Source: an uncultured Ruminococcus sp. (lineage in GTDB: Bacteria; Bacillota; Clostridia; Oscillospirales; Acutalibacteraceae). From it: a DNA stretch of 34,443 bases. The stretch spans positions 1-34,443 of the forward strand of contig CADBCC010000015.1 of NCBI GenBank assembly GCA_902793125.1, given 5' to 3'. Shown piece by piece: positions 1-34,443 of this stretch (position 1 is the first letter of the stretch; each line of letters begins with the position of its first letter). The notes under the pieces are model-generated. The model was not told the DNA's origin and ran no database searches. It worked only from the letters and a program-made list of their open reading frames with translations. A program made the translations under genes and the position numbers.

Positions 1-969
1 AGCGTTGAGGCGCTTGAATTTGATAAGGCTAATAAGCACGATTACTATGTTTTCCAGTATGATTATATGCCTGTAAACTATATAAGTACCGCGACGATTT
101 CGGAAAAGGTAAGCACCTCAAATATTTTTGCTGCGAAAACCGCGATAAATATTAACGAGATTACCTGCCAGACTACCGCGCCGAACACAAGTGTTCACTA
201 CGATCTCTATGTTCTGAACGATAACTTTAAAAACCCGACCGACGGAAAGAAGCTTTACGAGACTGATGTTACATATGAGTGGGGCGGTTTCCACAGACAG
301 GATTTAGATAAGGATGCCATAATTAATAAAGGAAAGAAGTTCTCTGTAGTTGTTACTCAGAAATCTCCTACAAATAAATATATGATTAATACATATTACG
401 GTGTAAATCAGAATTACGCTGAACTCTACGACTTGTTCAACTACAACAAAGGTATTATCAACAAGGGCGAGAGTATGTTCTATGCCGACGGTCAGTGGAT
501 AGATATGTCCGGAGCGTGGATTAAGGATATGCTTTTGGGCAGCGACACCCGTTTCTTCGAAATGGATAACTTCCCGATTAAAGCTTACGGCGACGAGATA
601 GAAGCCCCCGTTGAGCCTGCTTCCGATCCTACAACTCCGAAAGTAAAAGAGAAGAAAGCTAATCCCTTTAAAGTAACAGCAAAAACAAAGGCTGTAAAGG
701 CTAAAACCCTTAAATCCAAAAAGCAGACCTTTAAAGCCATTACTGTTAAAAACGCAAAAGGTAATGTCACCTTTGCAAAGGTTAAAAAGGGAACAGCTTC
801 GAAAATCTATAAGAAAGTTACCATTAATAAAAAGACAGGCAAAATCACCTTAAAGAAAGGTAAGTACAGTAAGAAAACCTACACAGTTGCCGTAAAGGTG
901 AACGCCGCCGGCAACTCGGACTACAAGAGCGGTACAAAAACCGTTAAAGTTAAAATCAAAGTAAAGTAG
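1..969 (+). CDS. Secreted lectin-like-domain protein, C-terminal part (probable papain-family C1A peptidase)
   Basis: The reading frame is open from base 1, so the gene starts upstream of the window and only its last 322 residues are visible. Visible residues about 20-200 resemble the lectin-like domain that follows the catalytic domain in Firmicutes C1A (papain-like) surface peptidases: a YQYD-type entry, then a beta-rich stretch ending in KKGKKFSVVV-like and FYADG-like segments. A Glu/Pro/Thr linker follows, then a roughly 105-residue lysine-rich C-terminal module that recurs in the next two genes and in a pseudogene at 18.0 kb. The protein is probably extracellular and cell-wall associated. 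The peptidase call is inference because the catalytic domain is outside the window. The next gene follows after 13 nt without a terminator, so the two are probably co-transcribed. Confidence 0.7.
   Translation, partial: SVEALEFDKANKHDYYVFQYDYMPVNYISTATISEKVSTSNIFAAKTAININEITCQTTAPNTSVHYDLYVLNDNFKNPTDGKKLYETDVTYEWGGFHRQDLDKDAIINKGKKFSVVVTQKSPTNKYMINTYYGVNQNYAELYDLFNYNKGIINKGESMFYADGQWIDMSGAWIKDMLLGSDTRFFEMDNFPIKAYGDEIEAPVEPASDPTTPKVKEKKANPFKVTAKTKAVKAKTLKSKKQTFKAITVKNAKGNVTFAKVKKGTASKIYKKVTINKKTGKITLKKGKYSKKTYTVAVKVNAAGNSDYKSGTKTVKVKIKVK
655..966 (+). repeat. Lysine-rich C-terminal module, copy 1
   Basis: This is coding sequence for about 104 residues beginning KANPFKVTAKTK and ending VKVKIKVK. 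The core pattern (KKQT..A.TVKNA.G.VTFAKVKKGT.SKIYKK followed by a KTGKIT.KKGKY segment) recurs at 2332-2647, 6166-6479 and 18004-18321. It resembles the lysine-rich Ig-like repeats at the C-termini of many gut Firmicutes surface proteins, and is probably a wall- or polymer-interacting region. Confidence 0.75.
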
Positions 970-982
970 GGGAGGGATATTG

Positions 983-2650
983 ATGAAAAGATATATAAGC
1001 GTTATTCTCGCCGTATTGATGATGGTAAGTGTGTTTACCGTTATGCCGCTTACCGCCGGCGCGTATTACGAAAGAAACGAAAGAAGACAAAATGATGATT
1101 TTGAGTATACATACAATATCGAAGACAATGTTATACAGATTTATCAATATATCGGAAAAAGTGCCGAGGCTGTAGTACCTGATAAAATTGACGGTTATCC
1201 CGTTACATTAATCAGCGCAATGGCGTTTGAAGGCTGTGACTATGTAACTAAAATTTCGCTTCCCGATACCTTAACCTATGTCGGCGAGGAAGCATTCTGT
1301 GATACCGCGTTTTATAAAGACGAAAACAACTGGGATAACGGTGTGCTGTATATAAACTCGGTTCTTGTTGAGGCGGATGAGACTCTCTCGGGAGAGTATA
1401 CGCTTAAAAAGGGAACTTCCGTAATCGCGCACAAAGCTTTTGCAGGATGTGAGAAGCTTACTAAAATTACAATCCCGGGAACCGTTAAGCATATTCCCGA
1501 GTCAATGTTCGTCGGCTGTAAATCTCTTGAGAGCGCAATATTGGAGGAAGGCGTTGAGGATATCGACGAAATGGTATTTAAAAACTGCTCAAAGCTTGGA
1601 AATATTAAACTTCCTGAAACTATAACCAGAGTAGGCTATGACGCATTCAAAGGTACGGAGTTTTATAATAATTACTACAACTGGGAAAACGGCGCTCTTT
1701 ACTATAACAATATTTTGATTACAGTCGATCCCGAATGTAACGGTGTTTTTAAAGTTAAAGACGGCACTACCGTACTCGGCGACTACACTTTTATGGAATG
1801 TAACGTTGAGAAAATCATTCTCCCTAACGGTATTAAGGTCTTACCTTTTGCGTTTGAGAGTAATTGTCTTTGGCTTGAATCTGTTCAATTAGGAGACGAC
1901 CTTGAGGAAGTTAACTCATATTCCTTAGAGGATTTGATGAATGTGGAATTGCCCGAAAATTTAAAAAAGATTGGTTACCGCGCGTTTTTCCAGAGCAAGA
2001 TTTCGGAAATTAAGCTTCCCGAAAACCTTAAGGTAATCGACGTTGAAGCATTCCTGAGCTGTACGTATATAAAGGAAATCACCATTCCGAAGAATGTCGA
2101 AAAAATCGGACACGAAGCGCTCGGATACAGAATGTCCGGAATCGGCGATGAAGGTTATATTACTGAAAAGGCAGAAGGATTAGTTATAAAGGGCTATCCG
2201 GGTACAGTTGCCGAAACTTACGCAAAAGAAAACGGATTTGAGTTCGTGGATTTGACTCAGGAACCCGTTACGGAACCTGAAACTGCGGCGCCTGCTACCG
2301 AACCAAAAACCGAACCTTCAGGTATATCCGCTAAAAAAGATAACCCTGTAAAAGTTACGGCTAAAACCAAGACTGTTAAGGCTAAAAAGCTCAAGAGTAA
2401 AAAGCAGACTGTTAAAGCTCTTACTGTGAAAAATGCGCAGGGCGCTGTAACTTTCGCTAAGGTTAAAAAGGGTACAACCTCAAAAATCTTTAAGAAAATT
2501 ACCGTAAATAAAAAGACGGGTAAAATCACTTTTAAGAAAGGTAAGTACAAGAAGAAAACTTACAAAATCAAGATTAATGTTACCGCCAAAGGCAACACAG
2601 CATATAACGCTAAAACGGTTACCAAGACTGTAAAAATTAAAGTTAAATAA
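983..2650 (+). CDS. BspA-like leucine-rich repeat surface protein
   Basis: This is a secreted protein of 555 aa. It opens with a signal peptide (MKRYISVILAVLMMVSVF, then an AGA-type cleavage region). Residues about 35-420 hold repeated LRR_5 (BspA/TpLRR) units of the type ...IPGTVKHIPESMFVGCKSLE. A Thr/Glu/Pro linker follows (about 425-450), and then the lysine-rich module (about 450-555). BspA-family proteins generally bind host or other extracellular ligands; the ligand here is unknown. I chose ATG 983 over an upstream TTG at 980 because GGAGGG at 971-976 lies 6 nt before it. The gene is 13 nt downstream of the previous CDS and ends at a strong terminator, so it closes that transcription unit. 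Confidence 0.85.
   Translation: MKRYISVILAVLMMVSVFTVMPLTAGAYYERNERRQNDDFEYTYNIEDNVIQIYQYIGKSAEAVVPDKIDGYPVTLISAMAFEGCDYVTKISLPDTLTYVGEEAFCDTAFYKDENNWDNGVLYINSVLVEADETLSGEYTLKKGTSVIAHKAFAGCEKLTKITIPGTVKHIPESMFVGCKSLESAILEEGVEDIDEMVFKNCSKLGNIKLPETITRVGYDAFKGTEFYNNYYNWENGALYYNNILITVDPECNGVFKVKDGTTVLGDYTFMECNVEKIILPNGIKVLPFAFESNCLWLESVQLGDDLEEVNSYSLEDLMNVELPENLKKIGYRAFFQSKISEIKLPENLKVIDVEAFLSCTYIKEITIPKNVEKIGHEALGYRMSGIGDEGYITEKAEGLVIKGYPGTVAETYAKENGFEFVDLTQEPVTEPETAAPATEPKTEPSGISAKKDNPVKVTAKTKTVKAKKLKSKKQTVKALTVKNAQGAVTFAKVKKGTTSKIFKKITVNKKTGKITFKKGKYKKKTYKIKINVTAKGNTAYNAKTVTKTVKIKVK
2332..2647 (+). repeat. Lysine-rich C-terminal module, copy 2
   Basis: This is the C-terminus of the BspA-like protein. 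The order of blocks is the same as in copy 1 (NPVKVTAKTKTVKAKKLKSK, KNAQGAVTFAKVKKGT, KTGKITFKKGKYKKKTY, KTVKIKVK). Nucleotide similarity to copies 1 and 3 is visible by eye, so intragenomic recombination between the copies is possible. Confidence 0.75.
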
Positions 2651-2656
2651 TCAATT

Positions 2657-2685
2657 GCCGCCGGAGTTTCTTCGGCGGTGTTTTT
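2657..2685 (+). terminator. Rho-independent terminator
   Basis: CCGCCG (2658-2663) pairs with CGGCGG (2673-2678), extended inward by G-T and A-T pairs around a 5-nt loop. A T5 run follows at 2681-2685. It lies 7 nt after the BspA-like gene. Confidence 0.85.
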
Positions 2686-2719
2686 GCGTAAATATTATTT
2701 GTAATCCGTCCGTTTAGTA

Positions 2720-2748
2720 TTGAAAAAATGATAAAAATGTGATAAAAT
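2720..2748 (+). promoter_or_regulatory. Sigma-A-type promoter for the subtilase gene
   Basis: TTGAAA (2720-2725), a 17-bp spacer and TAAAAT (2743-2748) lie between the upstream terminator and the subtilase ribosome binding site. The start predicted at GTG 2739 would lie inside this promoter, which favours the ATG at 2784. Confidence 0.6.
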
Positions 2749-2783
2749 GTAAAAAAAAAGTTCTTAAATTAAGGAGGAGAAAT

Positions 2784-5700
2784 ATGAAGAATTTTATTAA
2801 AAGATCTTTAACTGTTCTTTTAGCTTGCACTTTGCTCGCGACAGCGACCGCGATTCCATCGGCCGCGAAGTCCGCGAATACCGAAAAGAAAAAAGCTAAG
2901 AATTATGTCGAAGGCGAAGCAATCGTGGTGCTTAACGATAACGCCGCGGGAAAATTCCAGTCCAAAGCGAAGGCGGCTTCCGCTTACGGAACGGGAATCA
3001 AACTTAAAAGTGCGTACACTTTTAACTCGAAGAAGAATAAGGACGTGCTTAAATTAGCAACAGTTAAATCTTCTTCTCTCTCAACAGAAAACCTTGTTAA
3101 AAAGCTTAAGGGCAACGGCGCTGTTAAGTATGCTTTCCCGAATTTTATCAAGAAAGCGTCTTCCGTTACAAAGGACACCTACAGCGATTTCCAGTGGGCT
3201 CTTAAAAATACGGGACAGAATAACGGTAAAAAGGGCCTTGATACAAAGGCTGATAAAGTCTGGAATGACGCCGATAAATCCGGTAAAGAAAAGGTTGTAG
3301 CGATTATCGACACAGGTATCGACTACGACCACGAGGATTTAAAAGACGTTGTCTGGAATAACCCCTACGGTTCAAAATTAGTCGGTAAACACGGCTATGA
3401 TTATTCGGGAACTATCGATGACGGCGAGCCTTACGACGATAACGGCCACGGTTCCCACTGTGCGGGTATTATCGCGGGAAAAGGCGATAATAATATCGGT
3501 ATAAGCGGTATTAATAAAAAGGGCGTAAAAATTATGGCGTTAAAATTCCTCGATTCTTCGGGCTCAGGCTCCGACGATGACGCGCTCGCTTGCTTTGACT
3601 ATATTATCCGCGCGAAAAAATTAGGTACCGATGTTTGCGCGATTAACTGCTCATGGGGCGGTGCAGGCGAAGAAGAAGAAAAGCTTATGTACGACGAACT
3701 CTTCGATGAGCTTGGCGAAATGGGAATAATCACCTGCGTCGCGGCGGGTAATGAGTCCTCAAATATTGATGAAGACGGCGGAGATTATAACACTCCAGCG
3801 TCTTCCGACAGCCGTTACTGCTTAACCGTTGGCGCTTCAACAGTTAAAGACGAGCTTGCGAGTTTCTCTAACTACGGAAAAGAAAGGGTAGATATAGCGG
3901 CTCCCGGTACCGAAATTCTCTCGAGCGTAAGCTACAACTGCTTTAACCCGTCAATTTATTCCGATAAGCAGATCGAAAAGCTTTGCGCTAATTTCCAGAA
4001 TTATAACGGAACTGTCAGCGTGACTGATTTCGGTTATCCAAATGAATTGGAAAATGCTCAATATGATGATGAAGATGAGGAAGAATATGAAGATGAGGAA
4101 GAATCCGAAAAGCCCGGAGATACTAAAGATACTTCGGATTTCAAAGTAAAAACATCATCTAATTTCTTCGGAAAATCAGGCAAGTCAATTTCAATTACAA
4201 ACGATTCGGGAAATGACCTTTATTTTGAAATCCCGTTTAAAGTTGATGGAGAGAGCGAAAACTACAGCGTAAGCTTTATGTATTCTTCGGATAATAGCTC
4301 AACAGGCGAAGTTTACGATGTCCCCGCCGATTACACCTATGATGATATTTTCGGAGGTGAAGACTGGGACGATGATGACTGGTTAGTAAACAAGCGTATA
4401 AAACGTTATGAGGACGTATACTGCGACGGCGGTTACTGGGCTCACTTTGCTTTCGGAAACGAAAACGAAGAGGAAGAAGATGAGGATGACGACGATTGGC
4501 GTCTGAATAAAAAAGCCGATTTTGATGACGAAGATACCGAAGATGAGGCTTATTATAACAGCGGTGAGAGAAAGCTGGTTTTCCATATTGAAAGCGATTC
4601 CACAGTATATCTTGACGACCTCGCAATAAGCAAAACCGACGCTGATGAGGAAGAATTTGGAAAATACGATTTCTACAACGGAACTTCTATGGCTACCCCT
4701 TATGTAACGGGCGCGGTTGCGCTTGTAAGCAGAGCTAACCCCGATTCCAGTATTATTGACGTGCTTAATATGGTACGAAATACAGGCAGGGAAAGCAAAG
4801 CGCTTGAAGGACAAATCAACACTGAATCCGTTCTTTCACTCGATAATTTAAATAATATACCTCCGTTTATTACGGGCGTCGCTTATGACGAAAGCGGAAA
4901 GCTGAAAATCAACGGCTCGTTCAGAAATATTTCTTCCGTAATGATTAACGATAAAAAAGTAACCCCTGAGAAAGTTGAGAATTCCGTTATTACCGTTCCC
5001 GACGATAATTACAACACAAGACGTCTCAAAATCAGAGTTATTAACGATAACGGAAGAGATTATTTCGACGGACTTTTATCCGAGAAAAAATCCTATTCCT
5101 TAGGCACGGATACAATCGGAGCTCCCGAGGATACCTCAGACGGAGTAGTTGTAAACGGCGGCGACTGCGCTTACTATATTGACGTAAATAATAAAATCGG
5201 AACAATAACTTACGACAGCGCTAAAAAGTCTTACGTGTATAAGGCTAATCAGTATACAATCGACATTAATTCCTTTACCGACGAAAACGCGAATGTTTAT
5301 GTTAATTCGGCGGTAATGAATGGTAAAAAGATTTACTTCTCGGCTCGTATTGAAATTGTTTCACCGCGCGCGGGAAAAGTACTGGGCTACGACGGCGTGT
5401 TCGGTTATTATGACCTTGAAAGCAAAAAGACAGTAAAACTTGATACTCTTGATGGAAGCACATTCCTCGGTTCATCCGTAGCTGTATACAATAACGATGT
5501 TTATCTGATAGGCGGTTACGACTTTACAAGCTCAAGATTCTCCGACGCTGTGTATAAAATGGGCACGGACGGAAAGCTTGCTAAGACTGAATCTAAACTC
5601 CCCGTATCAAGAGCGTATTCCAAGTTTATTGAGTACGGCGGAAAGCTTATCGGAATGTACGGCGCTCAGGAGAACGGAGATATTCCGCAGATTATTACCT

Positions 5701-6482
5701 TTGACGGCTCAAAATGGACCCAGTCAAATGCTAAGCTTGAAAGCGAAGATTCGGATGTATATAACCCGACAGCCGCGCGTTCGATTTCTCTTTACAGAGG
5801 TAATCTCGGATTTGATAAAAAGGGAATTTTCTGCAACGGCGCTTACTGCTACGGACTCGGCGATACATTTACCTACAATCCCGCTTCCGACAGCGTTACC
5901 GCGAGCGAGTATTCGTTTAACAACGAGTTGCACGGCGGACGCCTTTTAGGCACTACGGTTCCGGGAGCGTTTATCGGATTTAACTCGGTTCAGCCCGTTG
6001 AGGAGGAAGAAATCTGGATTATCTTCTCGAAGGGATTATCTAAAAATTCCTTTAAGGCTAACGGAGTAAGCGAGGATGAAATAAACACCTTTACTTTAAG
6101 CCTTAACAACGGCGCTCCGAAGACATCGGATTCTTCTTCTGATTCCAAGGCGAAAGCCCAGTCTAAGAAGGCTAACCCGATTAAGGTGAAAGCAAAAGCC
6201 AAGACAATTAAGGCTAAAAAGCTTAATAAGAAAAAGCAGACCGTAAAAGCGCTTACAGTCAGCAAAGCTCAGGGCGCGGTAACCTTCGCGAAAGTTAAAA
6301 AAGGCACAACCGCGAAAATCTATAAAAAGATTAGCGTAAACAAGAAAACAGGAAAAATTACCTTTAAGAAAGGTAAGTACAAAAAGAAAACCTACAAGAT
6401 TAAGATTAAAGTAACCGCAAAAGGAAACGCTTCTTATAACGCAAAAACAGTAAATAAGACCGTCAAGGTTAAGGTGAAATAA
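2784..6482 (+). CDS. Secreted subtilisin-like serine protease (S8) with acidic insert and kelch-like region
   Basis: This is a 1232-aa extracellular protease. I chose ATG 2784 because AAGGAGGA (2771-2778) precedes it and a signal peptide follows directly (MKNFIKRSLTVLLACTLLA). A fervidolysin/I9-like propeptide region (about 35-125) precedes the S8 domain. The triad is D176 (VAIIDTGID), H222 (NGHGSHCAG) and S635 (GTSMATPY), with oxyanion Asn N323 (AAGNES). The gap of about 310 residues between N323 and S635 is far longer than in standard subtilases. It holds acidic runs near residues 427-443 and 563-575 around what looks like a beta-rich ancillary domain. Residues about 890-1060 look kelch/beta-propeller-like (YNNDVYLIGGYDF). 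The lysine-rich module ends the protein. The acidic inserts against a basic tail suggest calcium binding or intramolecular contacts, but this is inference. The gene appears monocistronic, with its own promoter and terminator. Confidence 0.92.
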   Translation: MKNFIKRSLTVLLACTLLATATAIPSAAKSANTEKKKAKNYVEGEAIVVLNDNAAGKFQSKAKAASAYGTGIKLKSAYTFNSKKNKDVLKLATVKSSSLSTENLVKKLKGNGAVKYAFPNFIKKASSVTKDTYSDFQWALKNTGQNNGKKGLDTKADKVWNDADKSGKEKVVAIIDTGIDYDHEDLKDVVWNNPYGSKLVGKHGYDYSGTIDDGEPYDDNGHGSHCAGIIAGKGDNNIGISGINKKGVKIMALKFLDSSGSGSDDDALACFDYIIRAKKLGTDVCAINCSWGGAGEEEEKLMYDELFDELGEMGIITCVAAGNESSNIDEDGGDYNTPASSDSRYCLTVGASTVKDELASFSNYGKERVDIAAPGTEILSSVSYNCFNPSIYSDKQIEKLCANFQNYNGTVSVTDFGYPNELENAQYDDEDEEEYEDEEESEKPGDTKDTSDFKVKTSSNFFGKSGKSISITNDSGNDLYFEIPFKVDGESENYSVSFMYSSDNSSTGEVYDVPADYTYDDIFGGEDWDDDDWLVNKRIKRYEDVYCDGGYWAHFAFGNENEEEEDEDDDDWRLNKKADFDDEDTEDEAYYNSGERKLVFHIESDSTVYLDDLAISKTDADEEEFGKYDFYNGTSMATPYVTGAVALVSRANPDSSIIDVLNMVRNTGRESKALEGQINTESVLSLDNLNNIPPFITGVAYDESGKLKINGSFRNISSVMINDKKVTPEKVENSVITVPDDNYNTRRLKIRVINDNGRDYFDGLLSEKKSYSLGTDTIGAPEDTSDGVVVNGGDCAYYIDVNNKIGTITYDSAKKSYVYKANQYTIDINSFTDENANVYVNSAVMNGKKIYFSARIEIVSPRAGKVLGYDGVFGYYDLESKKTVKLDTLDGSTFLGSSVAVYNNDVYLIGGYDFTSSRFSDAVYKMGTDGKLAKTESKLPVSRAYSKFIEYGGKLIGMYGAQENGDIPQIITFDGSKWTQSNAKLESEDSDVYNPTAARSISLYRGNLGFDKKGIFCNGAYCYGLGDTFTYNPASDSVTASEYSFNNELHGGRLLGTTVPGAFIGFNSVQPVEEEEIWIIFSKGLSKNSFKANGVSEDEINTFTLSLNNGAPKTSDSSSDSKAKAQSKKANPIKVKAKAKTIKAKKLNKKKQTVKALTVSKAQGAVTFAKVKKGTTAKIYKKISVNKKTGKITFKKGKYKKKTYKIKIKVTAKGNASYNAKTVNKTVKVKVK
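6166..6479 (+). repeat. Lysine-rich C-terminal module, copy 3
   Basis: This is the C-terminus of the subtilase, with the same block order as copies 1 and 2. The pair KKLNKKKQT here shows that the stop in copy 4 (KKL-stop-KKKQT) arose in a normally coding position. Confidence 0.75.
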
Positions 6483-6500
6483 AAATCATAAAAGTTAACT

Positions 6501-6537
6501 AAAAAAGGAAACGGATGTATAACCGTTTCCTTTTTTT
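6501..6537 (+). terminator. Rho-independent terminator of the subtilase gene
   Basis: GGAAACGG (6507-6514) pairs with CCGTTTCC (6523-6530). A6 on the 5' side and T7 on the 3' side extend the hairpin. Confidence 0.85.
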
Positions 6538-6559
6538 ACTTCCGACTTAATATGAGCGG

Positions 6560-6706
6560 GAGAGGATTGCGTTAGTTTTACGCGATAACACCTGCGACGC
6601 TTGTGAGAGCGGTAAAAAAGCAAGCCAGCCCAAACCAGTCGTCCGTTTTGTCCTAAGAACAGTCCGCAGAACTGTTTTCTTAACGGGCTTTCGAATCCAT
6701 CCTCGA
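6560..6706 (+). ncRNA. Putative structured RNA, copy A (paralogue of 19,592-19,734)
   Basis: A non-coding stretch of about 143 nt is closed by GAGGAT (6562-6567) pairing with ATCCTC (6699-6704). Inner helices are GTCCG (6641-6645) with CGGGC (6684-6688), and AACAGT (6658-6663) with ACTGTT (6671-6676). The copy at 19.6 kb has the same order of helices with a compensatory change in the closing stem. Both share the words CGCTTGTGA, CGGTA, CCAGTC and CTGTTTTC, and both are followed by a strong terminator. A TAATAT -10-like box ends 8 nt before the closing helix. The 3' end contains a T-arm-like TTCGAATCCATCCTC identical to the tRNA-Tyr 3' arm. I cannot assign a family by eye; raiA-type RNA is a candidate to test. 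The orientation is inferred from terminator placement. Confidence 0.6.
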
Positions 6707-6709
6707 GGC

Positions 6710-6745
6710 AACAAAAAAGACATCCAAGTGGATGTCTTTTTTGTT
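6710..6745. terminator. Bidirectional terminator between the RNA (+) and tRNA-Tyr (-)
   Basis: A perfect 16-bp stem (6710-6725 with 6730-6745) has a 4-nt loop and A6/T6 tracts on either side. It can therefore terminate the plus-strand RNA and the convergent tRNA transcript. Its last base overlaps the encoded CCA end of tRNA-Tyr. Confidence 0.85.
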
Positions 6746-6829
6746 GGTGGGAGAGGATGGATTCGAACCATCGAAGCGAAACGCAACAGATTTACAGTCT
6801 GCCCCCTTTGGCCACTCGGGAACTCTCCC
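6745..6829 (-). tRNA. tRNA-Tyr (anticodon GTA)
   Basis: On the minus strand the acceptor GGGAGAG (from 6829) pairs with CTCTCCC. Discriminator A and CCA are encoded. The anticodon stem-loop CAGACTGTAAATCTG presents GTA. The long variable arm gives 85 nt, as expected for bacterial class II tRNA-Tyr, and the T-arm is GGTTCGAATCC. It is transcribed after tRNA-Thr. Confidence 0.95.
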
Positions 6830-6842
6830 ACATTTTAAATTG

Positions 6843-6873
6843 TAATTGCTACAGGATAACCCTGTAGCAATTA
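6843..6873 (-). other. Perfect 13-bp hairpin between the two tRNA genes
   Basis: TAATTGCTACAGG (6843-6855) and its exact complement (6861-6873) flank a 5-nt loop and directly abut the CCA of tRNA-Thr. No T-run follows on the minus strand, so it looks more like an RNA-processing signal or partial attenuator than a full terminator. Confidence 0.6.
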
Positions 6874-6949
6874 TGGAGCTGGTGGACGGACTTGAACCCC
6901 CGACCTGCTGATTACAAATCAGCTGCTCTACCAGCTGAGCTACACCAGC
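6874..6949 (-). tRNA. tRNA-Thr (anticodon TGT)
   Basis: It is 76 nt with encoded CCA. The acceptor GCTGGTG pairs with CACCAGC. The anticodon stem GCTGA/TCAGC closes the loop TTTGTAA, giving anticodon TGT. The D-arm GCTCAGCTGGTAGAGC is canonical. The T-stem (GGGGG against CCGTC) carries one apparent G-G mismatch and one G-T wobble, otherwise the structure is normal. It is the first gene of the minus-strand tRNA transcript. Confidence 0.95.
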
Positions 6950-6965
6950 ACTTTACAGCCTAACT

Positions 6966-6994
6966 ATAATATCATAAATAAAAGAATGTGTCAA
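6966..6994 (-). promoter_or_regulatory. Promoter of the tRNA-Thr/tRNA-Tyr operon
   Basis: Read on the minus strand: TTGACA (6994-6989), a 17-bp spacer and TATTAT (6971-6966). The -10 ends 16 bp upstream of the tRNA-Thr 5' end. Confidence 0.85.
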
Positions 6995-7082
6995 GATATT
7001 TTTCGAAATAACTTTTAATATTTTTAAGCTTTTAAATAACTCGTTTAATTGTTATTGTTTACGATGGGTTTTAAAAAAACAG

Positions 7083-7111
7083 TTGACACAGAAACTTGAT
7101 TATAATATAAT
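7083..7111 (+). promoter_or_regulatory. Consensus promoter of the DUF4190-type gene
   Basis: It has perfect TTGACA (7083-7088), a 17-bp spacer and perfect TATAAT (7106-7111), and probably drives strong constitutive expression. Confidence 0.85.
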
Positions 7112-7144
7112 GTTTACAAATTAGTTTTAGGGGGAATATTCTTA

Positions 7145-7681
7145 ATGGATAATCAAGACTATAATAATCAGAATACTAATGGTCAGGATTTTAATCAGGG
7201 AAACGATAATCCTGTTAATAATCAGGGCTACGATAACCAGCAGAATTATACAGCCCAGCCTCAGCAGCCTAACGCTCAGCAGAATTATACAGCTCAGCCG
7301 CAGCAGCCTAACGTTCAGCAGAATTATACAGCTCAGCCGCAGCAGCCTAATGCTCAGCAGTATAATCAGCAGCAGTACAACCCGCAGCAGTATAATGCTC
7401 AACCTTATCAGGCGGAGGTTCCTCAGAAGAAGAATGACGGAAATGCTATCGCTTCTTTGGTTTTAGGTATTGTTTCTATCGTATGCTGTAACCCGTTATT
7501 CGCAGCTTCAATTGTCGGCCTTGTTCTCGGAATTAAGTCCAGAAATGCAAATCCCGATAATAATTCTATGGCTACTGCAGGTATTATTTTGTCCTGCATA
7601 GGTATAGTTGTAGGTATTATCGCTATAATTGTTGCCGTTGTTAATTTTTCAAACGGTTCAAGAGTAAATTATTATTATTAA
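7145..7681 (+). CDS. Gln/Asn-rich DUF4190-type membrane protein
   Basis: This 178-aa protein has two parts. Residues 1-95 are hydrophilic and Gln/Asn/Pro/Tyr-rich, including three 13-residue repeats QQNYTAQPQQPN(A/V). Residues about 97-170 match the DUF4190 pattern: GNAIASLVLGIVSI, a second hydrophobic hairpin with LGIKSRNA, then a glycine-rich helix AGIILSCIGIVVGII. This predicts two or three membrane helices with a disordered N-terminal tail. The family's function is unknown. AGGGGG (7129-7134) lies 10 nt before the ATG. The gene is flanked by its own consensus promoter and a GC-rich terminator. Confidence 0.8.
   Translation: MDNQDYNNQNTNGQDFNQGNDNPVNNQGYDNQQNYTAQPQQPNAQQNYTAQPQQPNVQQNYTAQPQQPNAQQYNQQQYNPQQYNAQPYQAEVPQKKNDGNAIASLVLGIVSIVCCNPLFAASIVGLVLGIKSRNANPDNNSMATAGIILSCIGIVVGIIAIIVAVVNFSNGSRVNYYY
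7238..7354 (+). repeat. Three tandem 39-bp repeats in the DUF4190-type gene
   Basis: The units start at 7238, 7277 and 7316, and each encodes a 13-residue Gln-rich peptide. Differences between units are mostly third-position, plus A/V at the last codon. The repeat could vary in copy number between strains. Confidence 0.8.
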
Positions 7682-7697
7682 TAATTAAATTATTTAG

Positions 7698-7731
7698 ACA
7701 GTGCGCGCGTTTTGCGCGCGCTGTTATTTTA
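7698..7731 (+). terminator. GC-rich Rho-independent terminator
   Basis: An 11-bp stem (7698-7708 with 7714-7724) made of alternating GC is followed by TTATTTTAT. It ends the DUF4190-type transcript. Confidence 0.8.
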
Positions 7732-7743
7732 TGCTTATCGCTT

Positions 7744-8151
7744 ATGAATAATAAAATTGTTTTAAAAAGAATTCTTATTATAGCTCTGCCTTTTATTTTT
7801 ATTCCGCTTATATTTTTTGTCGGAAAAATACTTATAGACAATATATCCGTACCACCCTGTTTTTACTACAAAACTCTTCACATCTACTGCCCGGGATGCG
7901 GTTTTACCCGAGCCGTTGAGGCTCTTTTCAGAGGAGAGATTCTCCTCTCTATAAGACAAAATTTTTTAGCGGTATTCCTTATTCTGCTCGGCGCCTTGTA
8001 TTATATTGAGGCTTTGCTTAATGCTTTTAATATAAATTTCAGGATTAAACCTCTCCATAATATTTACTCTTTATATATATTTATCGCATTCGATATAGCT
8101 TTCGATATATTAAGAAATTTTGTTCCCGCTTTAGCTCCTATATTTTTATAA
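7744..8151 (+). CDS. DUF2752 membrane protein
   Basis: This 135-aa protein has three predicted membrane helices (about 8-30, 73-93, 112-130). The diagnostic DUF2752 motif YCPGCGFTRA sits at about residues 48-57, between helices 1 and 2. The family's function is unknown; the paired cysteines suggest metal or redox chemistry. No convincing Shine-Dalgarno sequence is visible before ATG 7744. The gene sits 13 nt after the upstream terminator and shares a bidirectional terminator with the convergent gene at 8212-8661. Confidence 0.85.
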   Translation: MNNKIVLKRILIIALPFIFIPLIFFVGKILIDNISVPPCFYYKTLHIYCPGCGFTRAVEALFRGEILLSIRQNFLAVFLILLGALYYIEALLNAFNINFRIKPLHNIYSLYIFIAFDIAFDILRNFVPALAPIFL

Positions 8152-8164
8152 TTTAAAATTCGCA

Positions 8165-8202
8165 TAAAAAAACAAGCCGAGAAGCCCCGGCTTGTTTTTT
8201 TA
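8165..8202. terminator. Bidirectional terminator
   Basis: AACAAGCCG (8171-8179) pairs with CGGCTTGTT (8188-8196), with A-rich and T-rich flanks. It serves the DUF2752 gene on the plus strand and the convergent membrane-protein gene on the minus strand. Confidence 0.85.
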
Positions 8203-8211
8203 TTAATTTAA

Positions 8212-8661
8212 TTACTGTGCTGACTGACCTTTTAACTGGAAAGCGCCGATAATGTAAAGTACGGGAAGTACTAAACCTGTAACTACGGAAAGAATCTGAA
8301 CACCTGTGCCTGAAGTAGCGAAGATGATGTTGCCGATTACGGAAATAACTGCGCAAACAATACCTAAGATTAAAAGAGTCTTTGCTGCTTCGGGATTATC
8401 CCAGTTTTTCTTACCCTTAACGCCTGCGATAATTTCAACTACAGCGGAAATAATCGAGAAGATAGCTGCAATCCATACAGCACCTGTAACTGTGCCCATA
8501 TTCATGCCTGCTTCAGCAGCTGCTTTCTGAGCTTCTGCGTTGCCTGATGCAGCGGTTAAAAATCCTGCGCCTGCAGCAGCTATAACAGCTCCGATAGCGC
8601 CTAAAATTCCGCCGATAATCATAAGAATACTAACAACTTTTAATAATTTGGAACCCATCAT
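8212..8661 (-). CDS. Small multi-pass membrane protein, function unknown
   Basis: This is a 149-aa protein with four hydrophobic segments (about 6-35, 52-76, 91-113 and 120-142). The first is followed by an Ala-rich loop with the sequence EAQKAAAEAG, and a short charged loop (KGKKNWDNPEAAK) separates helices 2 and 3. I do not recognise a specific family, though the layout resembles Firmicutes stress-type membrane proteins. GGAGG (complement of 8666-8670) is 4 nt from ATG 8661 and 7 nt from the in-frame ATG 8658, so 8658 may be the true start. Its promoter is at 8727-8755. Confidence 0.75.
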   Translation of the reverse strand: MMGSKLLKVVSILMIIGGILGAIGAVIAAAGAGFLTAASGNAEAQKAAAEAGMNMGTVTGAVWIAAIFSIISAVVEIIAGVKGKKNWDNPEAAKTLLILGIVCAVISVIGNIIFATSGTGVQILSVVTGLVLPVLYIIGAFQLKGQSAQ

Positions 8662-8683
8662 TATACCTCCTTTATATTTCTCG

Positions 8684-8701
8684 AATACATTTTTGTATTC
8701 T
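8684..8701 (-). promoter_or_regulatory. Inverted repeat in the 5' UTR of the membrane-protein gene
   Basis: GAATAC and GTATTC flank a 6-nt AT spacer, between the promoter (8727-8755) and the ribosome binding site. It could be an operator or a leader hairpin. The rest of 8756-8948 is AT-rich intergenic DNA with a short palindrome (ACAATATTGT, 8769-8778) and no gene that I can see. Confidence 0.4.
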
Positions 8702-8726
8702 TTTAATAATGGAATTCTCCACTCAA

Positions 8727-8755
8727 ATTATATCAAAATAAAAGTTAAATAACAA
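8727..8755 (-). promoter_or_regulatory. Promoter of the 8212-8661 gene
   Basis: On the minus strand: TTGTTA (8755-8750), a 17-bp spacer and perfect TATAAT (8732-8727). Confidence 0.65.
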
Positions 8756-8948
8756 CAAAAAAACGAATACAATATTGTAATTGTATATGAAATTATATTA
8801 CAACTTTTTAAAGAAAGTTTTACTCATATAATATTATCGTATTAACCTGATTATTTAAGTTATAAATTTATTGATTATGTCGCTTTTACCGCTTATTTAT
8901 GAGAAAAGAAAAAATTATAAAAAAGTTGTCCTTTTTAGTCGTCTTTTC

Positions 8949-8977
8949 TTGTTTTTATTAAAAAAATGTGTTATTAT
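8949..8977 (+). promoter_or_regulatory. Promoter of the HAD/CmpB-domain operon
   Basis: TTGTTT (8949-8954), a 17-bp spacer and TATTAT (8972-8977) lie 17 nt upstream of ATG 8995. The longer start at GTG 8968 would lie within the promoter. Confidence 0.6.
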
Positions 8978-8994
8978 TCAAAATAGGTGAAAAA

Positions 8995-9813
8995 ATGAAT
9001 AGAATAAAGCTAATAGGCGTTGATTTGGACGGAACTGTTCTTGACGCCGAAAAAAAGATAAGCGAGAAAAATAAAGAAGTTTTTGCCCGATGCAGAGAGC
9101 GCGGAATTTACGTTGTTCCCGTAACAGGCAGGCCATATTCGGGAATTTATGATGAGCACATAAATGTAATGAAGTGCGATTATACAATTAACACAAACGG
9201 CGCTGCCGTAATGGATGTTAAAAGCGGACGAAGAATTATTTCACATACTATGGATGTTAAAACTTCTTTTGAGGTTATGGATGCTTTGCAAAAATACGAT
9301 TGTTACTACGGAGTTTTTTTCGACGGTTTCGGTTATCTGAAAGAAAAACACATTGAGCGCGAAAAACGAAATCATATAAATACTCCTATTTACGATTATA
9401 TACTAAAAACGAGAAGAACATTAAATGACTATTATGATTTCATTCAAAATGCCGGCGAGTGCGATAATATTTATGTTATTGCTAAAAACAGCGGTGTCCG
9501 CGGCGAGATTTGCGAAGTAATTAAGGATATTAAAAATATCTGTTTTACCTGTTCCGATTATAACGACGTTGAAATCGGCGGTAACTGCTCAAAAGGAGCG
9601 ACGCTTTTAGAGCTTGCGGGTTATCTTAATATTGAGCCGTCTGAGATTATGGCGGTAGGCGACAGCGGTAACGATATAAATATGCTTGAGGCGGCAGGCT
9701 TTTCCGTCGCGATGGAAAACGCGTCGGATGAGGTAAAAAACGTTTCGGATTATGTTACCAAATCAAATGAGGAAAACGGCGTAGCGTATGCTGTGGAAAA
9801 ATTTGTTTTATAA
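8995..9813 (+). CDS. Cof-type HAD-IIB family phosphatase
   Basis: This 272-aa cytoplasmic hydrolase is of the Cof/YidA type, a family that dephosphorylates sugar phosphates and similar metabolites. Motif I is DLDGT, with nucleophile D10 and acid/base D12. Motif II is the Thr of VPVTGR. The C2-type cap lies in the middle of the protein. Motif III is a Lys near GGNCSKG, and motif IV is VGDSGNDINML near residue 222. The length is typical. ATG 8995 is preceded by AGGTGA (8984-8989). The next gene begins 11 nt downstream with its own ribosome binding site, so the two are probably co-transcribed. The substrate cannot be told from sequence. Confidence 0.92.
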   Translation: MNRIKLIGVDLDGTVLDAEKKISEKNKEVFARCRERGIYVVPVTGRPYSGIYDEHINVMKCDYTINTNGAAVMDVKSGRRIISHTMDVKTSFEVMDALQKYDCYYGVFFDGFGYLKEKHIEREKRNHINTPIYDYILKTRRTLNDYYDFIQNAGECDNIYVIAKNSGVRGEICEVIKDIKNICFTCSDYNDVEIGGNCSKGATLLELAGYLNIEPSEIMAVGDSGNDINMLEAAGFSVAMENASDEVKNVSDYVTKSNEENGVAYAVEKFVL

Positions 9814-9824
9814 AGGAGAAAAAT

Positions 9825-11264
9825 ATGAATTTACTGGTTGAAATCCTATGGGTATTTATTATTTTTTCATTTTTAGGCTGGCTGTTTAAGTTTACGGTCA
9901 ACTTAATAAAAAAACGCAAATTAACCAATCCGGGTTTTATAACTCTACCGTTTTTACCGTCTTACGGCATAGGAATGACAGTAATATTTGCTTTATTCTC
10001 CAATGTTAAAAACGACTTCATTGTTTTCTTTGCGTCAGCTATATTCCTGACTTTTTATAAATATTTGCTGGCGCGTTTTTTCGAGCGTTCGTTTGGATTC
10101 AAGTGGAATAATTATTCGAAAAAGAGTTTTACTTTAAACGGTTATGTAAGTATATGGGAGCCGTTTTTGTACGGTATTATCGCGTTTTTAACTATTAATT
10201 TCGCGGTTGAGCCTTTAAGTTCGCTTTTGTCGTTAATACCGTTTTGGCTTGCGATTCTCATTCCGGCGATTATTGCGGGAATGATTATAGCCGACTGCTG
10301 TATTTCCGTATTCACCGTAATTAATCTTCGCAGAAATTTAAAGAAGATGAGTGATATTTCAACTCTTTTAGAAGATAACAACAGCGGTGTTTCCGACGAA
10401 GAGTTAAGAAGAAGTTACGAGCAAAGACTGCTTAAAAGCAAACATTTCAGATTAAGGCTTGTAAGAGCTTTCCCCGATATGCAGTCGCTCGACTACGAAA
10501 AACAGCTTTCCGATATTAAGAAACAATACGATATAATTAAAGAAAAAAATGAGGAAACTTACGAAAAGAAAATTGAAAATAAAGACGAAAGACCTTTCGC
10601 TTACGGTTTATGTTTTACCAAGCTGTTCTGGCTGTTTGTAATCGGAAGCGTTTTCGGAACCATTCTTGAAACAATCTGGTGTTTGTTTGTCGAAAAACGA
10701 TTCGAGATGAGAGTCGGTATGGTTATCGGACCGTTTATTCCGGTTTACGGAGGAGGAGCCGTGGCTATAACCCTTTGTCTTTATAAACTGCATAAGCTTA
10801 ATGATATTTTGGTTTATATAGCTTCCGGGGTGATCGGCGCGACGTTTGAGTATCTGTGTTCTTATTTCCAGGAAATGTTCCTTGGAAGTATAAGCTGGGA
10901 TTACAGCGATACCCCCTTTAATATTGACGGAAGAACCAATCTTATGTTTGCGCTTATTTGGGGCGCTCTCGGACTTGTCTGGTTAAGGTATCTGTACCCC
11001 GTAATAAGCCGTACTATTGAGAGAATTCCGAAGAAAAAGGGTAAAATTATTACAATAATTTTAGTTGTGTTTATGATTTTTGACACCGTTTTATCCGTAG
11101 CGGCTATAAACAGAAAGAACGAAAGAGCCGAAAATATTCCGCCGAAAACTGTTGTCGGCCAGACTATTGATGTAGTGTTCAACGACGATTATATGAACTT
11201 TATTTTCCCGCATATGGGTACGAAAGAAACCTTTGCCGAAGGCAGAAAGAATAAAAATAAATAA
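9825..11264 (+). CDS. Putative ABC-transporter-permease-like membrane protein (CmpB/PF06541 type, duplicated domain)
   Basis: This 479-aa integral membrane protein has two copies of the domain annotated as ABC_trans_CmpB/DUF1113. Copy 1 (about 5-165) has the marker segments FLGWLFK, LTNPGFITLPFLPSYGIG and a later helix pair. Copy 2 (about 265-420) has GSVFGTILETIWCLF, RVGMVIGPFIPVYGGG, YLCSYFQEMFLGSISWDYS and FALIWGALGLVWLRYLYP. A charged cytoplasmic coiled linker (about 180-255) joins them. The tail carries a last helix and a hydrophilic end. GGAGAAAA precedes ATG 9825. No ATPase partner is nearby, so the transport function in the family name is unproven. Confidence 0.75.
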   Translation: MNLLVEILWVFIIFSFLGWLFKFTVNLIKKRKLTNPGFITLPFLPSYGIGMTVIFALFSNVKNDFIVFFASAIFLTFYKYLLARFFERSFGFKWNNYSKKSFTLNGYVSIWEPFLYGIIAFLTINFAVEPLSSLLSLIPFWLAILIPAIIAGMIIADCCISVFTVINLRRNLKKMSDISTLLEDNNSGVSDEELRRSYEQRLLKSKHFRLRLVRAFPDMQSLDYEKQLSDIKKQYDIIKEKNEETYEKKIENKDERPFAYGLCFTKLFWLFVIGSVFGTILETIWCLFVEKRFEMRVGMVIGPFIPVYGGGAVAITLCLYKLHKLNDILVYIASGVIGATFEYLCSYFQEMFLGSISWDYSDTPFNIDGRTNLMFALIWGALGLVWLRYLYPVISRTIERIPKKKGKIITIILVVFMIFDTVLSVAAINRKNERAENIPPKTVVGQTIDVVFNDDYMNFIFPHMGTKETFAEGRKNKNK

Positions 11265-11273
11265 AGATACAAA

Positions 11274-11870
11274 ATGCCATTATTCCGTAATAGAAAAATA
11301 GATAAACAATTATATAAAGACTTAAAAAGATATATTTCGGAAAATTACGAAGATAATACTTATTCCGCGGCGCAGCCGAAAATGGCGGTGCCCGCGTCTT
11401 TTGCGCCTCTTAGAAAATCTCCCTGCGCGCCTATGGCTGAGGAAAATTTAAGCGGCGCAGGTGATTCTTCGCTTTATGAGGAAAAAAGCTTACCCGGCGA
11501 GGGCGCAAAAAGCCTGAACGATATGCTTGAAAATATCGACGAGAGTTTTTCCGAAATGCTGCTTAGAATAATTGACGAAAAAGGAATGAGCGACAGCGAG
11601 TGCTACAAGAAAGCCGATATCGACCGAAAGCATTTTTCAAAAATAAGAAGCGACCGTCTTTATAAACCTTCTAAACAGACCGCTATCGCTTTCGCTATAG
11701 CTCTTGAGCTTTCTGTTGATGAAACAAAAAGCCTGCTTGAAAAGGCGGGTTACGCGCTTTCGCACAGTAGTCAAGGGGATATTATTGTTGAATATTTTAT
11801 TCTCCACAAGAATTATAATCGGATTGAAATAAACGAAGCGCTTTATGAATTTGACCAGAAGCTTATTTAG
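11274..11870 (+). CDS. HTH (XRE-like) protein with long N-terminal tail
   Basis: This is a 198-aa protein. Residues 1-85 are low-complexity (Ala/Pro/Ser/Glu) after a basic start ([18 protein letters not shown]). Residues about 90-165 fit an XRE-like helix-turn-helix: [20 protein letters not shown], then [13 protein letters not shown] and [19 protein letters not shown]. The C-terminal tail is mainly helical. It is probably a DNA-binding or scaffold protein in the cytoplasm. The gene starts 9 nt after the CmpB-type gene with a weak ribosome binding site, so translation may be coupled. A vWA-domain gene lies 300 nt downstream, and related HTH/vWA pairings occur in gut Firmicutes. Confidence 0.7.
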
Positions 11871-11886
11871 TTCACACTTCCCAAGC

Positions 11887-11943
11887 ATCCAAAATCTGAT
11901 AGGGCTCTAAATGTTCGGAGGATATCGCATTTACGATAGAAAC
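11887..11943 (-). repeat. 57-bp direct repeat, copy 1
   Basis: It matches 11984-12040 at 49 of 57 positions without gaps. On the minus strand it reads VSIVNAISSEHLEPYQILD, in a 33-codon ORF from an ATG near 11972 that ends with a stop at 11874-11876. No ribosome binding site is obvious. Confidence 0.75.
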
Positions 11944-11983
11944 GTCTGCGCCAAAAACCAATACGCAGAACATATCTTATTAT

Positions 11984-12040
11984 ATCCAAAATTTGAAAGG
12001 CTTCTAAATGTTCGGGGAATATCACATTTACGATAGGAAC
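11984..12040 (-). repeat. 57-bp direct repeat, copy 2
   Basis: It is displaced 97 bp from copy 1. On the minus strand it reads VPIVNVIFPEHLEAFQILD, but a TAA sits directly upstream. Of the 8 differences from copy 1, 6 change amino acids, so coding constraint is weak. The spacer between the copies holds no gene. Confidence 0.75.
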
Positions 12041-12110
12041 TTATACGCTTGACGAGGACAATAAAAACTGTCGCCTGACGGGCGACCAAAACAAAATAAT
12101 AATTCTTTAT

Positions 12111-12153
12111 AATTTAGTCACAGGCTGAAAAAAGCTTGTGACTAAATTTTATT
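12111..12153 (+). terminator. Strong hairpin terminator/attenuator ahead of the vWA gene
   Basis: The 16-bp stem (12111-12126 with 12133-12148, one G-T wobble) has a 6-nt A-rich loop and is followed by TTTTATTT. It sits only 6-8 nt before the AGGAGG of the vWA gene with no visible promoter in between, so it may act as an attenuator of read-through. A smaller GC hairpin (GTCGCC with GGCGAC, 12070-12086) lies upstream. Confidence 0.7.
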
Positions 12154-12169
12154 TCAGGAGGATTTTAAG

Positions 12170-12820
12170 ATGAAAAACACAAATAACATTACCGAATTGG
12201 TATTTATACTTGACAGAAGCGGTTCAATGGGCGGACTCGAGAGCGATACTATAGGCGGTTTTAATTCGCTGGTTGAAAAGCAGAAAAAGCAGGATGGCGA
12301 GTGTTACGTTACTACGGTTCTTTTTGATAACTTTATTGAAAAGATTCACGACCGTGTTAAGCTTTCCGAGGTTGAGCGGCTTACGGAGGAAGATTACTAT
12401 GTGCGCGGATGTACGGCGCTTGTTGACGCTATCGGTACAAGCGTTAAGCATATCGAAAATATCCATAGATACATCCGCAAGTCCGACGTTCCCGAGCATA
12501 CAATGTTTGTAATTATAACGGACGGAATGGAGAACGCGAGCCGTGAGTTTACGGGCGATAAAGTCAGAGAAATGATAGAAAACCATAAGGAAAACGACGG
12601 CTGGGAGTTTCTCTTCATCGGCGCGAATATTGACGCCGTAAAAACAGCTAAAGGGTTCGGAATCAATGAGGACAGGGCGGTTAACTACCACGCTGATAAA
12701 AAGGGTACAGGCGTAGTATATAGAGCTATGGAAAAAGCCGTAGGCTGTGTAAGAGCTTCCGCTCCGCTGAAGAAAAGCTGGTGCGAGGAGATTGATGATG
12801 ACTATAAAAGCAGGAAGTAA
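12170..12820 (+). CDS. vWA-domain protein with intact MIDAS
   Basis: This 216-aa cytoplasmic protein consists almost entirely of a von Willebrand factor A domain. The MIDAS motif DRSGSMGG (D15, S17, S19) follows the first strand. The later MIDAS Thr is in GCTALVDAIG, and the Asp is in VIITDGMENAS. The remaining domain ends at about residue 190 with a basic tail. Such stand-alone vWA proteins (TerY-like) bind divalent metal and partner proteins. AGGAGG at 12156-12161 supports ATG 12170. A strong hairpin just upstream suggests attenuation. The likely partner is the HTH protein at 11274-11870, which is inference. Confidence 0.88.
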   Translation: MKNTNNITELVFILDRSGSMGGLESDTIGGFNSLVEKQKKQDGECYVTTVLFDNFIEKIHDRVKLSEVERLTEEDYYVRGCTALVDAIGTSVKHIENIHRYIRKSDVPEHTMFVIITDGMENASREFTGDKVREMIENHKENDGWEFLFIGANIDAVKTAKGFGINEDRAVNYHADKKGTGVVYRAMEKAVGCVRASAPLKKSWCEEIDDDYKSRK

Positions 12821-12900
12821 GTGTTAACTATATTCCCGTACAAGCATATAATGTATTATCCGCCGTATAAAAAGCGGAAATATACCGAAAGGATTAGTTT

Positions 12901-13404
12901 ATGAATACTATTAATTGCTCGTGCGGAAATCCAAATTCCTGTAATTGCGGCTGCGGTTGCTGTAAAAGCTGTCAGTTTAACCCCTGCGCCGTAACATGCG
13001 GCGGCGGTGGCCCTGTTGCGGTTGATTACGCGTATATTTATAATACCGCCGCTCAGACAGTAGCCGCCGACGCGGAGATTACTTTTTCGGCAAACGGACC
13101 GCTCTCCGGTACAATTACCCACACAGCGGGAACGGCTGATATTACTATCGGAAATACAGGCGTGTATCTCGTGAATGTAATGGTTAACACGGCAACCGAG
13201 GGCCGGTATACTGTCTTTAAAAACGGAACATCAGTTGAAGGCGCTTCGTTTGCGTGCGACAGCGGAGAGTTAATTTTAGCGGCTCAGACAGGCGATGTAA
13301 TTACCGTCGTAAATACAGGAAACACCGAGATGGCTTTAGACGCTGAGGGTACAGCTCCCGAAGCTGTGGTAAATACCGAAGTAACAATCAGAAGAATATT
13401 TTAA
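12901..13404 (+). CDS. Cys-rich protein with BclA/C1q-like C-terminal domain
   Basis: This is a 167-aa protein without a classical signal peptide. Residues 1-35 are very Cys/Gly-rich (INCSCGNPNSCNCGCGCCKS and onward, with 10 cysteines). Residues about 40-167 form a beta-rich domain like the TNF/C1q-type BclA C-terminal domain: a YAYIYNTAAQTVAADAEITF start, NTGVYLVNVMV, and a hydrophobic IRRIF end. BclA-type domains trimerise on spore exosporium filaments, but here the collagen-like stalk is replaced by the Cys cluster. AAAGGA about 8 nt before the ATG is the ribosome binding site. A spore-surface or metal-binding role is possible but unproven. Confidence 0.7.
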   Translation: MNTINCSCGNPNSCNCGCGCCKSCQFNPCAVTCGGGGPVAVDYAYIYNTAAQTVAADAEITFSANGPLSGTITHTAGTADITIGNTGVYLVNVMVNTATEGRYTVFKNGTSVEGASFACDSGELILAAQTGDVITVVNTGNTEMALDAEGTAPEAVVNTEVTIRRIF

Positions 13405-13421
13405 TTCTAATAAAGAATAAT

Positions 13422-13458
13422 AATCCCGCGGAGAGAGGATATTTCCGTGGGATTTTCT
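13422..13458 (+). terminator. Rho-independent terminator
   Basis: AATCCCGCGGA (13422-13432) pairs with TCCGTGGGATT (13444-13454, one G-T) and is followed by TTCT. It separates the BclA-like gene from the dockerin protein promoter. Confidence 0.8.
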
Positions 13459-13459
13459 A

Positions 13460-13487
13460 TTGATATTTTTATATTATATGTTATAAT
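13460..13487 (+). promoter_or_regulatory. Promoter of the dockerin phosphoesterase gene
   Basis: TTGATA (13460-13465), a 16-bp spacer and TATAAT (13482-13487). Confidence 0.7.
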
Positions 13488-13515
13488 ATTTATAAAATTT
13501 TATGGAGGTATGTTT

Positions 13516-16191
13516 ATGAATTTATTAAAAAACGGCGGGCAATCCGCTGTCTCGATTCTACTTAGTTTGCTTTTGATAATTTCGAGCGGCGTGTGCGCGT
13601 TAAGCGTAAACGCGGCAGGCACAACGAGTATCGAATATACTTTTAAGGGCGACAATATCGAAAAAGCGGGTTATGCCGAGGGTACAATAAAGCTTAACGT
13701 TGAAAGCGCAGGAGACTATAAGCTCTATTGGGCTGACGACAACGGAGCTTTAGATGGCTATTATCCTATAGCTCCCAAGGAATTCCTGAGCAGCGGAAGT
13801 AAGAGTTTTACTTTCGATAAACACACAACGATTCCCGCAGGCGCTACAAGAATTATTGCATTAAACAAGAGCAATTCTCAGGTTGCGCAGTATGTTTTAC
13901 CCGAGAAAAAAAGATTGAACGCGGGTAAACTGCTTTATACATTTAATTCATATTCCGATATTCATATTGATAAAGATAAAAACGGAGTTTTTTATACAAA
14001 CGCCTCAAAGCATTGGAGCGAAGCGCTTAAATTCGGCGTTGATATGAATACTGATTTTATAGTTACTTCGGGAGACACGGTTACAAACGCAACGGGTCCC
14101 GACGCTGAGTGGGAAGAGTACGAAAGGATTCTTTCGGAATCAAATTATTTAAATCCCGTATGGGAATCCGACGGAAATCACGATATGCGAAGCGACAAGG
14201 AAAGCGGACTGAAAGCGTTTATTAGAGCTACCGGTACCGACAGTACTACCGCGAATTACGACGCGAATAAACCCTATTACTATATGGTTGAAAAAAACTC
14301 GGGCGATGTGTTTATCTTTATGGCGCTCGAGGGCAGTACCAAGTCGGCGGCGAACGAATCAAGCCAGTTTTCGGACGCGCAGCTTAACTGGCTGGATAAT
14401 CTTCTTAAGAAGTATTACGGTACAGGAGTAAATGTTTATATTGTCGAGCACTCGCCGATTAAAGGTTTCGGAGCGGGCGACAGAATGTCCGATCCTTACT
14501 ATAAGGGACATATAAGCGAAAGTTTTGAATCAACCAAAAGGTTTAAAGAAGTGCTTAAGAATTATCCCGGACTTATCTTTATGTCGGGCCACAGCCACGA
14601 AGATTTCTCTATGGGTTACAATTATTCCAACGAGAACAACACGGCCTGTAATATGATACATAATCCGTCTGTAGCGGGTACAACAATACCCAATAATCCC
14701 GATGACGGTAAGCTCGATTATACCGGAGGAGCCGGTTCCGACGCCAAAGGAGTAGGTCTTAATTCCCAGGGTTATTATGTTGAAGTTTATGATAACGAGG
14801 TTATATTCTACGGAGCTAATATTTCAGACGGACTTATCTATCCCGAGTATTCTTATATTATGGAAGGTTCCCGTACTTCTGAGTCGGATGAAGATGAAAC
14901 CGACGCGACTTCCGATGTTACGGAAAGTCCTTCCGAAACTGTAGCGGAGACTTCCACAGAAGCTGAAAAATCCGAACCCGCAACAGAAAATACTACAGCC
15001 GCAACAGAAGAAATGACAGAGCCTGAAACCGAAAAATCTACCGAAATAAATACCGAGCCTGAGTTTGAAACAGGCGATGTTAATATGGACGGAGGAATTA
15101 ACGTAAAAGACGCTACGTTAATACAGAAAGCTACAGCTAAAATACTAACTCTGAGCGATAAGCAGGCTAAGCTTGCCGATACTGATTTTAACGGAGCGGT
15201 AAATATTAAAGATGCTACTCTGATTCAAAAATACTCCGCTAAGCTTATAGATTCTTTCGAGAAAAACAGTTCTAAGAAAACCGCGAAGCGTACAGGCACA
15301 GGCGGATTATCCGAGGAAATTACAAAGGTATACCGAACACTTGCGTCTTATTATTCCTTCTCTTCTTACGACCAGTATCAGGAACTGAAAAAGCTTTATT
15401 ATAAGTATAAAAACACGTTATCCGCTGAAAATGAGAGCGAGGTAATTGCCGAGTTTGAAAATAAACTTTCAAATCTGCATGCAATTGCCGATCATATTTC
15501 TTCGTCGGGAATTTACTTGATTGGCGATACATATTATTTTGAAAATACAAACAACTGGGGCTCGGTTTACGCCTACGCATGGAGAGGTACTTCCAATAAC
15601 GCAAGCTGGCCGGGAGTTAAACTCAGTAAGGTCGGAACTAACGCGGGACACGATGTTTATGCTTTAAAATTTGATTCCGCCGCTCAGTACACGCGCGTTA
15701 TTTTCAACGGAGGTAAGGATAATCCGCAGACGATAGATATTCCGCTTGAAAAATATAAAGGAAACTGTTTCTATCTTGACGGAACATCTTCCGACGGAAA
15801 GCTTAAAGTAGGAAGCTTTACATATAAGGACGGTACACAGCCTGTATCGGATGAAGTTTACGCGCTTTACTACTATACCGCGAACCACGCTTGGGGTTAT
15901 GATGAATCAAGCTTCTTCAGCAAAAACGGTGACGGTAGTTTTTCCTTCAAATATACTGCCCCCGACAGTAACGACTTGAGTTTTAATGTGTATAATACAA
16001 ATACAAAAAAATATAACTGTGTAGCTTCGAGCACGCCGCTTACTTATTCGGTAAACAGCGAAACGCAGTACACTCTTAGCGAAAGCTCGTCAAGAGGAAA
16101 GAGTATTACAGTCAGCGGTCTCAGCGCCGGAGCTGTGCTGAAAATGACATATAACCCGGGCAGCAATACTTTGAAAGTTGTTTGTGAATAA
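13516..16191 (+). CDS. Secreted calcineurin-like phosphoesterase with dockerin and CBM26-type starch-binding domain
   Basis: This is an 891-aa extracellular protein. ATG 13516 is 7 nt after GGAGG (13504-13508) and precedes a signal peptide (hydrophobic core ILLSLLLIISSGVCALS). A beta domain (about 35-135) is followed by a metallophosphoesterase with D148/H150 (DIH), G186-D187, N221-H222-D223 (GNHD), H312 and H359/H361 (GHSH). A Thr/Glu/Pro linker (about 465-518) leads to a type I dockerin at about 520-579, with two calcium loops (GDVNMDGGINVKDATLIQK and DTDFNGAVNIKDATLIQK). Residues about 660-765 resemble CBM26 (YYFENTNNWGSVYAYAW, WPGVKL). A second beta-rich domain, possibly another carbohydrate-binding module, ends the protein (about 780-891). 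The dockerin implies docking on a cellulosome- or amylosome-type scaffoldin. No terminator separates it from the next gene. Confidence 0.9.
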   Translation: MNLLKNGGQSAVSILLSLLLIISSGVCALSVNAAGTTSIEYTFKGDNIEKAGYAEGTIKLNVESAGDYKLYWADDNGALDGYYPIAPKEFLSSGSKSFTFDKHTTIPAGATRIIALNKSNSQVAQYVLPEKKRLNAGKLLYTFNSYSDIHIDKDKNGVFYTNASKHWSEALKFGVDMNTDFIVTSGDTVTNATGPDAEWEEYERILSESNYLNPVWESDGNHDMRSDKESGLKAFIRATGTDSTTANYDANKPYYYMVEKNSGDVFIFMALEGSTKSAANESSQFSDAQLNWLDNLLKKYYGTGVNVYIVEHSPIKGFGAGDRMSDPYYKGHISESFESTKRFKEVLKNYPGLIFMSGHSHEDFSMGYNYSNENNTACNMIHNPSVAGTTIPNNPDDGKLDYTGGAGSDAKGVGLNSQGYYVEVYDNEVIFYGANISDGLIYPEYSYIMEGSRTSESDEDETDATSDVTESPSETVAETSTEAEKSEPATENTTAATEEMTEPETEKSTEINTEPEFETGDVNMDGGINVKDATLIQKATAKILTLSDKQAKLADTDFNGAVNIKDATLIQKYSAKLIDSFEKNSSKKTAKRTGTGGLSEEITKVYRTLASYYSFSSYDQYQELKKLYYKYKNTLSAENESEVIAEFENKLSNLHAIADHISSSGIYLIGDTYYFENTNNWGSVYAYAWRGTSNNASWPGVKLSKVGTNAGHDVYALKFDSAAQYTRVIFNGGKDNPQTIDIPLEKYKGNCFYLDGTSSDGKLKVGSFTYKDGTQPVSDEVYALYYYTANHAWGYDESSFFSKNGDGSFSFKYTAPDSNDLSFNVYNTNTKKYNCVASSTPLTYSVNSETQYTLSESSSRGKSITVSGLSAGAVLKMTYNPGSNTLKVVCE

Positions 16192-16212
16192 TTAGTTTTA
16201 AGATTTAAAGTT

Positions 16213-16764
16213 ATGAAAAAATCATTTGAGTTAGGGCTCGTTTTAGGGCGGTTCCAGACTTTTCACAAAGGCCACGAATTTATAATCGATAAAGCGGTTG
16301 AAATTTGCGACAGCGTTTGCGTCTTAGTCGGTTCGTCTCAGGAATCGGGGACTCTAAAAAACCCCTTTTCCTACGAAACCCGCGAAAGAATTTTAAAAAC
16401 AATATACGGCGAGAAAATTAAGGTTTTCCCTTTACCCGATATTGGCGTCGGTAATAACAGCGCCTGGGGAGAATATGTTTTAAAAAACGTAAAAGAAAGG
16501 TTTAACCGCTTTCCCGATTTACTTGTTTCGGGAAAAGAACAACGCCGTGTAAGCTGGTTTGACGGATTAACCGAAACGGAAATCGCCGAGCTTTATGTTC
16601 CGAAAATTCTTGATGTTTCCGCGACGAAAATGCGTGAGTATTTTATAAATGACGAGCGTGAAAAATGGGAAAGCCTTACGAATAAAAAACTCTGGAATGA
16701 GTACGAAAATTTAAGGCAGGAAGTTCTTAAATCCAAGGATAATTCTTTTACGTCGAGCATTTAA
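16213..16764 (+). CDS. Nucleotidyltransferase-fold adenylyltransferase (NadM/NadR-like)
   Basis: This 183-aa cytoplasmic enzyme has nucleotidyltransferase-family signatures. The N-terminal GLVLGRFQTFHKGHEF contains the HxGH motif (H18, H21). A C-terminal DVSATKMREYF box corresponds to the ISxTxxR motif. It fits archaeal-type nicotinamide-nucleotide adenylyltransferases, which make NAD from NMN and ATP, but the exact substrate is not certain. The gene begins 21 nt after the dockerin gene with no intervening terminator or strong ribosome binding site. It is followed 9 nt later by the acylphosphatase gene, so 16.2-17.6 kb is one operon. Confidence 0.8.
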   Translation: MKKSFELGLVLGRFQTFHKGHEFIIDKAVEICDSVCVLVGSSQESGTLKNPFSYETRERILKTIYGEKIKVFPLPDIGVGNNSAWGEYVLKNVKERFNRFPDLLVSGKEQRRVSWFDGLTETEIAELYVPKILDVSATKMREYFINDEREKWESLTNKKLWNEYENLRQEVLKSKDNSFTSSI

Positions 16765-16773
16765 GAGGAAGCC

Positions 16774-17058
16774 ATGTTTAAAAGAAAAAAAGTACGCAAA
16801 TATATAAGATTTTACGGACTTGTGCAAGCGGTCGGATTCCGCTATCACGCCCGCAACGCCGCGTCTTTGTACGGCGCGACAGGCTGGGTGCGAAATGAAT
16901 ACGACGGTTCGGTATCAATGGAAATCCAGGGAACCGAAGATCAGATTAACTCTGTGCTCAACGCGCTTGAGAACGATTCGTATATCAGGATATATAATAA
17001 AGAAGTCCGCGAGATCCCTTTGGAAGATGACGAAAGAAGTTTCACAGTCGCATATTAA
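16774..17058 (+). CDS. acyP: Acylphosphatase
   Basis: This 94-aa enzyme hydrolyses acyl phosphates such as carbamoyl and 1,3-bisphosphoglycerate phosphates. The family signature GLVQAVGFRYHARNAA contains catalytic R23, and GWVRN gives catalytic N41. DGSVSMEIQG follows, as in the family, and the length is typical. AGAGGAAG precedes ATG 16774. It lies between the adenylyltransferase and nitroreductase genes in a three-gene run. Confidence 0.93.
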   Translation: MFKRKKVRKYIRFYGLVQAVGFRYHARNAASLYGATGWVRNEYDGSVSMEIQGTEDQINSVLNALENDSYIRIYNKEVREIPLEDDERSFTVAY

Positions 17059-17070
17059 ACAGGTGAAATT

Positions 17071-17592
17071 ATGGAATTAATCGATATAATGCTTAAAAGA
17101 AGAAGCGTAAGAAAATTTAAAAATATTGAAGTTCCTGAAGAAAAGCTTAAAAATATTTTAAACGCGGCGCTTTTAGCTCCCACGAGCCGAAACCGCAATC
17201 CCTGCTCGTTTTACGTTATAAAAAACAAGGATATTTTAAAGAAACTTTCGAAAGCCAAGAAAGCGGGAGCCGCTTTTCTTGCCGAAGCGGATTGCGCGGT
17301 TGCGGTGTTTGCCGACAGCGAAAAGGCTGACACCTGGATTGAGGACAGCTCAATCGCTCTGACGTATATGATGCTTTCGGCTGAGGAACAGGGAATAGGT
17401 AACTGCTGGTGCCAGCTTCATATGCGTTTTTCCGAGGACGGAAACGACGCCGAAAAAAACGCCCGCGATATTCTTTCTATGCCTGATAATTACAGGATAG
17501 TCGGGGTTTTAGGACTCGGTATTCCTAACGAAGAGCCCAACGCTAAAACATTAAATGATTTGGATTTAAGCAAGATAGTATATTTTGAATAA
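17071..17592 (+). CDS. Nitroreductase family protein
   Basis: This 173-aa FMN-dependent oxidoreductase fold is recognisable from the N-terminal LKRRSVRKFKN segment (phosphate-binding R-S-R), ALLAPTSRNRNPCSFYVI, the central AVAVFADSEKADTWIEDSSIA helix and the C-terminal VGVLGLGIPNEEP. The length fits the short nitroreductase class. The electron acceptor is unknown. It starts 12 nt after acyP, with AGGTGA as the ribosome binding site, and ends the operon at a strong terminator. Confidence 0.9.
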   Translation: MELIDIMLKRRSVRKFKNIEVPEEKLKNILNAALLAPTSRNRNPCSFYVIKNKDILKKLSKAKKAGAAFLAEADCAVAVFADSEKADTWIEDSSIALTYMMLSAEEQGIGNCWCQLHMRFSEDGNDAEKNARDILSMPDNYRIVGVLGLGIPNEEPNAKTLNDLDLSKIVYFE

Positions 17593-17597
17593 AAATT

Positions 17598-17636
17598 AAC
17601 GCTGTGTTTTCGTTATCGGAACGCAGCGTTTTTATC
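17598..17636 (+). terminator. Rho-independent terminator of the nitroreductase operon
   Basis: AACGCTGTGTT (17598-17608) pairs with AACGCAGCGTT (17620-17630, one G-T) and is followed by TTTATCT. Confidence 0.85.
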
Positions 17637-17662
17637 TATAGGAGTATTATTATCCATTACTC

Positions 17663-17875
17663 TTGTATAGATGTGATAGGGAATGGGCGAAAAAGCTACA
17701 TCCTGACCTCGGCGGTAACGCCGAAGATTTTAAAGTAATGCAGAATGAATTTGAAAAGCTGTGGGAACGCCTTAAAAACGTACATAAGAACGCTAAAGGC
17801 GAAACATATACAAAGACCTCAGAAACGACCACAGAAACGCCGTTGGTTGTAATATACAGAACGGTACGGGAATGA
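17663..17875 (+). pseudogene. J-domain (DnaJ-like) protein fragment
   Basis: This open frame of up to 70 codons carries KKLHPDLGGNAEDFKVMQNE, which matches the HPD motif and helix III of small J-domain proteins. Helices I and II are missing upstream, and the frame ends in unrelated residues. No start codon with a ribosome binding site is visible. I read it as a decayed or truncated J-domain gene fused by deletion to the surface-protein remnant that follows in another frame. Confidence 0.55.
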
Positions 17876-18324
17876 CAACCCGTATAGACGGCTTTACGAT
17901 TTACGCCGATAAGGATTCAGCAGCGGCAAAATACGCGGAGGATAACTTTACGAAACGTGAGGATTATTCAAAAGCGCCTTCGGCTAAGCCGTCGAATACG
18001 ACAGTTAAAAAATCTGCTAATACAATTAAAGTAAAAGTAAAAACTAAGACTATAAAGGCAAAAAAGCTTTAAAAGAAAAAGCAAACCGTTAAACCCTTAA
18101 CCGTAAAGAACGCTCAGGGTAATGTGACTTATAAGATAGTTAAGAAGGGCACAACTTCTAAGATTTATAAAAAAGTTAAGATAAGTAAAAAAGGCGCTAT
18201 TACCTTTAAGAAGGGTAAGTACGCTAAGAAAACTTATAAGATTAAGGTTAAAGTAACCGCTGCGGGTACTTCCAAGTACAATAAAAAGACGGTCACAAAA
18301 ACAGTTAAGGTTAAAGTAAAATAA
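17872..18324 (+). pseudogene. Remnant of a surface LRR protein with lysine-rich module, interrupted by a stop
   Basis: Frame 1 reads RIDGFTIYADKDSAAAKYAE, typical of the end of an LRR_5 protein, then a short linker and the lysine-rich module. An in-frame TAA at 18070-18072 breaks the module at KKL-stop-KKKQT, where the subtilase copy has KKLNKKKQT. The frame then continues unbroken to the normal VKVKVK end at 18324. The N-terminal repeats and any start are absent. The intact terminator downstream shows this was once a complete transcription unit. Confidence 0.75.
18004..18321 (+). repeat. Lysine-rich C-terminal module, copy 4 (degenerate)
   Basis: It keeps the block order of copies 1-3 but contains the TAA at 18070-18072. 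It is the only copy outside the 0.6-6.5 kb cluster. Confidence 0.7.
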
Positions 18325-18335
18325 TATGAAATAAT

Positions 18336-18362
18336 GCCGGAAGCTAAGCTTCCGGCTTTTTT
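18336..18362 (+). terminator. Rho-independent terminator
   Basis: GCCGGAAG (18336-18343) pairs with CTTCCGGC (18349-18356), followed by T6. Confidence 0.85.
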
Positions 18363-18443
18363 GATACAGAAAGTACAGGGCGGTTTATAGGACAGTAAAT
18401 AATTTATAATTTAATAAAAGGGAAAAACATAGGAGGATAAGCT

Positions 18444-18944
18444 ATGGATATAAAAGGGAAAAATTGGTACTTCATATCCAAAGAAAAGGATGATTGTCTT
18501 GAGCTGTTAAGAATGTTCTGGGACTTTCACGATTTCAGAGTAAAGGAGATATTCTACCGCGCGTCGCTCGAACAGTTTGATCTTCTGCTTGAATATGACG
18601 ACAGAAAGCTCAATGTGGTACTGCGCTTTTACGATACCGTAAGAATGAACCTTCTGCCGATGGACGATGATTACGATAACAGCTGGATTTGTGAAGGGGC
18701 AATCTTTATTGATGAAAAAGGATACTTTGTGTGGAACGACGGAGACGGTACCCCGAACGAAAACGGAGAGCTTCGCGGAACATGGATAAAATCCGCAAAA
18801 TTTCAGTACGCCGTTGTTGACGAAAACGGCAACACTATTGAAATACCCAAACGAATAGTAAAGCAGGTTTGGAAAGAATACAACTATTCTACAGGTAAGT
18901 ACGAAAAAACGATAGAGACATTTCATCCGAAAAAGGTAAAATGA
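18444..18944 (+). CDS. Hypothetical protein, possible immunity-type
   Basis: This 166-aa soluble protein is rich in aromatic and acidic residues (WYFISKEKDDCLELLRMFWD, SWICEGAIFIDEKGYFVWND). AGGAGG before ATG 18444 is a strong ribosome binding site. I recognise no family. The small, acidic, mixed alpha/beta composition and its place next to another orphan protein recall immunity proteins of polymorphic toxin systems, but no toxin gene is seen and this is a guess. It lies between a terminator and the next hypothetical gene. Confidence 0.7.
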   Translation: MDIKGKNWYFISKEKDDCLELLRMFWDFHDFRVKEIFYRASLEQFDLLLEYDDRKLNVVLRFYDTVRMNLLPMDDDYDNSWICEGAIFIDEKGYFVWNDGDGTPNENGELRGTWIKSAKFQYAVVDENGNTIEIPKRIVKQVWKEYNYSTGKYEKTIETFHPKKVK

Positions 18945-19049
18945 AAAAGCCATATTGTACGAAAAGTGTGTAGAAACTTCGGTAAACGAAATAAATTTGC
19001 CGTATATAGTATCGGAAAAGATCGACGATTAAGGAAAGAGGAAAAAGTA

Positions 19050-19577
19050 ATGAAATATTTTGGTGAAAAAACAAAACAAGATTTTATAGACCTTATTTAC
19101 GAGGGAGAATTAACAATTACCTATAAAGACGCTACTTATGATATATGGCTTGACGGTAACGGCTATAATATAGGAATGACGTATTTTAAGGACAAGAAAA
19201 CAACACAGGAAGAAATGGATAAAACTATTGATTACGCCGACACAGTCGAGGAACTTTTAGACAAGTATGTAATGTACGACGGCGTAAAAATGTCCGATGT
19301 TTTGGAAATGGATACAGAAGAGTATAAACAAGTAGGAACTAATAACAAAAAATATGATTACAGCATTTATCCCGATAACAGTCCTGAAAAGTTTAAATTA
19401 ACTTGTAAAAAAATAGAGCAAGCTTTTCCTTGTGCAATAAAACAGAAGCTACTCGTTGATGTAGACGGTTCAACAATTCAAGTGTACAAACAAGATAGCA
19501 AAGAAATAATTGTTTACGATCATTATGAAATTGGAGCTGTTTTTGTGTTATCCGATATCCCGTTGGAGTTTTTATGA
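19050..19577 (+). CDS. Hypothetical protein, orphan
   Basis: This 175-aa soluble protein begins MKYFGEKTKQDFIDLIYEGE. AGAGG at 19037-19041 supports ATG 19050 over an upstream in-frame GTG at 18966. Two beta-rich halves surround a helical middle (about 55-85), and the C-terminus is IGAVFVLSDIPLEFL. I recognise no family. It ends 14 nt before the structured RNA copy B and is probably the last host gene before the prophage. Confidence 0.7.
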   Translation: MKYFGEKTKQDFIDLIYEGELTITYKDATYDIWLDGNGYNIGMTYFKDKKTTQEEMDKTIDYADTVEELLDKYVMYDGVKMSDVLEMDTEEYKQVGTNNKKYDYSIYPDNSPEKFKLTCKKIEQAFPCAIKQKLLVDVDGSTIQVYKQDSKEIIVYDHYEIGAVFVLSDIPLEFL

Positions 19578-19591
19578 GTATAAACCGGTTG

Positions 19592-19734
19592 CGGAGGAAT
19601 ACGTTCATAAAAGCGAGAACCTATACCTCGCTTGTGAAGTCGGTACATAGCTAAACGACGGGCTAAATCCAGTCCGCTGAAAACAGTCACACCGGACTGT
19701 TTTCCGAGACGCGGACCTTCAAGTCCTTCCTCAT
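19592..19734 (+). ncRNA. Putative structured RNA, copy B (paralogue of 6,560-6,706)
   Basis: A 139-nt element is closed by GAGGAA (19594-19599) with TTCCTC (19727-19732). Inner helices are AGCGAG with CTCGCT (19612-19617/19627-19632), GTCCGC with GCGGAC (19672-19677/19711-19716) and AAACAGTC with GACTGTTT (19681-19688/19695-19702). The closing helix differs from copy A by a compensatory A-T/T-A exchange. It shares the words CGCTTGTGA, CGGTA, CCAGTC and CTGTTTTC with copy A. TATAAA ends 9 nt upstream of the closing helix, as TAATAT does in copy A. A perfect terminator follows, and prophage DNA begins directly afterwards. The family is unassigned. Confidence 0.6.
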
Positions 19735-19740
19735 ATCATA

Positions 19741-19779
19741 TTAAAAGACCGATACCCATACGGGTATCGGTCTTTTAAA
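19741..19779 (+). terminator. Perfect 17-bp terminator hairpin after RNA copy B
   Basis: Positions 19741-19757 pair with 19762-19778 around a 4-nt loop. The stem has an AAAA/TTTT base and is largely symmetric. It could also stop integrase transcription coming from the other side. Confidence 0.8.
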
Positions 19780-19781
19780 CT

Positions 19782-19913
19782 GGTTGCGGTGTATGGACTA
19801 TCGCCTTTTTATCGCCTTTTTCAGCCTTTTTGTTAGTTACGTGTTAGTTACAAATTTTATGTGTACTTATTATGCGCCTTTTCGCCTTTGGTGTTCAATG
19901 TAGCTTTTGAACA
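19782..19913. other. Putative left attachment region with integrase arm-type sites
   Basis: There is no gene between the RNA terminator and the integrase stop. GCCTTTT repeats start at 19803, 19814, 19824 and 19876, with GCCTTTG at 19884. GTTAGTTAC occurs twice, 11 bp apart (19832-19840 and 19843-19851). Short phased repeats beside the 3' end of a tyrosine integrase gene are typical arm-type binding sites. GGTTGCGG occurs at 19587-19594 and 19782-19789, flanking RNA copy B. The core att repeat cannot be shown without the right end. Confidence 0.5.
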
Positions 19914-20960
19914 CTACGGAATAATATTTATAGTGTCAATCAGCTTTTGATTTTCAATGTGAGTATAAACACGCTCCGTCAGGTTCATAACTGATTTGTG
20001 ACCGACTATATGTTTTACTATCGTCATATCTGCGCCGTTTTGTATAAGCTGAGTAATGCAGGTGTGTCGTGTTTCGTGTATGGTATGATTAAGACCGAGT
20101 TTTTCGAGAAGCGGCGTCCAATACTTTTTATGAAAATTGGTGTAAGTAAAATGCGCTCCGTTTACCGTCGTGAAAGCATACTCGCATTTGGATTTAGAAA
20201 TAAATTCTTTCCAAAACGGGAGGACTTTGTCGGCTATCGGTACAATACGAATTCCGCTGTCGGTTTTCGATTTACGTACATAGAAAATCTGTTGATCAAG
20301 TCTGACGTCCTCAATTTTAAGGTCTAAAAGCTCGTTAATGCGTAGTCCTGAGTAAATCAACATTAAGATAGATTTTACATAATCATTCTGTCCGACGTTA
20401 TCCCACAGGAATTTTATTTCGTCGGAGCTGAAAGGCGTTTTTTCGTCCCGATTTGATTTTATCTTAATTTCGAGGTTTTCGGCAAAGTTGGTACGCAAAT
20501 AATCTTTTTGAATACAGAATTTATATATTTGGTTTAGTAGCTTTTTTGTGCGAGTTACTTTGTCGTAAGTGGGATTAGGTATGTTGTCTAAAAGCTGTTG
20601 AAGAATAGGCGGACGAAGATCAATCATCTTTTTATTATAAATAGGTTCACAGCGTTTATAAGCGGATTTATAGTTATTTGCTTTCGAGCGACTACCTGTG
20701 CTGTAGGCTTCTTTGCTCCATAATTCATATACCTGTGCAAATGTAGCCTGTGACATTGTTAAGTCGTAAGGACTGCTGTTGTACTCAGCTAACGCTTGTA
20801 AAGCTTTGTTACGGTCAGGAAAATAACCGATAGTAGACATAATCTGCTTTTTGCGTCCGTTCTTGTCCGTTTCCCACCCTGTCGTTTTACGTGCGACAAA
20901 AGGGTTGCGGCGGTTGCCTGACAGTTTATAAACTGTCCCGTAGCCGTTAGGTAATTTCAT
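19914..20960 (-). CDS. int: Prophage tyrosine recombinase (integrase)
   Basis: This 348-aa recombinase integrates and excises the prophage. The N-terminal AP2-like DNA-binding segment (GYGTVYKLSGNRRNPFVARK) is followed by a SAM-like core-binding domain (about 65-165). The catalytic domain has R207 (YSGLRINELLDL), H295-x-x-R298 (HETRHT) and the nucleophile Y332 (ERVYTH). AGGAG precedes ATG 20960. The 3' end faces the RNA/terminator, as expected for an integrase adjacent to its att site. Confidence 0.95.
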   Translation of the reverse strand: MKLPNGYGTVYKLSGNRRNPFVARKTTGWETDKNGRKKQIMSTIGYFPDRNKALQALAEYNSSPYDLTMSQATFAQVYELWSKEAYSTGSRSKANNYKSAYKRCEPIYNKKMIDLRPPILQQLLDNIPNPTYDKVTRTKKLLNQIYKFCIQKDYLRTNFAENLEIKIKSNRDEKTPFSSDEIKFLWDNVGQNDYVKSILMLIYSGLRINELLDLKIEDVRLDQQIFYVRKSKTDSGIRIVPIADKVLPFWKEFISKSKCEYAFTTVNGAHFTYTNFHKKYWTPLLEKLGLNHTIHETRHTCITQLIQNGADMTIVKHIVGHKSVMNLTERVYTHIENQKLIDTINIIP

Positions 20961-20981
20961 ATTATAACACTCCTAAAAATA

Positions 20982-21010
20982 TTGAATTTTCTATAAAGAA
21001 GTGCTATAAT
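20982..21010 (+). promoter_or_regulatory. Plus-strand promoter inside an inverted repeat
   Basis: TTGAAT (20982-20987), a 17-bp spacer and perfect TATAAT (21005-21010). An 11-bp perfect inverted repeat (ATAAAGAAGTG 20993-21003, complement 21022-21032) brackets the -10 and start region, which fits an operator. It diverges from the integrase gene. Confidence 0.6.
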
Positions 21011-21015
21011 ACAAA

Positions 21016-21120
21016 ATAGATCACTTCTTTATGCTTTTTACTGCTCCTTATTCTGTAAATTGTTTTAAAGTAATGATCCCTGTGTGGCTATCGGAACGGC
21101 ATTTCCGATAGCCTTTTTTA
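21016..21120 (+). ncRNA. Candidate small transcript of about 105 nt (or small peptide mRNA)
   Basis: The promoter at 20982-21010 and the terminator at 21086-21120 bracket a short unit with no annotated gene. The only ORF is a 26-codon frame, ATG 21031 to TAG 21109-21111 (MLFTAPYSVNCFKVMIPVWL...), which has no ribosome binding site and overlaps the terminator stem. It may be a phage regulatory RNA or, less likely, a peptide. Confidence 0.4.
21086..21120 (+). terminator. Rho-independent terminator
   Basis: GGCTATCGGAA (21086-21096) pairs perfectly with TTCCGATAGCC (21103-21113), followed by T7. Confidence 0.85.
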
Positions 21121-21162
21121 TTTAAAACTACATCTACAGAATATCTACAAAAACAAGCGAGC

Positions 21163-21470
21163 GGTTGTTTTTGGTTGTTTTTGGTTGTTTTCGCTTGTTT
21201 TCGGTTGTCGTGGGTTGTTTCGGTTGTTTTGGTTGTTTTTATTTATGCTAAAAACGGTCAAAACAGCCGATTTTTTACGTTTTAGGTTGTTTTTATTTTA
21301 TCAGCTCCTTTCGGTAGGTTGTTTTTATGTTTTTGTAGCGTCCACCCTTAAAAAAGTCAATTATAATACAACTTTGAGGGGAGTTTTTAAAAAACAACCG
21401 AACGGTTGATTTTGCTTGTTTTCGCTTGTTTTCGGTTGAAAAAACAACCGAAAACAACCCAAAACAACCT
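21163..21470. repeat. GGTTGTTTT iteron-like array
   Basis: Forward units of GGTTGTTT(T), some variant, start at 21163, 21173, 21183, 21193, 21203, 21213, 21222 and 21231, almost exactly 10 bp apart. Isolated units follow near 21284 and 21317. A second cluster near 21403-21437 is again about 10 bp spaced. Inverted AAAACAACC units occur near 21391 and 21441-21470. The spacing is one DNA turn, which places all sites on one face. There are no convincing ORFs in 21121-21665; the frames that exist are translations of the repeats. It is likely a protein-binding array such as an iteron origin, a partition site or multi-operator. Confidence 0.8.
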
Positions 21471-21573
21471 ATAATTAAAGTATAAAGTATAATATATATA
21501 TTATATATAAGGTTTAAATTTATAAAAAGAAAATAAATAAAAGAAAAAATATTCTTGCGTTTAAAAATTTGTA

Positions 21574-21591
21574 GTTTGCTTTTTTGCAAAC
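21574..21591 (-). terminator. Weak hairpin downstream of the 170-aa gene
   Basis: GTTTGC and GCAAAC flank six T/A bases, and on the minus strand AAATTTTT follows a few bases later. It may end the minus-strand lysogeny transcript before it enters the repeat array. Confidence 0.35.
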
Positions 21592-21665
21592 AAAATTTTA
21601 TATCTTGGCTACAGCCTGATAACGGAATAAATAACAAATTGCGAGTTTTACATAGTGATAGATTT

Positions 21666-22178
21666 TTACTCAGGAATATAACAAAGTAAATCTTCATATT
21701 GCTGATTGTAAAACAATATGTTTTCGCTGTTCATTTCAGCGTCATAAGTTTTAAGAGAATTTATAAAATCGTTAGCGCTGTTCTTTTTAGCTTTGATAGT
21801 TTTTAGTTTAATTATCTTAATCAAAACGCTTTCGCTGTATTTCTCTAAAAAGGAATGAATAGCGTTTTGCTTTCTGCTGTGAAATTCAAAATTTGTTTCA
21901 GACCACTTTTTACTTGTTATCAAATATGGTTCAAGAGCTTTTAGCTGATCGCTTGCTTTTAACAGCAGGGTGTAGCGTGAGAAAAAAACGTCGGGATTTA
22001 TTGTTTTGCTGATAATGTTTGCGCAGTCAGTTAGTATTTGACAGTTACGCTCTGCGATTTGTTTAGCCGTTCGGTAAATTTCCTGTTCGCTCAAAACAAG
22101 TTTGTTTTGCGGTGTTGATAATACCAAATTTTGAAGCTTTAAAAGCTGTTGTTTTTTATTGTTGTTAAAAAGTCCCAT
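21666..22178 (-). CDS. Hypothetical phage protein of the lysogeny module
   Basis: This 170-aa, mainly helical, Lys/Asn/Gln-rich soluble protein starts MGLFNNNKKQQLLKLQNLVL. GAGGTG precedes ATG 22178. I recognise no named domain. Proteins of this look (MGLF start, helical, one Cys pair) occur beside the repressor and ImmA genes of Firmicutes temperate phages. It is the last gene of the minus-strand repressor transcript and next to the GGTTGTTTT array, so DNA binding there is possible but untested. Confidence 0.7.
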   Translation of the reverse strand: MGLFNNNKKQQLLKLQNLVLSTPQNKLVLSEQEIYRTAKQIAERNCQILTDCANIISKTINPDVFFSRYTLLLKASDQLKALEPYLITSKKWSETNFEFHSRKQNAIHSFLEKYSESVLIKIIKLKTIKAKKNSANDFINSLKTYDAEMNSENILFYNQQYEDLLCYIPE

Positions 22179-22297
22179 AAAAGCACCTCGATTTTGCGAG
22201 AATTGTCCTGTATTAGTTTTTTAGCCCGAAAACGTGAAAGTGTATTATTTTCGGCTAAAGTCGAACTTAGGCGTAAATTCTGCGAAAATAGCCATAT

Positions 22298-22708
22298 TTA
22301 AACCGCAATTCCATACTCGAAATAATATGTTATAGCGGTATTCACTAAATCCTCTGTAACATTAAAATACTCGGCAAGCTCCCATTTTTGTAAACCCTGT
22401 TTCATCAAGGCTATTAATTCCTGTTTCGGTACACAGCGAAGAACAGCCCATTTATTCGCTCGGTATTCGTGCTGTCCTCTGACTTGCAGGGGAGCGCCGA
22501 CCTCGTAAAACGAACCTGTCGCACAATGCCCTAATTCGTGAGCTAAGTGTGTACGTTCTACGGCTGAGTTTTCTATTGCGTCCTCGTCAAGCCCTATAAA
22601 ATCCCTGTTTTGTATTCGTACAGACAGGGATTTATTTTTTTGTAAATTCATTCGTTCAATGACGATTTGCTTGTCCTCGGCAATTTTATATAAATCGTTA
22701 TTATTCAA
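22298..22708 (-). CDS. ImmA/IrrE-family metallopeptidase
   Basis: This 136-aa zinc protease is of the ImmA type. The active site H57-E58-L59-G60-H61 lies in THLAHELGHCATG, and the third ligand region is HEYRANKWAV. ImmA proteins cleave the neighbouring phage repressor to induce the lytic cycle. The start is TTG 22708, 6 nt after the repressor stop; AAAGGA of that stop region serves as ribosome binding site, so translation is coupled to the repressor. It is shorter than two-domain IrrE proteins, as usual for phage ImmA. Confidence 0.9.
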   Translation of the reverse strand: MNNNDLYKIAEDKQIVIERMNLQKNKSLSVRIQNRDFIGLDEDAIENSAVERTHLAHELGHCATGSFYEVGAPLQVRGQHEYRANKWAVLRCVPKQELIALMKQGLQKWELAEYFNVTEDLVNTAITYYFEYGIAV

Positions 22709-22714
22709 TTGCTC

Positions 22715-23056
22715 TCAGTCCTTTAAGTGTTTTTGTTTGACGAACTCGACGAACTGTTTAACCTCCGCCCACATTTCATCTGTTACTTCCTGATCGCCGC
22801 CGAATAAAGCAACTTTTGCTATTTCTTCAGGATCAAAAGTCTTTTCGTCGTCAGTTATTCCGTCTGTAATATAGAGAGCAGAAACACCAAAATAATCAGC
22901 GATTTTGGCTATTTTATCAGCGCCGAGATTTTTTACCCGTCCCATTTTTAATTCCGTGAATGAAGAACGCTGTAACTTCAATTCCCTACAAACTTTGGTA
23001 ATATCTGTTCCGTTTTTTTTGCATAATTCGTCAATACGGTCATATACGGTACTCAT
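22715..23056 (-). CDS. XRE-family phage repressor (CI-like)
   Basis: This is a 113-aa protein. An N-terminal XRE helix-turn-helix (MSTVYDRIDELCKKNGTDIT, KVCRELKLQRSSFTELKMG) is followed by an acidic C-terminal helix region. I chose ATG 23056, preceded by AAGGAG, over an upstream TTG/ATG extension of 24 residues that would run into the operator region. It is expressed from the minus-strand promoter at 23209-23237 and probably binds the 18-bp operators upstream, repressing the rightward early operon. It is adjacent to its likely protease, ImmA. Confidence 0.9.
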   Translation of the reverse strand: MSTVYDRIDELCKKNGTDITKVCRELKLQRSSFTELKMGRVKNLGADKIAKIADYFGVSALYITDGITDDEKTFDPEEIAKVALFGGDQEVTDEMWAEVKQFVEFVKQKHLKD

Positions 23057-23086
23057 TACTATTACTCCTTTGTGCAATTTGCCAAA

Positions 23087-23104
23087 ATTACAGAATTTTG
23101 TAAT
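23087..23104. promoter_or_regulatory. Operator O1, ATTACA-N6-TGTAAT
   Basis: Perfect half-sites ATTACA and TGTAAT flank GAATTT. It lies between the repressor start and the rightward promoter. Confidence 0.8.
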
Positions 23105-23122
23105 AAATCTCTGGAACTGTCT

Positions 23123-23150
23123 TGACAATTACAGAATTTTGTAATATCAT
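23123..23150 (+). promoter_or_regulatory. Rightward early promoter
   Basis: TTGACA (23123-23128), a 16-bp spacer and TATCAT (23145-23150), overlapped by O2. It reads toward the 23270 early genes. Confidence 0.6.
23128..23145. promoter_or_regulatory. Operator O2 inside the rightward promoter spacer
   Basis: It is identical to O1 over all 18 bp. It fills the spacer between TTGACA (23123-23128) and TATCAT (23145-23150). Confidence 0.85.
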
Positions 23151-23168
23151 AATGAGCGAAAGGGGACA

Positions 23169-23186
23169 ATTACAGAAACTTGTTAC
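23169..23186. promoter_or_regulatory. Operator O3 (imperfect)
   Basis: ATTACA-GAAACT-TGTTAC, with one half-site deviating. It is probably a weaker site between the two promoters. Confidence 0.6.
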
Positions 23187-23208
23187 AGAATTTTTGTGTG
23201 GTAGCAAT

Positions 23209-23237
23209 ATTTTATTACAATTTTTTGTAATTGTCAA
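23209..23237 (-). promoter_or_regulatory. Leftward repressor promoter
   Basis: On the minus strand: TTGACA (23237-23232), a 17-bp spacer containing O4, and TAAAAT (23214-23209). It reads toward the XRE repressor. Confidence 0.65.
23214..23231. promoter_or_regulatory. Operator O4 inside the leftward promoter spacer
   Basis: ATTACA-ATTTTT-TGTAAT. It occupies the spacer of the repressor promoter, consistent with autoregulation. Confidence 0.8.
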
Positions 23238-23269
23238 TACCTTTCTATTATTTTTTAGGAGGTGTTTTT

Positions 23270-23494
23270 TTGAGTAAAAGAGCATTAACGGAATACGGCA
23301 AGACAGTTAAAAGTAAGTTGCTCGAACTTAACGAAACGCAGGAATGGCTTGTAGGCGAAATAAAAAAAATCTTGCCCGATAGTTATGTTGACAGCTCTTT
23401 GTTAAACAAAGTCCTTGTCGGTGACGTTAATAATAGCAAAATTGTACCTGCTATTAACTCAATATTAGGTATAACCGACAATGCCGACGGATAA
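23270..23494 (+). CDS. Small phage DNA-binding (XRE-like) protein
   Basis: This is a 74-aa protein starting at TTG 23270, 5 nt after AGGAGGTG (23257-23264). The sequence LSKRALTEYGKTVKSKLLEL, NETQEWLVGEIKKIL and LLNKVLVGDVNNSKIVPAIN fits the short XRE-like proteins that begin early operons in Firmicutes temperate phages (Cro or antirepressor position). It is the first gene of the rightward operon, directly downstream of the operators. The exact role is inferred from position. Confidence 0.75.
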   Translation: MSKRALTEYGKTVKSKLLELNETQEWLVGEIKKILPDSYVDSSLLNKVLVGDVNNSKIVPAINSILGITDNADG

Positions 23495-23560
23495 GTTAGA
23501 CCGCCTAATTTGTGGAGGTGAAAAAACGTGAAGAAATTACTTGCGTAAGGAGAGAGAAAA

Positions 23561-23935
23561 ATGTTTATTCAACGAGCAAAGCAAATTATGTCCGAAAAAG
23601 GAATATCACAGGCAGAGCTTGTAAGAATGACAGGCTTTTCAAAGTCAGGTGTCAGTCAGTATTTATCAGGCAAGAGTAAGCCGAGCGACAGGGCAATTAT
23701 AAAAATTGCCGAGGCTTTAGGGGTAACGGCTGACTATTTAACCGAGGGAGAAACGCCGAGGCTGACAGTACAGCAGGCGGCGGAGCTTATGGGACTTGAT
23801 GTACAGTCCGTTAGAGTAGGAATACAAAAAGGGGCTTTGCCGATTGGTTCAGCGTGGAAAGCCGACGGGAGCAACAAATACACCTACTACGTAAGCCCGA
23901 AATTATTTACTGAGTTTACAGGGATCAGGATATGA
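23561..23935 (+). CDS. XRE helix-turn-helix protein with second excisionase-like domain
   Basis: This 124-aa protein has residues 1-65 forming a clear XRE HTH (MSEKGISQAELVRMTGFSKS, GVSQYLSGKSKPSDRAIIKI). Residues about 68-124 resemble a winged MerR/excisionase-type HTH (RLTVQQAAELMGLDVQSVRV). It may act as a transcriptional regulator or directionality factor. AAGGAGAG precedes ATG 23561. Its stop overlaps the next start (ATGA). Confidence 0.85.
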   Translation: MFIQRAKQIMSEKGISQAELVRMTGFSKSGVSQYLSGKSKPSDRAIIKIAEALGVTADYLTEGETPRLTVQQAAELMGLDVQSVRVGIQKGALPIGSAWKADGSNKYTYYVSPKLFTEFTGIRI

Positions 23936-24090
23936 GAAAACCGCAGAGCGATAACCCGTGTAAGAAATGCCGAAATTACAACGGGTGTCCGAGCGAAAGC
24001 AGGGAAATGCTTTGTAGTTGTTTTCGCAAGAATAGGAGAAAAAGAAATGACAAAAAGAAATCGAAAAATGTCAAGACTTCAAAAAACTGA
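23932..24090 (+). CDS. Small Cys-rich phage protein
   Basis: This 52-aa protein starts at ATG 23932, in a 4-nt ATGA overlap with the preceding gene. It begins MRKPQSDNPCKKCRNYNGCP and has five cysteines (CxxC plus three) in its first 32 residues, then a Lys/Arg-rich tail. The pattern suggests a small zinc-ribbon protein. It overlaps the next gene by 44 nt, typical of packed phage operons. Confidence 0.65.
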   Translation: MRKPQSDNPCKKCRNYNGCPSESREMLCSCFRKNRRKRNDKKKSKNVKTSKN

Positions 24091-24301
24091 ATATGTCGGT
24101 AATGAACTACATATTCGCCTGCGCCGTTTGTATGATAACAAGGTTTTGAACACCTATTATCAGGAAATCGACGGAGAGGAAACCGTAACGGTAAGGTTTA
24201 AAAACGGCGTCAAAATAACAGTTGACGTTACAGGCTTATTGAAAGCGCAGATAAGTAAAGCTGTTATTTCAGCTTTACACGAAAATTACAAGGAGGGCTA
24301 A
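24047..24301 (+). CDS. Hypothetical phage protein
   Basis: This is an 84-aa basic protein with a beta-rich middle (ELHIRLRRLYDN, ETVTVRFKNGVKITVDV) and a helical end. AGGAGA precedes ATG 24047. The family is not recognised. It lies in the early operon between the Cys-rich protein and a membrane protein. Confidence 0.75.
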   Translation: MTKRNRKMSRLQKTEYVGNELHIRLRRLYDNKVLNTYYQEIDGEETVTVRFKNGVKITVDVTGLLKAQISKAVISALHENYKEG

Positions 24302-24304
24302 AGA

Positions 24305-24595
24305 ATGAAATTAACACGATATGAAAGTTTTATGTTATACATTCTCGGATTTGTAGACTGTGTCGAAACCCTTTTTGTAAAGCACTTCCGTATAGGCGTT
24401 TTTTCTTTCTTGTTGTTTTTTGTTTACAACTTGGGAGGCGGTTCGGATCAGGGTAAAATCAGCCCGTCGGAAACTATTTCATATTTTATAACCGCTCTAC
24501 TTGTTTGTGTTGTCCTATACCTGATTTACAAAATCTTAGTTTACAAAAACAGAATAAGGAGCAGTAAAAAAAGAAATGTCAACAGAAATCATTAA
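24305..24595 (+). CDS. Small phage membrane protein
   Basis: This 96-aa protein has two clear membrane helices (about 22-45 and 61-80) and a strongly basic C-terminal tail (NRIRSSKKRNVNRNH). AAGGAGGG precedes ATG 24305. It overlaps the next gene by 20 nt. The family is not recognised; it may act in exclusion or host membrane takeover, but nothing in the sequence decides this. Confidence 0.75.
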   Translation: MKLTRYESFMLYILGFVDCVETLFVKHFRIGVFSFLLFFVYNLGGGSDQGKISPSETISYFITALLVCVVLYLIYKILVYKNRIRSSKKRNVNRNH

Positions 24596-25484
24596 ACTTA
24601 CAAACCCGAAAGACAAGCTGATAGTTACACAGGAGTTTATGGAGCAGTTTAACGCCGCTCTTGCAACCTGTCAGGAAATCGGTACAGAGTTTAAGCACGA
24701 GCTTGAATACGTCGAGGGGCTTATTGTAACCGAAGAAAACATACAGGCGGTAAAGAAAGAGCGCACCGCTCATAATGCCGCATTTAAAGAGTACGACGAT
24801 CAGCGTAAGGTCATTAAAGGAGCTTTAAACGCTCCGTATGACACATTCAACAAGGCTTATAAAGAGAATGTCGGCGACGTTCATAAAAGCATTGACGACG
24901 CTTACAAGCGTAAAATTGCCGAGTACGAGGACAAGCTGATTACCAAAAAGACCGAGAACGTCAAGGGTTATTACGACGAATACTTAGCGGCGAGCGGTAT
25001 CGTTGAAGATTACGGCGAGTTTTTCAGTTTTGAAACAATCGGACTGAAAATCAACCTTTCCGCAAGTGAAAACAAACTCAACGAAGAAGTTAAGGCGTTT
25101 ATCGACCGTATCGGCGACGACCTCGCCCTGATTAAAACGCAGGAACACGCCGACGAAATTCTTTACGCATACAAGCTCGTCAACGGCGGAAGTTACCTGA
25201 GCGCAAGCACAGCTATTCGTAGCATAGACGCAAAGTACAAGACTATCGAAGCCGAGAAAGCAAGAGCCGCCGAGCGTCAGGCTCGACAGCAGGCACAGAA
25301 AGAAGCCGAGAAGAAAGTTGAGGAAGCTGTACCTATTCCCGAACCGCTCGAAGCTCCGAAGCCGCTTTCGTCCCCTGCGCCGAGCGAGAAAATCGTAACC
25401 GTAAAATTCACCGTCAAGGCGACAATGCCAAAAATGAAAGCCTTAAAACAGTTTTTGATTGACGGAGGTTATGACTATGAGTAA
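24576..25484 (+). CDS. DUF1351 phage protein
   Basis: This 302-aa protein is mostly coiled-coil helical, with charged heptads at about 60-130 and 220-260 (a long KARAAERQARQQAQKEAEKK run), then a Pro-rich hinge and a short C-terminal domain (VTVKFTVKATMPKMKALKQF). Size, layout and position just before the Bet/RecT gene match DUF1351 proteins of Firmicutes phages, thought to assist recombination or replication. AAGGAG (24555-24560) precedes the ATG. It overlaps the bet gene by 8 nt. Confidence 0.8.
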   Translation: MSTEIIKLTNPKDKLIVTQEFMEQFNAALATCQEIGTEFKHELEYVEGLIVTEENIQAVKKERTAHNAAFKEYDDQRKVIKGALNAPYDTFNKAYKENVGDVHKSIDDAYKRKIAEYEDKLITKKTENVKGYYDEYLAASGIVEDYGEFFSFETIGLKINLSASENKLNEEVKAFIDRIGDDLALIKTQEHADEILYAYKLVNGGSYLSASTAIRSIDAKYKTIEAEKARAAERQARQQAQKEAEKKVEEAVPIPEPLEAPKPLSSPAPSEKIVTVKFTVKATMPKMKALKQFLIDGGYDYE

Positions 25485-26199
25485 CGAACAGACAAAACCG
25501 AAAGAGCTTCTCGTACAGTACGACATTGACGGCGAAACAATAAAGCTCACGCCGAATATGGTACAGGAGTACATAGTCGGCACAAATAACGGAAAGATTA
25601 CGCTTCCTGAATTCAAATTCTTTTCTGAGCTTTGCAAAGTGCGAAAGTTAAACCCGTTCCTTAAGGAAGCGTACTGCATAAAGTACGGGAATAACCCTGC
25701 ACAGATCGTCGTCGGCAAAGACGCTATTCTTAAACGTGCAATAAAGCACCCTCAGTACGACGGTATGGAAAGCGGAATAATGGTTCAGGTTATCGACACG
25801 GGCGAGATTATCGAGCGTAAAGGCACTTTCTACATCAAGGCGCAGGAAAATGTTGTCGGCGGTTGGGCGAGAGTTTACCGTAAAGACTGGAAATATCCGA
25901 TTTATTGTAGCGTCGGATTTGATGAAGTCGCACAGCGCAAGAGTGACGGCACTTTAAATACTCAATGGAGAACTAAGGGCGCAACAATGGTTGAAAAGGT
26001 CGCTAAAGTCCGTGCTTTGCGTGAAACCTTTGTCGAAGAACTCGGCGGAATGTATGAAGCCGAGGAAATGGGCGTACAGCTTCCGAACGAACCTAACGAG
26101 CCTGCGCCGTCCGAGGAGATTATACAGCAGGGCGACGTTATCGAAGCTGACGCCGTCGAGGTCGTAGACGCCGAAGTAGTGTCAATGGAGGATATATGA
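25477..26199 (+). CDS. bet: Phage recombination protein Bet (RecT-family annealase)
   Basis: This 240-aa single-strand annealing protein is recognisable from LTPNMVQEYIVGTNNGKITL, CKVRKLNPFLKEAYCIKYGN, AQIVVGKDAILKRAIKHPQY and the GGWARVYRKDWKYPIYCSV core. A Pro/Glu/Asp-rich tail of about 45 residues ends the protein. ATG 25477 is 8 nt after GGAGG (25464-25468), while ATG 25471 is only 2 nt after it. It probably works with the SSB encoded at 27.3 kb; no separate exonuclease gene is visible, although the MBL protein is close by. Confidence 0.92.
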   Translation: MSNEQTKPKELLVQYDIDGETIKLTPNMVQEYIVGTNNGKITLPEFKFFSELCKVRKLNPFLKEAYCIKYGNNPAQIVVGKDAILKRAIKHPQYDGMESGIMVQVIDTGEIIERKGTFYIKAQENVVGGWARVYRKDWKYPIYCSVGFDEVAQRKSDGTLNTQWRTKGATMVEKVAKVRALRETFVEELGGMYEAEEMGVQLPNEPNEPAPSEEIIQQGDVIEADAVEVVDAEVVSMEDI

Positions 26200-26507
26200 A
26201 CAGTAACATAACCCTTTTCAACGAGGAACTACCCGACGTCGAAGAAAAGATATTAATGGAAGCTGACTTAGAGGTATCAAAAAAAGTAACTCAGCCTTTC
26301 GGCTTAATGTACGTAGAGTTTATTCCTCGCCCAAACACCAGTAAAGCAGAATATACTTTAACACTTTTCGACAAAGGCGGCGTAAAGGTTGACCTACCGA
26401 CAGAAAAAGAGCAGTTTTCCACTTTAGATGTAGATGCAATTATTCATCATTATACACACGCTTTAACTGTTCTCGGACAATACGGGATTGTAAAGTTTAG
26501 TCATTAA
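26196..26507 (+). CDS. Hypothetical phage protein
   Basis: This 103-aa acidic protein has beta-strand-like stretches (GLMYVEFIPRPN, AEYTLTLFDKGGVKVDL) and a helical C-terminus. It starts with a 4-nt ATGA overlap with bet and ends 4 nt before the MBL gene. The family is not recognised; the location suggests a role in recombination or replication. Confidence 0.75.
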   Translation: MNSNITLFNEELPDVEEKILMEADLEVSKKVTQPFGLMYVEFIPRPNTSKAEYTLTLFDKGGVKVDLPTEKEQFSTLDVDAIIHHYTHALTVLGQYGIVKFSH

Positions 26508-26511
26508 GAGT

Positions 26512-27147
26512 ATGCACTACAAAATAATAGCGACAGGCTCGAAAGGAAACGCCGTAGTCTTAAATGACTACATACTTGTTGACTGCGGCGTACCGTTTAA
26601 GAAACTGAAAGACAATTACCGTGATATAAAAATTGTCCTTTTAACTCACATACACAGCGACCATTTCAACAGGTCAACAATTCGCAGGCTTGCGAGGGAT
26701 CGCCCGACGCTCCGTTTCGGCTGTTGCAGTTGGCTTGTAGCTGACCTGCTCGAATGTGGAGTATCAAAACGAAATATAGACGTTTACGAAATAGGCAAAG
26801 TTTATGACTACAAGGCTTTCAAGGTTAGTCCGATTAAGCTGTATCACGACGTACCACAATGCGGTTACAGGATTTTTGCCGACGGAAAAAAAGCTATGTA
26901 TGCAACCGACACGGCGCACCTGCAGGGAATTTCCGCTAAGGGATATGACTTATACTTGCTTGAAGCGAACTACGAGCAGAGCGAGCTACAGGAGCGAATA
27001 CGAGCAAAGGAAGAAAACGGCGGTTATATTTACGAATACAACATACCTGACCGTCACCTATCCAAAGAGCAGGCAGACGAATTTATTTTTGAAAATATGG
27101 GAGCTAATAGTAAATACGTGTATTTACACGAACACAGGGAGGAATGA
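26512..27147 (+). CDS. MBL-fold metallo-hydrolase, phage-encoded
   Basis: This 211-aa metallo-beta-lactamase-fold enzyme has the motif H46-x-H48-x-D50-H51 in LLTHIHSDHFN. Further ligands are likely in KLYHDVPQCGYR, TDTAHLQG and the C-terminal HLHEH-like end (YLHEHREE). Phage MBL proteins near bet/SSB genes are often suspected nucleases or phosphodiesterases; the substrate is unknown. It is packed between two small genes with an ATGA overlap at its end. Confidence 0.88.
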   Translation: MHYKIIATGSKGNAVVLNDYILVDCGVPFKKLKDNYRDIKIVLLTHIHSDHFNRSTIRRLARDRPTLRFGCCSWLVADLLECGVSKRNIDVYEIGKVYDYKAFKVSPIKLYHDVPQCGYRIFADGKKAMYATDTAHLQGISAKGYDLYLLEANYEQSELQERIRAKEENGGYIYEYNIPDRHLSKEQADEFIFENMGANSKYVYLHEHREE

Positions 27148-27266
27148 AAGTGTACATATCTGAATTTTGGTGCGGCGTAGCCGTAACCCTGATTGTTGGC
27201 TTTGTAGGCTTGATAGTTTACGCTGTAGCGGACAATCGAAAGAATAAAAGGAAAGGGAAAAAATAA
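27144..27266 (+). CDS. Small single-pass membrane protein
   Basis: This 40-aa protein (MKVYISEFWCGVAVTLIVGF and onward) has one hydrophobic helix (about 10-28) and a very basic tail (NRKNKRKGKK). It starts by ATGA overlap with the MBL gene, with GGGAGG just upstream. It ends directly before the ATG of ssb. It is a typical overlooked phage microprotein with unknown function. Confidence 0.65.
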   Translation: MKVYISEFWCGVAVTLIVGFVGLIVYAVADNRKNKRKGKK

Positions 27267-27740
27267 ATGCTTAACAGAGTTGTTTTAATGGGACGGCTTG
27301 TTGCTGATCCCGAATTGAAAACGACGCCGAGCGGCGTTTCGGTAACGAGCTTTCGCATAGCGGTTGACCGAAGCTATGTAAAGCAGGGCGAGGAAAGAAA
27401 AGCCGACTTTATCGACGTTGTATGTTGGCGACAGACCGCCGAATTCGTTTGCCGTTACTTTGGTAAGGGTTCGCTTATCGCCGTTGACGGACAGTTACAG
27501 TCCCGTACATATCAGGCGAAAGACGGTACAAACCGTTATGTTACCGAGGTTGTCGCTGAAAATGTCAGCTTTACGGGCGAGCGTCGGGATCAGGGCGGAC
27601 AAACACAACAGCAGTATGCGCCGCCGAATGTCGTACCGCCTGAGCCTGCCGAGAATACGCAGACGGCGTCGGGATTTACTCAGCCGCCGCCTGCTACGAG
27701 CTTTGAGCAAATGCCGCTTGACGACGACTTACCGTTTTAA
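27267..27740 (+). CDS. ssb: Single-stranded DNA-binding protein
   Basis: This 157-aa protein opens with an OB fold starting MLNRVVLMGRLVADPELKTT, with the family landmarks FRIAVDR, FIDVVCWRQTAEFVCRYFGK and VDGQLQSRTYQ. A Gln/Pro-rich linker and the acidic tip DDDLPF, used for recruiting partner proteins, follow. It coats ssDNA during phage replication and recombination with Bet. Length and order are typical. Confidence 0.96.
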   Translation: MLNRVVLMGRLVADPELKTTPSGVSVTSFRIAVDRSYVKQGEERKADFIDVVCWRQTAEFVCRYFGKGSLIAVDGQLQSRTYQAKDGTNRYVTEVVAENVSFTGERRDQGGQTQQQYAPPNVVPPEPAENTQTASGFTQPPPATSFEQMPLDDDLPF

Positions 27741-27752
27741 GGGGGTTGCTTA

Positions 27753-28058
27753 ATGGCTGAATTTGAAACCTCCGAAGTGTTGGTAGAAAAAATCTTAGAG
27801 GAAAAACCGTCAACTCGCTTTAGCGACTATAACCTCTTTGTCGAGGTTGTAAGGCGGCTTAATCGTAAATTGCTTAGATTACCTGCAGAAGATTTTTTCA
27901 GAGCCGTAAAGCATAAGGAAAACGGCGTACCGAAATACGAAACGGTAACACGTTGTCGACGGAAGATACAGGCGAAACGCCCTGAGCTTAAAGAACCGCA
28001 CACAGCACAGAAACGAGCAAAACAAGAAGCGAAATACAAGGACTATGCAAGAAGCTAA
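27753..28058 (+). CDS. Hypothetical phage protein
   Basis: This is a 101-aa helical, strongly basic C-terminal protein (TVTRCRRKIQAKRPELKEPH, AKQEAKYKDYARS). Its middle (SDYNLFVEVVRRLNRKLLRL) suggests a helix-turn-helix-like fold, possibly DNA binding. AAGGGGG precedes ATG 27753. It overlaps rusA by 14 nt. No named family. Confidence 0.75.
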   Translation: MAEFETSEVLVEKILEEKPSTRFSDYNLFVEVVRRLNRKLLRLPAEDFFRAVKHKENGVPKYETVTRCRRKIQAKRPELKEPHTAQKRAKQEAKYKDYARS

Positions 28059-28425
28059 GGCTTTCAAGTACATAATACCAAATATTCCGCCGAGTAATAA
28101 CAAGTATATCGGGCGAGAAAATCGCTTTGAATATCAAGATGTAAAACAATCGTGGGCGGAGCTTGTCAAACTGTTTTGTAGACCAAAACCGCAAAAGCCG
28201 TTAGATAAAAGCATTGTGTTTTTAATTTATTATTTCCCTGACAGGCGGCGACGTGATCCCGATAATTACAGCGGAAAAATGATTTTAGACGGCTTGGTAC
28301 GGTCAGGAATTATCAAGGACGACAGCTTTAATTGTATTCGTCTTTTCCTCGACGGCAGGTACGACAAGGACAACCCCCGAACAGAAATAATTATAAAGGA
28401 GATTAATCAATGGAAAGATCAATAA
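28045..28425 (+). CDS. rusA: RusA-family Holliday junction resolvase
   Basis: This 126-aa endonuclease has the RusA signature RRRRDPDNYSGKMILDGLVR, with D71, D73, N74 and K78, and a further acidic D92 in IIKDDSFN. It starts with IPNIPPSNNKYIG, typical of the family. It resolves four-way junctions produced during phage recombination. AAGGA precedes the ATG, and it overlaps both neighbours. Confidence 0.92.
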   Translation: MQEAKAFKYIIPNIPPSNNKYIGRENRFEYQDVKQSWAELVKLFCRPKPQKPLDKSIVFLIYYFPDRRRRDPDNYSGKMILDGLVRSGIIKDDSFNCIRLFLDGRYDKDNPRTEIIIKEINQWKDQ

Positions 28426-29096
28426 TGCTTAACGCAGACGACGCAAAAAGGGACGTAGATGTTACGTTTTACAACGTGAACGGCGAAAAGGCGCTTATAC
28501 CGCTTTTACTCAACTTGATTGTTGACGCCGCCGAATATGTAGGCAAGCCGACAGGTGAATTTACAAGAGTGTTGATAAAAGCTATCAATTCACAACTCCC
28601 CGTGTGCGGCGAGCCTGATACAGCCGAGGTATCAGAGGACAAGCCTACCGTAGAGAACAACGACGGCGGTTTTATCAAGATTTCATTTGATAAAAAGCCT
28701 GAAAAAGCAGGAGTTGAGGTTAAATACGACCTTGAAGAACACAATGTAAGCGCCGACGCCGAGCTTAATGTGCTTAACCTGTTTGTATCGCACTTAATCA
28801 ACACAAGAAAACTTCCCGTCCCTATGGTTTTGTTTGCGGTATCAAAGGCAATCGACAAGGACGCTAAAATACTCAATTTAGACGATACCGACTGTGACAA
28901 CGACACCTGCGCCGACTGTGAAAACTGTTGCGATAAGTCAACGGAAGTCAAGGCGAGCGAGGATATACCCTGTACACCTTACGGCGCAGAAGCTAAGGAC
29001 TGCGGCGAGTGTCAGCCTGAGTACAAAGGCGAACCGAGAACACCTACAAATTTACGATCAACAGGTGATACCGAAGTAATCGGCGACACTCCGTAA
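28410..29096 (+). CDS. Hypothetical phage protein with Cys cluster
   Basis: This is a 228-aa acidic protein. The N-terminal half (about 1-150) is soluble alpha/beta, and the rest is low-complexity. A Cys-rich segment (DCDNDTCADCENCCDKS, then DCGECQ) at about 162-205 could bind metal. AAAGGAG precedes ATG 28410. I recognise no family. An in-frame ATG at 28425 (residue 6) is an alternative start. Confidence 0.75.
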   Translation: MERSIMLNADDAKRDVDVTFYNVNGEKALIPLLLNLIVDAAEYVGKPTGEFTRVLIKAINSQLPVCGEPDTAEVSEDKPTVENNDGGFIKISFDKKPEKAGVEVKYDLEEHNVSADAELNVLNLFVSHLINTRKLPVPMVLFAVSKAIDKDAKILNLDDTDCDNDTCADCENCCDKSTEVKASEDIPCTPYGAEAKDCGECQPEYKGEPRTPTNLRSTGDTEVIGDTP

Positions 29097-29121
29097 AACA
29101 AAACGATAAGGAGAAAAATCT

Positions 29122-29505
29122 ATGGCACAAAAAGTCAAAAGTATTATTGACTTTGGCGGCGGCGAAATTGTGGATCGTATCAATTACGAAATGGCAAAAG
29201 TCGTTGACAATATCAATAATCCGAACACAGACGAAAAGCCCCGAAAAATCACCGTCGAAATCAAGCTGACACCTAAGAATAACCGCAAAACCGTTGAAAT
29301 GAATACAAGCGTAAAAAGCAAATTAAGTCCGATTAACTCGGTAAGTACGGCTATGGTTATACAGTCCGACGACACAAAAGTTTGTGCTTTTGAGGCGGAC
29401 GGCTTAGGTGACGGACAGATTGATATTTTCGGTGAAGTACATCAGGTCAAGTTTATTGAGCTTGGCAAAGACAAAATAAATATAGGCGAAAGCGAGGATA
29501 AATAA
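29122..29505 (+). CDS. Replication-terminator-like phage protein
   Basis: This 127-aa protein has the pattern of phage proteins annotated as replication terminator protein: an RINYEMAKVVDNINNPNTDE-like helix followed by DEKPRKITVEIKLTPKNNRK and a beta-rich second half. The name comes from annotation practice, and a true terminator function is not established. AAGGAG precedes ATG 29122. It abuts the DUF2303 gene directly. Confidence 0.7.
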   Translation: MAQKVKSIIDFGGGEIVDRINYEMAKVVDNINNPNTDEKPRKITVEIKLTPKNNRKTVEMNTSVKSKLSPINSVSTAMVIQSDDTKVCAFEADGLGDGQIDIFGEVHQVKFIELGKDKINIGESEDK

Positions 29506-30222
29506 ATGTTAAACAATTTAGTGTGCGACATTAAAGAACTTTGCGAGAAGGCGAGCGAAGTTAAGGAAATCGACGGAAAACATTTTTCTGTTAGTCGTTA
29601 TTTTGAAATTGATACAAAAGACAGGGCGGAAACATTACCGTTTTCAGATTTAAGCAGTATCGTCCCGATCATCAAAAACGAGCTTAAGGAATACGACTTA
29701 CCGCTTTATGTTGTTGTCAACGACTATAACGAGGTTTGTGTTGTTACAAGTCTTGACGCCGACAGAGAAAGAGAGCGTCCCTATCTTGTGAAATACGACG
29801 CTCAGTCTTTTAGGTTTAATAGTTGGCTGACGTTTGAGGAATTTGTTATTGCTTTACGTTCAAAATTTGTAGAGAACGAGGACACGGCAGAGCTTCTTTC
29901 TTTCCTTAAATGTATTACAAACAGCGCAAGCGTAAGTACACAGGACGACGGTATTTCTCAGCGAGTATCAAGCGTTAAGGGGACATCAGGATATAAGGAA
30001 ACCGCACCGATCAGGCGGCTTGCCCCTTTCCGCACATTCTCAGAAATCGAACAGCCGACAAGTGAGTTTTTATTCCGTATTAAAGACAACGGAGAGTTAT
30101 TCGCTTTGTTTGAAGCGGACGGCGGAGCGTGGAAAAAACTTGCAAAAGACAACATAAAAGCATATTACGAAAAGACTTTTGCTAACGAAATTAACGACGG
30201 AAAAATTATAATTCTGAGTTAA
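29506..30222 (+). CDS. DUF2303 phage protein
   Basis: This 238-aa protein shows the DUF2303 landmarks: a conserved FVIALRSKFV helix, ISQRVSSVKGTSG near residue 150, and a C-terminal LAPFRTFSEIEQPTSEFLFR followed by FEADGGAWKKLA. The function is unknown; such genes sit in replication regions of Firmicutes and Proteobacteria phages. It begins directly after the stop of the preceding gene, so the two are co-translated. Confidence 0.85.
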   Translation: MLNNLVCDIKELCEKASEVKEIDGKHFSVSRYFEIDTKDRAETLPFSDLSSIVPIIKNELKEYDLPLYVVVNDYNEVCVVTSLDADRERERPYLVKYDAQSFRFNSWLTFEEFVIALRSKFVENEDTAELLSFLKCITNSASVSTQDDGISQRVSSVKGTSGYKETAPIRRLAPFRTFSEIEQPTSEFLFRIKDNGELFALFEADGGAWKKLAKDNIKAYYEKTFANEINDGKIIILS

Positions 30223-30287
30223 ATAATTGCAGGGCGGCGGCTTCCGTCCGTCGCCTTGCACACAGCCGCCGAAAAGGAGAAAAAACT

Positions 30288-30911
30288 ATGAGTAGTAAAC
30301 CTAAATGCTTTTTGGTTCGGCTCGATACAGCGGAGATAGTGGAAAGGCTTTCCGATAGTGAGGCAGGACAGCTTTTTAAGGCGCTGTATAAATATTCCGC
30401 TGACGGTGAAAAACCGAGCTTTGACAGCGCCGCACCCGACATAGCGTTTTTGACCTTCCGAAAGGATATTGACTATAACATCAAGGAATACGAACGCAGG
30501 AGCGAGATTAACCGAGCTAACGGGCGAAAAGGTGGCGCACCAAAGGGAAACCGCAACGCTCAGAAGGCGGCTGATAAACCCGAAAAAACCAAAGAAGAAA
30601 AGCCGACAGCCGATTACAAAGCGGAGGTTGCCGAGATTATAGAATATCTCAACCTAAAGGCAAAGACAAACTATAGACCGAACTCAAAGACAGCAAAAAA
30701 ACATATCATAGCGAGGTTAAACGAGGGTTTTACAGTAGCGGAGTTTAAGAAGGCTATCGACAACAAGGTTAAGGAGTGGAAGGACACCGAATACGCTAAA
30801 TACTTACGACCTGAAACCCTGTTTAGCTCAAAGTTTGAAAGCTATTTAAACACGCCGAGAAAAGAGCGTAAAGCCTCTTTCGATATTGACGAGTTAATGA
30901 AAATTAAATAA
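30288..30911 (+). CDS. DUF6291 / conserved phage C-terminal (Phg_2220_C) replication-type protein
   Basis: This 207-aa protein has two parts. Residues about 1-75 fit DUF6291 (LSDSEAGQLFKALYKYSADG, ERRSEINRANGRKGGAPKGN). A Lys/Glu-rich linker leads to a Phg_2220_C-type domain at about 108-190 (EIIEYLNLKAKTNYRPNSKT, LRPETLFSSKFESYLN). Proteins with this C-terminal domain are often replication-initiator or DnaD-like. AAAGGAG precedes ATG 30288. The 65-nt gap before it contains a GC-rich stem (GGCGGCGGC region) that I do not call a terminator. Confidence 0.82.
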   Translation: MSSKPKCFLVRLDTAEIVERLSDSEAGQLFKALYKYSADGEKPSFDSAAPDIAFLTFRKDIDYNIKEYERRSEINRANGRKGGAPKGNRNAQKAADKPEKTKEEKPTADYKAEVAEIIEYLNLKAKTNYRPNSKTAKKHIIARLNEGFTVAEFKKAIDNKVKEWKDTEYAKYLRPETLFSSKFESYLNTPRKERKASFDIDELMKIK

Positions 30912-30927
30912 CAAGGAGCAGTACATA

Positions 30928-31098
30928 ATGAAAAATAAATGCTACACCAAAAAGCAAAAGAAAAGTAGTCGCTTTTATTCATCAAGGCAGGGACTACACA
31001 ATATGCAGAGATACAAAAACGCTCGTCCTGAGCGCCGAGTATTCAGGAGAGCAAGACGAGGCTTTTTTAGTAGGCTTTTCGGCTTAAAAGGTTACTAA
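30928..31098 (+). CDS. Small highly basic phage protein
   Basis: This is a 56-aa protein starting MKNKCYTKKQKKSSRFYSSR. About 22 of the 56 residues are Lys or Arg, mostly Arg-rich in the second half (ARPERRVFRRARRGFFSRLF). AAGGAG precedes ATG 30928 by 8 nt. Its stop codon overlaps the MT-A70 start (TAATG). It probably binds nucleic acid. No family is recognised. Confidence 0.65.
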   Translation: MKNKCYTKKQKKSSRFYSSRQGLHNMQRYKNARPERRVFRRARRGFFSRLFGLKGY

Positions 31099-31646
31099 TG
31101 AGCGTAATTGATATTCTACATACCGACAGGAAGTACAACATAATCTACGCCGATCCTCCGTGGCAGTATAACGATAAAGGTTGTAACGGTAACGCTGAAA
31201 AGCATTACAGCACAATGAAACTCGCTGACATTTGCGAGCTTCCCGTTAAGGACTTAGCCGCCGAAGATTGCGTATTGTTTCTTTGGGCTACATACCCAAT
31301 GCTCGAAAATGCCTTAAAGGTAATTAAAAGTTGGGGCTTTCGATATAAGACGCTCGGCTTCCAATGGATAAAAACGAACAAGCGTTCGGGGGGGTACTTC
31401 TTCGGTACGGGACAATGGACGAGAGGCAATACCGAGGCTTGTTTATTGGCAATCAAAGGAAAGCCGCATAAATTCAAGCAAAATAACGGTATTTCGCAAA
31501 TTATTGAAGCCCCCGTCGGTAGACATTCGAGTAAACCGCTTATCGTTCGGGATAAAATAACAGCTCTTTTAGGTGAGTTGCCGAGGATCGAGTTATTCGC
31601 CCGTGAGCAAGCGGACGGTTGGGACTGTTGGGGCGACGAGGTATAA
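31098..31646 (+). CDS. MT-A70-family DNA N6-adenine methyltransferase
   Basis: This 182-aa enzyme carries the catalytic motif DPPW at residues 19-22 (IIYADPPWQYND), an LFLWATYPMLENALKVIKSW helix and a FGTGQWTRGNTEACLLAIKG segment, as in phage MT-A70 proteins. These methylate adenine N6, often protecting phage DNA from host restriction. A run of seven G (31388-31394) lies within the coding sequence. A D12-type adenine methyltransferase follows 310 nt later. Confidence 0.93.
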   Translation: MSVIDILHTDRKYNIIYADPPWQYNDKGCNGNAEKHYSTMKLADICELPVKDLAAEDCVLFLWATYPMLENALKVIKSWGFRYKTLGFQWIKTNKRSGGYFFGTGQWTRGNTEACLLAIKGKPHKFKQNNGISQIIEAPVGRHSSKPLIVRDKITALLGELPRIELFAREQADGWDCWGDEV

Positions 31647-31647
31647 A

Positions 31648-31938
31648 ATGAACAACTTTTTTATTATTCGTTTTTGGAGTATGGACGGTTGGTGTTACAT
31701 AAAACACGGCGACAAGACAAGAAAACGGGTAAATATAAAGAACATAACGCTTGACCGTCGGGACGCTCAGGTGTTCAACAGCGAAAGAGCCTGTATTAGA
31801 AAAATACGGCAGTTATCAAAATCAAAGTTTGTTAATGTCCCGAAAGACGTTTACAAATACAGCGTTGAGGAATACACAGATTATTTAAGCTCGGAAACAC
31901 GGACAGTAAGGGGCTATAACACCCTTAACGACTTATAA
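31648..31938 (+). CDS. Hypothetical phage protein
   Basis: This is a 96-aa basic protein (MNNFFIIRFWSMDGWCYIKH, then RKIRQLSKSKFVNVPKDVYK). ATG 31648, with GAGGT just upstream, lies 1 nt after the MT-A70 stop; longer versions would run back into that gene. The family is not recognised. Position suggests a role with the methyltransferases. Confidence 0.7.
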   Translation: MNNFFIIRFWSMDGWCYIKHGDKTRKRVNIKNITLDRRDAQVFNSERACIRKIRQLSKSKFVNVPKDVYKYSVEEYTDYLSSETRTVRGYNTLNDL

Positions 31939-31955
31939 GGGAGGTATATATAGAT

Positions 31956-32768
31956 TTGCATTATATGGGCGGTAAAAGCCGCATAGCACGAAGGTTAGCG
32001 GAGGTAATAGTTGATGATGTATCAGGGCGGCAAGGATCACATAGCGGTAGAAATATCGCAGGTGATAAAAATTCACACGGGGGGGGTACGCTCCGCTGTT
32101 TAGTGTCCCTCTTTTGCGGTAGCTGCTCGGTTGAAAGTAAGCTGACATATTTTGAGCGTCGCATTTGTAACGATAAGCACCATTACTTAATTGAAATGTT
32201 CAAAGGTGTACAGAACGGTTACGAATTGCCCGAAAATATCAGCGAGGAAGAATACCAAAGCATAAGGAATAACAAAGACGCCGACAAGGTGTTGACGGGC
32301 TTTGTGGGGTTCGCTTGTAGCTTTGGTGGTAAGTGGTTCGGTGGATATGCGAGGGACAAGAAATGCAACCGCAACTATGCTGAGGTTGGAAAACGATCCC
32401 TTCTTAGAGATATGGCGACAATGCAGGACGTTGAGTTTATCAACAAGGACTATCGGGACGTTGAACTTCCTGCAGGTTGCGTGATATACGCCGATCCGCC
32501 TTACGCAAATACAACAGGCTATGGTAACGAGAAATTCGACAGTAAAGCGTTTTGGGAATACGCACGGGAGGTTAGCAAAGACCATTTAATGTACATATCC
32601 GAACAGACCGCTCCCGACGACTTTGTAGCAATATGGGAAGTCCCGTTTAGGCGTACTCTTGACCGAAACAAAGACAATCAGTTTATAGTTACGGAAAAGC
32701 TGTTTATACATAAATCACTTGTTGAAAAGCTCGCCGAGCCGATATATAAACAAATGACACTTTTTTAA
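31956..32768 (+). CDS. D12-class (Dam-like) DNA adenine methyltransferase, start region ambiguous at a G8 tract
   Basis: The catalytic body is clear: motif I region SLFCGSCSVESKL (F53 in this numbering) and the D180-P-P-Y183 motif in IYADPPYANT. It probably methylates adenine N6. The annotated frame starts at TTG 31956 (10 nt after GGGAGG at 31940-31945), reads YMGGKSRIARRLAEVI, and then crosses about 22 residues of doubtful sequence (DVSGRQGSHSGRNIAGDKNS) before motif I. A second family-like start, MMYQGGKDHIAVEISQVI, lies in another frame at ATG 32014 with a strong GGAGG (32000-32004), but it stops at TAG 32101-32103. A run of eight G (32079-32086) separates the two; one extra G would join the second start to the catalytic body. 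The window may hold a phase variant or a homopolymer error. Confidence 0.85.
   Translation: MHYMGGKSRIARRLAEVIVDDVSGRQGSHSGRNIAGDKNSHGGGTLRCLVSLFCGSCSVESKLTYFERRICNDKHHYLIEMFKGVQNGYELPENISEEEYQSIRNNKDADKVLTGFVGFACSFGGKWFGGYARDKKCNRNYAEVGKRSLLRDMATMQDVEFINKDYRDVELPAGCVIYADPPYANTTGYGNEKFDSKAFWEYAREVSKDHLMYISEQTAPDDFVAIWEVPFRRTLDRNKDNQFIVTEKLFIHKSLVEKLAEPIYKQMTLF
32079..32086 (+). other. G8 homopolymer tract in the adenine methyltransferase gene
   Basis: Eight consecutive G bases lie just before the catalytic core. G8 joins the upstream TTG start to the body, G9 would join the ATG 32014 start to the body, and G7 would join neither. Mononucleotide tracts of this length are prone to slippage. Confidence 0.7.
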
Positions 32769-32777
32769 GGAGATAAT

Positions 32778-33473
32778 ATGAAACCTATATACGAGCCGAA
32801 GGGTGCGGCGAAAGAATACGGCGACTATGCCTTGAATATATACACAGGCTGTCCGCACCGCTGTTATTACTGTTTCGCCCCGAGTGTGTTACACCGACAG
32901 CGTGACGTGTTTTATAATCACGTAGAGCCTCGGAAAAACATAGTCGAGGAAACACGCCGACAAATTGAACGTGAAGGTATTACAGGAAAGCTGATACACC
33001 TTTGTTTCACCTGTGATCCATATCCGACAGGGTACGATACAACGCCTACAAGGGAAATCATAAAGGCAGTAAAGGACAGCGGAAACAATGTGCAAATACT
33101 CACGAAGGGCGACGGTACAAGGGATTTTGACCTGCTCGATAGTGGGGATTGGTACGGGGTAACGCTTGACGGGACTTCAAGTAAACACAGGCGAGATAAT
33201 TATTATCTAATCGAGGACTTATACAAAGCTCAGGCTTTAGGTATAAAAACGTGGGTGTCTTTTGAGCCTGTTGTGAACGCAGGCGGAATAATAAAATACT
33301 TGCGGTTAGTCGCCCCGATAATTGACAAGGTTAAAATCGGTAAGCTGAATTACCACCCGTCCAACATTGATTGGGCGACATTTGGAAGAATGATTGAAAG
33401 AAACTGCCGAGAACTCGACGTTGATTACTATATCAAAGAGAGTTTACGGGCTGAAATGAACAAAGGGAGGTAA
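32778..33473 (+). CDS. Radical SAM protein (SplB-like), phage-encoded
   Basis: This 231-aa enzyme has the [4Fe-4S] motif C25-x3-C29-x2-C32 in YTGCPHRCYYCFAPS. The beginning (YEPKGAAKEYGDYALNIYTG) is typical of the SPL-like/Rv2578c-type radical SAM subgroup. Later segments are LIHLCFTCDPYPTGYDTTPT and KTWVSFEPVVNAGG. The substrate is unknown. Next to two DNA methyltransferases, a role in nucleic-acid modification is tempting but unproven. AAGGAG precedes ATG 32778. Confidence 0.9.
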   Translation: MKPIYEPKGAAKEYGDYALNIYTGCPHRCYYCFAPSVLHRQRDVFYNHVEPRKNIVEETRRQIEREGITGKLIHLCFTCDPYPTGYDTTPTREIIKAVKDSGNNVQILTKGDGTRDFDLLDSGDWYGVTLDGTSSKHRRDNYYLIEDLYKAQALGIKTWVSFEPVVNAGGIIKYLRLVAPIIDKVKIGKLNYHPSNIDWATFGRMIERNCRELDVDYYIKESLRAEMNKGR

Positions 33474-33475
33474 CA

Positions 33476-33832
33476 ATGGAAAACACAACAGTTTATGTAC
33501 ATTACTACGGTAAGCGTTATTTTGGTGATAAAGAAATCACTCTGCACGTCAATCCTGTTGAGGTGATAGAAACCGAACAGCAGTATAGGACGATTGACCG
33601 TAAAAGCAGTTTGGTTGACAGACAGAAAATTGATAAAGTCAGAACCGAAAAGCTGATACGGGAGTTTGGGCGTTTTTATTACATATCGAAAAACAACGAT
33701 TTACAGGAGTTTAAGCGTCTGATCTTAGAGAATATCGCCGAGAGGAAAGCGGATTTACAGAAGAAAAATCATATCCTTGAACAAGAGAAAAGCACGATAA
33801 TAGCGAGGTTCGAGCAGGAGGGCGTTATATGA
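33476..33832 (+). CDS. Hypothetical phage protein
   Basis: This 118-aa protein has a beta-rich start (MENTTVYVHYYGKRYFGDKE) and a C-terminal coiled-coil (about 80-115, KADLQKKNHILEQEKSTIIA). GGGAGG precedes ATG 33476. It overlaps the next gene by 4 nt (ATGA). The family is not recognised. Confidence 0.72.
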   Translation: MENTTVYVHYYGKRYFGDKEITLHVNPVEVIETEQQYRTIDRKSSLVDRQKIDKVRTEKLIREFGRFYYISKNNDLQEFKRLILENIAERKADLQKKNHILEQEKSTIIARFEQEGVI

Positions 33833-34029
33833 ATAACGTCCCACTTAAAGAAGAATTTAACGACGTTACAGATCGTGACGTTTGTTTGAGAGAAAAAGCC
33901 CGTCAAATAGCCCTTACGCCTTGCGCTTGCAAATTTTGCGATAACAACAAACCCTATCTTCTTGTTTGTAATAGACAATGTATACAGGGTATATTTGAAC
34001 ACCTGAGAAAGCAGGCGGCGGAATGTTAG
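33829..34029 (+). CDS. Small Cys-rich hypothetical phage protein
   Basis: This 66-aa protein has five cysteines in its second half (PCACKFCDNNKPYLLVCNRQ, C), with spacing that suggests a zinc-binding fold. It has an ATGA overlap upstream and a 7-nt overlap downstream. The family is not recognised. Confidence 0.7.
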   Translation: MNNVPLKEEFNDVTDRDVCLREKARQIALTPCACKFCDNNKPYLLVCNRQCIQGIFEHLRKQAAEC

Positions 34030-34379
34030 GCGGTACACCAAAAAGAAAGGTCTCGGAAATTCTCGAAAAGTACGGCGAGAGTGTCGAAATAATTACTGAG
34101 GACGGATTTTCAAAGGACTATCAATACACAAAGGGATTTATTGATCCTTTGTATCACAGTAACAATCCGTATAAGCCGCTGACAGATTATCAAAAAGAGT
34201 TTTTTAGGCTTGTTATTCCTCCAAATGTTTTTACGAGGTGGTTTTGTATGAAAAGAACAACTGTTATCTGCAACGGCGAAAAATACGAGGTTAAAAAAAC
34301 AAACGAATACAAAGTAAAGAACGAGATTTTATACAAATGGGCGGTTTTACGCCTGCTGAAAGGAGAAAACAATGGATAA
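34023..34379 (+). CDS. Hypothetical phage protein, possible minor structural or head-completion type
   Basis: This 118-aa protein begins MLGGTPKRKVSEILEKYGES. The middle reads YTKGFIDPLYHSNNPYKPLT, a layout seen in small phage proteins near the head/connector region, but the match is not strong. A basic C-terminus follows. It overlaps the next gene by 8 nt. Function is uncertain. Confidence 0.65.
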   Translation: MLGGTPKRKVSEILEKYGESVEIITEDGFSKDYQYTKGFIDPLYHSNNPYKPLTDYQKEFFRLVIPPNVFTRWFCMKRTTVICNGEKYEVKKTNEYKVKNEILYKWAVLRLLKGENNG

Positions 34380-34443
34380 TGGATCAACAACACCTAAGCA
34401 CCTGTTACAGCAGTATAACGGCGCTATGGTAATTTTAGATAAC
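34372..34443 (+). CDS. Phage protein, N-terminal fragment at the window edge
   Basis: The frame from ATG 34372 (MDNGSTTPKHLLQQYNGAMV...) is open to the last base, and AAGGAGA lies about 7 nt upstream. Only 24 codons are visible, so the product cannot be identified. Confidence 0.55.
   Translation, partial: MDNGSTTPKHLLQQYNGAMVILDN

What the first reader, a model, noticed from the sequence alone, without database searches (positions are those of the whole stretch)
6560..6706. Unassigned structured RNA, duplicated in the window (copy A)
Two non-coding elements of 143 and 139 nt, 13 kb apart, can be folded by hand into the same plan. The closing helix is GAGGAT/ATCCTC in A and GAGGAA/TTCCTC in B, a compensatory change. 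The inner helices GTCCG/CGGGC against GTCCGC/GCGGAC, and AACAGT/ACTGTT against AAACAGTC/GACTGTTT, hold the same positions. Both have a -10-like box 8-9 nt before the first helix and a strong terminator right after the last. Shared loop words (CGCTTGTGA, CGGTA, CCAGTC) point to a conserved tertiary fold. I cannot name the family by eye.
Basis: partly seen in the sequence, partly recalled or inferred. Interest (0 to 1): 0.75.

Follow-up and report, generated by a model that had tools for sequence, protein, structure and literature searches.

The report
Tiny elements mimicking tRNA gene ends
The two "RNA" copies belong to a very common family of short repeated elements that sit just after tRNA genes in gut Clostridia and carry matching copies of the end of the neighbouring tRNA, which suggests a small mobile element that finds its target by sequence matching.

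Summary
A and B are homologous and belong to a family with 42 distinct model matches in the own-genome stretches searched and matches in 55 of 60 genomes of the genus. The core hairpin covaries strongly; no Rfam family matches. Across 58 units a direct repeat of the tRNA end starts mostly at position 9 or 5 from the T loop; an inverted copy of the tRNA spans that point and shifts with it. A second class targets the rpsI end. Most likely these are non-autonomous, site-specific inserting mini-elements that rebuild the tRNA end; the enzyme is unknown. The own genome has no match to the IS110 (PF02371), Y1, reverse-transcriptase or DUF559 models. Guidance of insertion by base pairing is the novel reading.

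The parts
6558..6567 (-).
   Evidence: exact substring of the tRNA-Tyr 3' end
6568..6689 (-). Copy A body (divergent member of type 1)
6648..6690 (-). Copy A core hairpin module with closing stem
   Evidence: covariance model R1, 41.0 bits, E 4.3e-10, (model built on this strand)
6690..6704 (+). Copy A inverted arm: TTCGAATCCATCCTC, same letters as T loop to acceptor of tRNA-Tyr
   Evidence: exact substring of tRNA-Tyr
6710..6745 (.). Hairpin terminator between copy A and the convergent tRNA
   Evidence: inverted repeat with A and T runs
6745..6829 (-). tRNA-Tyr (gta), target of copy A
   Evidence: ARAGORN; Rfam
19587..19599 (-). Copy B, distal direct repeat: GGTTGCGGAGGAA = reverse complement of a tRNA-Met 3' end
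   Evidence: exact in the tRNA-Met of L169
19600..19717 (-). Copy B body
19678..19704 (-). Copy B core hairpin (one inserted base near the loop)
   Evidence: R1 23.8 bits on -, 14.8 bits on +
19718..19732 (+). Copy B inverted arm: TTCAAGTCCTTCCTC, T loop to acceptor of tRNA-Met
19743..19776 (.). Hairpin terminator after copy B
19781..19789 (-). Remnant of the tRNA-Met 3' end (TGGTTGCGG) at the prophage border
   Evidence: interpretation inferred
19914..20960 (-). Prophage tyrosine integrase beside copy B (the prophage probably separates B from its tRNA; not claimed to move the element)
   Evidence: PF00589 E 8.6e-24; phrog_1 E 7.4e-52

Best explanation
A and B are two members of a family of short non-autonomous inserting elements (unit about 190 bp, body about 115 bp) that occupy the 3' ends of tRNA genes and, in a second class, of rpsI. 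Shown: typical units sit directly downstream of a tRNA; read along the tRNA they have a terminator, an inverted copy of the tRNA from the T loop onward, a covarying hairpin, a body of nearly constant length, and then a direct repeat of the tRNA 3' end running to CCA. Units also stand in tandem. Inferred: insertion happens at the start of the direct repeat, the element supplies a new tRNA 3' end plus terminator so that the tRNA stays functional, and the inverted arm, which spans that point from about -9 to +5, helps to recognise the target. An integrase acting in trans does the cutting; which one is unknown.
For: Position: of 115 exact-hairpin copies with at least 170 nt held downstream, 55 have a convergent tRNA within 100 nt and 0 a same-strand one; within 500 nt 70 against 2. 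In the own genome 14 of 38 tRNAs (2 of the 38 cut by contig ends) have an exact inverted arm within 120 nt. Arms: 75 of 147 tRNA flanks carry the inverted arm (10 nt or more) against 40 of 712 for tails of other tRNA kinds; a direct repeat of 9 nt or more is present in 65 of 75 with the arm against 9 of 72 without. Geometry: among 58 units with a repeat its start is 9 in 19, 5 in 14, 7 in 8, 10 in 5, other in 12. Units whose repeat starts at 4-6 match the tRNA also at -3 to -1 (100, 94, 88%) where those starting at 7 or later do not (42, 14, 17%), so the inverted arm shifts with the repeat; positions 10-14 match at 53-82% against 25-34% for other tRNAs. Size: body 111-118 nt in 29 of 36 units with repeat start 7 or later. 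Mobility: 0 to 47 model matches per genome within one genus. At tRNA-Tyr 5 of 28 readable loci hold the unit, 4 a different repeat unit, and in 19 I saw none in 300 nt (by eye). Own end and terminator: proximal and distal terminators are unrelated in 43 of 59 units; they are alike in 16, of which 10 show a further arm beyond, i.e. an array. Second target: the rpsI end.
Against: No recombinase was found that tracks the elements: IS110 (PF02371), Y1, reverse-transcriptase and DUF559 models have no match in the genome with the most model matches. No clean pair of empty and filled sites with the same flank was shown. Some of the spread could be tandem duplication and gene conversion. The inverted arm is unusual for a simple integrating element. 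In the rpsI class the body lies the other way round relative to its target. 32 of 128 exact-hairpin copies have neither kind of arm, so the hairpin also lives in other contexts. Selection effects: many flanks were fetched because they hold the hairpin, so 75 of 147 is no genome-wide rate; units were required to match the T loop, so 100% at positions 0-9 is by construction, and grouping by repeat start makes each group's edge look sharper. In 20 tandem pairs the second arm differs from the tRNA at 33 of 280 nt, but pairs needed 5 or fewer mismatches of 14, and the distal direct repeats differ at 60 of 277.
Confidence: 0.58

Rival explanations
1. A free-standing structured small RNA with its own promoter and terminator, as the first reader proposed (on the reader's + strand).
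For: Conserved words, covarying hairpin; B folds better than all 200 shuffles on that strand (z -4.37) and less so on the other (z -2.11).
Against: Sequences beyond the distal repeat differ between loci (listed). The arms are tRNA copies. Wobble cells favour the other strand 16 to 2, mostly in the closing stem. A does not fold better than shuffles.
Confidence: 0.12
2. A Cas1-like (casposase or CRISPR-adaptation-like) integrase adds units next to the tRNA as leader, duplicating 14-18 nt each time.
For: Passages read in PMC6614799: the A. boonei casposase uses the 3' end of a tRNA-Pro gene, needs a motif TCAAATC (T-loop-like) upstream, and makes a 14-15 bp duplication. Here the repeat most often runs from position 9 or 5 to CCA, i.e. 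14 or 18 nt, and units stand in tandem beside the tRNA.
Against: No terminal inverted repeats noticed. In the casposase case the motif lies 8 bp before the duplication; here the repeat starts about 2 nt after the T loop or inside it. Cas1 was not searched for. It does not explain the inverted arm.
Confidence: 0.1
3. Integron-like: the [tRNA end - hairpin - inverted arm] structure acts as a folded single-strand recombination site for a tyrosine recombinase, like attC.
For: An overlap of about 5 nt plus a 9-nt arm resembles a core site with overlap (my reading). Unit junctions are extended hairpins, in one case with a short non-terminator stem (L203, by eye). The core hairpin has a three-base loop.
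Against: attC core boxes (recalled) are not evident by eye; no integron integrase was searched for; the direct repeat is longer than an attC core.
Confidence: 0.15
4. Fold-back DNA synthesis at the terminator hairpin plus tandem duplication made the inverted arm and repeats; the units are passive and only gene conversion shares bodies between tRNAs.
For: Some arms look like near full-length reverse complements of the tRNA end with A-rich bulges (by eye). Proximal and distal terminators are alike in 16 of 59 units.
Against: The ungapped arm match falls to background by about position 15, though indels could hide a longer match. Body length is nearly fixed. Numbers differ widely among species.
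Confidence: 0.08

Closest known systems
IS110 bridge RNA (PMC11208160, passages read)
   Same: Two stretches of the element match opposite strands of the two halves of the target and overlap at the crossover
   Different: No PF02371 match in the own genome (PF01548 not searched); the matching stretches are at the element's ends rather than shown to be internal loops; the body lies reversed at rpsI; no transcript known
Casposons / Cas1 integrases (PMC6614799, passages read)
   Same: 3' end of tRNA genes as target, 14-15 bp duplication, T-loop-like upstream motif
   Different: Those elements encode Cas1 and have terminal inverted repeats; these are about 190 bp with a structured body and no gene
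Integrative elements, IMEs and CIMEs at tRNA and rpsI ends (recalled; titles seen in the listing)
   Same: Same target genes; element rebuilds the gene end; direct repeats flank it
   Different: Those are kilobases long with genes; here a fixed-size non-coding body plus an inverted copy of the target
REP/MITE palindromic repeats (recalled)
   Same: Many short non-coding palindromic copies per genome
   Different: Strong association with tRNA ends, locus-specific arms, no Y1 transposase model match in the own genome
attC sites of integrons (recalled)
   Same: Extended hairpins at unit junctions, tandem units
   Different: No integron integrase or attC motif shown; units sit at tRNA ends

Membership tests
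Any Rfam 15 RNA family | Score at or above the gathering cut-off | tested here: not met
   Window: only two tRNAs; 8 loci with further units: only tRNAs; permissive scans of A, B and one type-2 unit gave no credible hit
IS110 / bridge RNA elements | IS110 recombinase in the genome | tested here: not met
   PF02371: 0 matches in the own genome, one genome searched; PF01548 not searched
IS110 / bridge RNA elements | RNA arms matching both target halves and overlapping at the core | tested here: inconclusive
   Two target-matching arms that overlap by about 5 nt, but RNA not shown and the body is reversed at rpsI
IS200/IS605 or REP (Y1 transposase) | Y1_Tnp in genomes with many copies | tested here: not met
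   31 of 60 genus genomes have Y1; own genome, G008, G015, G018 and G077, which have 47, 24, 27, 15 and 16 model matches, have none
Retroelement / SINE-like | Reverse transcriptase in genomes with many copies | tested here: not met
   20 of 60 have RVT_1 (G015, G033 and G070 among them); the own genome with 47 model matches has none
Casposon | cas1 and terminal inverted repeats | not tested
   Cas1 search not run; no terminal inverted repeats noticed by eye
Integron cassette | attC site and integron integrase | not tested
   -
Site-specific integrating element at tRNA ends | Direct repeat of the tRNA 3' end flanking the insert | tested here: met
   65 of 75 flanks with the arm, 9 of 72 without
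Site-specific integrating element at tRNA ends | Occupied and unoccupied orthologous sites | tested here: inconclusive
   tRNA-Tyr: unit in 5, other repeat unit in 4, none seen in 19 of 28 readable loci, by eye; flanks too diverged for exact junctions
Structured nucleic acid | Covariation above shuffles and slid controls | tested here: met

The most novel reading that the evidence does not exclude
A protein-less mobile element that is guided by nucleic-acid pairing: its arms encode both halves of the target around the insertion point (about -9 to +5 on one arm, 0 onward on the other), so that changing the arms retargets it to another tRNA or to rpsI. This would be an RNA- or single-strand-DNA-guided insertion system served by an unknown enzyme acting in trans.
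Probability: 0.22. Interest if true: 0.92.

Novelty: new variant of a known kind. Interest (0 to 1): 0.7.

Why it matters
These elements flank many tRNA genes of a common gut genus, in tens of copies in some species, and no Rfam model or paper that I found describes them. The arm geometry makes a concrete, testable prediction about how a very small element finds its site. If pairing guides insertion, this would be a new compact targeting system with defined natural target sites.

Tried and rejected
Tried and rejected: (a) known RNA family: Rfam searches. (b) IS110 bridge RNA with resident recombinase: no PF02371 match in the own genome. (c) Y1 transposase: absent from the copy-rich own genome. 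(d) Reverse transcriptase or tRNA-primed insertion: absent there too. (e) DUF559 nuclease, suggested by a neighbour in Bifidobacterium: in 28 of 60 genus genomes but not the own; 24 loci around Y1, RT and DUF559 genes gave one weak model match. (f) A donor guide inside the body (same-sense copies of the 5' words): seen by eye in a few units, not consistent; dropped without a statistic. (g) Ordinary cassettes with genes: unit size is nearly constant; one case at rpsI has two genes between repeated ends, left open. (h) RNAalifold on the whole-unit alignment A1 found only the core hairpin and its closing stem.

Not in print, as far as searched: (open-licence library only). From papers I saw: passages in PMC8040213 and PMC2864571, PMC10589994, PMC11208160, PMC6614799; all others only as search listings.

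So variants are missing from the counts. The T-loop rule is lenient. Rows dropped: 6 of 134 copies with under 25 nt downstream, 19 of 134 with under 170 nt; searches use 68 and 52 units. One search listed 59 terminator pairs; one search recounts them. Model R1 was built on the tRNA-sense strand, so its strand scores lean that way. One search allowed at most two stem mismatches and left out the two outermost closing-stem positions.

Full report
What was checked. Copies A (6560-6706) and B (19591-19732) are present as described. They align with 100 identical columns of 158, score 112 against 42.8 +/- 8.3 for 300 dinucleotide shuffles, none as high. Rfam recognises only the two tRNAs of the window; permissive scans of both copies gave no credible family.

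Many copies, not two. A DNA search of the own genome with copy A found further places on ten other contigs, several in tandem pairs about 140-200 nt apart. Viral contigs gave one. A covariance model of the hairpin (R1) matches 55 of 60 genomes of the genus at E<=0.01, with 47 matches in the own genome (probably including opposite-strand echoes of the palindrome) and none in five genomes. Merging echoes gives 42 distinct places, weak ones included, in the own-genome sources searched. At class level 21 of 291 genomes have a match at E<=1e-8.

Next to tRNAs. Of 115 exact-hairpin copies with at least 170 nt held downstream, 55 have a convergent tRNA within 100 nt and none a same-strand tRNA; within 500 nt it is 70 against 2. 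In the own genome 14 of 38 tRNAs (2 of the 38 cut by contig ends) have an exact inverted arm within 120 nt, and a few more have imperfect or displaced ones by eye.

The arms are copies of the tRNA end. Copy A ends in TTCGAATCCATCCTC, the T loop to acceptor of tRNA-Tyr, and begins with GGGAGAGGAT, the reverse complement of the same tRNA's end; copy B does the same for a tRNA-Met. B has no tRNA beside it: a prophage with a tyrosine integrase starts soon after B's terminator, where a remnant TGGTTGCGG of the tRNA end remains. A tRNA-Met with exactly B's arms lies on contig C2, next to sequence with the same GTTAGTTA-type repeats as the prophage border; that both are ends of one prophage is my inference.

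Geometry. In 147 tRNA flanks 75 have the inverted arm (control with tails of other tRNA kinds 40 of 712), and a direct repeat of the tRNA 3' end of 9 nt or more lies downstream in 65 of these 75 against 9 of the other 72 (a mixed sample, many fetched because they hold the hairpin). Among 58 of 68 units with a repeat, its start counted from the T loop is 9 in 19, 5 in 14, 7 in 8, 10 in 5 and other in 12. Units starting at 7 or later (36, mostly body type 1) match the tRNA in the inverted arm from 0 to about 14; units starting at 4-6 (16, type 2) match from -3 to about 12. The -3 to -1 match (100, 94, 88% against 42, 14, 17%) shows that the arm shifts with the repeat. The 100% at positions 0-9 is by construction, and grouping by start sharpens the edge of the repeat. 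My reading is an arm spanning the insertion point by about 9 nt before and 5 nt after. With tRNAs of another amino acid the match outside the universal T loop and CCA falls to background. The body is 111-118 nt in 29 of the 36 and 103-132 nt in the 16.

Insertions and arrays. The terminator next to the tRNA and the sequence beyond the direct repeat are unrelated in 43 of 59 units and alike in 16. Of the 16 alike, 10 show a further arm within 110 nt; of the 43, 7 do. So a unit seems to bring its own tRNA end and terminator, and some arrays grow by duplication while others are of mixed origin. In 20 tandem pairs the second unit's inverted arm differs from the tRNA at 33 of 280 nt and its direct repeat at 60 of 277, while bodies differ at 964 of 2651 columns. 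Pairs were admitted only with 5 or fewer arm mismatches of 14, so the first figure is flattered; still, in 13 of 20 the second arm has at most one mismatch, among them pairs with bodies that align no better than unrelated sequence (for example L039, L050, L110, L174). At the tRNA-Tyr site of related species I saw the unit in 5, a different longer repeat unit in 4 and none in 19 of 28 readable loci, by eye over 300 nt.

A second target. In L018 the gene before the element is rpsI (Ribosomal_S9, E 6.5e-52). The element carries a copy of the rpsI 3' end and a short inverted arm, in the same order (gene end, terminator, inverted arm, body, direct repeat), but the body lies the other way round than at tRNAs. 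Of 128 exact-hairpin copies 91 have a T-loop arm by a lenient rule (3 of them fit the rpsI rule too), 5 more an rpsI arm, and 32 neither; two of the 32 look rpsI-like by eye.

Which strand. The core hairpin covaries (64 double changes against 17.8 shuffled). A frequent TC/TC mismatch there is GA/GA on the other strand. Nothing here shows transcription.

Mechanism. Best supported: a non-autonomous element that inserts at the 3' end of tRNA or rpsI genes and rebuilds the gene end. The inverted arm is most simply a target-recognition stretch, but copying from the target during insertion cannot be excluded. Resident IS110 (PF02371), Y1, reverse transcriptase and DUF559 are made unlikely by their absence from the copy-rich own genome; Cas1 and integron integrases were not searched. 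Casposases are the closest known enzyme by target (passages of PMC6614799), bridge RNAs the closest by guide logic (passages of PMC11208160).

Verdict. A real, widespread family, not described in Rfam or in the papers found.

Noticed in passing
L018:6140-8180: Between two repeated rpsI ends lie two genes (one without a Pfam match, one with a sub-threshold zinc-ribbon hit), so some units may carry cargo.
   Followed up: partly
L209, L210, L212, L213 downstream of tRNA-Tyr: A different, longer tandem unit (roughly 200-250 nt by eye) with GGTACC/GGTCGAC-type hairpins and little or no T-loop arm sits at the same tRNA in four genomes.
   Followed up: no
L012:2800-3400 and L174 second unit: A third body type (words AGTCGTCTCACTCGTCC) repeated in tandem; copy A shares a stretch of it.
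   Followed up: no
L038:1215: The hairpin with its closing stem lies inside what reads like an IS630-type transposase gene (named by eye) in a contig labelled Rhodobacterales.
   Followed up: no
L014:6396-8497 and L013:5570-7137: Arrays whose arms match tRNA-Trp and tRNA-Pro(tgg) lie about 18-28 kb from those tRNAs on the same contigs, as if larger elements had inserted between, as for copy B.
   Followed up: no
L100:3863-4225: In Bifidobacterium the hairpin lies near a DUF559-like gene (named by eye) and among GC-rich palindromes; the target there is unknown.
   Followed up: partly
window 21149-21249 and 21390-21442: Runs of about 10-nt repeats (TGGTTGTTTT type) beside the prophage integrase.
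   Followed up: no
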